A stretch of DNA of 64,000 nt from Lachnospiraceae bacterium. GTDB taxonomy: Bacteria; Bacillota; Clostridia; Lachnospirales; Lachnospiraceae. Positions 1-64,000 of this stretch are shown piece after piece (within the stretch, counting starts at the first letter, position 1; each line of letters starts with the position of its first letter). The position numbers were made by a program, and so were the translations under genes. The DNA lies in contig SVEQ01000012.1 in assembly GCA_015057325.1 (NCBI GenBank), positions 1-64,000 of the forward strand, read 5' to 3'. A model generated the notes under the pieces. It saw only the letters and a program-made list of their open reading frames with translations, did no database searches and was not told the DNA's origin.

Positions 1-31
1 GAAGGACTATGACTTATTAGTAACGAAGACC

Positions 32-259
32 TTGGAGAGGGTCTCTAAAAACTACTACTATATAATACGAGGAAAAAATAAACATATAAAGTATGATGCC
101 TTTTATCTTAAACACCCGCCTATGGACTTATCAAGAAGAGCTAAAATATTTGCTCCTTTTGATGCTCTTAAGGGGTTTAACGAGGCGATTGAAGAAAAAA
201 ATGTTGATGATATAATTGACATAGAACGCTCGCCATTTGACGAGAATGACATTTGTTAA
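32..259 (+). CDS. YolD-like small protein (5' end uncertain)
   Basis: The 75 residues carry a stretch HPPMDLSRRAKIFAPFDAL that matches the core of the YolD-like family (pattern RPxMxxxDRAxxFAPFxALxGY), small proteins usually found beside UmuC-type polymerases and SRAP proteins in Firmicutes. The frame is open to the left edge of the window, the first codon here is TTG without a clear ribosome binding site, so the true start may lie upstream. The stop precedes the next gene's start by about 15 bases, which suggests one transcript. Role in DNA damage response is inferred from family and neighbour only. Confidence 0.6.
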   Translation: MERVSKNYYYIIRGKNKHIKYDAFYLKHPPMDLSRRAKIFAPFDALKGFNEAIEEKNVDDIIDIERSPFDENDIC

Positions 260-273
260 AGGAAGGAAAAACA

Positions 274-945
274 ATGTGTACTAGATACTTTATGGACGAT
301 GTACCAAAGGAACTAGCTGAAATGTTAGACGTAGTTTTGCATTCGTCTTTGGCTGATAAATTCGTTAGAAAGTATGGAAGACCAATTATTACAAAAGGCG
401 AAGTGCGTCCAACTGATATAGCACCTGTTATTGCTCCAAACAAGGCAGGCATTCAAACTGCATATCCTATGAAGTGGGGTTTTAGCAATCCTAATCACAA
501 CTCGACAATTTTTAATGCTCGTGTTGAAACTGCAAATTCCAAGCCTACCTTCAAGGACGCTTGGAATTCGCACCGATGTATTATTCCTGCATCTTACTAC
601 TTCGAGTGGGAGCATTTTAAGGGCGATAATGGAAAAGAAAAAACAGGTTCTAAGTATGCTATTCAACCGGAAGGAGCAACTATTACATGGCTTTGTGGCC
701 TTTATCGAATTGAGAACGGATTTCCTGTATTTGTTATCCTTACTAAAGAACCAAGCGAAAGTGTTCGTTTTATTCATGAAAGGATGCCTTTGATACTTCC
801 TCAAGATAAAATAAATGATTGGATTAGCCCGGAGACCAATCCAACCACTATGCTTAAGTATGCTCTTGATAATATGGTAACCGAGAAGGTAATTGAGAAT
901 AATAACCAGATACCTAATCAGTTAATGTTTGATGTTTACAACTAG
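274..945 (+). CDS. SOS response-associated peptidase (SRAP / HMCES-YedK family)
   Basis: This 223-residue protein belongs to the SRAP family, which forms a thiazolidine crosslink to abasic sites in single-stranded DNA and so shields them. The start at 274 is chosen because it follows AAGGAAGG and gives MCTRYF, which places the catalytic Cys at position 2 after Met removal. The other family signatures are present: FNARVE (active-site Asn), IIPASYYFEWE (active-site Glu) and HERMPLIL (active-site His). Length is normal for the family. It follows the YolD-like gene closely, a pairing seen in Firmicutes DNA-damage clusters. Confidence 0.93.
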   Translation: MCTRYFMDDVPKELAEMLDVVLHSSLADKFVRKYGRPIITKGEVRPTDIAPVIAPNKAGIQTAYPMKWGFSNPNHNSTIFNARVETANSKPTFKDAWNSHRCIIPASYYFEWEHFKGDNGKEKTGSKYAIQPEGATITWLCGLYRIENGFPVFVILTKEPSESVRFIHERMPLILPQDKINDWISPETNPTTMLKYALDNMVTEKVIENNNQIPNQLMFDVYN

Positions 946-1018
946 CATTATACTTGTTTTTCCTGTTCATTACACCCCCCTCCTAATAATAAACATCTCA
1001 AAACCTACAAATAACATA

Positions 1019-1744
1019 CTACTTATTGTTATCTTTATCCTTTTGCAATTCATTCATATATCCGGCAGTAATTATACCTGCAGGAAGAGCAACAATAGCA
1101 ATTCCAAAAACGGATGATACCATTGTTATTATTCTTCCTATCGTTGTAATCGGGTATATATCTCCATATCCAACAGTTGTTAATGATACCGTAGCCCAAT
1201 ATACCGCATCAAAGAACGTATTAAACGAATCCGGTTCGACATTAAAAATGATAAGTGCTGAAACTAATATATAGCCTCCAGCAAGTGCACATACAGCAAT
1301 AAGTGAATCCCTTGATGCCTTTAATACATTTGCTATTAATATAAGGCTTTTTGAATATCTCATGGCCTTAAAAACCCTAACAACTCTCAAAGCACGAATC
1401 ATTCTTAATACCCTTAAGATCTTAAATCCTTTATTAAGGAGTGATAGAGATGGAAGGATTGATAAAAGGTCAATAATAGCCATAGCAGAAAACGGATATT
1501 TAATAAATGAAACAACGTTTTTCTTTTCATATCTGTAATCTGCTGTAATCCATCTTAATAGATAATCAATTATAAATATAACAACCGTAACCTTATCAAT
1601 AACATTTAATATTACATATTCATTTTTAAAAACCAAAGGAATCAAGCTTAATGCTATTACCACTATCATAAATACATCATAAATATGACTGACAATATCA
1701 TTATCTTCTGCCTTTTCAACTATTTCATAAATACGTTTTCGCAT
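1019..1744 (-). CDS. Voltage-gated potassium channel (Kv-type, six-TM)
   Basis: 241 residues with the layout of a single Kv-type subunit: S1-S3 hydrophobic segments over residues 20-100, an S4 voltage sensor with regularly spaced arginines (RVLRMIRALRVVRVF, about residues 107-125), then S5, a pore loop with the potassium filter TTVGYGD (about residue 190) and S6. It would form a tetrameric potassium-selective channel in the cytoplasmic membrane. There is no cytoplasmic RCK domain. It stands alone, convergent with the SRAP gene and 30 bases downstream of the next minus-strand gene. Confidence 0.92.
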   Translation of the reverse strand: MRKRIYEIVEKAEDNDIVSHIYDVFMIVVIALSLIPLVFKNEYVILNVIDKVTVVIFIIDYLLRWITADYRYEKKNVVSFIKYPFSAMAIIDLLSILPSLSLLNKGFKILRVLRMIRALRVVRVFKAMRYSKSLILIANVLKASRDSLIAVCALAGGYILVSALIIFNVEPDSFNTFFDAVYWATVSLTTVGYGDIYPITTIGRIITMVSSVFGIAIVALPAGIITAGYMNELQKDKDNNK

Positions 1745-1776
1745 AGTATAAACCTCAAGCGCACTTTACTGTTTTA

Positions 1777-2685
1777 TTATTTCTCATAAAAATCTATTTG
1801 GGAATCAATAAATAATTGACTTTGTGATTTGATGAAATAATAGTTTATATCGTTCACGACATTATTACTTTTATCTGATTTTAAATTCTCAACCGCATCC
1901 GATAATTCTTCATCTGTTATTGTATTATCAAGAACCTTTGTGACCGAAGTAAAAACTGAAATTGCCAGTTCTTCATCATCCGTATTTAAATACATTCTTA
2001 TTTCGTCATTGTGCATTGAACCATAATTTACAATATCTATATATGTACCACCCACACTACATTGCTTAGCAACTGCATTATTAAAAGCAGTCAACCTATA
2101 TTCTGTTCTGTAGTGTTCCGAATCTTTTATATCTATCTCTACAGGATTAGTTATCTTATTGTCAGCGATTTCATTGTATTTTTCTATAAAAGTGTCAATG
2201 ACATCATATCCATCAATGGTATCATCTTGTGCGACATCCTCAGTCTTTTTCTGTTCAGGCACATTATTTTCAACTGTTCCATCATCTGAATTACCAAATG
2301 CTCCAATAATTAGAAAAACAATCCAAAAAACAATAGTAACTATCGTTTTTGTCTTAACAGGCCATGTATTCTTTTTACGCCATATTAATATCATAACCGG
2401 AATTGGAAAGCAGAATATCCATCCTAATACCCAAAGCCACGTATTACTTTTCTTATTTTGCTTTATTGATGTATTATTTGAACTAATTTTGTTTTCTGCT
2501 TGTGCACGTTGTCTCCCTTTTTCAAATTGGTATCCAGCCTCCTCCGCATTATCATATTGAATATGCTGAACCTCATCATCTAATAACAACTTGGTTCCAC
2601 AATGCTCACACACTGATTGCTTATTGTCCTCATCTACCTTTAGTTGTGCTCCGCAATTAGGACATGTCAAATCAACTAATCTCAT
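1777..2685 (-). CDS. Zinc-ribbon membrane protein of unknown function
   Basis: 302 residues. The N-terminus holds a zinc ribbon with two CxxC knuckles (CPNC and CEHC, within residues 8-30). A polar linker follows, then two membrane segments around residues 82-130 separated by a short basic loop, then an Asp/Glu-rich C-terminal domain of about 165 residues that should sit outside the membrane. This architecture is common in Firmicutes but has no assigned function. GGGGGAT precedes the start. No operon partner is obvious. Confidence 0.75.
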   Translation of the reverse strand: MRLVDLTCPNCGAQLKVDEDNKQSVCEHCGTKLLLDDEVQHIQYDNAEEAGYQFEKGRQRAQAENKISSNNTSIKQNKKSNTWLWVLGWIFCFPIPVMILIWRKKNTWPVKTKTIVTIVFWIVFLIIGAFGNSDDGTVENNVPEQKKTEDVAQDDTIDGYDVIDTFIEKYNEIADNKITNPVEIDIKDSEHYRTEYRLTAFNNAVAKQCSVGGTYIDIVNYGSMHNDEIRMYLNTDDEELAISVFTSVTKVLDNTITDEELSDAVENLKSDKSNNVVNDINYYFIKSQSQLFIDSQIDFYEK

Positions 2686-2754
2686 TTCAATCCCCCTTTA
2701 AAAAATACATTACAAATCGGAATTATTGTATAGCAATTATAAACTGCTTCATAT

Positions 2755-3804
2755 TTATTCAACAATTACATTGCATTTTTTTGAGCAACCACTTTTCATA
2801 ACTACCTTAATTGTTGTTTTTCCCTTGCTTTTTCCTTTTACAAGACCTTTATTATTAACTGTAACAATGCGTTTATTAGATGTAATCCATTTAGCAACCT
2901 TATCGCCACTTGTCTTCTTCTTAATCTTAATTTTACTACTATTTCCTACTTTTATTATTATTTTCTTCTTTGTAAGTTCAACCTTGCTCTTTAATTTTGG
3001 ATACGTTAAGTTTTCAACATTACGACATCTTGAGCATTGTTTTTTCAAAATACCTTCTTTGAAAATCGTTGCTTTCTTGTTAGACGTCACAACATATTCA
3101 TGACCCAATGCTGGAATTATTTCATCTTTTACTTTTCCACAAATAGGACATGTGTATGTTTTCTTTCCCTGCTCCAAACAGGTTGCTTCTTTTATAACAA
3201 CAGCATTTTCAATAGGAAAATTATGTACATGAGCCCACGTTGTTGATGAAACCGCTTCAGTGCTTTCTGCAAAATCAGCATTATTAGTTTTTGCGATCAC
3301 ACCAATAGAAGCTGTAATATTTTCTACTTTTCCAAACAAGCCATTATTAGTTAAACATTCCTTGACTTTTGGAAAAATATCATAATAGACATTTGTTGTA
3401 TTATCTGTTACTGATAAAACATTTGATGACGAATCATAGTATATATATATTGTTACTTTGTAATAATCAGCCTTGTCAACATTTTGCCAATATGCTATAG
3501 AGCCATCCCATTTTGAAAATGACGGTTTAGATAACGATGTTCCGCCATTATCTCCACCTGTTCCCGGTGTACCACCACTACAAATAGCACATGCAGTTAA
3601 ACCGTTTCCTTGAGCTTCTGATAGTGCTCCAGAATAAACATGTTTAGCATTACTTAATCCCTTACAACTTTTACTATAATGATATTTTGTACCTGTAGCT
3701 GTATAATACACCGTTGTTTCTGCATAACTCACATTTGAAAAAGCAAGAACAAGAAACATCATCATACCTAGCAATAAACCTTTTACCACTTTAACACTCT
3801 TCAT
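2755..3804 (-). CDS. Secreted Cys-motif protein with C-terminal Ig-like (BIG2) domain
   Basis: The start at 3804 (MKSVKVVKG) is preferred over one five codons upstream because GGAGG lies 9 bases before it. That gives 349 residues with a signal peptide cleaved near SYAETT. The first mature region (YYTATGTKYHYS...CAICSGG) resembles short Cys motifs of exported Firmicutes proteins. The middle holds a CPICG...GHEY module often repeated in Lachnospiraceae surface proteins. The last 80 residues form a bacterial Ig-like group 2 domain (KWITSNKRIVTVNNKG...). Probably a cell-envelope protein; the ligand is unknown. Confidence 0.75.
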   Translation of the reverse strand: MKSVKVVKGLLLGMMMFLVLAFSNVSYAETTVYYTATGTKYHYSKSCKGLSNAKHVYSGALSEAQGNGLTACAICSGGTPGTGGDNGGTSLSKPSFSKWDGSIAYWQNVDKADYYKVTIYIYYDSSSNVLSVTDNTTNVYYDIFPKVKECLTNNGLFGKVENITASIGVIAKTNNADFAESTEAVSSTTWAHVHNFPIENAVVIKEATCLEQGKKTYTCPICGKVKDEIIPALGHEYVVTSNKKATIFKEGILKKQCSRCRNVENLTYPKLKSKVELTKKKIIIKVGNSSKIKIKKKTSGDKVAKWITSNKRIVTVNNKGLVKGKSKGKTTIKVVMKSGCSKKCNVIVE

Positions 3805-3877
3805 ACCCATACCCTCCATTATAATAACTAAAAAATTATATATTAAAAAGTCTCACATGAAACGTTTTTCATTAATA

Positions 3878-4162
3878 TCATTGATTTCTTAGCAGTTCAT
3901 TATAACTTGCATTTGCTTCTTCACTTAACTTCTTTTCTTTCCATGTCTGTATTTCCTCACAAATAGCAATCATTTCGTCAACAACTATTTCAACCTTTTT
4001 AGGCTTTTCATTAGCAAGATAGGCCGTCATTCTTTTTATTGCCTTAGGACTGCCAAGCTGTTTTGCCATCTCATAGCCAAGCTCTGCAGGAAAGCCAAGT
4101 GAAGTTGTCACTAAGACAAGTTCATCTTTTGCATATTTCCATAATTCTTTGTTTGAATGCAT
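3878..4162 (-). CDS. Small hypothetical protein (94 aa)
   Basis: A 94-residue, soluble, mostly helical protein with no signal peptide and no motif I recognise (it begins MHSNKELWKYAKDELVLVT). It ends a tight minus-strand run of three small genes (83, 79 and 94 residues) separated by only 4 to 9 bases, so they are very likely cotranscribed. Function unknown. Confidence 0.6.
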   Translation of the reverse strand: MHSNKELWKYAKDELVLVTTSLGFPAELGYEMAKQLGSPKAIKRMTAYLANEKPKKVEIVVDEMIAICEEIQTWKEKKLSEEANASYNELLRNQ

Positions 4163-4166
4163 ATTA

Positions 4167-4406
4167 CTACCCCAAAAACTTCCCCAAAATCAAGCCTATA
4201 ACAACCCATATAAGCCGATATACCACACAAGCACCAACACCGATAATCGGTGCAATCCATAAAGGCTTACCTAGAAAACAAAGAAATATAAGCGAAATTA
4301 TCGACACTACAACAATAATTTTAAGCATAAAAATATACCATCTGACTCTAACTATTGTTTTGCCTATCTTTTCATCATTATTATTGTTTTGCATAAGTTC
4401 CCCCAA
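4167..4406 (-). CDS. Small membrane protein (79 aa, two TM)
   Basis: Residues 25-48 and 50-75 are strongly hydrophobic and should form a membrane hairpin; the N-terminus is polar and basic. GGGGGAAC lies a few bases before the start. It lies between two other short genes in the same direction and is probably their operon partner. No family recognised. Confidence 0.6.
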   Translation of the reverse strand: MGELMQNNNNDEKIGKTIVRVRWYIFMLKIIVVVSIISLIFLCFLGKPLWIAPIIGVGACVVYRLIWVVIGLILGKFLG

Positions 4407-4415
4407 CGTTAAACA

Positions 4416-4667
4416 CTAATTATCCTTCATAATAGCCTTTATAGGATTAACCCCTTTGCTCAAAGAATATATATAATCCGTCTCATTCTTAATGTAATCC
4501 ATAAGTTGATTTATTTCTTCATCCATAAAGCCTTTATTATATACAAGCTTTAATTCCGGCAATTCGAACTCTGCCATTCTTGTATTATCCTGAAATTGAA
4601 CATACAGTGCCTTCTTATCCTTTGTTCTCGTCATCGAAGAAACACTCATTTTTATTTCATCACTCAT
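4416..4667 (-). CDS. Small hypothetical protein (83 aa)
   Basis: A soluble 83-residue protein with a beta-rich N-terminal half (MSVSSMTRTKDKKALYVQF) and a helical C-terminal half. It is the first gene of a three-gene small-protein run on the minus strand. I do not recognise the family; the fold pattern (two strands then helices) is only inferred. Confidence 0.6.
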   Translation of the reverse strand: MSDEIKMSVSSMTRTKDKKALYVQFQDNTRMAEFELPELKLVYNKGFMDEEINQLMDYIKNETDYIYSLSKGVNPIKAIMKDN

Positions 4668-4756
4668 ATCTATTATCCTATATCATTTTATTTTTTACGA
4701 TTGTTATAATCCTTATATTTTTGTAAATCAAAAGGAGAACTATCAAAATAATACTA

Positions 4757-5383
4757 TTAAATCTTTTGCAGTTTTTTCAGTTGCTTTTTATAAGAATTAA
4801 GCAATTTTTTTGACTTTTTAATCTCTTTTTTCGTACTTTTTATTTTTTTGGGTGCGGAATCATACTGTACCAATGATTCAAGATAAAAACGGTCCACATC
4901 AATTGACAATTGTGTAAAATTAATAAGTTCCTGTGTTGTTTTTATTTGAAATTCATCACTCAACTGTGCTTTTAACGGTTGACATAAAAAGTATTCTCTA
5001 TTCTTAAGATAGTGATTAATTGTTTTTTCACACTGAACTATCGCTTTATTTTGCTTCTTTGTAACACCCTTTTTAGTAATATTATTCAGTTTCTTTATTG
5101 ACTTTTTAAGTTTCTTATTAAGCGCCTTATGTGCTTTAACTAATTCATCATGTTCTGAAACTAATTCATCACCTTCACCATCATAATCATGGAAGAATTC
5201 CGACATTTCTCCATTATAATCTGCGATAGATTGTTCACTGTCAGCAATTATATCTAAGATGTCAGCGGTTCTTTCTCTTGAAGTTTTTTTAATAATCTTA
5301 GCATTAGCGGTATCATTAAAAGTTAACGTTATAATAAATATAAATATTAATGTTATTATTTGTCTTTTTCCAAATCCCCTCAT
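4757..5383 (-). CDS. Exported coiled-coil protein (208 aa)
   Basis: The N-terminus is a signal peptide (basic MRGFGKRQ, hydrophobic core to about residue 22, cleavage near TANA/K). The rest is Lys/Glu-rich and helical, with long coiled-coil stretches around residues 70-110 and 170-208, ending KKQLKKLQKI. GGGGGTGTTGTA precedes the start. No enzymatic motif is seen. It probably acts in the envelope; function unknown. Confidence 0.65.
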   Translation of the reverse strand: MRGFGKRQIITLIFIFIITLTFNDTANAKIIKKTSRERTADILDIIADSEQSIADYNGEMSEFFHDYDGEGDELVSEHDELVKAHKALNKKLKKSIKKLNNITKKGVTKKQNKAIVQCEKTINHYLKNREYFLCQPLKAQLSDEFQIKTTQELINFTQLSIDVDRFYLESLVQYDSAPKKIKSTKKEIKKSKKLLNSYKKQLKKLQKI

Positions 5384-5566
5384 TACAACACCCCCATAAA
5401 TCTTCTCTAATACATTATACCTTAATCAACTTCCTAAACTCTTCCCAGAGGTCTGTATCCCTCAAAATGTGCTTATATGGCTCATATTTGCTTTAAGTCA
5501 GTACACAGGCAAAAATTGATAGCCTATCTGTTTTATACGAAATAAAGAGTATTATTTATCTATAAT

Positions 5567-7930
5567 TCAAACTTGCTGCTTCCCTCTACGATTGCAAATT
5601 GGACATCCGTGACCAAGAGCTCTTGAACCTATAACTGCAAACCACTCATGTCCCTTACTACATTTCCACCATACTTTCTTCGGACTTCTTGAAGAATATG
5701 AAGACGGATCTTTATCATTTTTATCATAATCCCATTCATCAAGAATGTTCTTGCGCCCATTCGCAATACAATATGTCGCAAAGTCATTATATCCTTTTAG
5801 CATTCTCTTTCCCGAGCAATATGGGCATCCATCACCTCGGGATGTTCTATGATATATATTGGTTTGCCATTCATGTCCCTTTGAACACTTCCACCAAGCT
5901 TTTAGATTTGCACCACTCATAAACATATCCGGTGTTAATATACCATTTTTCTCATAATTCCACTCTTTTGCTATTTCAGGATACATTTTCGATAAACTAT
6001 TCTTTTTCGCATATAAATTATATCGCTCCCTTATTTTCAACATATCCCTTTGAACATCTATATCAATTGTATAAAATCGTTCATCACCGGTAAATGATAC
6101 AAGTAAATCACATAGGTGTTTAAGTGCCCATATAAAATTTGCACGATAATGGTCAAAACTATAATAGATATAATTATCTTCCAATCGATTTGTATTTGAC
6201 TCTTTTATTCTAATTATTTGTATGCCTTGCTCACTTAAACACATGTCTTTTTCTACTTCTTTATGCAAATGCTTTAATTTATGATAAAACATACCATCAT
6301 ACTCAATACCAATCTTAAAATCAGGCAGATATACATCTATTTCCTTACCTGCAATCTTTATACGCTGTTCTACTACACAAACCTGTTCTAAATAAAACGC
6401 AACGCTTTGTTCTGGTAAAGATGTACCTGCATTTGAACAATACGGACAGCCATCTCCGTTAGTTCTATTGCTAATTTTTGCTTTCCATTCGTGTCCCTTA
6501 TCACACTTCCACCAAACACTATTCCCAGAAACCGGAGATACTTTATCAGGTGTTGATATATCATATCCATTACCATCTACAAGATTTTTATTTTTTTCAA
6601 AATCCCATTCTTTAACTAAATGAGGACTAAAAGAAGCCAAATCATTAAAACCCGGTATAATCTTTCTATTTGAACAATATGGACATCCCGTTTTACTTTT
6701 GCCTGTTCTGTTACAAATATCAGTTTCCCACTCATGTCCTTTTATGCATTTCCACCAAACACTTTTATTACTACTAACAGCTACATCAGCAGGTGTCAGA
6801 CTACCATTCTTTTCATAATTCCATTCTTTTGCAATATCTGGAAACTTTGTTTGCAAATCATTTATCCCAACTATAGCTCTTCTTCCAGAACAAAATGGAC
6901 AGCCAGTATTATGATGAATACGTTCAGAAATCCTAGTTTCCCATTCATGGCCAAACTGACACACCCACCATACTTTTTTATTACTTCCAAAAATAATAGC
7001 AGTAGGCTTTAAGTCACCATTTTTCGTAGGATGCCATTCTTTTGCAATATCAGGATATTTTGTCTGTAAGTCATTGAATCCTGATAAAACTATTCTATTC
7101 GCACATACCCCACAGCCTTTCCCATTTATTCGATCACTTACTGTTGCTGACCATTCATGCCCGCATTTTCCCAACCACCATACTTTTTTTCCGCTACCAC
7201 TTGTAACATCAGTTGGTTTCAGGTTGGCATTTTTCGTAGGATGCCATTCTTTTGCAATATCAGGATATTTCGATTGTAAATCATTAAATCCTAATAATAC
7301 TCGAGAGTTTGAACAATATGGACAACCACTTTTATTCTTCCCAGAACGATTACCAATACTAGCATCCCATTCATGCCCACATTTTCCCAACCACCATACC
7401 TTTTTTCCGCTACCACTTGTAACATCAGTTGGTTTCAGGTTATCATTTTTAGTAGGATGCCATTCCTTCGCTAAATCAGGATATTGGGTCTGAAGATCAT
7501 TAAATCCTGCCAATACTTGTAAACCAGAACAATACGGACAATTGCTATGTTTATCAGTTCTATGATTGATTCGAGCTTCCCAACTATGACCGCATTTTCC
7601 AATCCACCAAACCTTTTTAGCACTATGACACGTTACATCCGTAGGTTTTAAATCACCATTCTTTTTGTAATCCCATTCTTCAGCTATTTCAGGTCTTTGC
7701 GATGATAAATCATTGAAGCCAATAAGTATCTTTTTACCACAACATACAGGACAGTTTCTACCATTCATTCTATGATCAATGGACGCCAGCCATTCATGAC
7801 CTTTTTCACACTTCCACCATACCTTTTTTCCTGAGCCTGACTTAACAAGATTAATATCTATATCTGTGTTTTTTTCTTTATTCCATTCGCTTAAAAGTTT
7901 CTCATTAGCATCATCAATAAATAAACCCAT
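5567..7930 (-). CDS. Zinc-ribbon-repeat protein with embedded Vsr/DUF559-like nuclease domain
   Basis: 787 residues built from nine repeats of about 65 residues, each of the form (K)VWWxCxxGHEWxxxI...CPxC (DUF4379-type probable zinc ribbons). Seven repeats precede and two follow a domain at about residues 505-640. That domain has the look of a PD-(D/E)XK endonuclease of the Vsr/DUF559 group: an LPEQ start, then EIDVYLPDFKIGIEYDG with candidate catalytic Asp and Glu, then an IIRIKE strand. Each ribbon offers four Cys/His ligands, so the protein could bind many zinc ions and DNA. It stands as a single gene. Role in DNA processing or defence is inference. Confidence 0.8.
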   Translation of the reverse strand: MGLFIDDANEKLLSEWNKEKNTDIDINLVKSGSGKKVWWKCEKGHEWLASIDHRMNGRNCPVCCGKKILIGFNDLSSQRPEIAEEWDYKKNGDLKPTDVTCHSAKKVWWIGKCGHSWEARINHRTDKHSNCPYCSGLQVLAGFNDLQTQYPDLAKEWHPTKNDNLKPTDVTSGSGKKVWWLGKCGHEWDASIGNRSGKNKSGCPYCSNSRVLLGFNDLQSKYPDIAKEWHPTKNANLKPTDVTSGSGKKVWWLGKCGHEWSATVSDRINGKGCGVCANRIVLSGFNDLQTKYPDIAKEWHPTKNGDLKPTAIIFGSNKKVWWVCQFGHEWETRISERIHHNTGCPFCSGRRAIVGINDLQTKFPDIAKEWNYEKNGSLTPADVAVSSNKSVWWKCIKGHEWETDICNRTGKSKTGCPYCSNRKIIPGFNDLASFSPHLVKEWDFEKNKNLVDGNGYDISTPDKVSPVSGNSVWWKCDKGHEWKAKISNRTNGDGCPYCSNAGTSLPEQSVAFYLEQVCVVEQRIKIAGKEIDVYLPDFKIGIEYDGMFYHKLKHLHKEVEKDMCLSEQGIQIIRIKESNTNRLEDNYIYYSFDHYRANFIWALKHLCDLLVSFTGDERFYTIDIDVQRDMLKIRERYNLYAKKNSLSKMYPEIAKEWNYEKNGILTPDMFMSGANLKAWWKCSKGHEWQTNIYHRTSRGDGCPYCSGKRMLKGYNDFATYCIANGRKNILDEWDYDKNDKDPSSYSSRSPKKVWWKCSKGHEWFAVIGSRALGHGCPICNRRGKQQV

Positions 7931-8141
7931 ACTTTTCCCTCAAAACCACTGAATATGTACAAGCACCCTGATTTATCTACTACAGTCTTCTTTAATCTCT
8001 GATTTTTACAAGAATCTAATGTAGTATCGCCCGCAACCTCTTGATAACTCCACATAGCCTACGCATTAGAAAAAAGAGTCAAGCAGGTTAGACAGATAAA
8101 TCTGCCCTCTCTCGAACGAGCGATATTATCATAATTTTCTC

Positions 8142-8582
8142 TTATTCCACTAATCCTCCATGGAATATACATTCATAAATTTCAGTTCCTTTATAATAAA
8201 TTGTTTCCCTTCCCTGAAACCACTCAAAACTTCCATCTACCTCACAGTGGTAGGTATAATCACCATCCGTATAATGTTCCGGACCTCGAAACGGCTTATC
8301 CTCCGGTACTCTTAGTAGGGCTTCTTTCAAAAAATCTCCGCTAAAATTAGCACCTGTAACCCTACCAATGTAATTCATACTCCAAAACGGAATCCCCTTA
8401 ACCCATAAAGCTTCTTCACCCGCAAACTTTCCTGTTCCCAAATATGTATCGTAATACATATAGTCACCATCGCTATAAATCAAATCATATGACTTTTCTC
8501 TGGTTGATGTTGTCTCAGCTCCTTTACCGGCATAAGTTGCCTGCTTCGCTTTTATTAAAAAATCAATTAATATCTTGTCCAT
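8142..8582 (-). CDS. DUF5680 domain protein
   Basis: 146 residues resembling the DUF5680 family (FLIKAKQATYAGKGAE start, then LIYSDGDYMYYDTYLG, then FSGDFLKEALLRVP), which occurs alone or behind XRE-type DNA-binding domains; here the domain is alone. It overlaps the 3' end of the upstream esterase gene by 20 bases, so the two are translationally linked. Function of the family is not known to me. Confidence 0.75.
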   Translation of the reverse strand: MDKILIDFLIKAKQATYAGKGAETTSTREKSYDLIYSDGDYMYYDTYLGTGKFAGEEALWVKGIPFWSMNYIGRVTGANFSGDFLKEALLRVPEDKPFRGPEHYTDGDYTYHCEVDGSFEWFQGRETIYYKGTEIYECIFHGGLVE

Positions 8583-9375
8583 ATTTCCCTCTCAAATTGG
8601 AATTTGTGCGCGGGCTATAAAACCGGAGATAAGTTTCCATGTTAAATCTTATGTAGTCACCACTGTGATGCCCCTCAAACACATGATTTTGCACATCGGC
8701 TCCGTTCTGTCGCAGCAATTGAAACAGCTTTTCACATGCGCGATAGAACTGCCCCTCATCTTCTTTTCCATCGTCCAGGAATACTTGCAAATCATCAAAA
8801 ACCGTCTGCTTCGCAATAGAAATTGGGTCGTTTTTTAGCCACATCGTTTCATCCGCGAAATAGCACTCGTCTTCGTCTGCGTAGGACAAGTCAATGGCCG
8901 GCATATGCCCGCCGATTTTGGAAAACAATCCCTGGTGCCTCAACCCTATACTTAAGGCAGTGTATCCTCCGGAGGAAATGCCGCCGATATATCTTGCCGA
9001 GCGATCTCTGATGGTATGAAATGTATTGTCGACAAACGGTATGAGTTCGTCAAGCAGATAATCTTCATACCGCCCTTTGTGGACGACGCCATATTTGCCT
9101 TTAACCTCTCGATAAAGCACGGAAGAGTTAATCCCCCTGCTGTTGTCCAAATTCGGGCATACCACAATCAGGGGCTGTATTTCTCCTGCCTCAACCATGG
9201 CATCTGCTATCTTCTCCATTCCAAGCCACTGAAGAAGGCTTTCATTTCCTGTTCTTCCATGAAAGAAATACAGAACCGGCAGGGCACTTGTATCATCAAC
9301 AGCTGGACGATAAATCGCCAGATTCATTTTCTTACCGAGGATTCGGCTGTCGATTGTTTTTGTAACTAAGCTCAT
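8563..9375 (-). CDS. Alpha/beta-hydrolase esterase (esterase D/FrmB-like)
   Basis: 270 residues of the putative-esterase family. The oxyanion-hole strand PVLYFFHGRTGNE, the nucleophile elbow GISSGGY (about residue 140), an acidic residue region VFLDDGKED and a C-terminal His in FEGHHSGDY supply a Ser-Asp-His triad. No signal peptide, so it should be cytosolic. The gene is visibly more G+C-rich than its neighbours, which suggests recent acquisition. It overlaps the DUF5680 gene. Substrate unknown; acyl esters are likely. Confidence 0.85.
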   Translation of the reverse strand: MSLVTKTIDSRILGKKMNLAIYRPAVDDTSALPVLYFFHGRTGNESLLQWLGMEKIADAMVEAGEIQPLIVVCPNLDNSRGINSSVLYREVKGKYGVVHKGRYEDYLLDELIPFVDNTFHTIRDRSARYIGGISSGGYTALSIGLRHQGLFSKIGGHMPAIDLSYADEDECYFADETMWLKNDPISIAKQTVFDDLQVFLDDGKEDEGQFYRACEKLFQLLRQNGADVQNHVFEGHHSGDYIRFNMETYLRFYSPRTNSNLRGKYGQDIN

Positions 9376-9479
9376 ATTAACAAACTCCGATTTATCACTC
9401 TTTTATATTTAATAATATACCATATTTCCCAACATCTGTCAGCACACAACGGTTAGGGTCTGTTTTTACACAGTAATTT

Positions 9480-9617
9480 CTATTTGATTCCATTCAATGA
9501 ATCCAACCAAACAAACTCCATAAACAATAGTGACAAACCAATAAAGACCCCTGCAAATATTAAGTGCCATATGAGTCCAATATATTTTTTATTTGTAAAA
9601 ATCTTACCTATACCCAT
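9480..9617 (-). CDS. Small single-TM protein (45 aa)
   Basis: A 45-codon frame with ATG at 9617, AGGTG 7 bases upstream, and one clear membrane segment (IWHLIFAGVFIGLSLLF) with a basic N-terminal side (GIGKIFTNKK). It lies in an otherwise gene-free stretch between the esterase and the next membrane protein. The good ribosome site and clean hydrophobic segment support it as a real small protein; no family recognised. Confidence 0.5.
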   Translation of the reverse strand: MGIGKIFTNKKYIGLIWHLIFAGVFIGLSLLFMEFVWLDSLNGIK

Positions 9618-9848
9618 TATTATTCACCTATAATTACTTTTTATTTTTCTTACCGTGTACATTACGTATTGTCTTTTTCTTTTTAGTAACGTTCGTCTTT
9701 GAAGTGGGACCTGTTTTTGTGTCTTTGTTAGCATGAAAAGTTGCTTTCTGTCTTGGACGAATCAGACATTTTTTTCGTATGATGTAATCATATCCGAATA
9801 CATCACGTTTCCTTTCATATCATACGTTTCCTATTATAACCCAATACA

Positions 9849-10256
9849 TTAATATACTTCTACCAAAATCATTCCTATCACGATTATTATCGGAATACAA
9901 CAACATGCTATATCAGCAATCTTTCCTTTATTCAAGGAATCATTTTTGTACAGAAACTGCTGGGGATTATCGGGATTAATCAACAGTTCAACTATGTCAC
10001 CAATTTCAAATGAGACAAGACTGGAATAATAAGCTGAATTAATAATCAATTGCCTTGCATCATCAACGGATTCAAAAATTGGTTTATAAACCATGCCTCC
10101 GCGTGACGTCTTTTTCTCTAATACTTCTGTAACCTTAACAGTCAATTCACTTGTGCAATTCCGCCTTCTTCTTTTCCATTTGTTGTATTTTGCTACACAC
10201 AATGTAAGCCATGCTGATAAGAACAATACTCCAATAACAATCTCAAATATATGCAC
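9849..10256 (-). CDS. DUF3592-like membrane protein
   Basis: 135 residues: one N-terminal TM (residues 3-22), a basic loop, an extracytoplasmic-type beta domain (TVKVTEVLEKKTSRGGMVY ... VELLINPDNPQQFLY) and a C-terminal TM (about residues 112-133). The two-TM arrangement around a beta domain with the phrase INPDNPQQFL fits the DUF3592 family of Firmicutes membrane proteins. Function unknown. GGAGCAAT precedes the start. Confidence 0.65.
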   Translation of the reverse strand: MHIFEIVIGVLFLSAWLTLCVAKYNKWKRRRRNCTSELTVKVTEVLEKKTSRGGMVYKPIFESVDDARQLIINSAYYSSLVSFEIGDIVELLINPDNPQQFLYKNDSLNKGKIADIACCCIPIIIVIGMILVEVY

Positions 10257-10304
10257 CTTTATTGCTCCTCTCTAATTATCTAAATAAGTTGTTTTTAACT
10301 GTGG

Positions 10305-10859
10305 TTAAAATGAACCTATTACTTCTGCCATTACTTTTTCCCCGTTGTCTTTAAGCCATTTCCTATACGTCTTATATTCCGGCAAAACCCTGGCAACATT
10401 ATCCCAAAACTTACTTGAATGATTCATTTCAAGTCTGTGACAAAGTTCATGCACCACAACGTAATCAAGAACCTCAAGCGGTGCCCTCATTAACGCCACA
10501 TTAAAGTTCAAATTGCCTTTCGTGCTGCAACTCCCCCATCTTGTACGTTGTTTTCTAATTGTCACTCTACCATATTCAACACCAACAATTGGGGCATAAT
10601 ATTTGACTCTTTCAGGAATAACGCGCTTGGCCTGAATAACCAATTCGTCGAGCTCTATATCCGTAATAGTGCGAATATCAGAAAGACTATCCTTTCTTTC
10701 CTGCATTTTGGCTACATTCTTTTCTATAAATGATCTTTTTTCTTCCACAAAGTTCCTAATTGCTTTGTCAGACATACGCTTTGGTGCTCTGACAATGACT
10801 TCGGCATCTGTAGTTATCTCTATTGATATTGTTTTTCGTTTTGATTTTATTATCTTCAT
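10305..10859 (-). CDS. YgjP-type M48-like zinc metallopeptidase
   Basis: 184 residues of the YgjP family. The zinc-binding motif HELCH is clear at about residue 138, followed by NHSSKFW, which gives the third His. The upstream strand RWGSCSTKGNLNFN is a family signature. It is cytosolic. Family members are often near restriction or repair genes, but here the neighbours are a flavodoxin and a DUF3592 protein. Biological substrate unknown. Confidence 0.88.
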   Translation of the reverse strand: MKIIKSKRKTISIEITTDAEVIVRAPKRMSDKAIRNFVEEKRSFIEKNVAKMQERKDSLSDIRTITDIELDELVIQAKRVIPERVKYYAPIVGVEYGRVTIRKQRTRWGSCSTKGNLNFNVALMRAPLEVLDYVVVHELCHRLEMNHSSKFWDNVARVLPEYKTYRKWLKDNGEKVMAEVIGSF

Positions 10860-10873
10860 AAAACATATAATAA

Positions 10874-11422
10874 CTAAAACCTATCTGCTTTGTCCACCGA
10901 AAGATAAGAAACAATTGGTTCGATGTACTTAATATCAGAAATATCATAAGATGAAGCCATCTTCTCAGCCATTATCTTTTCTTTTTCGGTCGCATCTTTC
11001 TTATTCCTTAAAGCTGACACAAACATCTTCATTGCAATCCTCGACGGTGCCTTCATCTTATCATAGTTAAATCCACCCTGACAGTAGAACATTTTAATGT
11101 ATTCTTTCTGTTCTTCTGAAAGTGCATTTTGAAGAAATGTATCTACATCCGGGTTGTCATTAGGACTGCCGCCTACGCAAAACATAGCAAGACGCTTATC
11201 CTTCCAGTTAACAGCTTTACCAAGAAACCATTTAGCTTTCACAAGATTCCCTGCCATAGCCCATCCGCCATAACAGATTGCATCATAGTCATCAAAATAT
11301 TCCGTTTCTTTCTTCTGGGCCTCTTTCAACTCCAGCAAGTCTCCGTCCATTCTTTCTGCCAACCATTCTGCATATTTTTTTGTAAATCCGGTCTGTGACG
11401 TGTAAATAATTAATGCTTTCAT
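10874..11422 (-). CDS. Flavodoxin-domain protein
   Basis: 182 residues with the FMN phosphate loop SQTGFTKKYAEWL near the N-terminus, the second flavin loop region ICYGGWAMAGNL and the third near FCVGGSPND. This fits flavodoxin-fold proteins of the HemG-like flavodoxin_5 group. It overlaps the upstream MarR gene by 4 bases (ATGA), so the two form an operon and the regulator probably controls it. The exact redox partner is unknown. Confidence 0.8.
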   Translation of the reverse strand: MKALIIYTSQTGFTKKYAEWLAERMDGDLLELKEAQKKETEYFDDYDAICYGGWAMAGNLVKAKWFLGKAVNWKDKRLAMFCVGGSPNDNPDVDTFLQNALSEEQKEYIKMFYCQGGFNYDKMKAPSRIAMKMFVSALRNKKDATEKEKIMAEKMASSYDISDIKYIEPIVSYLSVDKADRF

Positions 11423-11898
11423 AATTCGCTAAGATTCCTTTCCATTTTCATAATTGTTTGTATCGTAGTCTGCAGGCTCTTTTCATCGATTCCGTTGAAA
11501 ATACGTTCAATAATGAACTGGCTCTGCTGCCCATTATTATCGTTCTCTTCCATAAACTTCCTGCATTTATCCGTAACATATATCCTTTGTTTTCGCTTGT
11601 CTCTTTCGTCAGGAATCGTTGAAACGAAGCCCTTTTTTTCAAGTTTAAGTAGAATCTGTTTCACGTTCTGATGCGAACTGCCCATTATATCCGACAGTTC
11701 ATTAAGTGTCGGCGGTTCCTTGCATAAATTGATGCAGATTATGGCAAAAAACTGTTTCCACGTTATCTCCTTAAAATATGCATCAGCCGATGCCTGATAC
11801 CTATTGTCAAATGCACTGAGTAATCCAAGCAAAAAAGGTTGCGGTGGCATATCACCGAATTCCACTTTGTCTATGTTCATAACTTCATCGTAATTCAT
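11419..11898 (-). CDS. MarR-family transcriptional regulator
   Basis: 159 residues. A winged helix-turn-helix is seen from about residue 55 (PPTLNELSDIMGSSHQNVKQILLKLEKKGF) with wing residues DERDKRKQR, as in MarR regulators. It is the first gene of the flavodoxin operon. Two palindromes just upstream (11921-11932 and 11944-11959) are good candidates for its own operators, so autorepression is likely. Effector unknown. Confidence 0.85.
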   Translation of the reverse strand: MNYDEVMNIDKVEFGDMPPQPFLLGLLSAFDNRYQASADAYFKEITWKQFFAIICINLCKEPPTLNELSDIMGSSHQNVKQILLKLEKKGFVSTIPDERDKRKQRIYVTDKCRKFMEENDNNGQQSQFIIERIFNGIDEKSLQTTIQTIMKMERNLSEL

Positions 11899-11920
11899 TT
11901 AAGTCCCCTTTTCATATTAT

Positions 11921-11959
11921 GTAATATATTACCTATGCAAATAATGTAACATGTTACAT
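11921..11959. promoter_or_regulatory. Two palindromic operators upstream of the MarR gene
   Basis: GTAATATATTAC (11921-11932) and the perfect 16-bp palindrome ATGTAACATGTTACAT (11944-11959) have centres 25 bp apart and share the TGTAA/TTACA half-site. They lie 22-60 bases upstream of the MarR start codon, the usual place for autoregulatory MarR binding. Confidence 0.55.
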
Positions 11960-11979
11960 ATCTTTTGTCAACACTAAAA

Positions 11980-12060
11980 AACTGTCCTCATAATATAAAG
12001 ATAAACAAAAGCCTTATTGGTACATAGATAAAATATAGACATTATGTTTAGAGATATGCT
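11980..12060. repeat. Intergenic repeat, copy 1
   Basis: This segment in front of the EamA gene matches 15861-15960: both share GTCxTCATAATATxxAGATAAACAAAA at the left and ATAGATAAAATATAGACATTATGTT at the right. Copy 1 lacks about 18 bases present in the middle of copy 2. It is probably a duplicated promoter/leader region rather than coding DNA. Confidence 0.6.
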
Positions 12061-12131
12061 ATATTAGCCTAGTTGACTATTGTTATGATCAAAACAATAA
12101 ATTGTAGAATAATCGAATAACGAGGTAATAA

Positions 12132-13016
12132 ATGATAAAGAATAATAAAGAGATGATAGGCTCCATACTAATTATACTGGCAGGATGCTTTTGGGGAAGT
12201 ATGGGAATTTTCGTAAGAAAGCTTGGTACATATGGATTTGATACCATACAGATAGTTTCGATACGTGTAACTTTGGCGGCACTGATATTTGCCTTGATTT
12301 TGCTTGTAAAGGACCACGCAGGATTTAAAATCTCTCTTCGTGATTTGCCACTTTTTCTTGGACTTGGATTTGGAAGTATTCTATTTTTTACCGTCTGCTA
12401 CTTTACTGCTATCACGATGATGCCGCTCTCAACAGCTGCAATCCTACTATATACATCGCCCGTATGGATAATGCTTATGTCGATACTATTTTTTCATGAA
12501 AAAATGAATAGCAGAAAACTAATTGCTCTTGCTCTTGCATTTGCGGGGTGCGTACTGGTTTCCGGCATCTCCGGTGGTGGAATAACACCGATAGGATTGT
12601 TAGTGGGACTCGGATCAGGAATTGGATATGGATTATACAGCATTTTAGGTACAATCGCATTACGTAAATATTCGCCATACACAGTTACGACTTATACATT
12701 TATATTTGCAGCAATTGGTTCATGGGTTATATGTCATCCAATCAAAATGATCAATACGTTTTCAAGCACGACAGATTTGATATTCCTAATAATGTTTTGT
12801 TGTCTGACGGCTTTGATTACTGCTGTGATTCCATTCCTTGCATATACACTTGGACTTGAAAGAGTGGAAGCAAGTAAAGCTGGGATTATTGCCACCATCG
12901 AACCCATGGTAGCGACATTAATTGGTATAGTGGTGTTTTCAGAGCCATTAACAATCATGTCCGGTTTGGGGATACTTTTGATTGTGTCAGCAGTAGTTAT
13001 TTTAAATCTTCGATAA
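12132..13016 (+). CDS. EamA/DMT-family transporter
   Basis: 294 residues with ten hydrophobic segments in two repeats of five, typical of the drug/metabolite transporter superfamily. The first EamA repeat begins ILAGCFWGSMGIFVRKLG and the second GGGITPIGLLVGLGSGIGYG, with the usual P-rich ends (ATIEPMVATLIG). It would be an inner-membrane exporter or permease for a small metabolite. Divergent from the MarR operon; ATG follows AACGAGGTAATAA. Confidence 0.88.
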   Translation: MIKNNKEMIGSILIILAGCFWGSMGIFVRKLGTYGFDTIQIVSIRVTLAALIFALILLVKDHAGFKISLRDLPLFLGLGFGSILFFTVCYFTAITMMPLSTAAILLYTSPVWIMLMSILFFHEKMNSRKLIALALAFAGCVLVSGISGGGITPIGLLVGLGSGIGYGLYSILGTIALRKYSPYTVTTYTFIFAAIGSWVICHPIKMINTFSSTTDLIFLIMFCCLTALITAVIPFLAYTLGLERVEASKAGIIATIEPMVATLIGIVVFSEPLTIMSGLGILLIVSAVVILNLR

Positions 13017-13079
13017 AAAAATTGATTCCTATAATTATTAGCACATCGCCTTCTATGTACTCATAATGGTTTGTTTTAA

Positions 13080-14315
13080 TCAAGTTTTAAAAATGTCTTC
13101 AGCCAACTTTGACAGATTTGCATATGCATTTTTACTATCCATATACTCTGCAAAATCATCATAATGTATATAATCTGTTATCCCATAGCATTCATCTATG
13201 CCATAATCTTTGCATTCTTCTGCACCTTCACCCAACTTACCGGCCAGTGCAACAACTTTCTTAGACGTATCACACGCCTTAACCGCTCTCGCTAATCCTA
13301 CCGGAGCTTTCCCCATTGAAGTTTGAGAATCCATGCAGCCCTCGCCTGTAATAATAACATCTGCATTTTTAATATATTCAAGCAAACCTGTCTCTTTAAT
13401 CACAATATCAATTCCCGGCTTAAGCTCACCACCCAGATAATACTTAAATGCGAATCCCAATCCACCGGCAGCACCTGTACCCGGATAATCCTTATCAATA
13501 TATTCCTTATTTTCTTTTAATGTATCGCATGTCAAATCCGCATAATGTTCCATCCATCTGTCCATCTTTTCTATTGAATCATCATCTGCGCCTTTTTGCC
13601 TTGCAAATATTTGACTACAACCATTTTCTCCACATAACGGATTATCTACATCACATGCTATCATAAAAGAGCACCGACACAGCTCCTTATTCATGCCTGA
13701 TACATCTATAGAATGCAAATTTTTAAGTCCTATCGCACCACGAGATATCTCATTTCCATCCTTGTCAAGAAAATGAGCCCCCAACGCTTCAATCATTCCG
13801 ATACCGCCATCATTCGTTGAACTGCCTCCTATTCCGATAATAAACTTTCTGCATCCTTTAGCAAACGCATCAAGTATCACTTCTCCCAATCCATAAGACG
13901 TGGTATATAAAGGATTTCTCTTATCAGTTGGAACAAGATATAGTCCGCATGCTTCGGCAGCCTCAATGACCGCACACAATTCAGAATCACATTCATCGTT
14001 ACCTGTATCCGATGAAAATGAATGTATAATACCATATTTACAATCTATAGTTTTGCCCAAAGGGTCCGATACCTTGACAGACTGAAAACTCCCATTCATC
14101 CCGTGTATCAGAGCCTCAACCGTTCCTTCGCCTCCATCAGCCAATGGACATACATCTACAATTGCATCAGGATTTGCTCTTAACATCCCCTCTTTGACTG
14201 CATTTGCTGCCTCGATAGAACTCAAACTCCCCTTAAATGAATCCATGGCAACAAGGTATTTCACCACAGTACTATCTATTGGAATTGTCTTACTTTGCGT
14301 TTTAGTTATCTTCAT
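13080..14315 (-). CDS. glxK: Glycerate 2-kinase
   Basis: 411 residues of the GarK/GlxK glycerate kinase family, which phosphorylates D-glycerate with ATP. Signatures: AMDSFKGSLSS near the N-terminus, ADGGEGT, GIGGSSTNDGGIG (the nucleotide/substrate loop) and ITGEGCMDSQT with GKAP. About 20 extra residues precede the usual start (VVKYLVAMDSFKG). The start overlaps the end of the upstream hydrolase remnant by 4 bases, so a coupled start there is likely. The family is cytosolic and serves glycerate or glyoxylate metabolism; no other such gene is nearby. Confidence 0.88.
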   Translation of the reverse strand: MKITKTQSKTIPIDSTVVKYLVAMDSFKGSLSSIEAANAVKEGMLRANPDAIVDVCPLADGGEGTVEALIHGMNGSFQSVKVSDPLGKTIDCKYGIIHSFSSDTGNDECDSELCAVIEAAEACGLYLVPTDKRNPLYTTSYGLGEVILDAFAKGCRKFIIGIGGSSTNDGGIGMIEALGAHFLDKDGNEISRGAIGLKNLHSIDVSGMNKELCRCSFMIACDVDNPLCGENGCSQIFARQKGADDDSIEKMDRWMEHYADLTCDTLKENKEYIDKDYPGTGAAGGLGFAFKYYLGGELKPGIDIVIKETGLLEYIKNADVIITGEGCMDSQTSMGKAPVGLARAVKACDTSKKVVALAGKLGEGAEECKDYGIDECYGITDYIHYDDFAEYMDSKNAYANLSKLAEDIFKT

Positions 14316-14701
14316 ATTGTATTTCCCCGGTTTGTCAAAAAACCATCCACTACCTTATTAAATTCTTCCGGATTCTTATTGGCTACAAAATGATTCCCCT
14401 TAATAATCATCAATTCAGAATTAGCAATATTAGCACCATCAGAAAAACCTAAAATGATAGCCTTCTTCAACTCTTTTTGCATAATAAAATCATATAAATC
14501 ATCAGCGAACTGTGCAATTGTAAATGGTGCCTCTCCTCTTGGTGATTTCCCATGTCCTCTAGTGTCTATTGCGATAACATGATAATTCTTACTGAAATAT
14601 TCAATTTGATTACAGAAATAGTCGCTATTTTCTCCATTTCCATGAAGCATAATAAACGGCTCTCCATTGCCTTTTTCCTGATAATATAATTCTATATCCA
14701 C
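14312..14701 (-). pseudogene. Alpha/beta hydrolase with an in-frame internal deletion
   Basis: The N-terminal half is normal for an alpha/beta hydrolase: FIMLHGNGENSDYF, DTRGHGKS, and the nucleophile elbow LGFSDGANIA at about residue 92. It then jumps directly to NSELMIIKGNHFVANKNP, which is normally the C-terminal strand with the catalytic His. About 100 residues with the lid and catalytic Asp are missing, giving 129 residues instead of about 240. The frame is intact and overlaps glycerate kinase. Activity is unlikely. Confidence 0.65.
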
Positions 14702-14747
14702 TATTCTTCCCAGCCTTTACAAACATCACAAAAAGAACAGATACCGA

Positions 14748-15725
14748 TCAACTCTCCATTTCCTGCTCAATTATTCCAAGTACATATTCCTCGGTCACAT
14801 CAAAGTTTTGAATAATATTGTTAATGACATCTTTTTCTGACATGTTTGCAATTCTCATCCCTTCAATCGCACCTTTAACTCGTTCTTCCTTAAAGCTTTT
14901 CTCCAATCCTTTACACATATCAACGCCTCCTTCATCTTCATCATATTCCAAATCTAAATTAATTGTACTCTTTAAAAAATATGCTGTATCCGTACTGAAT
15001 AGTCGATTATCCGTATCTTCTATGATTGCTTTAACATCATCCGACTGGTGTTTGATCAACCTCATAACAAAACCCAATTCTGAATGAAACTTGTCAAAAT
15101 CCTCATCTTCTATATCTGCCGGTGATATGATATTAAGCTTATAATCACTAAGGTAATTATACAATCTCTTATCTTTAACATCTAACATGTCAAACAAGCA
15201 TCTTGGTCCATCCCATGCTTCTTCACCCAGATATATTACTGCCGTAATTATCGGTCGAAGTTTGTCACCCTTACGAAGCCCTGACAGAAACTCTTCACTT
15301 GTAAGCTTAATCTTCAATACTCCGTCATCAGAAACAAGTGCGCCGCCTTCATCCCTTAATTCATTATCTTTCTTACGATATACCCGTCTCTTCTCCTCAA
15401 TCTGCTTAGAATATCCCAGCATATCATACAGACCATCTTTTACAGGCATTCCATAATGAACTTTATCCTGTATCTCTGCACCAAGAATTACATATATTGC
15501 ATTATCATCCATCATGGCATTCCATATTTTCATGATATCACGATATTTCTGGACAGGCTTCCTCTCCTTATTGCCAAATGGAATTGAAAACTCCGTTGTA
15601 TCTAATTCTTCTAACTTATCAGCTTTGATTATCTCTTCTCCGTTATAAAGAAGAAAATTGAATGCATCAGCAAATATCTCATTATTGGAGAGATATTTCT
15701 TAGCCTCTACGTCTATCTTACCCAT
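14748..15725 (-). CDS. Rpn-family recombination-promoting nuclease / putative transposase
   Basis: 325 residues of the Rpn (PD-(D/E)XK nuclease family transposase) group. The N-terminal motif DVEAKKYLSNNEIFADAFNF is characteristic and supplies the first acidic residue; the nuclease core continues with IYVILGAEIQDKVHYGMP (E-x-Q). The C-terminal region is helical with the family ending INNIIQNFDVTEEYV. Rpn proteins cut DNA and promote RecA-independent recombination. It lies beside several gene remnants. Confidence 0.85.
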   Translation of the reverse strand: MGKIDVEAKKYLSNNEIFADAFNFLLYNGEEIIKADKLEELDTTEFSIPFGNKERKPVQKYRDIMKIWNAMMDDNAIYVILGAEIQDKVHYGMPVKDGLYDMLGYSKQIEEKRRVYRKKDNELRDEGGALVSDDGVLKIKLTSEEFLSGLRKGDKLRPIITAVIYLGEEAWDGPRCLFDMLDVKDKRLYNYLSDYKLNIISPADIEDEDFDKFHSELGFVMRLIKHQSDDVKAIIEDTDNRLFSTDTAYFLKSTINLDLEYDEDEGGVDMCKGLEKSFKEERVKGAIEGMRIANMSEKDVINNIIQNFDVTEEYVLGIIEQEMES

Positions 15726-15860
15726 TAAAAATCTCCTCTCATGGTAAACGAAGTATACGGCTATGCATTTATATAAATGTTAACATAGCCTATACTTTAT
15801 TTCAATATGGCAACAAAAATACACTCAACCAAAAGCACCTAAATACGCAACAAATATAAT

Positions 15861-15960
15861 AATTGTCTTCATAATATGGAGATAAACAAAATCCGATTAG
15901 AAAATAGAAGTCTTATTTGTAAATAGATAAAATATAGACATTATGTTCGAACATATGTTA
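15861..15960. repeat. Intergenic repeat, copy 2
   Basis: Second copy of the segment at 11980-12060, with about 18 extra bases in the middle. It lies about 30 bp before a plus-strand AAGGGGTAATG at 15985-15994, but the frame that begins there runs opposite to another short gene and is not convincing. The copy may mark a promoter whose gene has been lost. Confidence 0.55.
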
Positions 15961-15995
15961 ACACACAATACACAGATTAACAAGGGGTAATGCAA

Positions 15996-16037
15996 AAATA
16001 CCGACATAGAAAACCTCCGTCTCCTATACCGGTATTC
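15996..16037. terminator. Imperfect hairpin
   Basis: AATACCGACATAG and CTATACCGGTATT pair over 11 of 13 positions around a 14-base loop. It lies just after the small minus-strand frame 16068-16199 and could end its transcript, although no long T-run follows. Low certainty. Confidence 0.35.
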
Positions 16038-16067
16038 ATGTATACTATAACTTTTCATTTACATCCA

Positions 16068-16199
16068 CTATTCTTCCCAGCCTTTACAAACATCGCACCA
16101 GCCTACTGCCCCGGATGCAATTTCCAATTCTTTCGGCGTTAGTTTAACAGAGACAAACTCATTACCACCCGCCGGATGAATGTATTCAAAACGCTTCAT
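16068..16199 (-). CDS. Small CxxC protein (43 aa)
   Basis: ATG at 16199 opens 43 codons (MKRFEYIHPAGGNEFVSV...) ending WCDVCKGWEE. The CDVC knuckle and acidic end resemble small Firmicutes proteins often found as stand-alone frames. The final 33 bases are repeated at 14697-14730, just upstream of the hydrolase remnant, where only the tail CSFCDVCKGWEE survives. Real expression is uncertain. Confidence 0.45.
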   Translation of the reverse strand: MKRFEYIHPAGGNEFVSVKLTPKELEIASGAVGWCDVCKGWEE

Positions 16200-16264
16200 T
16201 GAGATATCCAGCCATAACTACAATAACCGGCTTTCAAGTTTTTTCTTCCAAATATATTTTGTCA

Positions 16265-16394
16265 TTATTGGCAACTTGTTTCAAAACCTCTTCCCCACGC
16301 CTCAATCATACCACTCTTAAAGAACACATTAGCAAGTTTGGGATTAAACGGTTTAGATGAATGTTTTGCAAAAAGTTTTTCAGCTGTATTATTT
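16265..16394 (-). pseudogene. Fragment of an AlbA_2/HATPase-type ATP-binding protein
   Basis: The minus strand encodes about 40 residues, including PFNPKLANVFFKSGMIEAWG followed by RGFE, which is the conserved core of the COG2865 (RecG-like N-terminal/HATPase_c_4) family. It is bounded by a stop after ETSCQ, has no start, and its beginning overlaps the last bases of the PadR gene. It is a remnant of a gene of several hundred codons. Confidence 0.55.
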
Positions 16395-16931
16395 CTCCTT
16401 CAAAATCTTCTTAGCCATATTGCACCATCTCGTATAAGCTTCATAAGTCTCAATCCCAAAAGTAACAGTTAAATAAAAATGGAGGTGGTCCTCCTGATCC
16501 AGAATCTTTTCCAAATTCTCCTTATAGATCTTAAGTACCTCAAGATTACCCTTAACCTGTTCCTCAAAGATTTCAATATTTCGTATTGTCACACTTCTAT
16601 CTTCTGAACCACCAAAGTACATTTTAAGAAGCGTCTCATACTTGAGGTCATTTGTTGCCTTCTCATCATTTAACCATACCTTAAGAGTATCCTTACCCTT
16701 CTTGGTTATCTGGTAAAATATCTTCTCACGGCCGCTGGTAACATCCGCTTTCTTACGTTTTACAAGTCCCTGCTTTTCCATATCACTTAGTGCAGGATAA
16801 ATACTTCCAAAACTTCCTTTCCAGAAAAAACTGATCGCACCATCTATCTGTTTCTTGATATCATATCCCGTAAGATCCTCATGTGCGAGAAGTCCAAGTA
16901 TCACAACATCTATCTTTCTGTCTTTAGCCAT
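16389..16931 (-). CDS. PadR-family transcriptional regulator
   Basis: The start at 16931 (MAKDRKIDVVILGLL) follows GGAGAAGG and gives 180 residues. The N-terminal winged helix (GLLAHEDLTGYDIKKQID ... SIYPALSDMEKQGLV) and the helical C-terminal dimerisation arm fit the PadR family. It begins 4 bases after the stop of the ferredoxin-like membrane protein, in one operon. The paired TATATC-N5-GATATA palindromes before that operon are its likely operators. Effector unknown. Confidence 0.88.
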   Translation of the reverse strand: MAKDRKIDVVILGLLAHEDLTGYDIKKQIDGAISFFWKGSFGSIYPALSDMEKQGLVKRKKADVTSGREKIFYQITKKGKDTLKVWLNDEKATNDLKYETLLKMYFGGSEDRSVTIRNIEIFEEQVKGNLEVLKIYKENLEKILDQEDHLHFYLTVTFGIETYEAYTRWCNMAKKILKEK

Positions 16932-16935
16932 TTTT

Positions 16936-17667
16936 TTACCTTCTCCAAGTCCATTTATATGATAGAGCATTCTTAGGGCAGCCATCCACACAGGCTCCAC
17001 ACTGTATACATTCAGTACATTTTAAAATACTGCTATCAGCTACCATCTTCCTTACATCCAGCCCCATTGAACAAGCCTTATTACACATTCCGCAGCCGAC
17101 ACATTTATCCTTTTCAACCTCGATATGAAGCTGAGGCAGATGAAGAAGTCTTCCAATCGAACTTCCGATCACCATGAATGGTGCCATCCAGCAGATATAA
17201 TGACAAGCTGCTCTTCGGCCGTGTATTAACGCTGGAAAAACCAACAGCATAACTACTCCGTAGTATATCACATAATTATAAATGTTCGAAACTGAAATGC
17301 CATGGTCAGTCATATAAAAAGGATTAATTGTCACATCATTTTTCCCGCATATGAATGTTACTATCACAGCTACTATCCACAAAGTCCAGATAACATATTT
17401 GATTTTATCTCTCTTCCCCTGTTTTGCCGGATCATCCTTAACCCTCATGGCACATTCCTGAAGACCGCCAGCTGGGCAAAGATAACCGCACCACGCTCTC
17501 CCCAAAAACATCGATAGTATAAGCATCAAACAGAATACAATAAAACTTCCGTTAATTATATGCTCCATAGCCGCATTGATTATAAGGTATGGAGAGAAAT
17601 ACCATATAGTAATAGGGAAAGCCAGAAACGAAATCAGCAGTAAACACTTTCTCATTTTTTGCCTCAT
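16936..17667 (-). CDS. 4Fe-4S membrane protein (NapH/YccM-like)
   Basis: Start at 17667 (MRQKMRKC) is preferred to a GTG three codons upstream because AAGGAG is 10 bases before it. The protein has five hydrophobic segments, the family motif WCGYLCPAG after the second, and two C-terminal 4Fe-4S clusters (CVGCGMCNKAC and CTECIQCGACVDGCP). This fits NapH/YccM-type quinol or flavin-linked electron-transfer proteins in the membrane. It is cotranscribed with the PadR regulator. The redox partner is not evident. Confidence 0.85.
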   Translation of the reverse strand: MRQKMRKCLLLISFLAFPITIWYFSPYLIINAAMEHIINGSFIVFCLMLILSMFLGRAWCGYLCPAGGLQECAMRVKDDPAKQGKRDKIKYVIWTLWIVAVIVTFICGKNDVTINPFYMTDHGISVSNIYNYVIYYGVVMLLVFPALIHGRRAACHYICWMAPFMVIGSSIGRLLHLPQLHIEVEKDKCVGCGMCNKACSMGLDVRKMVADSSILKCTECIQCGACVDGCPKNALSYKWTWRR

Positions 17668-17693
17668 AAACTCCACGCTCCTTCTCTCTTTAA

Positions 17694-17725
17694 TATATCG
17701 TTTTGATATATATCATTTTGATATA
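17694..17725. promoter_or_regulatory. Twin palindromic operator (probable PadR site)
   Basis: TATATCGTTTTGATATA (17694-17710) and TATATCATTTTGATATA (17709-17725) are two inverted repeats whose centres are 15 bp apart. They lie 27-58 bases upstream of the ferredoxin-like gene, inside the promoter of the PadR operon. Autoregulation by the PadR protein is the simplest reading. Confidence 0.6.
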
Positions 17726-17755
17726 TTATGTAACAATCTTATTCTTTTGTCAATA

Positions 17756-17796
17756 AAAAAATCAGAGTCTGGCTAATAGCCAGGCCCTGATTTTTC
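17756..17796. terminator. Bidirectional intrinsic terminator
   Basis: ATCAGAGTCTGGCT-AATA-GCCAGGCCCTGAT forms a strong stem with an A-run before and a T-run after. It separates the oxidoreductase gene (17841-18434) from the PadR operon on the minus strand. Confidence 0.75.
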
Positions 17797-17840
17797 ACCT
17801 CTTATTAGTTGTTTTGTATCTTTAACAGAATTTTTCCTTT

Positions 17841-18434
17841 TTATAAGTTTTTTGCAATTTCAAATACTTTTCTTAGATACTTACCAGCGTTTTTATCCCG
17901 GTTAGCATCATTACCATAGCCTCTGGTCATCTCATCAAAAGCATATACTTCGCAGGTTTTTGCTCTATTTCTGATCCGGTCACCAACCATAACTGTCTTC
18001 ATTGCTTCCAACTGATCTCTTCTTACCTTATCTTTTAATGACCCACCCATGGTAATCAAAAATAAAGCTTTCTCAAGACATTTCATAGATGTTTTGTCCC
18101 CATATGCAAATCCGTAAGTCCATACCCGTTGAAACCATCCCTCTAACATAGCAGGAGACGAAGTCCAAAAATCAGGGTAAATAAAAGCTATCGCATCTGC
18201 TTCATTTATCTTTTTCTGCTCAAAAAGAACGTCCTCCGATACAGGACAATCCAAATTATAAAATCCTTCTCTTATATACTCTTTTTCCGACATCACGGGA
18301 TTGAATCCATCTGCATACAGATCAGAAATCTCATATGAATGTCCTGCACTCTCTAGTCCTTTGATAAAAGCTTCTTTCACTTCATATGTAAAACTATTTT
18401 TACTTGGATGACAATATACAATGAATACCTTCAT
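17841..18434 (-). CDS. NAD(P)H-dependent flavin oxidoreductase (flavodoxin-like fold)
   Basis: 197 residues of the NQO1/MdaB/KefF-type quinone reductase family: the first FMN loop VYCHPSKNSFTYEV, the segment FIYPDFWTSSPAMLEGWFQR and the loop ITMGGS are all in place. It should be a cytosolic FMN enzyme that reduces quinones or nitro/azo compounds by two electrons. GGAGTATGAA lies before the start. The next gene upstream is a GNAT enzyme 21 bases away in the same direction. Confidence 0.85.
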   Translation of the reverse strand: MKVFIVYCHPSKNSFTYEVKEAFIKGLESAGHSYEISDLYADGFNPVMSEKEYIREGFYNLDCPVSEDVLFEQKKINEADAIAFIYPDFWTSSPAMLEGWFQRVWTYGFAYGDKTSMKCLEKALFLITMGGSLKDKVRRDQLEAMKTVMVGDRIRNRAKTCEVYAFDEMTRGYGNDANRDKNAGKYLRKVFEIAKNL

Positions 18435-18455
18435 TTCATACTCCTTTACCTATGG

Positions 18456-18902
18456 CTACTTATCCATCCCTATCCACTGTATGAAAGCTGTCTTATCACT
18501 GCTGTTATACCCAGCCTTCTCATAGAAATGCATAGTCTCCGGCTTCTTTGTTCCTGTCAGCAGCATCATTTTGTAACAGTTTTCCTTCTCCGCAATCTTC
18601 TTTGCATAATCCAGACATTCACCTGCATATCCGTTTCCTCTGAAATCCGCATGTGTTACCACATTCTCAACAAAAGCATATGGTCTTATATTTCTTGTTA
18701 AATTCGGGATGATCACACAAACACAAGAAGATATAATCTGACCATCAATCTCATTTACGATCAGATGGTGATTCGGATCTTCAATGATCTGATTCCATAT
18801 TTTTTCAAGATGTTCATCATGCTTGGGAATACTGTCTTCATGTAAGTAAAGATACAGTTCCAAAAGTGCTTCCAAATCTTCTTTTTTTGCTTCTCGTATC
18901 AT
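18456..18902 (-). CDS. GNAT-family N-acetyltransferase
   Basis: 148 residues with the GNAT fold: acetyl-CoA loop in DFRGNGYAGECLDYA (R/Q-x-x-G-x-G/A pattern), then KMMLLTGTKKPETMHFYEKAGY near the C-terminus. No substrate can be named. It lies 43 bases downstream of the Crp/Fnr gene, likely in the same transcript. Confidence 0.85.
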   Translation of the reverse strand: MIREAKKEDLEALLELYLYLHEDSIPKHDEHLEKIWNQIIEDPNHHLIVNEIDGQIISSCVCVIIPNLTRNIRPYAFVENVVTHADFRGNGYAGECLDYAKKIAEKENCYKMMLLTGTKKPETMHFYEKAGYNSSDKTAFIQWIGMDK

Positions 18903-18945
18903 CAGCTGATAATCCTTACCTCCTTAACCTGGAATATATTCCGAT

Positions 18946-19539
18946 TTAATCTTCCTTCATTGCGCCTCTGATCCTGCTAAGAGACTCCGGTGTGATACCA
19001 AGATATGTTGCTATATGTCTTTGAGATACCCTCTCACTAAGATTAGGATATAGCTTTTTAAAATGTATGTATCTTTCGGTTGCATTTTCTACAAGGAAGC
19101 CATTCTCCCTGTATATCTTATATCTCATAGCGCTTTCTAAAAGATAAATCCAAATATCTTTAAACGAATCATTTTCTTTTATCATCTTTTTTATAGCCGC
19201 TGTCTCGCATATCATGATTGTTGTTTCTTCGAGCGTTTCCCACATACAGTTTCTATCTGTATATCCAAAAAAGCCCTCATCCATAAACATGACACCTTCC
19301 TGAGCAAAACCTCTTGTAATGTCATTTCCGTCTTTATCTATGTAATATGCACGTGCCACTCCTGATAGGATAAGCCCTGCATAGGTTGTGTCATCTCCAA
19401 TAGAAGCAAGTATCTCCCCTTTCTTTACCACTCTAAAACTGGCAAGACTCACGATATCACCGACCAGTTCTTCACTTACTTCAATTTTGTATTCTTCTGC
19501 AAATGTCATCAGCTGTTTTACAAAATAATCTTTATTCAT
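18946..19539 (-). CDS. Crp/Fnr-family transcriptional regulator
   Basis: 197 residues: an N-terminal cyclic-nucleotide-binding-type beta-roll (FRVVKKGEILASIGDD ... GLILSGVARAYY) and a C-terminal helix-turn-helix (ERVSQRHIATYLGITPESLSRIR). No N-terminal Cys cluster for an iron-sulfur centre is seen, so it is Crp-like rather than a true FNR. It starts 12 bases after the CPBP gene ends, on the same strand. Confidence 0.85.
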   Translation of the reverse strand: MNKDYFVKQLMTFAEEYKIEVSEELVGDIVSLASFRVVKKGEILASIGDDTTYAGLILSGVARAYYIDKDGNDITRGFAQEGVMFMDEGFFGYTDRNCMWETLEETTIMICETAAIKKMIKENDSFKDIWIYLLESAMRYKIYRENGFLVENATERYIHFKKLYPNLSERVSQRHIATYLGITPESLSRIRGAMKED

Positions 19540-19551
19540 AGGAGCGCCTCC

Positions 19552-20247
19552 TTAATGACTACCCATAACAATGATGTATATGATACTAATTAAATTCACT
19601 CCACCGTGTATAATCATAGGAACTATCATGTGTTTTCTTTTCTGATAACCAAAGATAAATACAAGTCCAAGCACGAAGGAATATCCAAAATTATACCAGT
19701 CAAGTAACCCAAAGAGCATATTGAATAGTAAAAGTGCCGTAATCTCTCCAAATACCTGCCCACAAAATTTTCTTGCAAAGCCTCTGAAATATATTTCCTT
19801 GCAAATTCCACTCACAAAGACTAGTGCGATTACATAAAGAATAGTTATTCCTACTCCCATCTTTTCATCTTCTACAAAAGCAAGTTCTGTGCAGCCTTTA
19901 TATATAGGCAAAGAAAGAATACTTAACAGGCTGGCTGCAATTGCGAGTATCACCCCCCAAAGAATATCACCGCCAAGAGTCTCTCTTTCGTATACTTCCT
20001 TTTTAAGACTGATTCCATTCGCCTTATAAAGAAGCAGCGCACTGGGAAAAAGAACAAGATTTGCAAATATAAATACAAAAGCAAATATCCATCTATTAGC
20101 CTGTACATAACTAGCTATATCCAGCAGATTCATTCCCGGCTTATAGAACCTAAGTGCATTTACCATTTCAAAAGTGGCAATAAAAAGTGTCAACACAGTG
20201 GTAATTGTTAATGCCTTTCCGGCATTCTTGATATCATTTTCTTTCAT
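19552..20247 (-). CDS. CPBP-family intramembrane protease (Abi/CAAX-like)
   Basis: Start at 20247 (MKENDIKNAG) sits after AGGAGGTGACATC, giving 231 residues. About seven hydrophobic segments are present. The Abi motif is seen as KEIYFRGFARK, in which the first Glu of the usual EExxxR pair is Lys, and a later His lies in IIHGGVNLI. The altered first residue may weaken protease activity. Likely cotranscribed with the Crp/Fnr gene. Substrate unknown. Confidence 0.8.
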   Translation of the reverse strand: MKENDIKNAGKALTITTVLTLFIATFEMVNALRFYKPGMNLLDIASYVQANRWIFAFVFIFANLVLFPSALLLYKANGISLKKEVYERETLGGDILWGVILAIAASLLSILSLPIYKGCTELAFVEDEKMGVGITILYVIALVFVSGICKEIYFRGFARKFCGQVFGEITALLLFNMLFGLLDWYNFGYSFVLGLVFIFGYQKRKHMIVPMIIHGGVNLISIIYIIVMGSH

Positions 20248-20339
20248 GATGTCACCTCCTGAAAGAAACAATACCATTTCTTTATATTATTCGCATTGAC
20301 ATATGTTAAGATTCAAACATTATCTTCCAATATAAAACG

Positions 20340-20939
20340 CTAAGCTTTGGTTATTACAGCAATAGCACATGGCATGCGCCCGTCGACCACATGATACTCT
20401 ACTCCGGTATATCCCTTGTCTTCAAAAAATGCCTTATATGAATCCAGATCAAACTGCCTTTTGAAATCTGCTCCGAGAAGAGTAATGAACTTAACCGCTG
20501 CTGTTCCCGTTCCCTTTGACTTATTGATATAAGTGGGAATGATGATCTCACCTCCCGGCTTAACTACCCTTTCCAATTCATGAAGTGCCTTCTCCGGGTC
20601 AGGCAACAAATGGAGCACGTTACCTGCAACCACCTTATCAAAGCGAGCATCTTTGCATTTGATATTTGTAATATCAGCTTGCTTGAAAACAGCATTCGGG
20701 TAATTCCGGCATTTCTTTGCTGCTCTCCGAAGCATCCCGGTTGCAAAGTCTGTTGCGATCAACTTTTTACACTTCTGCGCAATATATATACTGATAGCAC
20801 CTGTTCCACATGCGCATTCCAATACTTCATCCGACGAATCTATAAGTTCTGCAACCTTTTTCCCGGTACCGGTATATACCTTGCCGTTATAAATATTTTC
20901 AAATATGTCATATAAAGGTGAAATCTTATCCCAAAACAT
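20340..20939 (-). CDS. Class I SAM-dependent methyltransferase
   Basis: 199 residues with the SAM-binding motif I VLECACGTGAISIYIA (about residue 38), an acidic motif II near LIATDFATGML and the post-motif NVLHLLPDPEKALHELERVVKPGG. It resembles UbiE/COQ5-type methyltransferases, but the substrate cannot be predicted. Cytosolic. It stands alone between the CPBP and VOC genes. Confidence 0.87.
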   Translation of the reverse strand: MFWDKISPLYDIFENIYNGKVYTGTGKKVAELIDSSDEVLECACGTGAISIYIAQKCKKLIATDFATGMLRRAAKKCRNYPNAVFKQADITNIKCKDARFDKVVAGNVLHLLPDPEKALHELERVVKPGGEIIIPTYINKSKGTGTAAVKFITLLGADFKRQFDLDSYKAFFEDKGYTGVEYHVVDGRMPCAIAVITKA

Positions 20940-21029
20940 GTCTTAAATCTCCTCAACACCTAGTAGCAAATTATCCTGTAATATATTCCAATTTTATGTT
21001 CCAGCAGTCACCGCTCAACAAATCCCGAT

Positions 21030-21407
21030 TTATCTCTCAGAAAAAAACTCTATCTGTTCCCCTAGAGGGCCAAAGCAAAATGCCATTCTAATAGGATATT
21101 CCGGAACAGACTTTATCACCTTATCATTTGGTTCTACAATCAATTCGTATCCGGCGTCTTTCACCTTTTCAGCTAATGAATCTACATCATCAGTAAGCAA
21201 TGCAAAATGACGAATCGAGCCTAAACGATGCTCTCCATCATCATTTGTAAAAATCTCAATATATCCGTTACCAGTATCAATCATAAATCCATCTGGCCAT
21301 TCGCGAACTATCTTCAGTCCCAACACAGAGATGTAAAAATCTTTTACTTTATTAATTTCCTCATCCGTATTGCACTTCATAGAAACATGATGAATTCCTT
21401 TTATCAT
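21030..21407 (-). CDS. VOC-family protein (glyoxalase/dioxygenase fold)
   Basis: 125 residues with the two beta-alpha-beta-beta-beta halves of the vicinal oxygen chelate fold: IHHVSMKCN ... FYISVLGLKIVREW and IRHFALLTDDVDSLAEKV, with metal ligands in the usual His and Glu positions (IHHVS, IEIF, RHFAL, EQIEFF). The exact reaction is unknown. GGAGGAGCC precedes the start. Confidence 0.82.
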   Translation of the reverse strand: MIKGIHHVSMKCNTDEEINKVKDFYISVLGLKIVREWPDGFMIDTGNGYIEIFTNDDGEHRLGSIRHFALLTDDVDSLAEKVKDAGYELIVEPNDKVIKSVPEYPIRMAFCFGPLGEQIEFFSER

Positions 21408-21473
21408 GGCTCCTCCTTCCTGTTATAAAAGAATTGTATTCCAATATAACCTACTATTCCGACAAATCGGAAT

Positions 21474-21674
21474 TTATATAAGAGTATAACCTCTGAACCC
21501 GCGCACGGAATAGTATGAATCCGCCCCGTTATGAAATGTGAAAACCGTTCCGTAACGTCGTTCGCAGAACAATGCACCGCCCTTGTCGCGAATATCATCC
21601 GGCGTAGTGATCCAACTTGACGTTTTCAAATCAAATTCCCCGATTTGACATGCTTCAAGCAAGCGACAATTCAA
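21474..21674 (-). pseudogene. C-terminal fragment of a DUF4256 protein
   Basis: The frame reads LLEACQIGEFDLKTSSWITT then DDIRDKGGALFCERRYGTVF and YHNGADSYY-like FHNGADSYYSVRGFRG, which is the last third of DUF4256 proteins (normally about 190 residues). The first two thirds and the start are missing. It is probably a truncated remnant. Confidence 0.6.
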
Positions 21675-21727
21675 TTCATACTATGCATTCATTCTAACAT
21701 AATTCTTGATGAAAGCAATAAGTCGAT

Positions 21728-23293
21728 TTATTTCTTCCTCCTTTTTTCATTTTTCCACTTTGATATCATCTTTTTCTTCGCATAGTTGCGAGTGTTCTCA
21801 GCACCAAGATTTTTATAAAGTATATACCTCTCCATAACCAATTCGCCCGATTCAATCGCAGCCTTTATTGCACATCCCGGCTCAGTCTCATGCATACAGT
21901 CGTTGAACCTGCAGCATTTTTCCAACTGGATGATATCGGAAAAAGTAGTATCAATCCCGTCCTCCATATTGGCCATTCCGATTTCTCGCATACCGGGAGT
22001 ATCGATGATACTTACACCATTTTCAAGTTCAATAAGCTGCCTGTGAGTGGTGGTATGTCTTCCGGTAGAATCATATGCCCTTATCTCTTTAGTTTTCATG
22101 AGCTTCTCACCAACAAAAGCATTTATCAGAGTGGATTTTCCAACGCCAGATGAACCAATAAGGCAGATAGTTTTCCCGGGAACAAAATACTCTTTGAGAT
22201 CCTCAATTCCTATGTCATAAAGGGCAGATATAGCATGAACTCTTATCTTATCTGAGACAGTTTCCACTTCACTTATATAGCGTCCCACATTGTTGCAAAG
22301 ATCAGATTTTGTTAGTATCACCACAGGAATCGATCCTCCCTGAATAACAGCACTTACATATCTGGCAATTCGGTTATAGCTGTAATCCTCATTTAACGAA
22401 GTGACAATAAATGTGTAATCTACATTCGCCACCATGTATTGCATTACTCCGGTCTTGGCCTGATCAGGTCTCTGAAGAAAGCTCTGTCGTTCACACACGG
22501 ACAGAATTATCGATTCTCCTATCGGATTATGCCGAAATGTCACATAGTCGCCCACAACCGGCAAGTTTTCTGCATCCATTTCATAAAAGCTTCCTTTTAG
22601 CTTAGCCGGAAGGTCTTTATCCCAAAATCTCACCTTATAACTGTTCTTCTGAACCTCTGAGATTCTTCCCAGTCTCTCCTTGTGAAGCCACTGACAGGAA
22701 AGCTTAAGAGGTTTGTAGTACGGGAACTTTTCAGTGAATTCCTTAACTTTCTCTTCATCTTCACACTGTTCAAATATCTCAGCTTCGTAAAAAGAGCCGT
22801 GAATATCATCAAAACCTTCATTTAAAGGGTAAGCCATGAAAGCATCAAAGTTTCCTAACTCAGGATGCACAATTCCGAAATTGTCACAGGTTTTGAATCC
22901 ATGTTTTGGGTAATAGTCGGGTTCTCCGCATATGACTATTCCCTTGTAACCAGCATTTGTAGCAAGCTGTATCGTTTCCTCCAGAAGTATTGTACCTATG
23001 CCCATGCTAGAGCAAGTGGGTTCTACACAAAGAGGTCCAAAAGTAAGTATCTCATGCTCTGTGTTTCCATCAACAACCTTAGCCTTCGAATAAAAAATTG
23101 CTCCTACAATCTTGCCGTCAAGCTCAGCCACTCTACTAAGCTCCGGCAGATATTCTTTTACCCCTCTAAGCCGGTGAACCAAATAGTGTTCATTACAGCC
23201 CGGTCCATGAAGGTTCCAAAAGGCGCGCATTGTCATAAGTTCGGTGTCATAGTAATCTTCTTTATTTTCCTGTCTGATAATAATATTATTCAA
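21728..23293 (-). CDS. GNAT acetyltransferase fused to RsgA-type ribosome-maturation GTPase
   Basis: 521 residues in two parts. Residues 1-185 are a GNAT domain (acetyl-CoA loop SSMGIGTILLEETIQLA, then GIVICGEPDYYPKHGFK). Residues 195-521 are an RsgA/YjeQ GTPase: an OB-like domain, then the circularly permuted G-motifs in the order G4 VILTKSDL, G5 HAISA, G1 GSSGVGKSTLINA, G3 DTPGMREIG, and a zinc domain CCRFNDCMHETEPGCAIK. RsgA checks 30S subunit maturation. The acetyltransferase part suggests a modifying or sensing role at the ribosome, which is inference. The frame is continuous, so this is a true fusion. Confidence 0.88.
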   Translation of the reverse strand: MNNIIIRQENKEDYYDTELMTMRAFWNLHGPGCNEHYLVHRLRGVKEYLPELSRVAELDGKIVGAIFYSKAKVVDGNTEHEILTFGPLCVEPTCSSMGIGTILLEETIQLATNAGYKGIVICGEPDYYPKHGFKTCDNFGIVHPELGNFDAFMAYPLNEGFDDIHGSFYEAEIFEQCEDEEKVKEFTEKFPYYKPLKLSCQWLHKERLGRISEVQKNSYKVRFWDKDLPAKLKGSFYEMDAENLPVVGDYVTFRHNPIGESIILSVCERQSFLQRPDQAKTGVMQYMVANVDYTFIVTSLNEDYSYNRIARYVSAVIQGGSIPVVILTKSDLCNNVGRYISEVETVSDKIRVHAISALYDIGIEDLKEYFVPGKTICLIGSSGVGKSTLINAFVGEKLMKTKEIRAYDSTGRHTTTHRQLIELENGVSIIDTPGMREIGMANMEDGIDTTFSDIIQLEKCCRFNDCMHETEPGCAIKAAIESGELVMERYILYKNLGAENTRNYAKKKMISKWKNEKRRKK

Positions 23294-23394
23294 TTTTTAT
23301 TCTCCATTCTTTTTCGTGTATATTTTAATTATGTATGGAGACCTTTTTAATTAGTGTTGGAATTATGCCGACACGTGGCATAAAGAATAAAAAA

Positions 23395-23418
23395 ACCGTG
23401 ACTAACAAAAGCCACGGT
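23395..23418 (-). terminator. Intrinsic terminator on the minus strand
   Basis: ACCGTG-x-CT ... AG-x-CACGGT followed on the minus strand by seven T. It lies downstream of the small frame 23570-23716 and upstream of the GNAT-RsgA gene. Confidence 0.6.
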
Positions 23419-23569
23419 CAGAAATCAATTATATTAAAGTGCATAAACCGAGGTCTTCATACAATATTCAGTTACAATTTGCGTTTTCATTGCACTCATT
23501 ATTATGATTACCTCGCTTTCTTCAAGATTTTTAATACAGATTGTATACTATCAGAATTAAGTTCAAAAG

Positions 23570-23716
23570 TCAATAAGATGTTAACCACAAAGTCCAGACA
23601 ATAAAAAAGATAAGGACTGTCAAAAAGCCCTTTCTTATTTTAGGTTTATCGTTTTTCTTCTTTTGAAATAACAGACCTTTGCTAATAATGTAATCCTTCT
23701 CAGTTCTATGCCACAT
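23570..23716 (-). CDS. Small single-TM protein (48 aa)
   Basis: ATG at 23716 follows AAAGGGATTACC and opens MWHRTEKDYIISKG..., a basic region, then a C-terminal hydrophobic segment FLTVLIFFIVWTLWL. The terminator at 23395-23418 would end its transcript. The upstream bases (23717-23790, LIDFVNDYVRIRAYY in the same frame) look like a coding remnant and resemble the tail next to the DUF4256 fragment. No function known. Confidence 0.4.
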   Translation of the reverse strand: MWHRTEKDYIISKGLLFQKKKNDKPKIRKGFLTVLIFFIVWTLWLTSY

Positions 23717-23822
23717 GGTAATCCCTTTAGTCGATTCTACTGAAATATAATATGCTCTTATTCTAACATAATCATTAACAAAATCAATAAGATTATGTAT
23801 AGTCAAAACGAGCGGAAGATGG

Positions 23823-23927
23823 GGTGCGCGAGGTCCAGTGGACCTCATGCTTGCGCACCGACCGAGCGGCATCCCCATGCCGCGAGACCTTGAACCCTTG
23901 GGTTCATGGCACGCATCGGCGTGCCAT
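23823..23927. repeat. GC-rich array of four perfect or near-perfect hairpins
   Basis: Four stem-loops follow each other: 23823-23859 (GGTGCGC/GCGCACC enclosing GAGGTCCA-G-TGGACCTC), 23866-23883 (GCGGCAT-CCCC-ATGCCGC), 23891-23906 (TGAACCC-TT-GGGTTCA) and 23906-23927 (ATGGCACGC-ATCG-GCGTGCCAT). The block is far richer in G+C than the surroundings and directly precedes the terminator and the partial tRNA end. It may be a REP-like or MITE-like element. Confidence 0.7.
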
Positions 23928-23970
23928 AAAGAAAAAAGACATGTGCTTTTGCACATGTCCTTTTTCTTTA
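23928..23970. terminator. Intrinsic terminator, probably the native tRNA-Leu terminator
   Basis: AAAGAAAAAA-GACATGTGC-TTTT-GCACATGTC-CTTTTTCTTT is an almost perfect palindrome with a T-run on either strand. It lies 5 bases below the partial tRNA-Leu end, where the terminator of an uninterrupted tRNA-Leu gene would be. Confidence 0.75.
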
Positions 23971-23974
23971 CGTT

Positions 23975-23997
23975 ATGCGGAAGATGGGACTTGAACC
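23975..23997. repeat. Left attachment-site core (partial tRNA-Leu 3' end)
   Basis: 23 bases identical to 40572-40594, covering discriminator, 3' acceptor strand and part of the T arm of tRNA-Leu. The sequence to its right does not continue as a tRNA, so this is a duplicated attachment core and not a second gene. Confidence 0.75.
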
Positions 23998-24066
23998 ACG
24001 AGCGCTTATAATATCAGCGTTTGAAGTATTTCTACCCCACTTCATACCACACACACTTCATTCATA

Positions 24067-25173
24067 CTAAATTACTATATGTAATTGACTCATAGCATCT
24101 GACATTGTATCATCTAACACATGACCGTAAAGTGACATCGTAATATTAAAATTACTATGCCCCAATAGCTCTTGCACTGTTCTGGGATTCATTCCATTTT
24201 CAATACATCTTGTAGCAAAAGTTGCTCGAAAAGCATGCATCGTAAAAGGCTCTATATTTATTAGTTTACATATACGTTTGATTTCCCTGTCAATCGGAGT
24301 TGCCATCAACAAACCACGTTCCGGAGCCTTAAATAAGCAATCATCAATCCGAAACTCATCACCATCAAGAATCTTATTTAACTCTATCTGTGAATCAAGT
24401 ACAGCTTGGATTTCCTGATTTATTGGAATTGTTCTTCTTCCTGCTTGTGTTTTTGCAGAATCTCCAATCTTGTATGCACCTGTTTCCGTTCTTGTGATTG
24501 TTCGCTCAATATGTATCTTGCCACCTTTTATATCGCTATTTCTTAACGCTCCAATTTCTCCAACCCTAGCACCTGTCAATATCGCAAATCTATACACGTT
24601 ATAGTATATACTATTTTGACATCGCTCACAAGCAAAGAAAATTTTTTGTTCTTCAATGGTCAATGCCCTATGGTATGTATCTCTTGCTTTCTCCTCGGTC
24701 CTTTTCAAATTCTTTATTGTAAGACAAGGATTATATTCAATAACTCGTTCGTTCAAGGCATCATTCATACAATGTTTAAAATGAGCCATATAATCATTAA
24801 CTGTTTGAGTTCTACGTGTTTTTGCTAATTCTTTTTGAACTACTCGCAAATCATCTACGCTGACATCCTTTATTTTCAATTCACCAAAAGACTTACTAGC
24901 AGATGCTATATATACACTTGAAATAGCTTCAAACATCTTTATTTGACCTCTGAGCGTAGATTCTTTAACACTGTCTCGTCTGCCTTCTGTCCACCTTTCA
25001 TAATATTCTTCGACGGTAGGTTTTTTTCTTACATTAAAACCTTTTTGTATTTCTTCACGTTTGGCTTTTTCTTTTAAAAATAATTCATTGGCATTCTTGC
25101 CATAAACATAATACCTTTTCCCGTCGATAGTAAAAGACTTTTTTAAGTATCCGTCTTTTCTTTTCCTCGGCAT
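24067..25173 (-). CDS. int: Tyrosine-type site-specific recombinase (integrase)
   Basis: Start at 25173 (MPRKRKDGYLKK) follows GGAAGGATGG; 368 residues. An N-terminal arm-binding region is followed by a SAM-like core-binding domain (about residues 55-155) and the catalytic domain with the expected residues: Arg in LTGARVGEI, the HxxR box HAFRATFATR, His in LLGHSNFN and the nucleophile Tyr in SLYGHV. The 3' end is 70 bases from the left attachment core. It would integrate and excise the 23975-40594 element at tRNA-Leu. Confidence 0.93.
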   Translation of the reverse strand: MPRKRKDGYLKKSFTIDGKRYYVYGKNANELFLKEKAKREEIQKGFNVRKKPTVEEYYERWTEGRRDSVKESTLRGQIKMFEAISSVYIASASKSFGELKIKDVSVDDLRVVQKELAKTRRTQTVNDYMAHFKHCMNDALNERVIEYNPCLTIKNLKRTEEKARDTYHRALTIEEQKIFFACERCQNSIYYNVYRFAILTGARVGEIGALRNSDIKGGKIHIERTITRTETGAYKIGDSAKTQAGRRTIPINQEIQAVLDSQIELNKILDGDEFRIDDCLFKAPERGLLMATPIDREIKRICKLINIEPFTMHAFRATFATRCIENGMNPRTVQELLGHSNFNITMSLYGHVLDDTMSDAMSQLHIVI

Positions 25174-25307
25174 TAGATTACACCATCCTTCCATTCTTTA
25201 CTAATGAAAAATGCTTATTTCTAATCATCTTCCATATATAAAAAGGATCTTTTAAAGGCATGCCTAATTAAGGAATACCTAATTATATTTTCATTTACTT
25301 CTAAAAG

Positions 25308-25505
25308 TCAACATAATTTTTCAACTGTATCAGTCAACTTTGAAATATTAATCCTCACGCAACGTCCAATACGTATAACGCAGTGATTTTCCTCCGCAAT
25401 TTTCAATAGTGAGTTTCTTGAAATTTTAAAATAATCCATAGCTTGTGCCACCGTTGCGAACTTATCGTCCTCGCTAATTTTTTTCGTATACATTGGATTG
25501 TTCAT
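25308..25505 (-). CDS. Excisionase-like / helix-turn-helix protein
   Basis: 65 residues with the small winged helix of Tn916-Xis/MerR-like excisionases (FATVAQAMDYFKISRNSLLK then IRIGRCVRINISKL). GGAGG lies 9 bases before the start. It precedes int in the same direction and probably directs excision. Its long leader (about 25510-25735) can fold into alternative hairpins, described separately. Confidence 0.75.
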   Translation of the reverse strand: MNNPMYTKKISEDDKFATVAQAMDYFKISRNSLLKIAEENHCVIRIGRCVRINISKLTDTVEKLC

Positions 25506-25517
25506 TTACTTGCCTCC

Positions 25518-25751
25518 TTAAAATGATTTTTTATAACACAATTTATTACAAAGCAATTCAGCTAACCCGCAAAATCTTTTCAGCACAGAATCACAACTTG
25601 GCATTGTTCCAAAACATGATTCTATGCTGAAAAACTTATTTTTAAGCAAGTATTTCAGCATAATAAAACATTCTGCAAGCAACCGTTGGGAAACGGTTCG
25701 CATTGGACTTTCACCAGCTTTCTCATATAGCACCCTATGGGTAAGTATCAT
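25518..25751 (-). CDS. Possible short frame overlapping the xis leader
   Basis: The frame of up to 77 codons, or 61 from MRTVSQRLLAECF at about 25703, runs through the hairpin region and stops 13 bases before xis. It could be a leader peptide, but the sequence is dominated by the RNA stems (for example SCFGTMPSCD lies in the main hairpin loop), so it may be noncoding. Low confidence. Confidence 0.25.
   Translation of the reverse strand: MILTHRVLYEKAGESPMRTVSQRLLAECFIMLKYLLKNKFFSIESCFGTMPSCDSVLKRFCGLAELLCNKLCYKKSF
25576..25698 (-). ncRNA. Structured leader with two mutually exclusive hairpins
   Basis: Read on the minus strand: a 7-bp stem at 25698-25681 (AACCGTT-TCCC-AACGGTT), then arm A (25662-25648), arm B (25637-25617) and arm C (25593-25576). 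A pairs with B over 14 of 15 positions around a 10-base loop; B also pairs with C over 17 of 18 positions (one G-U) around a 23-base loop. The two pairings cannot coexist. The stretch ends about 70 bases before the xis start. This is the design of an attenuator or riboswitch-like switch. Confidence 0.6.
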
Positions 25752-26158
25752 TATTACAGGACAGCATTATCGCACAGACACACCCATATATCTGTCTCCG
25801 GAACAAATATTAATCGCTCATACCTTTGCTTCAATGCCCGAATCAGCACTCCTTCGCTTTTCATTCCAAATAGGAACAGGTATATTGTGGCGTATTTGCC
25901 GGAAAGCTCAACTGCCCTTCACGTCTTACAGAATTTATGATATTCAATTATCAAAGTCCATATTTTATTGCATTGTGCTTACGGACGCATTATAAATCTC
26001 TCTGTTGTTATATAAATGCACCTTTGACACACATAGGCATATTTGCCCATAACAGCCTGCTTACCTTCGGAGCGTGAATTAGTATTGATGAAGCGAGGAA
26101 AGGATAAAATACTAATCACAAAAGATAAGCAAGCTCTTATCAACATACATACTTATAG
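25752..26158. other. Intergenic stretch inside the element
   Basis: Short frames exist on both strands but none has a good ribosome site or recognisable family. It contains the distal part of the xis leader/promoter region. I see no repeat or RNA gene here. Confidence 0.4.
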
Positions 26159-26530
26159 CTATTTTCTTAACCCTGACGGGTTTCCGTAAGCTCTTATGAG
26201 CTTCTCAACAGGCTTAATATATTCTTCCGGAACGACATCAAGTAATTCGTATAAAAGTTTATTCTCATCGCTTTTGAAGTGTGGACGTTGTGCATACCAA
26301 CCATCTGCAACCCTTATACCCTTACGATTCCTTATCAAAGGCACTTCAAAATCGTTTTCAAGAGAATCCAAGTCAACCTTTACAGATTGAGGAGTTATTC
26401 CGAATTCATTTTGAATCTCTTTATAATTCGTTATCCTTACTATTGAAAGCCAATACATCATTTCAACTCTACGACCTATAACACCTTTATCCCTTATGTT
26501 TCTTGTTTTCTTAGGCACTTCTCGTTTCAT
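26159..26530 (-). CDS. Winged-helix DNA-binding protein
   Basis: 123 residues; ATG follows AAAGGAGAAAAA. Residues 20-70 form a DeoR/HTH_11-type winged helix (EMMYWLSIVRITNYKEIQNE then GITPQSVKVDLDSLE). The C-terminal half is helical (KLLYELLDVVPEEYIKPVEKL). Such proteins are common as accessory regulators in Firmicutes elements. Target unknown. Confidence 0.65.
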   Translation of the reverse strand: MKREVPKKTRNIRDKGVIGRRVEMMYWLSIVRITNYKEIQNEFGITPQSVKVDLDSLENDFEVPLIRNRKGIRVADGWYAQRPHFKSDENKLLYELLDVVPEEYIKPVEKLIRAYGNPSGLRK

Positions 26531-26603
26531 TTTTTCTCCTTTGATTACTAAGATTATTCGGTTTCACTTTCATTTTTTGATGTGAAAAAAAATTTTTTGA
26601 AAA

Positions 26604-26644
26604 AATAAAAAAAAGAAGCCAGCAGAAAACCAATCCACTGACTT
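26604..26644 (-). terminator. Intrinsic terminator split from its gene by the IS insertion
   Basis: On the minus strand AGAAGTCAG ... CTGGCTTCT is followed by eight T. The IS3 element inserted directly upstream, so the gene this terminator served is no longer adjacent. Confidence 0.55.
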
Positions 26645-26709
26645 CTGAGGTGACCCCAAAAAGTTAGACTTTTATTGCGTAACAGATTTTGATATCTGTT
26701 ACGCATTTT

Positions 26710-27600
26710 TTATGCAGCCAAGAGACGAAGTCTGTATTGGACAGGACTTAGCCATCTCAGTTTCTCTTTAATTCTTTGTTCATTATAATACTTTATATAT
26801 CGCTCTATTTCTGATTTTAATTCCTCATAACTGTAATAAACAACACCATAATAGATTTCCTGTTTAAGTAATCCAAAGAAGTTTTCCATGATTGAGTTAT
26901 CAAGACAGTTCCCTTTTCTAGACATACTTTGAAATATTCGTTCTTCTTTTAACCTGTGTGAGTATGCTTTCATCTGGTAAGCCCAGCCTTGATCAGAATG
27001 AAACGTTCTTCTGTATGGACAGTCTGAAGTGATTTCAATAGCTTTTTCCAAAGCATCCATTACATTCTTGGCAGAAGGTTTAGTATCTATCCCATAACTG
27101 AGTATTTCTCCATTACACATATCCATAAAAGGATCCAGGTAAAGCTTGTGCATTGTCATGTGACCTTTAGCATCAATCTCATAGTACTTAAACTCTGTAG
27201 TATCAGTAGTAATCTTTTGATGAGGGATATGCGTATTAAAGCGTCTTTTTATACGATTAGGCGCTACCGTACCAACTTTACCCTTATAAGAACTGTATTT
27301 CCTGCTTTTTCGGGTATAGGATGTCACCTGTAATCCAAGTTTTTGAACTATTCTCTGAACTTTCTTTTTGTTGATGGTATATCCTTGATTTCGAAGTTCT
27401 CCAAGTATTCTACGATATCCATAATCCTTATTATCAGTACGAATTTCTTGAATTTTTTTTTTCGATTTCTCTGTCAGGATTTTCTCTATCAAATCTCTTT
27501 TGCCAATACATATACGTTGCTTTGGGCATACCAATATAAGAGAGAAGGTCTTTTAGTCTAAACTCTCCCCGGAGGCTGTTGATGACGAGTGCCGTTCTCT
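26710..27600 (-). pseudogene. IS3-family transposase orfB (DDE), frameshifted
   Basis: The DDE core is complete: TTDTTEFKYYEID, then FHSDQGWAYQ and the Glu region NSIMENFFGLLKQEIYY. The frame from 27534 down to 26710 is open, but the expected N-terminal part (ALVINSLRGEFRLKDLLSYI, then YMYWQKRFDRENPDREIE) lies in another frame between about 27600 and 27463. The switch happens at a run of ten T at 27453-27462 (A10 on the coding strand). Either the gene is broken, or the run allows slippage, or it is a base-calling error. Confidence 0.75.
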
Positions 27601-28128
27601 CATTTTTGCCTCGTCCTCTAAACGCAGCCTCCTCAGTTCTTTTAAAAAAGCGTTCTCTATTCTTAACTTAAGGAGTTCATCCTCTAATTCCTTTACATGT
27701 TCAGCACTGGTATCAACAACTCTTTCTTCAATTTTCTGAGGTTTTGGGGATATCTTAGATTTATCCAATGTTCTCGTCCGACCTTTCTTACGAGATTTCA
27801 AAGCCTCTGGACCAGCAACACGAAAACGACTAACCCATGCAGCAATCAAGCTTGGATTAGTTATGCCTTCTTGAATAGCCAGCTCTTGATATGAAATCTC
27901 GTTTGTTAGATATAACTCTACCACAGAAAGTTTCTTTTCAAAAGAATACTTTTTCTGTTGACGAGACCTCATTAAACCTTCATCGCCAAAGGACTGGTAG
28001 TTATTGACCCATTTTTGTATATCTTTTTTATGTGGACCATAGACGGATGAAAGATACTTGTAGCCTCCTTCACCTCTTAAATAGGCATCAACAATTTTTT
28101 TCTTAAACTCGTAGCTGTACCTAGCCAT
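27553..28128 (-). CDS. IS3-family orfA (helix-turn-helix)
   Basis: Start at 28128 (MARYSYEFKKKIVDAY) follows GGAGG. 191 residues with two helix-turn-helix units (the second YLTNEISYQELAIQEGIT) and a C-terminal coiled coil (HVKELEDELLKLRIENAFLK) as in IS150-type OrfA. It overlaps the orfB reading frame near GGCAAAAATGAG, the expected place for a programmed -1 shift. Confidence 0.85.
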   Translation of the reverse strand: MARYSYEFKKKIVDAYLRGEGGYKYLSSVYGPHKKDIQKWVNNYQSFGDEGLMRSRQQKKYSFEKKLSVVELYLTNEISYQELAIQEGITNPSLIAAWVSRFRVAGPEALKSRKKGRTRTLDKSKISPKPQKIEERVVDTSAEHVKELEDELLKLRIENAFLKELRRLRLEDEAKMRERHSSSTASGESLD

Positions 28129-28434
28129 AAAAATACCGACCTCCAATCGTTAGATTTTAGGTCTAACTTTTGGGGGTCGGTACATTCTTGACTTCTTTTT
28201 AAGTATGTTATTTAATTCACAACAATAATAATATTGTTGAAAAAGAATTTTATCTTTTTATTTCATAACTGAAAGCGAAAACAATCTCGACCTAATTGAA
28301 ATGCCTAGTTATAGAGCCTCTCATCTTTTATAATCCATAATCATCTTAAAAATCAGAAAACTGACCAAATCAGGACATCTTATAATCCCTGCCACTCTGA
28401 TCAATCATTTATATGAAATTGAAATAATAATGTA

Positions 28435-28468
28435 AGAAAAAGGGAACTGCTCAACTTAAACAGTTCCC
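28435..28468 (-). terminator. Intrinsic terminator of the HU gene
   Basis: On the minus strand GGGAACTG-(11)-CAGTTCCC is followed by TTTTTCTT, directly after the HU stop codon region. The stretch 28188-28434 between the IS end and this site holds no gene I can support. Confidence 0.7.
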
Positions 28469-28490
28469 ATAATATAAAGAGGGCTTATCC

Positions 28491-28787
28491 CTATTTCTTC
28501 TTTTTACCTTTGCCTGCGTTAACAGCGTCCTTAAGTGCTTTACCAGCCTTGAACTTAGGTGCAACAGACTTCTTAATCTTAATTGTCTCTCCTGTTGCCG
28601 GATTGCGTCCCTCTCTGGCAGCTCTTTCAGCGGTTGTAAATGTTCCAAATCCGATAAGCTGAACAGAACCTTTCTTCTTCAAGGTATCTGTTGTAATCTC
28701 AATAAAAGCATTCAATGCTTTCTCTGTATCTTTCTTAGATAACTCAGCTTGTTCTGCTATAGCAGCAACTAACTCTGTCTTGTTCAT
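28491..28787 (-). CDS. HU-family DNA-binding protein
   Basis: Start at 28787 (MNKTELVAAIAE) follows AGGAGGACTTATACA; 98 residues. The sequence is a normal HU: helical dimer base, then GFGTFTTAERAAREGRNPAT with the DNA-contacting arm and RNPATGE motif, and a Lys-rich tail (GKGKKKK). HU compacts and bends DNA. Its presence inside the tRNA-Leu element suggests a second, element-borne copy, which cannot be checked from this window. Confidence 0.92.
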   Translation of the reverse strand: MNKTELVAAIAEQAELSKKDTEKALNAFIEITTDTLKKKGSVQLIGFGTFTTAERAAREGRNPATGETIKIKKSVAPKFKAGKALKDAVNAGKGKKKK

Positions 28788-29019
28788 TGTATAAGTCCTC
28801 CTCTGAAATATTGTCAGCATATACATACCAACAATTACTTACATAGTTATTATACTATATATTGAAGCATTATACAACCTTTTATACAATATGCTGTTAA
28901 ATGAATATAAAACTACTTAAAAAACACCGATACCGCCATATCACCTGTCAGACAGATTATATATCACGATATCGGTGTTTCTATATGTTAGGATATGAAA
29001 TGAAGAATCTTATTTAATT

Positions 29020-32000
29020 CTATTTAATCTTAACCTTCTTAGAAAGTCCTTTCTTTCTGAACAGCTTTGTATACGCCTTCTTCATCTTCTTAGGCACCTT
29101 GATTGTTACCTTTTTGCCTACGCCCTTAAATGCATTCTTTGCTACAGTCTTAGATTCAAGTATGGTTGTCTTGACTATGATTGTCTTTAACTTCTTACAG
29201 CCCTTGAATAGATTAGAACCAAGCTTTCTTACATTTGCAGGAATAGTTACCTTGGTAAGTGCCGGACAATTCGCAAATGCGTTGTTACCAATCTCTGTTA
29301 CCTTAGAGCCTATCGTTACGCTCTTTAACTTCTTACATCCTTCAAATGCACTTGCTCCGATCTTAGTAACACCATTTCCGATCTTGATGCCTGTCAGAGA
29401 AGTACATCCCTTAAATGCCTTATCACTGATTTCAATAACATTCGCAGGAATAGTAACTGATTTTAACCTCGTACATCCTGAGAATGCTCCGTTGCCGATT
29501 GATTTAATGTTACTGCTTAATACCACTTTCTCAATCTTCTTATTCTTAGCAAATGCGTTGTCAGCGATTTTTGTTATTTTATAAGTGACACCATTTATCG
29601 TTACTGAATCCGGAATAATCACTTTCTTATCAGTTATACTTTCCGAAGCCTTATATTCTACCGCAGGCTCTTCACCTGTATCAGATATTACGGTATATAA
29701 TGCCTTTGTGCTTGCATCTTCAAGTGTAACACCCTTTGCAGCAGGTGTAGTTGTAGTTTCAACAGGTGTTGTCGTATCCTGTGGCTTATCTGCCGGCTTG
29801 TCGCTTGGGTTATCTACCGGATTGTCACTCGGTTTATCCGCAGGCTTATCACTTTGTTTATCAAGCTTTGGAATATCTGCAACATCCTTTGTCTGAGTGG
29901 TAAACAATGCATTCTTAAATGTTGCCGTATAGGTTGTAGTTCCCATCTTCTCTGTGGTTGCTGCTTCTTTCACCTTAGAAGTTACAACCGCATTCTCAGT
30001 AACCTTATGTCCCTCGCTACTTTCAGTACAACCATCTCTCTTACAGATTACCGTTGCAGTACATGTCTTTCCATCGTCAGACCATTTATATTCAGGTGTA
30101 CCATAATCATGTCCTGTTGCTGAATGTTCATTATCATTTACCGTTTGTTTATAACCACAAACCCTACAGGTACGCGTTTTAGTTCCATTTTCTTCACAAG
30201 TTACATCATTATTATAGATGTAGTCATTGAAGTGATGACACGCCTCTATATCTGAATCATCAGCTTCATCCCAAACAGCTATCATCTCTACATCTGTTTG
30301 AATCGAATATTCAGCCCCAGCCTGATACAGTGATTCGCCATCCGACCAACCTTTAAACTTATAACCATCTCGCTCAAACTCCTGATCCGGAAGATTTATC
30401 ACTTCTGATATATTTCCTAATATCATTTCCGGCAATTCACCTATTATATCATCATCACCGACAAAAGAAATCGTACATGCGGTCAATTCAGCATTTTTAT
30501 TTACTTTGTTAACATAAAAGTCTGCTACATTCTGTATCTTATCTTTTTCGACTACTGTAGAATCCAAAACCAGACAGCACTTGAGCACATCCTGCCCATC
30601 TTCCAAATCCAATTCATCAGAATTAATTACTATACAGATATTCTGTATTTCACCACTCTTCAATTCCTCAACATCTATAGTTTTTAGAAGTTTACCATCT
30701 TCACTACCTTCATGCAATTCCACTTTGCCAGCAGTATCAAGAACCCCATTATTAACGATATTTACAGAATATGCATGAACATGTCCATAAGAATAGTATT
30801 CTCCATCACTAAAATCCAAATTAGCATATCCTATTTTTATTTCTTCTTCGTTATCTGATAACTTATAGTCGGCTGCTTCAATCGGGAGTACTTTGACAGT
30901 ATATTCTTTTTCTTGTCCAATTGCTTCGGGCAAAGAAAATGCTTCATCAACATCACAAATACCACCTGGAACAATTACATTTACGCTCTCTTTTTCATCA
31001 ATTATTGTTTCACCATCCAATAATTGAACTTTAACTCCAGAGACAAATGTCTCTCCCTTGTTACAACAGCTAACTATTACATTCAATTTGTTCCCATCAT
31101 CTGTAATTTTATAATCATCATATACTATATTATCTATTGCAATATCAGTATCAGGAGTAAATACAGCATATCTCAAATCTGAATTAATAACATATTCGTC
31201 ATCTGACATTGTAATTTCATTATCAGCAACTACAACCTCAAAATCGTCATTATTATTAACGTCTGTACCATAGTTTTTTACATATGCCCCTTCATCTGAA
31301 ATCCTTGTACTTTCACTCCACATATTCCTCTGCTTGTCATAAATATAAGCAGTCAAATAATCATCAGTTAATTCCTCTCCTACTTCTTGTGTCAGATATG
31401 TCACATACAGATATTTTTCGCTCTCACATATTTGATACGCCCCATTGATTGCTGCATTTTCTTCAATCAACGGTCTTGGAAGATCATCAATGTTATCCAT
31501 TTGATATAACACTGCGTTTTGGCTCCAAATCAATTTGTCTTTACCCATAATCTTTGCATATTTTGCATATGAAATTGAGTCTTCACCATTAATAGTATGT
31601 AACAATTGTCCATCTAAATCACATATGTTAAGATTCCTATCATTAACAGTCAGATAGTCCCCATCTTGATCATTAATATAAGCAAAACATTCATTGTTTC
31701 CTATCTTGCCTGCCATAGTTTCCAGCACATTACTTTCTTGATTAATGAGCGTTTTTTCTTGAGATAATCCACCCTCATTATATTTTACAAATTTTACCGA
31801 ATTACTATCATCATTGCAAAGAAGATTATTGTTATGATTATTAATCCATGTCATATATACATTATTATCTTGCAACGTAATTGAAGGTGCATAATCCATT
31901 TCTCCGTTATCAGTATTAAATAATATATCAAATTTATCATTATCCTTATTATATTTTGCTAACACAACCTCTGTAGCCGCAGCACTTGATTCCATAGTCA

Positions 32001-35000
32001 AATTCTCAGAATCCATAACAGATTTCAGATTCACCCATGCCAAGTAAATATTATGAGAATCATGAGCAACTATTGGATAATAGTCACATGTCCCATCATC
32101 AAATACTGCTTTCGATTCACTCCATGTTTCAGTAGAATTATTATATATTGAGTATGCAATCATATTCTGGTTAATATCAGTTCTTGAAGAATTCTTTAAA
32201 GTATATATAGCCATTTTTAAATTGCCGCTATTTACAATAAATACTTTTGATTCAGAATCTATATCATTGCAAACCATTCCACCATCATCATGCACACTTA
32301 GTGCTCTTGTCATTATATTCTTAACTTCATCATTATCAATTATCCAATATGGTTTACTTTCATTATCCAATGTATAATAATTGGGATTCATAATTTTACT
32401 TCTATAATTTATGCTACCAGTTGTTTTCTCAGTTTCATACAAATGAAATTTTTTCTTAGCAATTGTCAACCTAGTCTTCCAAAATAATAGTTTTGCTGTT
32501 ACACCGCCAGAAACAGTTAAATCAGTATTAACTTCAGGTGAAAAATTATGTTTTCTTACTTCCTCCCATTTCCAGTCCATAGTTGTACCGATTGTTGCAT
32601 TTAGATCTACTACAACATAACCCAAATCTCCAACACCTGGACCTGTACCTACAGTCAACCCTAATTCAGACTTAACTTTTCCAGTTAATTCGGTATTTTC
32701 CGAAATATCTGATAAATGTTTAAACTTTGCGGTAGTTTTCACTTCTCCTTCAATATTACCTTTCAAATCGATAGTAAACACCATTGGTACCCCGGCTAAT
32801 GTATAAGGTATGCAAGAACCTACTTCAGATTTTACTACTACAACCATCGAACCAGAAACCTCATGTTCTTCTCCAGTAAAATCACCTTCCAAGTATCCCC
32901 ATATATCCACTTTTACAGAAGCCTTACTCTTTCCCTTTCCTACTGCAAATGCATCTTTCGTAAACCAATTACCACGTTGTTCAAGAAAGTCGTTCAATTC
33001 CTTTGATGAACTAATATTGTAGATATTATCATTATTATCTGTTCTTCCAGCATATTCAGTATTATTTTTAAATTTATTCCATTGTTCATCAGTAAAATAA
33101 TGAGAAAACTTATCTTCCCCATCCGAATTTTTAGCTGAACCATTAAAGTAGTTAATTCCAATTTTAATGGTTCCATCTTTTATGGATGTTTGAATTGGCA
33201 AATCTTCCCAACCAGAAATAGAAAAAGACTGTCCTCCAATAACAGGAATATTATTAGGCACACTAAATGTCACATCACTACCTAAATCTATTCCAATTCC
33301 ATCTGTTCCTTTATTGATAATTAAATTAGTTAATTCCCACTCCCCTCTAGTGCCATCACTTGCTATTGCTCTTACATATACATAATTACCAGCAGAAAAT
33401 TTACTTACTGGTATCGTGGATTCTTCGCCGACTTTGTATGTTCCTATTATCTTTGATTTAGGGATATTGGAAGCATCATATTCAGTTTGTGCAACCATAT
33501 ATGAGGTAATTCTCAAATTGTCACTGTTCGCTTCCCAAGTAGCACTTAGTTTTATATTCTTATCACTTGTTGTGTCAACATACTTATGCTTTCCTGACAA
33601 AACATCAACCGTTTGCGTATATGTACCATTATTATTTTGTGTTCTAACATTTAATGAAGATAATCCTATTCCCCAAGAGTATGGTTCCAGTTTTATCGGG
33701 ATAATCTTACCTCCACCTTTCTTCACATCTAAAGAAAATGTTGCTGCATTATATCCTTCTTTTGTAAAATAAAAATTATGTGTACCATTAAAGCTGTCTG
33801 TTGCATTTATGCTAAATCCAGTATTTTTTCCTGTTACATTTCTATTTTGTTCGTTATCTTTCCACCATACTATATCAGTTAAATTTTCACCTGTTTCTCC
33901 ATCCATTACAAGAAATAGATAGGTATCTTTATCTGATGTTATTGTACTAACTTCAACGCCTCCCTCTAAATGCGAAGTTTTTTTCCCATTATTAGAAGAA
34001 ATTGTTCCTGCATATTTAATTAAATTCAATGATGCTTTGGAAATAAAAATTGCAGGTCTAACAGTCAAATAACCATCCACAAGAAGACCCTCATTATCGA
34101 GTTCTCCTTCTTCCCATACACTAACACAATTTTTGTTGTCTTCGCCTGGTGTACGAGCGACCCATCCAGTTACACCTATAGGATCGATATAGTAATCAAT
34201 ATGGTCAGGTTCATAATATGCCCCCATCGCTTTCGTGTAGGAAGAACTAAAACATCTTCGTCCTTCATCTTCAATAGATTTATCATTTGTAAAACCATAC
34301 TTTTTATTTGTCAAATCGTCTTCAGACAAATAAAACACTCTATCTACAGTGTTTTGTCCTGCATCAGTGCCAAAGTCTCTATTGTTGTTATTGGTAATAT
34401 TTATAGCTTTAATTAATTGTTTTTCTTCATCATCAAAAGCCGAATCATAAAAATTGAATTTACTTGAATAATTAATCCCTTCGTTATTTTTATCACTCCC
34501 ATAACCATTTAAAAAGCTTCTAATTGTTGAAGTTTCCCATGTAACTCCGCATCTCTCTTCATTATATCTTTGAGAATCAAGCACCTTATCTGATAGCAAA
34601 AAATACCCTTCATCTTCTACTGAAATAACTCTCCATTTTATCGGCTCATAAAGGAAATAGTGATAATCAGAAGCATTATTCCAATAATAATAACCATCAT
34701 AGTTGTATCCGCTTCTTCTTGTAACCGTAAAAGTAGCATCATATTTTTTTATTCTTCTATATTTTTTACCCTCATAAACAATGTTCCCATTTTGATCCCA
34801 ACCATTTGCATTTTTCAATGCATTATACAATTGAGGATTCTCCACCAAATCACCATCTACCAATACCCTTTCAACAATACCGTCATAATCTGACTTTGAT
34901 GGAACCACTTCCGCTTGAGGATAAGTTCCAAACCATACACAATCCCAAGTAACCACTTGTCCTGATAACATATCATCATTTTTAGTAATACGCGGATTTT

Positions 35001-35088
35001 GTAATGTTTTATCTTTTGCGATAACTTCTGTTTGAATTAAAAATGTAGAGATTAATATCAATATAAATAATACTTTTATTTTTTTCAT
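29020..35088 (-). CDS. Giant BspA-like surface protein with LRR_5 repeats
   Basis: Start at 35088 (MKKIKVLFILIL) with GGGAG upstream; 2022 residues. Domains in order: signal peptide; a DUF6273-type module (WFGTYPQAEV ... EPIKWRVISVEDEGYFLLSD, to about residue 350); a long beta-rich middle; an InlB_B-type repeat (LPDQEFERDGYKFKGWSDGE) near residue 1600; a Cys/His module (CHHFNDYIY ... CRVCGY); a Pro/Thr/Asp-rich linker (about 1740-1775); and BspA-type leucine-rich repeats to the end (GNGAFSGCTRLKSVTIPANV pattern, about 7 units). No sortase motif is seen. Probably an adhesin or host/polymer-binding protein. Confidence 0.88.
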   Translation of the reverse strand: MKKIKVLFILILISTFLIQTEVIAKDKTLQNPRITKNDDMLSGQVVTWDCVWFGTYPQAEVVPSKSDYDGIVERVLVDGDLVENPQLYNALKNANGWDQNGNIVYEGKKYRRIKKYDATFTVTRRSGYNYDGYYYWNNASDYHYFLYEPIKWRVISVEDEGYFLLSDKVLDSQRYNEERCGVTWETSTIRSFLNGYGSDKNNEGINYSSKFNFYDSAFDDEEKQLIKAINITNNNNRDFGTDAGQNTVDRVFYLSEDDLTNKKYGFTNDKSIEDEGRRCFSSSYTKAMGAYYEPDHIDYYIDPIGVTGWVARTPGEDNKNCVSVWEEGELDNEGLLVDGYLTVRPAIFISKASLNLIKYAGTISSNNGKKTSHLEGGVEVSTITSDKDTYLFLVMDGETGENLTDIVWWKDNEQNRNVTGKNTGFSINATDSFNGTHNFYFTKEGYNAATFSLDVKKGGGKIIPIKLEPYSWGIGLSSLNVRTQNNNGTYTQTVDVLSGKHKYVDTTSDKNIKLSATWEANSDNLRITSYMVAQTEYDASNIPKSKIIGTYKVGEESTIPVSKFSAGNYVYVRAIASDGTRGEWELTNLIINKGTDGIGIDLGSDVTFSVPNNIPVIGGQSFSISGWEDLPIQTSIKDGTIKIGINYFNGSAKNSDGEDKFSHYFTDEQWNKFKNNTEYAGRTDNNDNIYNISSSKELNDFLEQRGNWFTKDAFAVGKGKSKASVKVDIWGYLEGDFTGEEHEVSGSMVVVVKSEVGSCIPYTLAGVPMVFTIDLKGNIEGEVKTTAKFKHLSDISENTELTGKVKSELGLTVGTGPGVGDLGYVVVDLNATIGTTMDWKWEEVRKHNFSPEVNTDLTVSGGVTAKLLFWKTRLTIAKKKFHLYETEKTTGSINYRSKIMNPNYYTLDNESKPYWIIDNDEVKNIMTRALSVHDDGGMVCNDIDSESKVFIVNSGNLKMAIYTLKNSSRTDINQNMIAYSIYNNSTETWSESKAVFDDGTCDYYPIVAHDSHNIYLAWVNLKSVMDSENLTMESSAAATEVVLAKYNKDNDKFDILFNTDNGEMDYAPSITLQDNNVYMTWINNHNNNLLCNDDSNSVKFVKYNEGGLSQEKTLINQESNVLETMAGKIGNNECFAYINDQDGDYLTVNDRNLNICDLDGQLLHTINGEDSISYAKYAKIMGKDKLIWSQNAVLYQMDNIDDLPRPLIEENAAINGAYQICESEKYLYVTYLTQEVGEELTDDYLTAYIYDKQRNMWSESTRISDEGAYVKNYGTDVNNNDDFEVVVADNEITMSDDEYVINSDLRYAVFTPDTDIAIDNIVYDDYKITDDGNKLNVIVSCCNKGETFVSGVKVQLLDGETIIDEKESVNVIVPGGICDVDEAFSLPEAIGQEKEYTVKVLPIEAADYKLSDNEEEIKIGYANLDFSDGEYYSYGHVHAYSVNIVNNGVLDTAGKVELHEGSEDGKLLKTIDVEELKSGEIQNICIVINSDELDLEDGQDVLKCCLVLDSTVVEKDKIQNVADFYVNKVNKNAELTACTISFVGDDDIIGELPEMILGNISEVINLPDQEFERDGYKFKGWSDGESLYQAGAEYSIQTDVEMIAVWDEADDSDIEACHHFNDYIYNNDVTCEENGTKTRTCRVCGYKQTVNDNEHSATGHDYGTPEYKWSDDGKTCTATVICKRDGCTESSEGHKVTENAVVTSKVKEAATTEKMGTTTYTATFKNALFTTQTKDVADIPKLDKQSDKPADKPSDNPVDNPSDKPADKPQDTTTPVETTTTPAAKGVTLEDASTKALYTVISDTGEEPAVEYKASESITDKKVIIPDSVTINGVTYKITKIADNAFAKNKKIEKVVLSSNIKSIGNGAFSGCTRLKSVTIPANVIEISDKAFKGCTSLTGIKIGNGVTKIGASAFEGCKKLKSVTIGSKVTEIGNNAFANCPALTKVTIPANVRKLGSNLFKGCKKLKTIIVKTTILESKTVAKNAFKGVGKKVTIKVPKKMKKAYTKLFRKKGLSKKVKIK

Positions 35089-35215
35089 TATAAACACTCC
35101 CGTCCTATATCAATATTATTAATAATATGCATCAAAGCATCTTGTCTTACATCAGTATTATTCTGCTTATCACTTGAATTATCCGGTTTCTCTTCAACAT
35201 TATCCTGCTTATCAT
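35089..35215 (-). pseudogene. Fragment of a repeat linker like that of the neighbouring InlB-like protein
   Basis: The minus strand reads YDKQDNVEEKPDNSSDKQN and continues to a stop next to the start of the 2022-residue gene. It has no start codon. The DKQDN-type composition matches the 14-residue repeats of the protein encoded at 35269-37947, so it may be the tail of a duplicated and deleted copy. Confidence 0.4.
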
Positions 35216-35222
35216 ATACATC

Positions 35223-35254
35223 AAAACTCCCCATCTAAAGATGGGAAGTTTTGA
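35223..35254. terminator. Strong hairpin after the InlB-like gene
   Basis: AAAACTCCCCATCT-AA-AGATGGGAAGTTTT pairs along nearly its whole length. It lies 15 bases below the stop of the minus-strand surface-protein gene. T-runs are short, so it may end transcription weakly or stabilise the mRNA end. Confidence 0.5.
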
Positions 35255-35268
35255 CTCACTAATCTCAA

Positions 35269-37947
35269 TTACCTTTTAATCTTAACCTTCTTTACTTTAC
35301 TCCATTTACCATAATACTTATTATCATTTGTATCAGTATTATATGCTCGTACTCTTACATAATAAGTCTTGCCAACTTTTAATTTTTTCGCAGATAACGT
35401 AAGCTTCGTTGTCAGCTTATTTTTCTTACTTTTGGTAAATTTCTTATTTACCGCATACTGTACTTCATATCCTTTACAATCTTTAACCTTCTTCCAAACA
35501 ATTTTAATTGCTTTACTCTTGTTATTTTTTACTGAAGCAATTTTAACCTTGCCAGGAGTAACAACCTTCACTTCATTATCACTATTCGTTTTAGCATTTG
35601 AATTATCAGCTATAGCAGAACCCTTATCAGTTGATTGTCCGGTCGTATTATTAGTACTGTTATTAGATTGATTATTATCTTTGTTTTTATCATCTACAGT
35701 ACCATTGTTATTTGGGTCTGTTGCAGGTTCCTGCTTATCTGTCGGTATAGTCTGCTTATTACCGTCATCACCCTTATTAATATCAGTATTATCCTGCCTG
35801 TCGCCGGATTCTTCCTGTTTGCTATCAGGATTATCCTGCTTATCGCCAGACTCTTCCTGTTTACTATCAGGGTCATCCTGCTGGTCACCAGACTCTTCCT
35901 GTTTACCCTCAGGGTTATCTTGCTTATCGCCAGACTCTTCCTGTTTACTATCAGGGTCATCCTGCTGGTCACCGGATTCTTCTTGCTTACCGTCCGGATT
36001 GCCTTGTTCGTCATCAGGATCATTCTGTTGTTGCTCTGAATCTGCTTTTTCAAATTTTGCTACAACTGTAATATCCGCTTTAGCATCAAATACATAAACT
36101 AATTCATCAGATAACAAATCGCCCTCCTGACTGAACCATCCAATAAACTTTCCATCTTCTTTGCACTCAGCAGTAAGTGTAACTGATGTATCAGCTTTAT
36201 AAGCTCCTTCACCTGTTGCCGCTCCCGCCGAAGCATTATTTTGGGTTGCCAATATATCGCCATCATTGATTATAATATCTACATTTCCAGCATCATAACC
36301 ACCAATACCGGTTCCACCATACGCATGTACAATTCCACCATTAATTAAAATACGTATGTCAGACTTGTCTTGATCAATTGATGTTTTACTCATCTTTCCA
36401 ACGCCAATTCCTGTACTCCCTTTTCCCGTACCCCTTGCTTCAACGTAACCGCCGTTGATGACAATGGTTCCGCTTTTGCTTTGATAACCTTCTCCTATAA
36501 CCGCAGTCCCTCCGCTATCACTTTCGGCGACAACCTTTCCACTATTGATTGTAATAATACCAAATCCGTATTCGGAACATCCGCCTATTACCGCAACTGT
36601 ATAATTCGTCGAATTGGGCTTACTCTTCGTTGACACTTGTATGTCGCCGCCGTTGATAGTGATGTCACCTGCATCATTTTTAGGATTTGCGCCGATTGCT
36701 GCATAAAATTTACTACTAGATGTGAAAGAGGTTTGGTCACTGACTATGCTGATTTTACCCTTACTGTTACCCATTGATTGAGCATATATTGTCAGAGAAT
36801 TACCCGCATTGACGGCAATACCTTTTTCGGAAGATAGTGTTGCACCATCACAGAGGATCAGGTGTATATTACCACGCACCTCAACACGATTGTTCATGGT
36901 GATGCCACTCTTTACAACATACCATGTATCTTTTCCTTCTGTACCCCATTCTTGTTCAGTACCTTTTACTGCCGTTGCAGAAGCGCAGACCTTGCAAGAA
37001 CCGTCAGCATCAAGATAGATAACTGCCCCTTCTTTTATACTGACAGTGATGACGATATCCCTGCTAACATTATTTGTCGTCCATCCGTTTTCACCACTTA
37101 AAAAAGTAACACCGTTTGAACCGGAAACAGTATAAGTTTCAGTGGGCACATTAACTGCGACGCACAAATTTGCACCAACGGGATAACTCAATCCCGTGCC
37201 GCTTAGAGTATCGTTCAAAAACTGATTACTATATGTCCATGTAACAATGACATTTTCACTACCGATATTTTCAGCTTCTATCGTCGCTGTACATGCAGAT
37301 ATCCAGACTGCTTTCAGTGAAATATTGCTTTCAACATCGCTGATTTTAATCTTGTTTTTCACGGCAGAACCAGGATGATAGACCTTTGTTTCGTCGTCGA
37401 TTACCTGCCAGTGACTAAATACCTTCCCACTTGGTGCGACAAAATCGCATTCAGGCACCGTATAGACATAGTTACCTGCACTGCCATCAACAGCAACCGT
37501 GTCCATCTTACCACTGCCCCCATTTGCATCAAAGCTCACAGTTGGATTCGTCCTAGTCCACTCTGCATAAACATTTATGTTCTCATTTGGAATATAATCA
37601 AATGTAAATGCATTTCCATTTTCCATCTTCCATCCAGAAAATGCATAGCCTGTTCTGCTAGGAGATTCAAGAGAGGATATACTTCTACCTTTTGCAACCT
37701 TCTTAGTGGCATAGATATCAGTTTTTGAGGAATCCATATAGAAAGTCACAGTATAAACGATTTCTGCATCTTTCCATAGAGCCTTAAAAGTATTGTTTCC
37801 TGTCATCGACAATACTGCTTGTTCTCCTGGCATATAACGGGCCCATTTTTTTGTTACCGTTTCATCCTGCACGACATTTTCTTCTCTAGCCCATGCATCA
37901 AATTCCATACCATCAGGCGGAGTAAATAAGCAATCGGGAAGCATCAC
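35269..37947 (-). pseudogene. InlB/beta-helix surface protein, main part downstream of an in-frame stop
   Basis: 892 codons that continue in the same frame as the signal-peptide frame 37963-38190, separated only by one TAA. Without it the protein would be about 974 residues. Order: InlB_B-type repeats (YAFSGWKMENGNAFTF, SFDANGGSGKMDTVAV), a right-handed beta-helix region (INGGDIQVST, INSGKVVAESDSGG, INGGYVEARGTGKG), an acidic linker of 14-residue repeats (QEESGDKQDNP), and a C-terminal fibronectin-like domain (IKIVWKKVKDCKGYEVQYAV). As it stands this part has no signal peptide and would not be exported. Confidence 0.75.
35787..36008 (-). repeat. 42-bp tandem repeats (14-residue units)
   Basis: About five units of 42 bp, coding D(Q/K)QD(D/N)P(D/E)(S/G)KQEESG. 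The units alternate between two slightly different versions, which points to growth by duplication of pairs. Copy number could vary between strains. Confidence 0.8.
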
Positions 37948-37962
37948 TTTCTTACTGCTACA

Positions 37963-38190
37963 TTACACCGTGCTTCCATCCATTGTCCCAAAGCCACCAT
38001 TGGCATCAAAAGAGATTACAAAAGTTTCATCATCACCAACTACAAATGGAAGACCAACTACAGATGGAAGAAACTCTTCATCTTCTGCTCGTACAGAGCT
38101 TCTACTGAGCGGAAGCAACACCGCACCTAACACCATTATTATTGTCAAAATGATAATCTGTATTCCCTTTTTTAATATTCGTTTCTTCAT
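37963..38190 (-). pseudogene. Signal-peptide part of the InlB-like surface protein
   Basis: 75 codons from ATG at 38190: a signal peptide (MKKRILKKGIQIIILTIIM, cleavage near SVRA/EDEE), then the first InlB-type strand FVISFDANGGFGTMDGST, then TAA at 37963-37965. The same frame continues past the stop (CSSKKVMLPDCLFTPPDG) into the 892-codon part. A single substitution explains the break. Confidence 0.75.
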
Positions 38191-39013
38191 AAATTCTTCA
38201 TCCTTCTCCTTATTTGTTGGCACTTTCCTCCGCGCCTCTACTTCCCGTTTTGATTTCGTGTTATTCCAAATGGAAATCGTTACCTCCCTTCCGTTAAAAA
38301 TCTGTGAAGAACCGTGGTTCTCATCTCATATATCATCCTGCCTGAGCAGATTCTTTACTCCTACATATAAACACGATAATAATATTATATTATAGCAAAA
38401 TCATAGGATGATTTCAACGGATTTTACAGGAATTCTTGTGCCAGAAAGGTATATGTCCCCCCTTTACCATAAACTTATAATTTTAGCGAAATGGTGTATT
38501 ATCTTTTATCTCTTCCTTCTTTGGCTCTGCCGTTATTCTTTTTCCTGCTTCTTTCATCATTTCAGCCCCTCATAATATAATCTTATCTTCTTAGTCATGT
38601 GAAATATACATACTCATCAATTTTCTTGTTAACTCTGATAGCTTCACTGTCAAACGGATTATTCTTTTCCTTAATACATTTCAATTTCTTTCCTACTGAA
38701 AATGGTGTAAGTCCGTAATAATAATCCATTCCCGTAATCGTAACATACATTTTCTTCATAATGATCGCTTCCCCTCAAAATATAATTCTTGATAATATAA
38801 TTTTACCAAATACCTTGTCCCTTAAAAATGCCACCCTTAACCCATTGTAAATCTTGCATTTTTATAAAAATCTCACGTTGCAATCGAACATTATTTCTGT
38901 TATAATCACTTCATAAATCTCTGAAACGAACTGTTGTTATCAACGGGATAAGTGCGTCCTTTGATACCGACAGTTTTTCTATTTTTGCAACTATCCCAAA
39001 ATACCAAAAAACT
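38191..39013. other. Intergenic stretch with promoter region and remnants
   Basis: Besides the HIRAN fragment at 38595-38759 it holds a possible 25-codon minus-strand frame at 38483-38560 (MMKEAGKRITAEPKKEE, with GAGGGG before it). I see no other gene. AT-rich runs near 38375-38400 may hold the promoter of the surface-protein gene. Confidence 0.4.
38595..38759 (-). pseudogene. Truncated HIRAN-domain protein
   Basis: 54 codons from ATG at 38759, preceded by GAGGGGAAGCG. The sequence MKKMYVTITGMDYYYGLTPF ... KEKNNPFDSEAIRV is the N-terminal half of a stand-alone HIRAN protein (normally about 90-100 residues, linked to DNA repair and replication). It stops after DEYVYFT, so the C-terminal half is lost. 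Confidence 0.6.
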
Positions 39014-39892
39014 TTATAGAGTGATCCGGTGGAAACGCCGAGTGAGGTGTAAGCTCGTCAATCCAAATTGACACACCACCAAAATGCCCTTTTGGGCATT
39101 TTGAAATACAGCAAGCACCTCCTCTGTCAATTCACCATATGCTTCTGCAACTTTTCCCTTCGGATCGTGCTTATAAATACTGACACCTTTTGTTGTCGCT
39201 TCCACTGCCCTAATTGAGAACGGAATCCTGCTGTTGTATATGTTAATTGCTTTTCCGTAAGCATCATCAAGCAGTTCAACAATCTCTCTCGCATAAACAG
39301 TCCTCTTGTCGAGCATTGTTATCAATACACCGTCAATTCCAAGTTGATTATTAAGATTTCTTCTTACTCTGCTTATCGTCTTAATTAACTGTTCAAGACC
39401 TTTTACCGAAAGATATGCAGCCTGTACCGGAATAATGATTTTGTCTGCTGCCACAAGCACATTTATTGTGATAAGACCTAGACTTGGTGCTGAATCTATG
39501 ATTATGTAATCGTAATTATCCTTTACTTTGTCTATATATCTTTTCAATATAGTTTCTCTACTCATTGCTTGTATCAGCGCAACCTCCACTGCTGCCAATT
39601 CAATATTTGATGGTACTAAGTCAACTCCTTCATCGTGATGTAATATACCAAATATATTTGAATCATATTCTTCATCTTGGATTTCCTTTTCCATTATTAC
39701 AGCTAACGTATCATTCATGCTATCAGGCTCCTTATATCCAAGACTTGCAGTTAAAGAGCCTTGTGCGTCTGCGTCCACAAGCAAAACCTTATACCCTTTC
39801 TTTGCTAAACCGATACCTAAACTGCCTGCTGTTGTTGTCTTGGCTACTCCACCTTTCTGTGAAGCTGTCACATATACTTTACACATATTCAT
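39014..39892 (-). CDS. ParA-family ATPase with altered C-terminus
   Basis: 292 residues. Deviant Walker A KGGVAKTTT, Walker A' LLVDADAQGS and Walker B YIIIDSAPSLGLIT are intact, and DNA-binding residues near the end (IRAVEATTKGVSIYKHDP) are present. After AYGELTEEVLA the usual short basic end is replaced by about 30 unrelated residues encoded by a hairpin (39080-39103) and beyond. No ParB follows. It may stabilise the element, but the missing partner and changed end make this doubtful. Confidence 0.82.
   Translation of the reverse strand: MNMCKVYVTASQKGGVAKTTTAGSLGIGLAKKGYKVLLVDADAQGSLTASLGYKEPDSMNDTLAVIMEKEIQDEEYDSNIFGILHHDEGVDLVPSNIELAAVEVALIQAMSRETILKRYIDKVKDNYDYIIIDSAPSLGLITINVLVAADKIIIPVQAAYLSVKGLEQLIKTISRVRRNLNNQLGIDGVLITMLDKRTVYAREIVELLDDAYGKAINIYNSRIPFSIRAVEATTKGVSIYKHDPKGKVAEAYGELTEEVLAVFQNAQKGILVVCQFGLTSLHLTRRFHRITL
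39080..39103. repeat. Perfect 24-bp hairpin inside the 3' end of parA
   Basis: CAAAATGCCC-TTTT-GGGCATTTTG is a perfect 10-bp stem. It sits exactly where the ParA sequence stops resembling its family, so it may have been a terminator that deletion fused into the reading frame. Confidence 0.6.
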
Positions 39893-39917
39893 CTACCTGC
39901 CTTTCCGCTGTATTTAA

Positions 39918-40178
39918 CTACTGTTTCTTCTTATATCCGAACACCGTTCCGGTCCCGAAGTATCTGTTTTTTATATCCTTTTTATACTTTTCCTTAACAT
40001 ACTTTGTCATTGGTTCATCAAGTCTGAATATCTCGGAATATATCCTTTTGTACTTTGCACTGCTTGAAATATCCATTATTTCTGACGGTTTATTCATCTT
40101 AAACCGATCATCTTTTTTTAGCATTTTGATAAACCACTTAATATCATTGGTAGTGCCTTGCAATCTGATCTTTAACAT
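39918..40178 (-). CDS. Small ParA-associated protein (DUF3970-like)
   Basis: 86 residues beginning MLKIRLQGTTNDIKWFIKML, which resembles DUF3970-type proteins that lie next to parA genes in Firmicutes elements. The C-terminal half is basic (YVKEKYKKDIKNRYFG). The start follows GGAGGTAATG closely. It precedes parA by 25 bases in the same direction. Function unknown. Confidence 0.6.
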   Translation of the reverse strand: MLKIRLQGTTNDIKWFIKMLKKDDRFKMNKPSEIMDISSSAKYKRIYSEIFRLDEPMTKYVKEKYKKDIKNRYFGTGTVFGYKKKQ

Positions 40179-40532
40179 TCATTACCTCCAATCTGTCGGA
40201 AGATTAATATATGCGTATCACCCTACCGATATAAAAATCCCCTTTGTTCTTCATAAACCTCTTTCTTATTATTTTCCTTAAATAGCATGCCTCGCCTAAA
40301 TTGGCTATAGATCCAGTTATAATAACGTATAATTTGTTAGTAATACCCCACAAAAATGAATATAGCTATACCATAAATTTATTTAACCATTGTAAATACT
40401 GGGGATTTCTACCTCTTTTTATACCCCATTTTATACCCCACATTGTTTGGAATTTAATGAATTAGAAGATACATTCAAGACACTTGATGAAAGAAGTGTA
40501 TGTTCTGAAAGCATTGATTTTACAAAGAAAAA
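40179..40532. other. Right end of the integrated element, no gene recognised
   Basis: AT-rich sequence with a run TATACCCCATTTTATACCCCAC near 40418-40441. A plus-strand frame at 40447-40629 runs into the tRNA gene and is not believable. The promoter of the ParA pair is probably near 40190-40330. Confidence 0.4.
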
Positions 40533-40562
40533 TAGCACTCCATCATATTTGATGAAGTGCTA
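40533..40562 (-). terminator. Intrinsic terminator downstream of tRNA-Leu
   Basis: On the minus strand TAGCACTTCATCA-AATA-TGATGGAGTGCTA (one mismatch) is followed by TTTTTCTTT. It lies inside the integrated element and so replaces the native terminator now found at 23928-23970. Confidence 0.75.
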
Positions 40563-40572
40563 TAATAATAGA

Positions 40573-40656
40573 TGCGGAAGATGGGACTTGAACCCACACG
40601 TCATTTCTGACACTAGATCCTTAGTCTAGCCTGTCTGCCAATTCCAGCACTTCCGC
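40573..40656 (-). tRNA. tRNA-Leu (anticodon AAG)
   Basis: An 84-base class II tRNA: acceptor GCGGAAG/CTTCCGC, D loop AATTGGCAGAC, anticodon arm CTAGA-CTAAGGA-TCTAG with anticodon AAG, long variable arm TGTCA-GAAA-TGACG, T loop TTCAAGT, discriminator A. CCA is not encoded. Its 3' end serves as the attachment site of the element to its left. A34 would need conversion to inosine to read CUU and CUC. Confidence 0.92.
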
Positions 40657-40661
40657 TTAAG

Positions 40662-40684
40662 CAAGGCTCTCTTGATGAGCCTTG
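40662..40684. terminator. Hairpin between rplT and tRNA-Leu
   Basis: CAAGGCTC-TCTTGAT-GAGCCTTG has an 8-bp stem. No T-run follows on the minus strand, so it may be a processing or weak termination site between rplT and the tRNA. Confidence 0.4.
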
Positions 40685-40744
40685 ACTATATTACTACATC
40701 TAAAATCAAAATGCAAGTCTTTTTTTTAAAAAGTTTTTAAAAAA

Positions 40745-41101
40745 TTATGCAAGCTTTCCTTTTGCAACATCTACAAGCTTAGCAAAACCTTCTGCATCAG
40801 ATACTGCAAGCTCTGCAAGCATCTTACGGTTCATATCAACACCTGCAAGCTTAAGACCATACATGAACTTGCTGTATGAAAGACCATTTAATCTTGCTGC
40901 TGCATTGATACGAGCGATCCAAAGACGTCTGAACTGTCTCTTTCTCTGCTTTCTTCCGGCATATGATGAAGCCAAAGCTCTCATTACAGACTGCTTAGCA
41001 ACTCTGTACTGCTTAGATCTTGCTCCTCTATATCCCTTAGCTAACTTTAATGTTCTATTATGTTTCTTCTTAGCGTTAACTCCGCCTTTAATTCTTGCCA
41101 T
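40745..41101 (-). CDS. rplT: 50S ribosomal protein L20
   Basis: 118 residues, the normal length, with the typical N-terminus [20 protein letters not shown] and the conserved segment [19 protein letters not shown]20 binds 23S rRNA early in 50S assembly and, in Firmicutes, represses its own operon by binding the leader. Last gene of infC-rpmI-rplT, 28 bases after rpmI. Confidence 0.97.
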
Positions 41102-41129
41102 CTTACTTTCCTCCTGATTTGATCTCTAA

Positions 41130-41327
41130 TTAAAGATAAGGTAAAATCTTCTTCATTACCTTCTCATTTGTCTTATCCATCATAGCTGCTTTTCTAAGAT
41201 TTCTCTTTCTCTTAGTAGTCTTCTTTGTCAGGATGTGGCTCTTGTAGGCTTTATTTCTCTTAAGGCTACCGCTTCCTGTCTTCTTAAAACGCTTAGCTGC
41301 TGCTCTGTTAGTTTTTAATTTTGGCAT
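41130..41327 (-). CDS. rpmI: 50S ribosomal protein L35
   Basis: 65 residues, full length, basic, with the family pattern [19 protein letters not shown] and [17 protein letters not shown]. Middle gene of the infC operon; GGAGG lies 8 bases before ATG. Confidence 0.97.
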
Positions 41328-41354
41328 TGTATTGTCCTCCTTAAATATATCTTA

Positions 41355-41861
41355 CTATTTCTTCTGTGACAGAAACATTATCATGCTTCTTCCCTCGAAC
41401 TTAGCAGGCTTATCCACAACTGCAATATCTTCGAGCTGTTTAGCAAAATCATCAAGAATTACCTTCGAATGGTTGACATGTGCAAGCTCACGTCCTCTAA
41501 AACGCAATGTAACTTTAACTTTGTCACCCTTTGAAAGAAACTTTCTTGCCTGATTAACCTTTGTATTAAGATCATTAGTATCAATGTTCGGTGACAAACG
41601 CACCTCTTTGATATCTATTACCTTCTGTTTTTTCTTGGCTTCTTTCTCTTTTCTTGCCAGCTCGTAACGATATTTCCCGTAATCAATAATCTTACACACC
41701 GGTGGTTTGGCTGTCGGAGCAATCTTAACAAGGTCAAGTTCTGCTTCTCTTGCAAGCTTCATTGCATCTTTTGCAGACATAATTCCCAACTGCTCTCCCT
41801 CTGAGCCAATCAAACGAATCTCTTTGTCACGAATCTGTTCATTGATCATTAACTCGCTAAT
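41355..41861 (-). CDS. infC: Translation initiation factor IF-3, probable AUU start
   Basis: The protein has both IF-3 domains: INEQIRDKEIRLIGSEGEQL (N-domain) and KEVRLSPNIDTNDLNTK ... RFRGRELAHVNHSK (C-domain). An ATG at 41849 exists, but GGAGG at 41871-41875 is 21 bases from it and only 9 bases from an in-frame ATT at 41861. That ATT start gives the N-terminus (M)SELMINEQIRD and 168 residues. Rare AUU starts are the known basis of IF-3 autocontrol. First gene of the operon. Confidence 0.93.
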   Translation of the reverse strand: MSELMINEQIRDKEIRLIGSEGEQLGIMSAKDAMKLAREAELDLVKIAPTAKPPVCKIIDYGKYRYELARKEKEAKKKQKVIDIKEVRLSPNIDTNDLNTKVNQARKFLSKGDKVKVTLRFRGRELAHVNHSKVILDDFAKQLEDIAVVDKPAKFEGRSMIMFLSQKK

Positions 41862-41903
41862 GGTCTTATACCTCCATCTCCCATAAACTGTTATTAAATA
41901 GAA

Positions 41904-42020
41904 AAAGTGGATAGCATACTATCCACTTTCATAATTAGAAAAACCATACGGTTATTATATCTAATATAGAACCCGAGTCGCCTATAGCGCTAAGGTGAGA
42001 GTGGATACTCTGCTTGTATG
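41904..42020 (-). promoter_or_regulatory. L20-type leader with intrinsic terminator (attenuator)
   Basis: The leader before infC has the family sequence GTATCCACTCTCACCTTAGC near its 5' part and a terminator at 41904-41929 (AAAGTGGATAG-TATG-CTATCCACTTT followed by TTCTATTT). The upstream TATCCACT can pair with AGTGGATA of the terminator's first arm, forming an antiterminator. L20 binding is known to control such leaders in Firmicutes. Confidence 0.8.
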
Positions 42021-42095
42021 TCTCGTCAAACGACTTGAACATATTACCATACATGTATATGGCTGTCAAGACGTTTTTATTACAAATCCAAATAA

Positions 42096-44231
42096 TTATT
42101 CATCTGCACCCGTCGCAGGCTCGAAAATAGTCTTAACTATATTCTCGGTAACCTTCGGTTTCTTCTGCAGAGCGATACGTCTAAACTCATCTTGAGAAGC
42201 AATCTTCTCCTGTCCACGAAGGTCACGTTTCTCATATTCCCTGCCATTAGGAAGAAGGAAATGAGCCTTCACGTTATCGGCAAGCTGTAATCTAAGTATC
42301 TTGATAACCGCCTGCTTAAGGTTCTCATCCTCCACAGGAAATGTTATCTCAACACGCTTATCAAGATTACGTGGCATCCAGTCTGCACTTCCCATATACA
42401 CTTCTTCAAAGCCATCATTATAGAAATAGAATATTCTCGCATGCTCTAGAAAATCACCAACTATTGAGTGAACGGTTATATTCTCCGATACTCCAGGTAT
42501 TCCAACCTTAAGACAACATATACCACGAACAATAAGATCAATCTTAACTCCCGCAGAACTTGCCTTATACAAAGCTTCTATAATAACAGGGTCACATATT
42601 GCATTCATCTTGGCAACAATTCTACCCTTTTTACCCTTCTTTGCATTCTCCTCCTCGCGTTCAATAAGTCGCAGGAAGCGATCCTTTAACCAAATCGGTG
42701 CAACCATAAGCTTATTCCAAGCAGGTGGCTCAGAATATCCTGAAAGCATATTAAATACTGCAGTTGCATCTTCCCCGATTGCATCATTACAGGTAAGAAG
42801 TCCCATATCCGTATATAACTTAGCCGTTACATCATTGTAGTTACCGGTTCCAAGATGTACATATCTTCTGATTCCGTCTTCCTCTCGTCTTACGACAAGT
42901 GCAATCTTTGAGTGTGTCTTAAGTCCGACAAGACCGTATATTACATGACATCCTGCCTTCTCAAGCATCTTCGCCCAACCAATGTTATTCTCCTCGTCGA
43001 AACGAGCCTTAAGTTCCACCAAAACAGTTACCTGCTTACCATTCTCAGCGGCACGCGCCAAAGACGCAACAATAGGCGAGTTACCACTTACACGATACAA
43101 TGTCTGCTTTATCGCAAGCACATTAGGATCATTTGCCGCCTGTGAAATAAAATCAATAACCGGTGTGAACTCATAATACGGGTGATGCAGCAATATATCA
43201 TGTTCACGTATCTGTTCAAATATACCGCGCTCCCTATCCATACCCGGTGTTGGTTGCGGTGTGTATTTTGCAAGCTTATACTCATCAAAGCCCTCAAGTC
43301 CGTATGCTTTCATAAGAAATGTAAGATCAAGCGGTCCTTTTATCTTATATAAATAGTGCTCATTAACATTAAGCTGTTCCATAAGTTTCTTGATAAGTCG
43401 CTTATCCATTGAATCGGCAACCTCGAGTCTGATAACTTCACCCCACTGGCGTTGCTTTAATTTGCTCTCAATCTCCTTAAGCAAATCCGTTGCCTCATCC
43501 TCATCAATTGTAAGGTCGGCATTTCTCATAACACGATACGGGTGAGCGCACAACACTTTATAATTAAGGAACAATTTGTCGATATTTCTCTCAATAACTT
43601 CCTCAAGCAAAATTATGCTTGTAACGCCCTCTTCATCTGAAGGAACTTCTATAATTCTAGGTAACACACTTGGCACCTGAACAGTAGCTATATCGACAAC
43701 ATCATCTTGCTTCTTATCCTTTATAAGAGCACCGATATTAAGACTCTTACTCTGTATAAGAGGAAACGGACGCGATTGGTCAACCGCCATAGGTGTAAGT
43801 ACCGGATACACGTTGCGCTTGAAGTAATTGTCAACATACTCTGCCTGTTTCTCATTAAGATCTTCATGCTGTTTGATTAAATGAAGACCTACTTTATCAA
43901 GCTGTGGTAAGAGCGAACGGTTAAATATCTTATATTGTTCTGCCATAAACTCTTTTGCTTCAGGAATAATCTGCTCAAGTTGCTCCCTTGCGGTAAGTCC
44001 TGCAATATCGCGTTTGGTAAATCCCGCATGCATCATGTCGATAAGACATGCCACACGAATCATGAAAAACTCATCCAGATTAGATGCGGTAATGCTTAAG
44101 AACTTCATTTTCTCAAACAAAAGATTGTTCTTGTCTTTGGCTTCCAATAAGATTCTTTTATTAAACTGAATCCATGAAAGTTCACGGTTCTCAAAATATT
44201 CCGGCTTTGCGAAAACGTTTTTTTCTTTCAT
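42096..44231 (-). CDS. ppk: Polyphosphate kinase 1
   Basis: 711 residues, full length. It makes polyphosphate from ATP. The N-domain begins YFENRELSWIQFNKRILLEA, the head domain follows, and the two catalytic PLD-like modules carry the conserved His in KTHSKIALVVRRE (autophosphorylated) and HLGTGNYND. The next gene upstream is the exopolyphosphatase, 26 bases away, so synthesis and breakdown are encoded together. Confidence 0.96.
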   Translation of the reverse strand: MKEKNVFAKPEYFENRELSWIQFNKRILLEAKDKNNLLFEKMKFLSITASNLDEFFMIRVACLIDMMHAGFTKRDIAGLTAREQLEQIIPEAKEFMAEQYKIFNRSLLPQLDKVGLHLIKQHEDLNEKQAEYVDNYFKRNVYPVLTPMAVDQSRPFPLIQSKSLNIGALIKDKKQDDVVDIATVQVPSVLPRIIEVPSDEEGVTSIILLEEVIERNIDKLFLNYKVLCAHPYRVMRNADLTIDEDEATDLLKEIESKLKQRQWGEVIRLEVADSMDKRLIKKLMEQLNVNEHYLYKIKGPLDLTFLMKAYGLEGFDEYKLAKYTPQPTPGMDRERGIFEQIREHDILLHHPYYEFTPVIDFISQAANDPNVLAIKQTLYRVSGNSPIVASLARAAENGKQVTVLVELKARFDEENNIGWAKMLEKAGCHVIYGLVGLKTHSKIALVVRREEDGIRRYVHLGTGNYNDVTAKLYTDMGLLTCNDAIGEDATAVFNMLSGYSEPPAWNKLMVAPIWLKDRFLRLIEREEENAKKGKKGRIVAKMNAICDPVIIEALYKASSAGVKIDLIVRGICCLKVGIPGVSENITVHSIVGDFLEHARIFYFYNDGFEEVYMGSADWMPRNLDKRVEITFPVEDENLKQAVIKILRLQLADNVKAHFLLPNGREYEKRDLRGQEKIASQDEFRRIALQKKPKVTENIVKTIFEPATGADE

Positions 44232-44257
44232 ATATCCCTCTCCAATCTTAATTTATT

Positions 44258-45799
44258 TTAAATAGTAGCACTTCTTTTCTGTTTTAATACAGGCTTAATT
44301 CCATACACCTGCTCGAAAAACTCTGCCTTATCATCAAAGAGTCCTCTCTCTAATGCCAAATCATATAACGTGTCCACCGTTATAAGCAATTGCTTATCCT
44401 TAACCACAATATTGTAAGCGCTTGCCTTCTGTTTGTGCGAACGGTCCATTGCATTAGCAACCTTAAGAATTGCCGATATCTTAGCAACTGTCATATAATC
44501 CGCATCTCCTATTTTACCATGAGCTTCATTATAGTCAGGAAAATCAACCGAATTGTATCTGACTACATTGGCAACTTCTTCGCGTTCTTTATGAGACAAG
44601 CCCATGATTTCTGTCGACTTAATAATGGTATACGAATTCTCGGCTGCACCACTCATATTGATAAACTTACCGCAATCATGCAAAAGCGCTGCAATCTCCA
44701 ACTGAAGTCGATGACTGCTCTTAAGCCCATGTATCTTCTTTGTCTTATCAAATATCTGACATGCAATCTTGGCAACATTTTTGTTATGTTGTTTATCACA
44801 ATGATATTTCTTTGCCATCTGCATAACCGCTGACAACACGTCCTCATCAAAGTCACGGTTAAATGCAAGTTTCTTCGTGCGTTCAAGTTCATCAACGATA
44901 ATTCCGTCACAAAGGTCTATCTGATTGGTCCATATCCTATCCGCCTTGGAACGCTTAAGAAATACGCTATATATCATTGCTGCCGGAAGAAGAAGTGTTG
45001 CTCTTTCGTATGAAATCTTATATTCTGCCGCAATGTCTGACGGGCTCTTACTTATAAGTCTTTCAAACATCACTCGAAGTTCTTCCTCTCCAAACTGATC
45101 GGTAATATGAAACTCCGGAACAATCTGTGTAAGATATCTGGTCTCATCACCCATTGCAATAACGTTCTTAATCTGTTTGTTAAAAAGATAATAATTCTGG
45201 AAAGTATCAATCTCGTTGGATATATACTCCTCCATAACACGCTCCATATGCGTCGTATCAAGACGGAAAAACTTAAGTCTGTCTCTAACTCGAAGAGCAC
45301 CAATTGATATATTCTGAGTGCTTATAAGCTTGCCGTCATTCATAAGCGATATCTGAATACTTCCCGCTCCTATATCAATAATAGCCGTATTCTTCTCAAC
45401 AACCTTATCAAAGTATTCAGCATTAATTGCAAGTCCCTTATACATTAGGAAACGATGCTCCGCATTACTCAATATTTCAACGTCAATTCCGGTCTTTCTC
45501 TTAATAAGGTCCAATACCATACGATTATTTTTCGCTTCTCTTATAGCACTTGTCGCATACGCACGGTAATCAAGCGTATCATATTCTCTCATCTTAATCA
45601 TGAAGCCTGACAGAATATCACATAGCCTATCAAGAGAGCCTTGCGAAATGTAGCCGTCAGCATAAGTATCCGAGCCTAACTCTATTATACTGCTGGCATA
45701 GTCAATCAGGCGATAACCCTTCTTGGCCGTAATCTCATATATTTTCATTGTGACATCTGTTGAACCAACGTCTATCGCAGCGAATGTTTTATACGCCAT
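44258..45799 (-). CDS. ppx: Exopolyphosphatase, Ppx/GppA family with HD-like C-terminus
   Basis: 513 residues. The actin-like ATPase-fold N-half has AAIDVGSTDVTMKIYEI and IIDIGAGSIQISLM; the C-terminal half has an HD-type motif EIAALLHDCGKFINMSG, as in long Ppx/GppA proteins. It cleaves phosphate from polyphosphate or converts pppGpp. It heads the ppx-ppk pair, with the potassium-uptake genes directly upstream. Confidence 0.93.
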   Translation of the reverse strand: MAYKTFAAIDVGSTDVTMKIYEITAKKGYRLIDYASSIIELGSDTYADGYISQGSLDRLCDILSGFMIKMREYDTLDYRAYATSAIREAKNNRMVLDLIKRKTGIDVEILSNAEHRFLMYKGLAINAEYFDKVVEKNTAIIDIGAGSIQISLMNDGKLISTQNISIGALRVRDRLKFFRLDTTHMERVMEEYISNEIDTFQNYYLFNKQIKNVIAMGDETRYLTQIVPEFHITDQFGEEELRVMFERLISKSPSDIAAEYKISYERATLLLPAAMIYSVFLKRSKADRIWTNQIDLCDGIIVDELERTKKLAFNRDFDEDVLSAVMQMAKKYHCDKQHNKNVAKIACQIFDKTKKIHGLKSSHRLQLEIAALLHDCGKFINMSGAAENSYTIIKSTEIMGLSHKEREEVANVVRYNSVDFPDYNEAHGKIGDADYMTVAKISAILKVANAMDRSHKQKASAYNIVVKDKQLLITVDTLYDLALERGLFDDKAEFFEQVYGIKPVLKQKRSATI

Positions 45800-45828
45800 A
45801 CATCGTCCCTCCCGTCAATTCCAATACA

Positions 45829-46470
45829 TTATAATTTATTAATATCCTTTTTCTCAACGCCGATAAGCAGCATGCTGTCAGGTGAAAATGGCTTCTGCGG
45901 ATCTACAAAATGCCATCTGTGTCCCTCTTCTCTAACCGCAATGACGTTAATATTAAATGATTTTCTAAGTTGAAGCTCTATAAGGTTCTTGCCTATCCAT
46001 TCCTTTTTCGGATGCATTTCAATCATATACATATTCTCATCAATTTCAAAATAATCCTTAAACGATGAGGAAAGCAGTATTCTTGCAGAACGTCCGCCGC
46101 CTTCCCCCTCTGGGTCTAATATCTTGTCCGCACCCACCTTCTTAAGAATTGATGCCATACGGTCTGAAGATGCCTTTGCAACCACTAACGGTACTCCCTG
46201 CTCTTTTGCAACTGCCACACACATGATGCTGGCAGCGAGGCTTCTACCCATAGCACAAACGACGATATCCATATTTTTAAGTCCGAGCGCAGCCACCTCA
46301 TCTTCATTATTCAAATTGGCATATACTGCCGAAGTACAGCTACCCGTGAACTCATTTATTAATTCCTCATTATTATCAACAGCAAGCACATCTGCACCCA
46401 AACGATACAAATTCTCCGACAAGCTCCTTCCGTATTTGCCAAGTCCTAATACTGCGACCGATTTTTTCAT
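45829..46470 (-). CDS. Potassium uptake regulatory subunit (KtrA/TrkA, RCK)
   Basis: 213 residues: an RCK-N Rossmann domain (VLGLGKYGRSLSENLYRLG, acidic end LAVDN) and an RCK-C domain (about residues 140-213). It binds NAD(H)/ATP at the cytoplasmic face and gates the TrkH/KtrB channel encoded 11 bases upstream, in the same operon. Confidence 0.93.
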   Translation of the reverse strand: MKKSVAVLGLGKYGRSLSENLYRLGADVLAVDNNEELINEFTGSCTSAVYANLNNEDEVAALGLKNMDIVVCAMGRSLAASIMCVAVAKEQGVPLVVAKASSDRMASILKKVGADKILDPEGEGGGRSARILLSSSFKDYFEIDENMYMIEMHPKKEWIGKNLIELQLRKSFNINVIAVREEGHRWHFVDPQKPFSPDSMLLIGVEKKDINKL

Positions 46471-46480
46471 TATGTGCCTC

Positions 46481-47875
46481 CTATCCTACATAAAATGTTC
46501 CTTCTGAATGTTTTATTTTGTTCTGACTGCTCGAGCCTTTTGTAAAGAATATTGCCATCGAAATAGGACCAATTCTTCCCAAGTACATCGAAGTAATAAT
46601 TATAAGTCTGCCAAATCTGTCAAGATTAGGTGTTAGCGATCTTGATAACCCTACTGTTGCAAGAGCGCTGACAACCTCATACATTGCATCTGTAAGATTA
46701 ACACCTCGTGTCATAAGAAGAAGTGTCATAACCGTCACGGCACAAAAACTTACAAACACTACCGCCGCAGCTTTTCTCATTAATTCCTCTGATACTCTGT
46801 GTTTGAAAACAACATTCTCTTTTTTTCCTCTAATATACGATACTGCATTCATAAAAACAAGAAATGCCGTAACTGTCTTAACTCCACCCGCCGTTCCAAC
46901 CGGCGAGCCTCCAATAAACATCAGCACATATCCGATAACACACGAAGTCTCTGTCAGCATATCCTGCGGTACAGCCGCAAATCCTGCAGTACGAAATGTT
47001 ACCGACTGAAAAAGACTGTTAAGAATCTTATCCGACAGGTTCATATTACCTATTGTCTCCGGATTATTATACTCCGCCGCCAAAATGCCTACAGTACCTG
47101 TAAGCAACAAAATAAATGTCATAACAAGAACAAGTTTGCTGTGTTCCGGCAAACGCTCAAATACCCTGGCAGGACCAAAACGTTTCTTTACACCATCACG
47201 AACCCCATCAATTACATCAAACCATACAACAAATCCAAGTCCACCAAGCACAATAAGTATCATTGTAAGATACATAAGATACTTAGACTCTCTAAAATCA
47301 ATCATGCTGTTAGGTCCTACAATATCCATACCCGCATTACAAAATGCCGAAACAGATTGAAAGATTGATGCCCACACGCCTTTGACAGGCCCAAGCAGTG
47401 GCACAAACTTAAAAGCATATAGAATTGCTCCCGCACCTTCCACGAAGAAAACACCTTTGAATATCCGTATCAGAAACGAAAGCAATCCCCTGTTCTTTTC
47501 AACATTCAACGAATCGCCCAAAAGCTTACGGTCAGCAAGCGAAAACTTCTTTTTTCCAATAAGCATAATCATCGAACCGACCGCGACAACTCCAAGTCCT
47601 CCGATTTGAACAAGAACAAGTATTACAGCCTGTCCAAACGCTGTCCAATGAGCATAAGTGTCAACCACAACAAGTCCTGTCACACATACTGAAGTGGTCG
47701 CAGTAAAAAGTGCTGTTATAAGCCCGGTCTTTTCTCCCGGCACGGTCGAAATCGGAAGCATTAACAAAATTGTTCCGATAATTATCGTAACCAAAAAACT
47801 TACAGGAATAAACTGTCCCGGGGAAATCCTGATATTTTTTATGTCGAACTCTTTCTTTTTGTCTTTGTTTTGCAT
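46481..47875 (-). CDS. Potassium uptake channel subunit (KtrB/TrkH)
   Basis: Start at 47875 (MQNKDKKKEFD) is chosen because a start further upstream would overlap the preceding permease; 464 residues. Four M1-P-M2 repeats are present with filter loops TSVCVTGLVV, SAFCNAGMD, RTAGFAAVP and LATVGLSRSLT. It pairs with the KtrA-like gene that follows to import potassium. Confidence 0.92.
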   Translation of the reverse strand: MQNKDKKKEFDIKNIRISPGQFIPVSFLVTIIIGTILLMLPISTVPGEKTGLITALFTATTSVCVTGLVVVDTYAHWTAFGQAVILVLVQIGGLGVVAVGSMIMLIGKKKFSLADRKLLGDSLNVEKNRGLLSFLIRIFKGVFFVEGAGAILYAFKFVPLLGPVKGVWASIFQSVSAFCNAGMDIVGPNSMIDFRESKYLMYLTMILIVLGGLGFVVWFDVIDGVRDGVKKRFGPARVFERLPEHSKLVLVMTFILLLTGTVGILAAEYNNPETIGNMNLSDKILNSLFQSVTFRTAGFAAVPQDMLTETSCVIGYVLMFIGGSPVGTAGGVKTVTAFLVFMNAVSYIRGKKENVVFKHRVSEELMRKAAAVVFVSFCAVTVMTLLLMTRGVNLTDAMYEVVSALATVGLSRSLTPNLDRFGRLIIITSMYLGRIGPISMAIFFTKGSSSQNKIKHSEGTFYVG

Positions 47876-47900
47876 AATGTGTATTACCTTATTCGAGTTA

Positions 47901-49403
47901 TTATTGTTTGGCGCATACCCATAGTATCGTTGAAACCAATGCCAAAAGAATAAAAATGATTCCAATCGCAGCAGAATGATGATAGCTGTTTTCCTTGTCA
48001 TTTTTCAATGTAAGGCAGAACATTAACAATCCCAGAATCGACCATGCTGCAAATAGCAGATATGACTCCGGTTGCATTGTCTCAAACGAAATGATTTTCG
48101 GGAAAAGTGACAACACGGCTATCCCCGCCATAACGGCCATTCCAAACATTCCTGTATTCTGCTCAATTATATCATCACAACTACGTGCATCCCTATAAAC
48201 CGAATACGAAAGTATTCCATACACTATTGCCGCACCTAACGTCGTAACATCAACTATCCATCCGATAACATTGCGGCCAAGAAACGGTACAAAACAAGAG
48301 ATTAATACCGTTAAATAAATTGCCCTTTTCGGAATGCTGTGTTTATTAAGCTTACTCAAACCACCAAGCCAACTGTGATCTCTTCCGTAAGCATACAATA
48401 GTCTGCTTATAGCTGTAAGATTACCGATTATACTCGTAACTATCACAGAAAAAAGTGCTAACAACATTAACGTCACGCCGGCATTTCCAAAGTAATACTT
48501 GGCTGCATAAAAAGCCGGAACCGAACTTATTCCACTTAGGTTGCTCATATCACAAATATACTCAAACCAGTTACTGTACTCGGGTGGAAAAGCAGTTATA
48601 GAAAGAACTGTCAATAGTATATAAGCTGCCGAAGTTAAAATAACTGATGTTATCATTACCCCGCGAATCTTTTCGACCGGGAACGAATACTCCTCTGAAA
48701 AAAGGACAACATTCTCAAAACCTATATACGCCCATGGCGATACAACAGCAATCCTGACTATTTGTCCCCAATTAGTCTTATCAGCAATATATAACGGATT
48801 ATAAGAAAACCCGGTACTATCATGTTTGATAACAGCTACCGCAGTAATAACCGCAAGGCTAACCATAAATGTCACTGCCATTATTATCATTAAATATTGT
48901 GGGATTTTTTTGAAATTCGCACAGAAAACACCGCCTACAATAGCCACCAGGACAGACAAAACCACCTCTCCCAAATAGACTCTGTAGCCGAACAAAACAT
49001 AACTTGGACCAACCTGAAAGATTGAACTTAGAAATCTCCCCGCAAAAAGCGGCAAGGCTGTAAGGTTGCCCCAGAAAATTGCAAGATATGTAAGTAATAA
49101 AAACCATGCTGCAACAAAAGCAATATCATGCCCTCTTACAGCACCGGCGTAAGCATAGATACCACCGGCATCTTGCTTACGCTCGATCATATAACATAAA
49201 TTATGATTAATAATGAGTATGACTACCATACCCAGAATAATTCCCAATATCGTTCCTAATATACCCGCCTGAAAAAGATATGTATTGCAGGTGACAACGA
49301 AGGAACCCCATCCTATACTTGTCCCAATCGAAAATGCCCATATCCCCATTCTATTAAAATACGGGGTTAACTGTTGATTTTTATCTGATTGATTATTCCC
49401 CAT
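47901..49403 (-). CDS. APC-family amino-acid permease
   Basis: 500 residues and about twelve hydrophobic segments. The TM1 break AFSIGTSIGWGSFVV and TM6-like segment VSPWAYIGFENVVLFSEEY fit APC-superfamily transporters. It would move an amino acid or amine across the cytoplasmic membrane; substrate unknown. It lies just upstream of the Ktr pair in the same direction, with 25 bases between. Confidence 0.9.
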   Translation of the reverse strand: MGNNQSDKNQQLTPYFNRMGIWAFSIGTSIGWGSFVVTCNTYLFQAGILGTILGIILGMVVILIINHNLCYMIERKQDAGGIYAYAGAVRGHDIAFVAAWFLLLTYLAIFWGNLTALPLFAGRFLSSIFQVGPSYVLFGYRVYLGEVVLSVLVAIVGGVFCANFKKIPQYLMIIMAVTFMVSLAVITAVAVIKHDSTGFSYNPLYIADKTNWGQIVRIAVVSPWAYIGFENVVLFSEEYSFPVEKIRGVMITSVILTSAAYILLTVLSITAFPPEYSNWFEYICDMSNLSGISSVPAFYAAKYYFGNAGVTLMLLALFSVIVTSIIGNLTAISRLLYAYGRDHSWLGGLSKLNKHSIPKRAIYLTVLISCFVPFLGRNVIGWIVDVTTLGAAIVYGILSYSVYRDARSCDDIIEQNTGMFGMAVMAGIAVLSLFPKIISFETMQPESYLLFAAWSILGLLMFCLTLKNDKENSYHHSAAIGIIFILLALVSTILWVCAKQ

Positions 49404-49480
49404 AACTCAAATCTCCTAATACATTATCGAGAATACATTATAACACTTTTCAGGAATTTAATCTATCAGATTTTTAATAA

Positions 49481-50023
49481 TCAGCCAAGCAATTCCTCAA
49501 CTGCTTTTCTCACCTCAGCCATATCTGTTGTCGGCTCAAATCTTGCGATTACTTTACCTTCTCTATCAACAAGGAATTTTGTAAAGTTCCACTTGATATA
49601 TGCCTTGTCTCCGTATGCTTTGTTATTCATATCTGTAAACTTCTTAAGTGCTGCATTCTTAAGACCTTTTCCAAAACCTTCAAACGGTTTCTCTGTTGCG
49701 AGATATGCAAAGAGTGGATCAGCATTTTCTCCATTGACATCAATCTTGGCAAACTGTGGAAAATCAGTACCAAACTTCATAGTACAGAACTCGTGAATCT
49801 CGTCCTCTGATCCCGGTGCCTGGTTAGCAAACTGATTGCAAGGGAAATCAAGAATCTCAAAACCTTTGTCCTTTAAATCTTTGTACATTGCCTCAAGCGG
49901 CTCATAATGAGGGGTAAATCCGCATCCTGTTGCTGTATTAACTATCAAAAGTACTTTGCCTTCGTATTCCTTAAGACTTACCTCGTTACCTTTTCTGTCT
50001 TTAACGTTATAATCATATACCAT
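49481..50023 (-). CDS. Glutathione peroxidase-family thiol peroxidase
   Basis: 180 residues. The peroxidatic Cys is in NTATGCGFTPHY, the second motif is DFPCNQFANQAPGS (with a resolving-type Cys) and the third WNFTKFLV contains the catalytic Trp and Asn. The Cys form usually uses thioredoxin rather than glutathione. The OhrR-like regulator gene is 19 bases upstream, so peroxide-induced expression is likely. Confidence 0.93.
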   Translation of the reverse strand: MVYDYNVKDRKGNEVSLKEYEGKVLLIVNTATGCGFTPHYEPLEAMYKDLKDKGFEILDFPCNQFANQAPGSEDEIHEFCTMKFGTDFPQFAKIDVNGENADPLFAYLATEKPFEGFGKGLKNAALKKFTDMNNKAYGDKAYIKWNFTKFLVDREGKVIARFEPTTDMAEVRKAVEELLG

Positions 50024-50042
50024 AGTGTCGTCCTCCTTTAAA

Positions 50043-50504
50043 TTATAATTTGTTTTCTTCCATGTTTTTGAGTGCCTTATATGTTAACTTATAAAGGGTT
50101 ATAAACTCCTCATCGCTAAGTCCCATACATTCCCCAATGCAATGGGGAATCTTAACCGCTTTGTCTTTGAGTTTCTTTCCCTTATCAGTTATTGTTATCG
50201 TAAGCAATCTCTCATCATTTGCTGCTCTTTCACGCGAAAGATATCCCGCCTGTTCCAATCTCTTGAGTACAGGGGTAAGTGTTCCGTAGTCTAAATGCAG
50301 GCTGTCCGCAAGATCTCTTGAGGAAACCTTCTCCTGCTCCCATAACACCAGCATTACAATATATTGCGTATAAGTAAGACCCAACTGCTTCAAATAAGGA
50401 CCGTACTGTCTTACTAATTCCTTAGAACATGCATATAATGGGAAACACACCTGATTGCTAAGCTTTAATGCGTCATATTCTTGCTTCTTACTCATAATAA
50501 TCAC
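50043..50504 (-). CDS. MarR/OhrR-type peroxide-responsive regulator
   Basis: 153 residues with a winged helix (SSRDLADSLHLDYGTLTPVL, wing ANDERLLTITI). The N-terminal Cys in LSNQVCFPLYACSKEL is at the position of the OhrR sensing Cys. It is cotranscribed with a thiol peroxidase. The repeat-bearing site at 50532-50564 in front of it is a likely operator. Confidence 0.88.
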   Translation of the reverse strand: MIIMSKKQEYDALKLSNQVCFPLYACSKELVRQYGPYLKQLGLTYTQYIVMLVLWEQEKVSSRDLADSLHLDYGTLTPVLKRLEQAGYLSRERAANDERLLTITITDKGKKLKDKAVKIPHCIGECMGLSDEEFITLYKLTYKALKNMEENKL

Positions 50505-50531
50505 CTTCTTTTATCCTATGATAGCTTCGCA

Positions 50532-50564
50532 TTACTTTTGCACTATTCTCTTTTGCACAAGTAA
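50532..50564. promoter_or_regulatory. Possible operator of the OhrR-like regulator
   Basis: TTACTT and AAGTAA frame the site, and TTTTGCAC occurs twice inside (50536-50543 and 50551-50558), 15 bp apart. It lies 28-60 bases upstream of the regulator gene. Confidence 0.45.
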
Positions 50565-50597
50565 ATATTAACATACACTTTTATCTTTGTCAACACC

Positions 50598-50636
50598 AAA
50601 AAAACAGAAATGCATTTTCTGCATTTCTGTTTTTTG
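50598..50636. terminator. Bidirectional intrinsic terminator
   Basis: AAAAAACAGAAATGCA-TTTTC-TGCATTTCTGTTTTTT has a 16-bp stem with A- and T-runs, between the beta-helix lipoprotein gene and the OhrR-like gene. Confidence 0.8.
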
Positions 50637-50645
50637 AAAATTACT

Positions 50646-52163
50646 TTATTTGCTCGAATCTGAACTTGAACTGTTGTCGGACTTTTCAGATGTTTTGCCG
50701 TTATTATCGCTTGGTGGATTTCCATCCGGCTTTTCCGGTGGAGTCTCTCCATCCTTCATCTGTGGCGGTGTCTGTCCATCAGGCATTTCAGGCGGGTTTT
50801 CTCCATCCTTCATCTGTGGTGGTTGTTCCCCATCCGGCATTTCAGGTGGGTTTTCTCCATCCGGCATTCCACTGCCGTCACTCTCACTTACAATTTCAAA
50901 AGCTGTGCCGCTTGATGCTGTACCTTCTTCGTACTCCTTTCCATCTACATATAATTTGTGACCGTTAAGGTTGATTGAATCCGCATCACATGTAAGACCT
51001 GATACATAAGCATCTGCTGTAAGTGTCCAAGTGCTTCCACCTGATATTTCTACATAAACATCACCTGTCTGTCCGCTCTCATTAATTGTTCCTGTCCATG
51101 AAGAACCATCCGTTAGATATAAGTTAAGTGCAGAAACCTCGTCAACTACGATATCTCCGTTAATTGTCTGGTTTGCTGCCGTAAGATTAACCTTGCCGCC
51201 GTTAGAACCTTCATTGCCCCAGCCTGCTGCACAAGCTCTAAGGAAAAATCCTTCCGAATCTTCGTTGACAATTGTTGCATTAGTCAAATTGATATCACAT
51301 GCTGTATTATTAACGAAGAATATATCTCCGTTTTTGTTGGTAAGTGTACCGTCTGTCATTGTAAATGCAGACTTTCCGGAAGCTGCATCCCCTGACATTG
51401 ACTGATAGATCATTACGGCCTGATAATAATCGGATTTATCGCTGTTCTTTGTATTATTATCTGCGGTTAAATTACAGTTGTTAAGTGTTACTGAGTTCTT
51501 GCCTTCAACTACCATTCCCTGTGAAGAGGTTGATGTCATCTCTGAATCATTGACAGTTATATCTGCTGTTGAATATACAACCGGAGAACCCATGCCCTCT
51601 GTAGTATATGTGCCACCGGTAACTGTAACTGTTCCACCGCCTCTGTCAGATCGGATTGCTGCAGATGAATTACCGGTTGTATGAATGGTAAGGTTTTCCG
51701 CATTCATTGTACCACCGCCGGTTGTCATGATTCCTCCCGAACAATTGCCGGTTGTCTCTATAGTAGAATCTGATATGTTAACTGTTGTTCCCTCACCGTA
51801 TGAGAAAACTCCATTTGCGTGAGTTCCGTCTGAACTTACGGTTGCATCTGTTATTGTAAGAGTTGCACCGTTGGTTGCAAATACTGCTGCATTTTCTCCA
51901 TAGAAATCAGCCTCGTCTCCTTCGGAATCACCGGTCTTATTAACCTCTATGTTGCTATAGCTTTCTTCTTTGCCGTCAACCTCGATAGCATGCTCGCCAT
52001 CAGCCGAATTACTGTATGTTCCCTGGTTTTCAACTTCGTTTGTGCTTTCTGCAACCACACTTGTGTCGGTTGTCGTTGTAGCTTCGTCATTTGCCTGACA
52101 GCCGGATAAACCTGCTATCATCAATCCGCCCATTAGTATAAATGAATAGTTACTCCATCTCAT
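50646..52163 (-). CDS. Beta-helix surface lipoprotein
   Basis: 505 residues with a lipoprotein signal (ILMGGLMIAGLSGC, lipobox LSGC at about residue 22). The middle 350 residues show short repeated strands (TTIETTGNCSGGIMTTGG style, VTVTGGTYTTEGMGSPVVYS) typical of right-handed beta-helix adhesins. The C-terminal 80 residues repeat MPDGENPPE / MKDGETPPE units of 8 residues, then a Ser-rich end. Anchored on the outer face of the membrane; probably binds polysaccharide or host surface. Confidence 0.82.
   Translation of the reverse strand: MRWSNYSFILMGGLMIAGLSGCQANDEATTTTDTSVVAESTNEVENQGTYSNSADGEHAIEVDGKEESYSNIEVNKTGDSEGDEADFYGENAAVFATNGATLTITDATVSSDGTHANGVFSYGEGTTVNISDSTIETTGNCSGGIMTTGGGTMNAENLTIHTTGNSSAAIRSDRGGGTVTVTGGTYTTEGMGSPVVYSTADITVNDSEMTSTSSQGMVVEGKNSVTLNNCNLTADNNTKNSDKSDYYQAVMIYQSMSGDAASGKSAFTMTDGTLTNKNGDIFFVNNTACDINLTNATIVNEDSEGFFLRACAAGWGNEGSNGGKVNLTAANQTINGDIVVDEVSALNLYLTDGSSWTGTINESGQTGDVYVEISGGSTWTLTADAYVSGLTCDADSINLNGHKLYVDGKEYEEGTASSGTAFEIVSESDGSGMPDGENPPEMPDGEQPPQMKDGENPPEMPDGQTPPQMKDGETPPEKPDGNPPSDNNGKTSEKSDNSSSSDSSK
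50716..50865 (-). repeat. 24-bp tandem repeats coding PDGExPPx units
   Basis: Six to seven imperfect 24-bp units in the 3' part of the beta-helix lipoprotein gene code (M/K)(P/K)DG(E/Q)xPP(E/Q). They form a Pro-rich stalk and may vary in number. Confidence 0.7.
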
Positions 52164-52281
52164 GATAATCGCCTCCTTAATATTCTTAACGTTTTACGTG
52201 TTGTTTATCTTAAGATGTGTTAACTATAACGCGGATTTCTTAAATGAATATTGAAAAATCAAAAAAAAGATAAAAATTTTT

Positions 52282-52557
52282 TTACAGTCCGAAACAAAAG
52301 ATTGCAAGGACATAAAATGCTACAACCAGTATAGGTGTTATGCAGTCAAGTACTCCAAGTACACGCACCAGTTTGCTTTCCTTTGCAAGCTTGCGTCCTA
52401 TAATATTGAACACAAAACCAAGAACCGCAAACAACATTGTAATATCAATGAAAATTCTTACAAGCGATGAGTCTAGAGGTGAAACAATTAAACCGTATGC
52501 AACAGGCGCTGATATTAACGGTACTAATTCTAATATAATTGCTAATGTCTTCTTCAT
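52282..52557 (-). CDS. Small membrane protein (91 aa)
   Basis: Start at 52557 (MKKTLAIILELVPL) follows AAAGGAG. Three hydrophobic segments are seen (residues 4-24, 33-52, 66-88) with a basic loop KLAKESKLVR. No family recognised. Two matching 16-bp palindromic sites lie 74-122 bases upstream. Confidence 0.6.
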   Translation of the reverse strand: MKKTLAIILELVPLISAPVAYGLIVSPLDSSLVRIFIDITMLFAVLGFVFNIIGRKLAKESKLVRVLGVLDCITPILVVAFYVLAIFCFGL

Positions 52558-52630
52558 AATAAAAACTCCTTTCAAACAGTACATCTGTTATCTTATGAGC
52601 CCATTATATGATATGAAAACAATGCATGCC

Positions 52631-52679
52631 AGTGTCGTTTGTCACTATCAGGGTAAACTTGTAAGTGACATATGTCACT
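52631..52679. promoter_or_regulatory. Twin 16-bp operators
   Basis: AGTGACATATGTCACT (52664-52679) is a perfect palindrome; AGTGTCGTTTGTCACT (52631-52646) matches it at 12 of 16 positions with the same GTCACT half-site. Starts are 33 bp apart, three helical turns, so one protein could bind both on one DNA face. They precede the 91-residue membrane protein gene. Confidence 0.55.
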
Positions 52680-52685
52680 ATGCAA

Positions 52686-52727
52686 AAAAATCGCCGCCCC
52701 CATCAAAATGATGTTTACGACGATATA
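52686..52727 (-). terminator. Intrinsic terminator of the serine dehydratase genes
   Basis: On the minus strand ATCGTCG ... CATCATTTTGATG ... CGGCGAT is followed by seven T. The stem begins at the end of sdaAA and includes its stop codon. Confidence 0.6.
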
Positions 52728-53584
52728 TTCTCCATTATCTTTATAGCCGATGATGTTATTGCCAATCCGTCTTTACTCGTTTCCCTTAGGCACTCCGGTA
52801 ACAGATTTCCAATCCTTTTCATGGAATCAATCACTTCATCAGGCTCAATCCTGCTTCTAATTCCCGCAATAGCCATTTGTGATGAAACTATCGCATTGAC
52901 TGCACCGGATACATTTCTCTTAATACAAGGTACCTCGACAAGACCGCCTACAGGATCACATGTAAGACCTAGCATATTCTTAAGTGCTAATGCAGCTGCA
53001 TGAATAATTGCTTCATTATCTCCGCCTTCAAGATAAACAACCGCCCCCGCTGCCATCGCACTTGCCGAACCTATTTCTGCCTGACATCCTCCTTTAGCAC
53101 CGGATATTTCCGCACTCTGTGCAATAACCTCTCCAATTCCTCCTGCAACATAAAGTGCTTCTATTATTCTATCCTGTGCAACCTTCTTTTCTTCCTCATA
53201 GGTAATTAACACTGCAGGTATTACTCCGCACGAGCCTGCCGTCGGTGCCGCCACAATACGTTTCATACAGGCGTTTGACTCACCCATTTTAACCGCTTTT
53301 TCAATTACCTTAGTAAGAAAATCTCCGATCAACCTGTTTGGCTGCTTTCTAAAGTCCTCTAAAAGCTTACCGTCTCCACCAGCCATACCGCTTGCAGATT
53401 TAGCCTTAGAATCATAGTTAGAATCCGCCTCTTTCATTGCGATATACATATCCGTCATTTTAGAAAATGATTCTTTCTCTGTTATTCTGTTTTCCCTGCA
53501 ATTATCATTTAAAATCACCTGCCAAAACTTAAGGTTCTCATTTTGGGCATCGGATAATATTTCTCTTAACAACCTATAACTCAT
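52715..53584 (-). CDS. sdaAA: L-serine dehydratase, alpha subunit
   Basis: 289 residues with the conserved iron-sulfur Cys segments (CMKRIVAAPTAGSCGVIP and LTCDPVGGLVEVPCIKR). With the beta subunit it converts L-serine to pyruvate and ammonia, using a 4Fe-4S cluster and no PLP. It overlaps sdaAB by 4 bases. Confidence 0.96.
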   Translation of the reverse strand: MSYRLLREILSDAQNENLKFWQVILNDNCRENRITEKESFSKMTDMYIAMKEADSNYDSKAKSASGMAGGDGKLLEDFRKQPNRLIGDFLTKVIEKAVKMGESNACMKRIVAAPTAGSCGVIPAVLITYEEEKKVAQDRIIEALYVAGGIGEVIAQSAEISGAKGGCQAEIGSASAMAAGAVVYLEGGDNEAIIHAAALALKNMLGLTCDPVGGLVEVPCIKRNVSGAVNAIVSSQMAIAGIRSRIEPDEVIDSMKRIGNLLPECLRETSKDGLAITSSAIKIMENISS

Positions 53585-54258
53585 AGACTACCTCCTGTTG
53601 GTATCAGGCTGTAATAAGTTACCTTAACGACTCCTTCAAGCTTCTTTAGCCACTCAACCGCCGATTCCGGTATTTCCTGATCACACTCCAAAATCATGAC
53701 TGCGTTACCACCACGATTCTCCCTATATAACTGCATAGACGCAATGTTTACAGACTTATGCGAAAGCATACTTGTAACCTCAGCCACGTGTCCCGGCTGA
53801 TCTAAGTTATGCACAATTAAAGTAGGACGGTCTCCCGAAAAATTAGCGGAAAGACCGTCTATAGCTGCAATATTAATTATGGAACCGCCCAGGGATTCCC
53901 CGACAATTTCCAACATTCTTCCGGACTTCCCTGTTAATTTGAGTAGTACGGAGTTGGGACTTGCATCCTTAAGGGATATTCCCGAAAACTTGATATCAAC
54001 ACCCATTTCGTCAGCAATTTCTAAGCTTTCGGGAATTCTAACGTCATCAGGCTGCATTCCTAAAAGACCTGCAACTATTGCCTTATCGGTACCATGACCT
54101 TTGCCTGTTGCCAAAAATGAACCGTGCAAAAATATTTCGGCCTTAACAACCTGTTCTGAAAGCAGTTTATGTGCCACATATCCAATTTTAACGGCTCCGG
54201 CAGTATGGGAACTTGATGGTCCTACCATCACCGGACCTATAATATCGAATAACTGCAT
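53581..54258 (-). CDS. sdaAB: L-serine dehydratase, beta subunit
   Basis: 225 residues: the family N-domain (DIIGPVMVGPSSSHTAGAVK, HGSFLATGKGHGTDKA) and a C-terminal ACT domain (LIVHNLDQPGHVAEVTSML). Length fits two-subunit clostridial enzymes. It starts 4 bases before the end of the aminotransferase region and is coupled to sdaAA. Confidence 0.96.
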   Translation of the reverse strand: MQLFDIIGPVMVGPSSSHTAGAVKIGYVAHKLLSEQVVKAEIFLHGSFLATGKGHGTDKAIVAGLLGMQPDDVRIPESLEIADEMGVDIKFSGISLKDASPNSVLLKLTGKSGRMLEIVGESLGGSIINIAAIDGLSANFSGDRPTLIVHNLDQPGHVAEVTSMLSHKSVNIASMQLYRENRGGNAVMILECDQEIPESAVEWLKKLEGVVKVTYYSLIPTGGSL

Positions 54259-54262
54259 TTAC

Positions 54263-55597
54263 TCACCTCATATAAAAGGGATCACTGTCTACTATCTTAA
54301 TTACCTCTTCAAGCTTATCAAGTTCTTCATTAAGCTGTTCTTCGGTAATAATAAGCGGCGGATTACAAAGAACCATATTCTCATGACCGAATGTCATAAA
54401 TCCTCTTTCCTTAAGCAATCCTATAATTGACGAAAGTTTTCCGTGAGGATCCTGTCCATAAGGAACTATCGGCTCTTTTGTCTCCTTGTCCTTAACAAAC
54501 TCAACACACGAAAACAGTCCAATATGTCTCACATCACCGACACAGTTATATTTTTCCTTAAACTCATCAAGCCTGTCTGCCAAAACCTTGCCGACCTTAT
54601 TAACATTGTCGAGAATATTTGCCTTGCTGTAATAATTAACGCAAGCCACTCCCGCTGCACACGCAAGCGGATGCCCACAGTATGTAAGTCCGCACGAAAG
54701 TACATGGTCATCAAAATACTCTGCGATTTTCTTACTTACACACACGCCTCCAAGCTGTATGTAACCGCATGTAACTCCTTTTGCAAATGTTACAATGTCC
54801 GGTTCAACATCAAAGTTCATAAACGCAAACATCTTTCCTGTTCTACACCAACCGGCCATTACCTCGTCACAAATCATCACAATTCCAAACTCATCACATA
54901 ACTTTCTTACGCCCTGCAAATATCCCTTAGGCGGAATAATGATACCGTTTGTTCCTGTAATCGTCTCCAAAATGATTGCTGCAATCTGGTCACGACCCTC
55001 ATAGATAATCTGCTCACGAAGTTTACTTATATAAAACTTTGTAGCCTCTTCTTCAGACTCAAAAGTAATACTTTCTCTGTATATGTACGGATCAAAAAAC
55101 TTGATAAATCCGGGCATTCCGGGTTCGAGCGGGAATCTTCTGGGTTCACCCGTTACATTACCCGCACCAAATGTTGAGCCATGATAACTTCTGTAACGAC
55201 TCATTACCTTATATCTTCCCGTATACATTCTTGCCATCTTAATTGCATTTTCATTAGCATCTGCTCCGCCGTTGGTAAAGAATACCTTTCCCATATTATC
55301 CGGCATAAGGTCAACTATCATTTTGGCAAGTTTTGCTCTTGACTCAACTCCGTAACCGGGACCCATCCATGCGTATTTATCAATCTGTTCCTTCATTGCA
55401 TTGTTGATATCTTCATTACCGTATCCCAGATTGACATTGACCTGAGTTGAAGACATATCCGTATATCTATTCCCGTCATAATCCCAGATATATATTCCTT
55501 CAGCTTTTTCAATAGGAATAGGATAAACGTCATTCTGCTTCGCCCAAGACTGCAGATAATATTTCTTCTGTGTTTCGGATATTTCTTTTCCAGTCAT
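54263..55597 (-). CDS. Class III PLP aminotransferase
   Basis: Start at 55597 (MTGKEISETQKKYY) lies 9 bases after GGAG; 444 residues. Fold-type I class III markers are clear: TNGGADANENAIKMAR, YRSYHGSTFGAG, MICDEVMAGWCRTGK, and the PLP Lys in VTFAKGVTCGY. Members use omega-amino donors such as taurine, beta-alanine or GABA with pyruvate or 2-oxoglutarate. The neighbours (serine dehydratase, amino-acid importer, iron alcohol dehydrogenase) suggest an amino-donor:pyruvate enzyme. Substrate not decided by sequence. Confidence 0.9.
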   Translation of the reverse strand: MTGKEISETQKKYYLQSWAKQNDVYPIPIEKAEGIYIWDYDGNRYTDMSSTQVNVNLGYGNEDINNAMKEQIDKYAWMGPGYGVESRAKLAKMIVDLMPDNMGKVFFTNGGADANENAIKMARMYTGRYKVMSRYRSYHGSTFGAGNVTGEPRRFPLEPGMPGFIKFFDPYIYRESITFESEEEATKFYISKLREQIIYEGRDQIAAIILETITGTNGIIIPPKGYLQGVRKLCDEFGIVMICDEVMAGWCRTGKMFAFMNFDVEPDIVTFAKGVTCGYIQLGGVCVSKKIAEYFDDHVLSCGLTYCGHPLACAAGVACVNYYSKANILDNVNKVGKVLADRLDEFKEKYNCVGDVRHIGLFSCVEFVKDKETKEPIVPYGQDPHGKLSSIIGLLKERGFMTFGHENMVLCNPPLIITEEQLNEELDKLEEVIKIVDSDPFYMR

Positions 55598-55623
55598 AAT
55601 ACACATCTCCCATCTGTTTTTAT

Positions 55624-56334
55624 TTATGCTCCAAGATATGCCTTTCTAACTTCATCATTGTGAAGTAATTCATCGGCATCACCTGACAGTTTGATCTTTC
55701 CTGTCTCTAATACATACGCACGATTTGCAACTTTAAGTGCCATCTTTGCGTTCTGTTCTACCAAAAGCACTGTTATTCCCTGCTGATTGACTTCCTTGAT
55801 AATCGCAAAAATCTCCTGTACCAAGAGTGGCGACAATCCCATTGAAGGCTCGTCCATAAGTATAATCTTAGGGTCTGCCATCAGTGCTCTTCCTACGGCA
55901 AGCATCTGTTGCTCACCACCTGACAAAGTTCCCGCAAGCTGTGACTGTCTCTCTTTAAGTCTTGGAAACTTAAGAAATACATCATCCATTCTCGCAATTA
56001 TTTTGTCCTTGTCTTTTTTTGAAAACATGTATGCACCCATTTCGATATTTTCACGGACAGTCATATCTACAAATACATGTCTGCCCTCCGGAACGTGTGC
56101 AACACCATGTGTAATTATTTTACTCGGTTCTTCCTTCAAAAGATCGACATCATCATACACAACCTTACCGCTCGTTGCTTTTTTAAGTCCTGTTATTGTA
56201 TGAAGTATCGTTGTCTTTCCGGCACCGTTAGCTCCGATAAGTGTAACGATTTCTCCGTCATTTACCTCTACGCTGACATCCTCTATTGCATGTATAACTC
56301 CATAATGAACATTAAGATTTTCTACCTTTAACAT
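55624..56334 (-). CDS. livF: Branched-chain amino-acid ABC importer, ATP-binding LivF
   Basis: 236 residues with Walker A GANGAGKTT, signature LSGGEQQML and Walker B KIILMDEPSMGLSP. It follows livG directly (sharing one base) and has the normal length. It powers the importer formed with LivG, LivH and LivM. Confidence 0.95.
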   Translation of the reverse strand: MLKVENLNVHYGVIHAIEDVSVEVNDGEIVTLIGANGAGKTTILHTITGLKKATSGKVVYDDVDLLKEEPSKIITHGVAHVPEGRHVFVDMTVRENIEMGAYMFSKKDKDKIIARMDDVFLKFPRLKERQSQLAGTLSGGEQQMLAVGRALMADPKIILMDEPSMGLSPLLVQEIFAIIKEVNQQGITVLLVEQNAKMALKVANRAYVLETGKIKLSGDADELLHNDEVRKAYLGA

Positions 56335-57134
56335 CAGTCATCACCGCCTTCATCCTCATCTTCTTTACCCAGATATGCTTCAATAACATCCTTATTGACA
56401 GCTATCTCTTCCGGCGTTCCCGATGCAAGAATCTCTCCGAAATTAAGTACATATATGCGTTCACAAATACTCATTACAAGGCTCATATCATGCTCGATAA
56501 GAAGAATCGGTATTCCGAACTTTTCTCTTAGCATTTTGATTGACTCTTTAAGTTCTGCTGTTTCAACCGGATTCATACCCGCTGCCGGCTCATCTAACAA
56601 CAGAAGTTTCATATCCGTAGCAAGTGCTCTTGCAATTTCCAAAAGTCTTTGCTTTCCATACGGAAGATTCTCTGCATATTGATCCGCAAACCCCTCCAAG
56701 TTAAAAAGCTTAAGTAACTCCATCGCCTTTTGTGTTGTCTCTTCTTCTTCCTTCCAGAAGTATGGAGTTCTTATTATTGACTGAAACAGATTTGCCTTCA
56801 TGTTCTTATTAAATGCGACCTTTACGTTGTCAAGAACCGTCATTTTCTTGAATAATCTTATATTCTGAAACGTTCTTGCAATTCCCTCATCCACGACCTG
56901 ATGAGTTTTTAATCCATTCATTCTCTTTCCACAAAGCATATAACTTCCTGTTGTCGGAGCATATATACCTGTAATAAGGTTAAATATCGTCGTCTTGCCT
57001 GCACCGTTAGGGCCGATAAGACCGATAAGCTCACCTTTGTATATTTCTATATTTACATCATTTACCGCTTTAAGTCCTCCGAACTGTATTCCAAGGCTTT
57101 TCGTTTCCAATACCGGTACATTTTCCTCTGCCAT
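56334..57134 (-). CDS. livG: Branched-chain amino-acid ABC importer, ATP-binding LivG
   Basis: Start at 57134 (MAEENVPVLET) follows GAGGTG; 266 residues. Walker A GPNGAGKTTIFN, a signature of the LivG kind (NLPYGKQRLLEIARAL) and Walker B KLLLLDEPAAGMNP are present. Second ATPase of the Liv importer. Confidence 0.95.
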   Translation of the reverse strand: MAEENVPVLETKSLGIQFGGLKAVNDVNIEIYKGELIGLIGPNGAGKTTIFNLITGIYAPTTGSYMLCGKRMNGLKTHQVVDEGIARTFQNIRLFKKMTVLDNVKVAFNKNMKANLFQSIIRTPYFWKEEEETTQKAMELLKLFNLEGFADQYAENLPYGKQRLLEIARALATDMKLLLLDEPAAGMNPVETAELKESIKMLREKFGIPILLIEHDMSLVMSICERIYVLNFGEILASGTPEEIAVNKDVIEAYLGKEDEDEGGDD

Positions 57135-57162
57135 ATGTATCACCTCTCATATAAGAATACTT

Positions 57163-58212
57163 TTATTCCTGACTGACCTTTTCTTTCTTCTTGCGTTTTC
57201 CATCCAGTATCAAATCAGGCAGTGAGAATTCCTTGCCACCAAACAATCCGGTAGGCTTAAATATCATTACCACAACAAGTACTACTGCGTAAATGAGCAT
57301 TCTATAGCTTGCAAAATCCGGGAAAACATACGAGATAAGCTGTGGCAGTGCCGATAATATCGGTGCTGCAATTATTGAGCCTGTCATCGATCCACTTCCT
57401 CCAAGAATTACGATTGCAAGAAACTCCGAAGACTTTGAAAAGTTAAAATATGTAGGAACCAATGTAGTAATGTAATGTGCATATATAGCACCTGCAACTC
57501 CCGCAAATGCTGCCGAGATTGTAAATGTAAGCACCTTTGTTCTTGTAACATTTATTCCCGATGCCGCAGCTGCTATTCTGTCCTCACGAATTGAAATCAA
57601 TGCTCTTCCGTAACGTGAACGGATATAGCAATACATTATGGCTATACAAATTACCATTGTGATATACACGTAATGATAATCAGATACTCTGGCAATTCCT
57701 GCAAAGGATTTACCGAATGTTGCATTTCCGGTAATCGGTTTGATACCGACATTACTAAGTACAACCCTGACAATCTCTGCAACAGCAACCGTTACTATAC
57801 AAAGATAATCTCCGGAAAGTCTTAATGCCGGAATACCAACAAGCACTCCAATTATTGCTGCTGCCAATCCTCCGATTATGATTGCAATAAGATAAAGTGC
57901 AATGTTTGATAATTGAACATGGTCTGAAATAAGTGTTGTTACGATAGCTGATGCATATGCACCTATCGACATGAAGCCGGCATGTCCTAACGAAAACTCT
58001 CCCATGTAACCTGTTAAAAGATTAAGGGAACAAACAATTATCGTATAGAACATTCCGATTGTTACCAGACCGTTAAAATATGCTGCCTTTCTGCCAAGCA
58101 GTCCCGTATCAAATAGCAGACACAGAATCAGGAATACAACAGCAACCGCAATAATATTAATCAAATATTTTTTCTTCATTATCTTAGGCATATTCCCACT
58201 TCCTTCCGTCAT
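57163..58212 (-). CDS. livM: Branched-chain amino-acid ABC importer, permease LivM
   Basis: 349 residues with about nine membrane segments and the LivM motif GYMGEFSLGHAGFMSIGAYAS plus the coupling segment IRSRYGRALISIREDRIAA. It overlaps livH by 4 bases. With LivH it forms the membrane channel. Confidence 0.95.
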   Translation of the reverse strand: MTEGSGNMPKIMKKKYLINIIAVAVVFLILCLLFDTGLLGRKAAYFNGLVTIGMFYTIIVCSLNLLTGYMGEFSLGHAGFMSIGAYASAIVTTLISDHVQLSNIALYLIAIIIGGLAAAIIGVLVGIPALRLSGDYLCIVTVAVAEIVRVVLSNVGIKPITGNATFGKSFAGIARVSDYHYVYITMVICIAIMYCYIRSRYGRALISIREDRIAAAASGINVTRTKVLTFTISAAFAGVAGAIYAHYITTLVPTYFNFSKSSEFLAIVILGGSGSMTGSIIAAPILSALPQLISYVFPDFASYRMLIYAVVLVVVMIFKPTGLFGGKEFSLPDLILDGKRKKKEKVSQE

Positions 58213-59096
58213 ACTTTTTCGCTTACTGCCTTACCGAGCAGTCCTGTCGGACGTACAAGCAATACCACAATCAATATAAGATAAGTAACTGCTTCATATG
58301 TACCCGGCAACATATATACCTTAACCAAAATCTCTACTATACCAAGCAAGAGTCCTCCGACCATTGCTCCTGCAACACTTCCGATTCCGCCAAGAACCGC
58401 TGCAACGAATGCCTTAAGTCCCAATGTTATACCAAGTTCATTTTTGATACTTACATAAGATGTCGTGTACATCATTGATGCAATTGCAGCAAGTCCGGAA
58501 CCGATTGCAAATGTTATTGTAATTATCTTGTTTACATTAATACCAACAAGGGTTGATGCCACCTTATCTTCCGGAACCGCTCTCATTGCCTTACCAAGTT
58601 TTGTATATTTGATAAAGAGTGAAAGGATAATCATAACAACCACGCCAATTGCAAGTGTAAGTAATGTCTGTCCCGGTATTGATGCTCCCATAATTTCAAT
58701 GGTTGGAAGCGAAAACATTGGTGGTACATTACGTGGTGCCGAGCCGAATACGACTAAGGCACCATTTTCCAAAACAAGACTCATACCAAGGGCGGTGATG
58801 AGAGCAGTGGTAGAGCCCTGTCCTCTCACCGGTTTATATGCAATCTGCTCCGTAAGTACACCTACACCAACGCATACACAAATCGCTGCTATAACCGCCA
58901 GCCATAACGGCAGTCCAAGGTTTTTCATAACCGGTATAGTATAGAACAGTGTAAAACCACCAACCATGATAAAATCACCATGTGCAAAATTGATCATCCT
59001 TATAATTCCATATACCATGGTATAACCGAGAGCTGTCAGTGCATATATAGAACCAAGATTTAATCCATACATTAAACTCTGTATTAATTTTGTCAT
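58209..59096 (-). CDS. livH: Branched-chain amino-acid ABC importer, permease LivH
   Basis: 295 residues with about eight membrane segments, the N-terminal LMYGLNLGSIYALTALGYTM and the EAA-like coupling segment YTKLGKAMRAVPEDKVAS. Length and motifs fit LivH. Confidence 0.95.
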   Translation of the reverse strand: MTKLIQSLMYGLNLGSIYALTALGYTMVYGIIRMINFAHGDFIMVGGFTLFYTIPVMKNLGLPLWLAVIAAICVCVGVGVLTEQIAYKPVRGQGSTTALITALGMSLVLENGALVVFGSAPRNVPPMFSLPTIEIMGASIPGQTLLTLAIGVVVMIILSLFIKYTKLGKAMRAVPEDKVASTLVGINVNKIITITFAIGSGLAAIASMMYTTSYVSIKNELGITLGLKAFVAAVLGGIGSVAGAMVGGLLLGIVEILVKVYMLPGTYEAVTYLILIVVLLVRPTGLLGKAVSEKV

Positions 59097-59128
59097 GTGC
59101 TCTCATCTCCATTCCTGTTTCTTATTTT

Positions 59129-60325
59129 TTAGAAGTTTCCGTAATACTTAAGTTCACCATTTTCAAAAGTTTCAATTGTAAACGGCTTAACCGCATCACC
59201 ATTCTCATCATAAGTAATGGTTCCACCCATACTTTCGTATGTAATCTTTAACAATGCATCCTTGATAACCGAAGGATCTGTGCTTCCTGCCTCTTCCATA
59301 GCCTGAACGAGCATCTTGATTGAATCGTAGTAAAGTGATGATACTGCATTTAATCCGCTGTCTGAACCATACTCTTCTTTGTAAGCACCTACATAACTCT
59401 TAACTGCATCTGTATCAGCCGAAAGGTCTACGTGTGCAAGATAATAACAGTTGTTGAACTTATCCTCGTATCCTGTTACATCAGTTCCGTCCCAAGCATC
59501 ACCACCAAGAATCGGTCCGTCAAAGCCTGCATCACGTGCCTGCTGTACAAAGTTAGGAACCGTATCATAGTTGTTAGGATAAATGATAACCTCTGCGCCC
59601 TGTTCTATTGCCTTTGAAATCTGTGCTGTGTAGTCGGTATCTGTTGTAACACATCCATAGTGCTCATATTTAACACCATCTGTTGAATCAAGTGCACCCT
59701 CCATTGCCTCTGCAAGACCTGCACAATAATCTGAATCCTCTGCTGCTACAATTGCAATGTTTGTTGCCTTAAACTCATCTGTTGCCATCTTTGCAAGTGT
59801 AGGTCCCTGGTTTGCATCCGAGAAACACTCTCTGAAAATGTAATCACCTGTCTTACAGATTGTTGCGTTTGTAGAATATGGTGTGATTACGAGCATGCTG
59901 CTTGCCTGTGCTTCCTCAACGAATGATAATGTACAGCTTGATGAACAAGATCCGATAACTGCACTTACATCATATGATGCACAGTTGTTATAAGCACTTG
60001 CTGCCTCTGTTGCATCTGACTTATCATCTGCAAATACTGCCGATTCAAGCTTGTAAGACTTATCTCCGATCTTAACACCACCGGCTTCATTTACTTCTTT
60101 GATGGCAAGATTATAACCATTTTCTGCACCCTCGCCCCAGCTTGCGAAGCTTCCTGTAAGCGGCGCGATACCTGCGATTGATACTGTTCCGTCAAAATCT
60201 CCTTCAACTTCAGCTGGTCCTGAACTACTCTTGCTTCCGGATGAAGCTCCACAACCGGAAAGCATTCCCATTGCCATTGTTAATGTTGTAAGTAACGCTA
60301 TAGTTTTTCCTATTCTCTTTCTCAT
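59129..60325 (-). CDS. Amino-acid ABC importer, substrate-binding lipoprotein LivJ-like
   Basis: 398 residues; lipobox MLSGC at about residue 24, then a Ser-rich linker and a type I periplasmic-binding domain (VSIAGIAPLTGSFASWGEGA, VIGSCSSSCTLSFVEEAQAS). It captures an amino acid for the LivHMGF importer downstream. Several Ser/Cys replacements in the ligand-loop region (SCSSSCT) leave the true ligand open, so a non-branched amino compound is possible. Confidence 0.9.
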   Translation of the reverse strand: MRKRIGKTIALLTTLTMAMGMLSGCGASSGSKSSSGPAEVEGDFDGTVSIAGIAPLTGSFASWGEGAENGYNLAIKEVNEAGGVKIGDKSYKLESAVFADDKSDATEAASAYNNCASYDVSAVIGSCSSSCTLSFVEEAQASSMLVITPYSTNATICKTGDYIFRECFSDANQGPTLAKMATDEFKATNIAIVAAEDSDYCAGLAEAMEGALDSTDGVKYEHYGCVTTDTDYTAQISKAIEQGAEVIIYPNNYDTVPNFVQQARDAGFDGPILGGDAWDGTDVTGYEDKFNNCYYLAHVDLSADTDAVKSYVGAYKEEYGSDSGLNAVSSLYYDSIKMLVQAMEEAGSTDPSVIKDALLKITYESMGGTITYDENGDAVKPFTIETFENGELKYYGNF

Positions 60326-60376
60326 AATTAGTTCCTCCTTATTGTTTAATTTGCAAAATCTATGTGATTTCGGTTT

Positions 60377-60991
60377 TTACAAACCGAATTTCACCTTAAC
60401 GTAGTTCTCAATGACATCTACACATCTGTCTCTTCCTACTCTTGCACTGTTAAGTGTCATATCGTAGTTGACAGGATTGGTCCAGTAGTTGCCGTTGGTG
60501 TAATACTTGTAATAATCGGCACGGTACTTATCTGTTTTTTCGATAAGTCTGTGTGCCTCGGTTTCAGTAACTCCAAGCTTTTTAACTATTGATGCAACAC
60601 AGTCGGCTCTAGGAGCCTCGATGTAAAAACTTGCCACATTACAGAAATCCTTAAGTACGTAGTCTGCACATTTTCCAATAACAATAAATGACATCTCTCC
60701 CGCGAGTTTTTTGATAATCTCGCTTTGAATATTAAAAAGATTGTTGTTGGATGTAAAACGTTTATCGGACGGCTCAACCACGTAATCAAACGGCAGTCCC
60801 TTGAACAATCCCTTGCCAAGTTTTTCATCCGCCATGTTAAACAGTTCCTCGTTGATTCCGCTGTGCTCTGATGCCATTTTCAAAATCTGTTGTTCGTAAC
60901 AGGGAATACCAAGTCGCTGACTTAGTTTTACTCCTATTTCCTTTCCACCGCTTCCAAATCCTCTGGCAATGGTTATTACATATCCCTGCAT
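60377..60991 (-). CDS. Cytidylate-kinase-like family protein
   Basis: Start at 60991 (MQGYVITIARGFGSGGKEIG) lies 8 bases after AGGAGG; 204 residues. It has the P-loop-like TIARGFGSGGKEIG and the later lid segment of the cytidylate-kinase-like 2 family, whose members are common in Clostridia but whose substrate is not settled. Its place in front of the Liv operon may mean a regulatory or unrelated role. Confidence 0.85.
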   Translation of the reverse strand: MQGYVITIARGFGSGGKEIGVKLSQRLGIPCYEQQILKMASEHSGINEELFNMADEKLGKGLFKGLPFDYVVEPSDKRFTSNNNLFNIQSEIIKKLAGEMSFIVIGKCADYVLKDFCNVASFYIEAPRADCVASIVKKLGVTETEAHRLIEKTDKYRADYYKYYTNGNYWTNPVNYDMTLNSARVGRDRCVDVIENYVKVKFGL

Positions 60992-61016
60992 ATTCTTCAC
61001 CTCCTATTGACCTTGC

Positions 61017-61055
61017 AAAAGGGCCCTACCTATATTCATAGGTAAAGCCCCTTTG
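61017..61055 (-). terminator. Intrinsic terminator of the alcohol dehydrogenase gene
   Basis: AAAGGGGC(TTT)ACCTAT-GAAT-ATAGGT(A)GGGCCCTTTT on the minus strand, 20 bases after the stop codon. Confidence 0.7.
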
Positions 61056-61073
61056 CTTTGATCATATATTAAA

Positions 61074-62174
61074 TTAACGCAACCAAAGTTGCTTGTATAA
61101 AGCAGCTATATCTTTCTCGGTAACATCCTTTATTGTGTTTGCCGGACTGCCGCTTGCCATTGCATCCTTTGACATCTTATCTATATTGTTAAAAAATGCT
61201 TCTTTATCAATTCCATATTCCTCAAGGGTTGGAATCTCTATTTTTCTTATCAGTTCATTTAAGGATATGAAGAATGCATCTGCACATTCCTTATCAGTTC
61301 CTTGTGCTCCTAATAGTCTTCCTATTTGAGCAAATCTCTCTATGCATCCATCCTTTGCAAAACTTAAACATGTATCGATTAACATTGCATTAGATATGCC
61401 ATGCGGAACATGAAATAGTGCTCCTATCGGCCTGCTCATTCCATGTACAAGTGTAACACTTGCATTATTGATACATACACCCGCTTCATATGCTGCATAT
61501 GCCATCTGAAATCTCGCCTCTAAATCATCACCGGCCTCATATGCTTTGGGAAGATATTCAAATATTCTCTTAATCGCAGATAAAGCAAACACTTCAGTAT
61601 AAGGCGTTGCCTTCTTTGATGTATATGCTTCCACCGCATGTGTAAGTGCATCCATTCCCGTTGCCGCCGTAACAGATTTTGGTGCAGTCACACTAAGCAC
61701 CGGATCAATAATTGCAAGCTTTGGTATAACCTTCTCATCGGTTATAAGCCTTTTTGTATCGGTTGCACTCTCTGTCACACAATAAAACTTTGTGGCCTCC
61801 GAACCCGATCCTGCTGTTGTAGGGATTAAAACAATCGGTATATACCCTGACTTTGATGATACTGCTTTGGCACTGTCTTGAGGACTTCCGCCTCCTATAC
61901 CGATTACCATATCACAGTTATTATCATCAAATGTCTGCTTGGCTTTTTCAATCATTTTGTCGTTGGGCTCTCCGATTATGTCGGTAAATACTGTGTAAGT
62001 TATTCCTTCTTTATCAAGCACTTCTTTAAGTCTGTCTACTATGCCGCTTTTTTCTACAATTTTACCGGAGATGATTAATGCGTTCTTTCCAAGTTCACTA
62101 ACATCTTTGCCTGCCTTGTCAATTGCATTTTCTCCAATTATTGACTTACTTGGCATCAAAACCTGAAATGCCAT
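61074..62174 (-). CDS. Iron-containing alcohol dehydrogenase
   Basis: Start at 62174 (MAFQVLMPSKSIIGEN) follows GGAGGTGTTAAT; 366 residues. The nucleotide loop GIGGGSPQDSAKAVS, PTTAGSGSEATKF and metal-binding segments (GMDALTHAVEAYTS, HVPHGISNAMLI) fit the type III iron ADH family. It reduces an aldehyde with NAD(P)H or oxidises an alcohol. The neighbouring aminotransferases suggest it handles the aldehyde made by deamination. Confidence 0.93.
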   Translation of the reverse strand: MAFQVLMPSKSIIGENAIDKAGKDVSELGKNALIISGKIVEKSGIVDRLKEVLDKEGITYTVFTDIIGEPNDKMIEKAKQTFDDNNCDMVIGIGGGSPQDSAKAVSSKSGYIPIVLIPTTAGSGSEATKFYCVTESATDTKRLITDEKVIPKLAIIDPVLSVTAPKSVTAATGMDALTHAVEAYTSKKATPYTEVFALSAIKRIFEYLPKAYEAGDDLEARFQMAYAAYEAGVCINNASVTLVHGMSRPIGALFHVPHGISNAMLIDTCLSFAKDGCIERFAQIGRLLGAQGTDKECADAFFISLNELIRKIEIPTLEEYGIDKEAFFNNIDKMSKDAMASGSPANTIKDVTEKDIAALYKQLWLR

Positions 62175-62202
62175 ATTAACACCTCCTATCCAAAAAGAAA
62201 AA

Positions 62203-62235
62203 GGCAAAGAAATCATTTTAACTGACTTCTTTGCC
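62203..62235. terminator. Intrinsic terminator after the PucR gene
   Basis: GGCAAAGAA-x-TCA ... TGA-x-TTCTTTGCC with A- and T-runs on each side. It separates the PucR gene from the alcohol dehydrogenase gene. Confidence 0.75.
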
Positions 62236-62323
62236 CTTGCTTTTTTCTGTTGTGCACATATTATCATCAGACACTTCTTTGTGCAATAGCACATTAAACA
62301 TTATATCTTGTGCAAGTGCACAA

Positions 62324-63484
62324 TCATAATATGGTGCTGATGCAATGTGCCGTAAAAAGAATTGCCTTGTTTTCCCATGAGGTAATATCCATATCAAGGA
62401 TCTCCTCAATTCGATTAAGATAATTATTAACAGTATTTCTATGAATAAACAATTCTTCGCTTACTCTTCTTGTACTTCCATCACATTCTATATATTTATC
62501 GATAAAGGTACAATACTCCGTCCCGTTATCTTTGTCATAATCAAGAAGTTTTCCCATTATGCTTTGATACATTTCCAGTAACAGCTCATTGTTTTTAACA
62601 TTTACAAGTAACTTGTATATGCCTAACTCCTGATACGTTAGCACATGTTCATTTTTCTTAATCGCTATTCTACATGCAGCATAAGCACGCATGAAATTAT
62701 TATCCTGTGTTTCAAAACCTTTTATGTTATCACTTATTCCTATATAAATGTATGGAACACGCTTGTTTGCGGATATGGCCTTAAACACCATGTCCGTATA
62801 TTTTTCAATCTCCTCTGCACTGTAATTGATAAGAGCAACTATTCTCTTATCCTGGTATTCAAAGGAAATGTATTTATCATTTATTCTTTTTGCGGATTGC
62901 TCTGCAATCTTTTTTATTTTTCTGCTTTCTTCCACAAACTCGGAACTTGTCTTCTCCCATTCCAAAGAGATACAGACAAAAGCCATACTACTGTCTTTTA
63001 AGTAGCCAAATCTCTCCATTTGGTGAATAAGTTCATGTTTGTCTCCCGTATGGAAAATAAGATTTTTTAATGTTGTCGCAATACTGTCCTGCCTTGAAAT
63101 ATGATCAACAATCCTCTTGCAATAATCTGCAGTTAGATCTACAAGCGGGACCTCCCAAGGCACCGAAAACAGTGGAAGATTATTATCATTGCAAAAGTCG
63201 ATTACATTGCTCGGTACGTTAACAATAAACTTACCTGTGTTTAGAATAACCGCACTTGCGTTATGGGCATGAACTTCCTTAACGTATGCCATCAATTCAT
63301 CATCACTTCTGCATATTGCTCCCTCTGTGACAACTATCTCATTACCGTGAAGGAAACCGGCCCCCTCTACCGTTTCAACAATATGTATCCAGCTTACAAG
63401 ATTAGTAAGCCCGCCTTCTCCGGCATGCAGTTTAATTTTATATTTCGCTGATTCTTTATACAAATTATTAACGGTAAGTGCCAT
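62324..63484 (-). CDS. PucR-family transcriptional regulator
   Basis: Start at 63484 (MALTVNNLYKESAKYK) follows AAAGGAAACATTT; 386 residues. The N-terminal PucR domain (LVSWIHIVETVEGAGFLHGN) is followed by a GGDEF-like middle and a C-terminal HTH_30 (RRVSEELFIHRNTVNNYLNR). PucR proteins control purine or amino-compound catabolism. Placed between a class IV aminotransferase and the ADH, it is a good candidate regulator of this cluster. Confidence 0.9.
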   Translation of the reverse strand: MALTVNNLYKESAKYKIKLHAGEGGLTNLVSWIHIVETVEGAGFLHGNEIVVTEGAICRSDDELMAYVKEVHAHNASAVILNTGKFIVNVPSNVIDFCNDNNLPLFSVPWEVPLVDLTADYCKRIVDHISRQDSIATTLKNLIFHTGDKHELIHQMERFGYLKDSSMAFVCISLEWEKTSSEFVEESRKIKKIAEQSAKRINDKYISFEYQDKRIVALINYSAEEIEKYTDMVFKAISANKRVPYIYIGISDNIKGFETQDNNFMRAYAACRIAIKKNEHVLTYQELGIYKLLVNVKNNELLLEMYQSIMGKLLDYDKDNGTEYCTFIDKYIECDGSTRRVSEELFIHRNTVNNYLNRIEEILDMDITSWENKAILFTAHCISTIL

Positions 63485-63512
63485 AAATGTTTCCTTTCTG
63501 CTATACGCTTTT

Positions 63513-64000
63513 TTACTCGGTTGCGTCAATTATCTCCTGATACAAAGCGTCACGAAGTGCAAATAATGTGTCCGGATCTTTTCCTCCAAACGGTTCTCCA
63601 TTAAGCTCATTTACATACATGCAGACATTAGATGAGGATGTGATAATAATCTCATCAGCCGACTTAAGATCTTCAAGATAATATGGTGTTTCGCTAACGC
63701 CGATTCCAAGTTTCTTGCACATTCTTACAAGATGAGCTCTTGCAATTCCCGGAAGTATCATGTCATCTGTTGGAGCCGTGTGTACTATACCGTCCTTTAT
63801 AATATGACAGTTACAATGTGCACACTCCGTAATTCTTCCGTCATGTCTATACAAAATCGTCTCATCCGCCCCCATGTTATAAGCTTTTTCCGCATACAAA
63901 ACGGATGGCAGAAGATTTAATGTTTTGCAGTTACAGTAATAAAATCTCTTATCCTCGGCCGTTACACATTTGATTGGCTTCTGACAATCATTAATTGTTT
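63513..64000 (-). CDS. Class IV PLP aminotransferase (partial, cut by window edge)
   Basis: The frame continues to the right edge, so about the C-terminal 160 residues are seen. Markers are LNLLPSVLYAEKAYNMGADE and the turn ITSSSNVCMYVNELNG, as in branched-chain or D-amino-acid aminotransferases and aminodeoxychorismate lyases; the PLP Lys lies in the visible KTLNLLP region. It precedes the PucR gene by 28 bases. Confidence 0.85.
   Translation of the reverse strand, partial: TINDCQKPIKCVTAEDKRFYYCNCKTLNLLPSVLYAEKAYNMGADETILYRHDGRITECAHCNCHIIKDGIVHTAPTDDMILPGIARAHLVRMCKKLGIGVSETPYYLEDLKSADEIIITSSSNVCMYVNELNGEPFGGKDPDTLFALRDALYQEIIDATE

Follow-up and report, generated by a model that had tools for sequence, protein, structure and literature searches.

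Excision genes and leader of a probable tRNA-Leu element

The DNA analysed here (the window) is a 64-kb stretch from a Lachnospiraceae bacterium. On its minus strand, an excisionase-like gene (xis; 25308..25505) encodes a 65-aa protein assigned by Pfam to DUF6462, with HTH_17 below its own cut-off. As a first-pass annotation of this DNA had proposed, an integrase gene follows; it encodes a 375-aa tyrosine integrase (int; 24067..25194, minus strand, Pfam). Upstream of the leader described below, and on the same strand, we found a small protein gene (26159..26530) that looks HTH-like by eye and is shared, by sequence and blastn, with L191, the contig carrying the related locus L069. Its product had no match in Pfam or NCBIfam.

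A repeat of 23 bp occurs in two identical copies, both read on the minus strand. One, a probable attachment-site copy, lies behind int (23975..23997); the other (40572..40594) coincides with the 3' end of a tRNA-Leu(aag) gene (40573-40656) and adjoins rplT and infC. From these positions, 23975-40594 is probably a 16.6-kb element in tRNA-Leu, with int and xis at one end. The cargo comprises int, xis, an HU gene and a ParA-like gene, as well as two large surface-type proteins (BspA-type LRR; Flg_new repeats). An IS3-type insertion sequence with two frames (26710-28146) separates the HU gene from the HTH-like gene and interrupts the match to L191. Behind the attachment repeat, the 414 bp at 23584-23997 share 99 % identity with a contig from a second species of the genus. 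Parts of this stretch also recur at several places in the genus and are perhaps tRNA-end remnants of other insertions. One relative of the integrase, at 61 % identity and without a visible pemK leader, was found in the genome contigs and none in the viral contigs. A query with Xis gave no match in the viral contigs, and no phage record resembled 25300-26000.

A pemK RNA within a longer conserved leader

The 55 nt directly 5' of the block singled out by the first-pass annotation match the pemK RNA (Rfam RF02913), a match which that annotation had missed. The core of this RNA (25700..25754, minus strand) scored 36.2 bits with the RF02913 covariance model, narrowly above the gathering score of 34.8. 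Apart from one tRNA, it was the only gathering-level Rfam match in the window, and no other Rfam family reached its own gathering score in the leader. The earlier remark that no described RNA class of this shape was known at this place is not supported, since RF02913 sits immediately upstream of the block and the hairpin of 7 bp noted there is part of the extended pemK RNA. The match is marginal for the subtype carrying the three-arm module described below: L069 scored 31.3 bits, below the cut-off, and L033, the other relative with this module, does not reach it either. Because the margin is narrow and both relatives fall below the cut-off, the shared blocks are a better argument for identity than the score. 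Both the AUAAUGAUACUU and the GGUGaaA..CC blocks of the motif are present in the leader.

The own genome contains a single pemK RNA copy. At E <= 0.001, the RNA was detected in 43 of 144 genomes including this one (40 over the cut-off) and in none of the 14 control genomes; the own genus accounted for matches in 8 of its 26 genomes, six of them over the cut-off. The RNA is placed 5' of xis/int and on the sense strand of both genes, a cis-regulatory position. The name-giving toxin gene pemK, which the model does not require, is not found behind this leader, where xis/int stands instead.

The pemK RNA was reportedly described by Weinberg et al. in 2017. Passages in other papers list RF02913 among the families improved in Rfam 15, with three further covarying pairs (PMC11701678), note that the Rfam and ZWD alignments of the RNA differ (PMC7657543), name it among RNAs near defence genes (PMC11061315) and use it as a test family (PMC11507696). 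In the excerpt of a paper on C. difficile elements, the word 'leader' did not occur (PMC3158075). Our literature search brought up no functional study of the pemK RNA among the matches listed; the recombinase association and the boxA may already have been published. Among the matches listed, pemK did not appear in the orphan-riboswitch literature, nor was there anything on boxA in integrative elements or on such a leader.

Recombinase genes are frequent behind pemK RNAs. With the Rfam model (E <= 0.001, a few loci below the cut-off), 74 loci had at least 1 kb of downstream sequence, and in 58 of them a recombinase started within 1.4 kb downstream (31 serine, 27 tyrosine). A PemK gene was downstream in 10 of the 74, nine of which also had a recombinase. 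A wider set of 104 loci was made up of pemK loci, five of ten viral-contig DUF6870 loci and the plasmid pMG2200; a serine-recombinase frame started within the same distance in 46 of them and a tyrosine-integrase frame in 36 (82 in total, no locus with both). Some of these 104 loci had been found through a recombinase-associated gene, and the Rfam-model subset is given separately above. Recombinase clusters were built by single-linkage BLAST and named by Pfam on representatives. Where 1.3 kb was available to either side of the RNA (43 loci), a search with these recombinases matched downstream in 37 and upstream in none, the upstream zero being the informative part since the queries come from the same loci. 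Six loci (L002, L004, L007, L063, L102 and L104) carry ParA-like genes in place of recombinases. Among the viral-contig DUF6870 relatives, a pemK-like leader was recognised by eye in 9 of 10 (L142-L144, L146-L151), the sequence of the tenth locus being incomplete; these nine also have in common a segment around GCGCGAGCTGCAAATATGC, and a long hairpin of nested form precedes the Shine-Dalgarno sequence (SD).

In the Enterococcus faecalis plasmid pMG2200, a pemK RNA (57.8 bits) lies between an HTH gene and an excisionase-integrase pair, much as in the window. This element is presumably of the Tn1549 type. Its leader differs from ours in having a 98-nt form of the RNA and no recognisable three-arm module, and its best boxA match has nine mismatches.

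We also compared sequences on both sides of the core. The Rfam model covers 61 positions, and three parts of the leader, namely the S1 hairpin, the boxA-like element and the three-arm module, all lie outside it. A perfect 7-bp hairpin had been reported at 25698-25681, and this was accurate: AACCGTT (25698-25692) faces AACGGTT (25687-25681) in seven Watson-Crick pairs. We oriented 98 pemK loci and could recognise the motif end and a best hairpin in 95 (three loci were dropped). These hairpins differ in sequence between loci. After removal of near-duplicates, a hairpin of at least four Watson-Crick pairs was present at this place in 69 of 82 distinct loci (10.1 expected), and one of at least five pairs in 52 of 82 (2.9 expected). 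By this comparison of loci, the 7-bp hairpin is S1 (25681..25698, minus strand), which regularly extends the pemK RNA at its 3' side. Pairing of the S1 loop with sequence farther downstream, as a pseudoknot behind S1, looked convincing by eye in L033, L035 and L064 and was rejected, as it was no better than with permuted partners: the observed mean was reached in 715 of 2000 permutations for 82 loci and in 164 of 2000 for a 19-locus subgroup.

Behind S1 lies a U-rich stretch (TGTTTTATT, 25662..25670, minus strand). Stretches with at least six T in 8 nt occurred in 30 of 89 loci within the first 30 nt after S1 and in 20 of 89 within the next 30, with 3, 6, 8 and 4 of 89 in later 30-nt bins. Such U-rich stretches would be in keeping with a checkpoint that resembles a terminator and is read through with the help of boxA; S1 and its U-rich stretch are terminator-like at most.

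In rRNA leaders, boxA signals antitermination. A boxA-like element, TGGACTTTGATAATTGAATA (25941..25960, minus strand), begins 206 nt upstream of the pemK core; it has two mismatches to a consensus that was itself drawn from the upstream regions of this set of pemK loci. The core pattern CYTTGAHAAYTGAATA has one exact match in the own genome, which is this element. A sequence with up to four mismatches to TGTWCYTTGAMAAYTGAATA was found in the upstream stretch (-300 to -90) of 63 of the 87 distinct loci with enough flank, out of 99, compared with 0 of 87 for a downstream stretch and 1 of 87 for shuffled upstream sequence. Both the consensus and the stretch had been picked with these loci in view, so that it is the controls, not the count alone, that carry weight. 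The remaining 24 loci, including the pMG2200 copy, failed this test.

No 16S gene was found in the own genome's assembly, and six relatives were therefore taken for the rRNA boxA. The best boxA match lay 158-196 nt before 16S, with three to five mismatches, in 9 of 12 loci from five of the six genomes. The resemblance to the rRNA boxA is suggestive only, since all nine loci contain a closer match to the consensus elsewhere. What the two kinds of leader have in common is a boxA-like sequence before a long untranslated structured RNA; the leader described here, known from its sequence, differs in preceding a protein-coding excision operon. The interval between boxA and the pemK core (25755..25940, minus strand) carries conserved blocks throughout in a MAFFT alignment of 21 loci, picked for a recognisable boxA or close kinship.

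A three-arm module between the pemK RNA and xis

The first-pass annotation had placed three complementary arms on the minus strand, and on re-examination their positions proved right: arm A at 25648..25662, arm B at 25617..25637 and arm C at 25576..25593. A (25662-25648) pairs with B (25637-25623) in 14 of 15 positions, all Watson-Crick, as claimed. B (25634-25617) and C (25593-25576) form 16 Watson-Crick and two G-U pairs of 18, in place of the 17 of 18 given before. Both pairings use arm B and hence exclude each other. The start codon of xis opens at 25505, a distance of 71 nt from the end of C, in agreement with the 70 or so estimated earlier.

To judge this arrangement against chance, we made 2000 dinucleotide shuffles of 25510-25760, with G-U pairs and one mismatch allowed. 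A 15-nt stem like A:B appeared in 428 shuffles, an 18-nt stem like B:C in 43, and both with a common arm B in two. Scanned in 250-nt windows (step 125, both strands), the 64 kb yielded the three-arm arrangement in 1 of 1020 windows, the leader site itself. Under a Watson-Crick-only rule, an A:B-like stem was found in 1 of 2000 shuffles; the observed leader fails this rule for B:C because of its two G-U pairs. A looser rule (both stems at least 13) was passed by 197 of 3000 shuffles, and the unusual feature is therefore the length of both stems. The predicted fold of 25735-25560 had a z-score of -4.8.

Besides the window, the module was found in L069, from the same genus, and in L033, from the same family. 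These three loci represent effectively two lineages, the arms of the window and L069 being identical. Between these two, 0 of 54 arm positions differ against 12 of 125 in the rest (Fisher p = 0.019). Against L033, with gaps scored as differences, 12 of 54 arm positions differ compared with 43 of 125 in the rest, which is not significant (p = 0.12). The A:B stem of L033 shows double changes in two pairs (A-U to G-C and U-A to C-G) and changes on one side in two more, and one cell is gapped. In its B:C stem, one pair has changed on both sides (A-U to U-A) and two on one side only, and 2 of 18 cells are broken. The expectation of compensating changes in homologues was thus borne out in part: the module is kept in two relatives and some changes compensate, but in L033 only. 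With effectively two lineages, we consider the support from compensating changes modest.

A model of the leader (R1), searched against 397 genomes of the family, matched at full length in the window's genome and in G215 only; a search of 195 relatives of G215 added partial matches and no further full-length one. In other pemK loci, arm A was looked for by eye among the matches listed. Seven viral-contig loci had a serine recombinase related to that of L069; upstream sequence was available for four, none of which matched R1. Five matches of a 17-base hairpin-region pattern in viral contigs were set aside as chance on inspection.

The genes behind the module vary. In L069, a DUF6870 gene and then a serine recombinase follow. 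The L033 module is followed by a gene whose product shares 68 % identity with the L069 DUF6870 protein, and by a frame reading as a serine recombinase. By blastn, one match between the window and L191 (80.6 %) begins at 26646 and stops exactly at 25576, where arm C ends; a second (82.6 %) covers 28261-28900, beyond the IS3-type insertion. Behind arm C no match is left: the window has its tyrosine module, and L191 has DUF6870 and three serine-recombinase-like frames, the first checked by Pfam and the others by reading.

This boundary invites another explanation, in which the A/B/C repeats act as DNA, either as sites for Xis, Int or the HTH-like protein or as a hot spot for exchange of recombinase modules, and RNA pairing is a by-product. 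It would account for homology that ends at the last base of arm C with different recombinase modules behind, and also for the long near-palindromes or hairpins that 26 of 89 distinct loci have in the interval from S1 to the first gene (p <= 0.01). In a palindromic site, however, arm A and its mutually exclusive pairing would not be needed, the element's probable attachment site lies away from here, at tRNA-Leu, and S1 and the U-rich stretches suit RNA. We regard a role as DNA as unlikely, if still the strongest of the competing explanations. A recurrent long hairpin with a 3' arm like TCATTRGCAGATAA, situated between S1 and a small Xis-like gene, was also seen in L030, L067, L131, L136, L137, L167, L175 and L176.

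Less probable again is a translational switch, in which the choice between A:B and B:C would set access to the SD beside arm C, as in the relatives, and the window would have inherited the module with a new gene. Indeed, the SD begins within a few bases of arm C in both L069 and L033, with no U-tract there. In the window, however, the SD of xis (AAGGAGG, 25513..25519, minus strand) is 57 nt beyond arm C, and its predicted accessibility differs little between the two states, with no clear masking; in L069 it is also similar in both states except for the first SD bases.

A classical attenuator, with B:C as intrinsic terminator and A:B as antiterminator, seems more doubtful still. The geometry of three arms with two exclusive pairings is that of trp-type or other intrinsic-terminator attenuators. 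Moreover, A:B would form first and B:C is predicted to be the more stable local stem (-16.1 vs -31.2 kcal/mol); folds of 25754-25470 with either stem enforced lie about 2 kcal/mol apart (-70.2 for A:B vs -72.3 for B:C). Against this, there is no U-tract after C, our scan rule returned no terminator-like site in 25450-26250, so that neither state offers a terminator hairpin with U-tract, and L069 and L033 have an SD, not U, right after arm C.

Leader-peptide control of the trp kind through the 77-aa frame at 25518-25751, which the first-pass annotation had considered, is hardly credible: the frame is open from an AUG within the conserved AUAAUGAUACUU, but this AUG has no SD before it by eye, 48 codons compared with L069 show eight nonsynonymous against one synonymous difference, and the frame is shorter in L069. 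The leader has no conserved translated short frame.

A putative antiterminated recombinase leader

Of the original proposal of a switching leader in front of xis/int, the structured leader and its two competing stems are retained, and the supposed novelty of the class and the leader-peptide control are not. Read from sequence comparison, the order of the leader is a boxA-like element, a conserved 5' domain of about 185 nt, the pemK core, S1 with the U-rich stretch and the A/B/C module. We favour, at about even confidence, an untranslated, structured and probably antiterminated RNA that would gate the excision operon of the probable tRNA-Leu element.

Such a leader might work as follows. RNA polymerase would be modified at boxA, as in rRNA leaders, and would then pass the long untranslated structured stretch. 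The pemK/S1 region may serve as a checkpoint for some signal, and the choice between A:B and B:C as a second decision right before the first gene. By default, expression of xis/int would be low, with a burst upon a signal or readthrough. Pausing, processing, Rho and translation are candidate routes from A:B or B:C to expression.

More tentatively, and with rather more doubt than confidence, we propose that the pemK RNA is the core of a 'recombinase leader' of about 300-450 nt common to mobile elements of these Gram-positive bacteria, whether they use serine or tyrosine recombinases. An rRNA-like boxA would load an antitermination complex and pemK/S1 would act as checkpoint. The output would be adapted by 3' modules that can be exchanged, A/B/C being one of them, with recombinase genes being swapped behind the conserved RNA.

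To our knowledge, little is known about how integrated elements are silenced and released in such bacteria. The pemK RNA family gains from this work a consistent association with recombinase and excisionase genes, which extends to the excisionase of an element on an Enterococcus plasmid. Its architecture is larger than the Rfam model, and the hypothesis of antitermination can be tested. In the element described here, an extra pair of competing hairpins beside the pemK RNA could tune the timing of excision.
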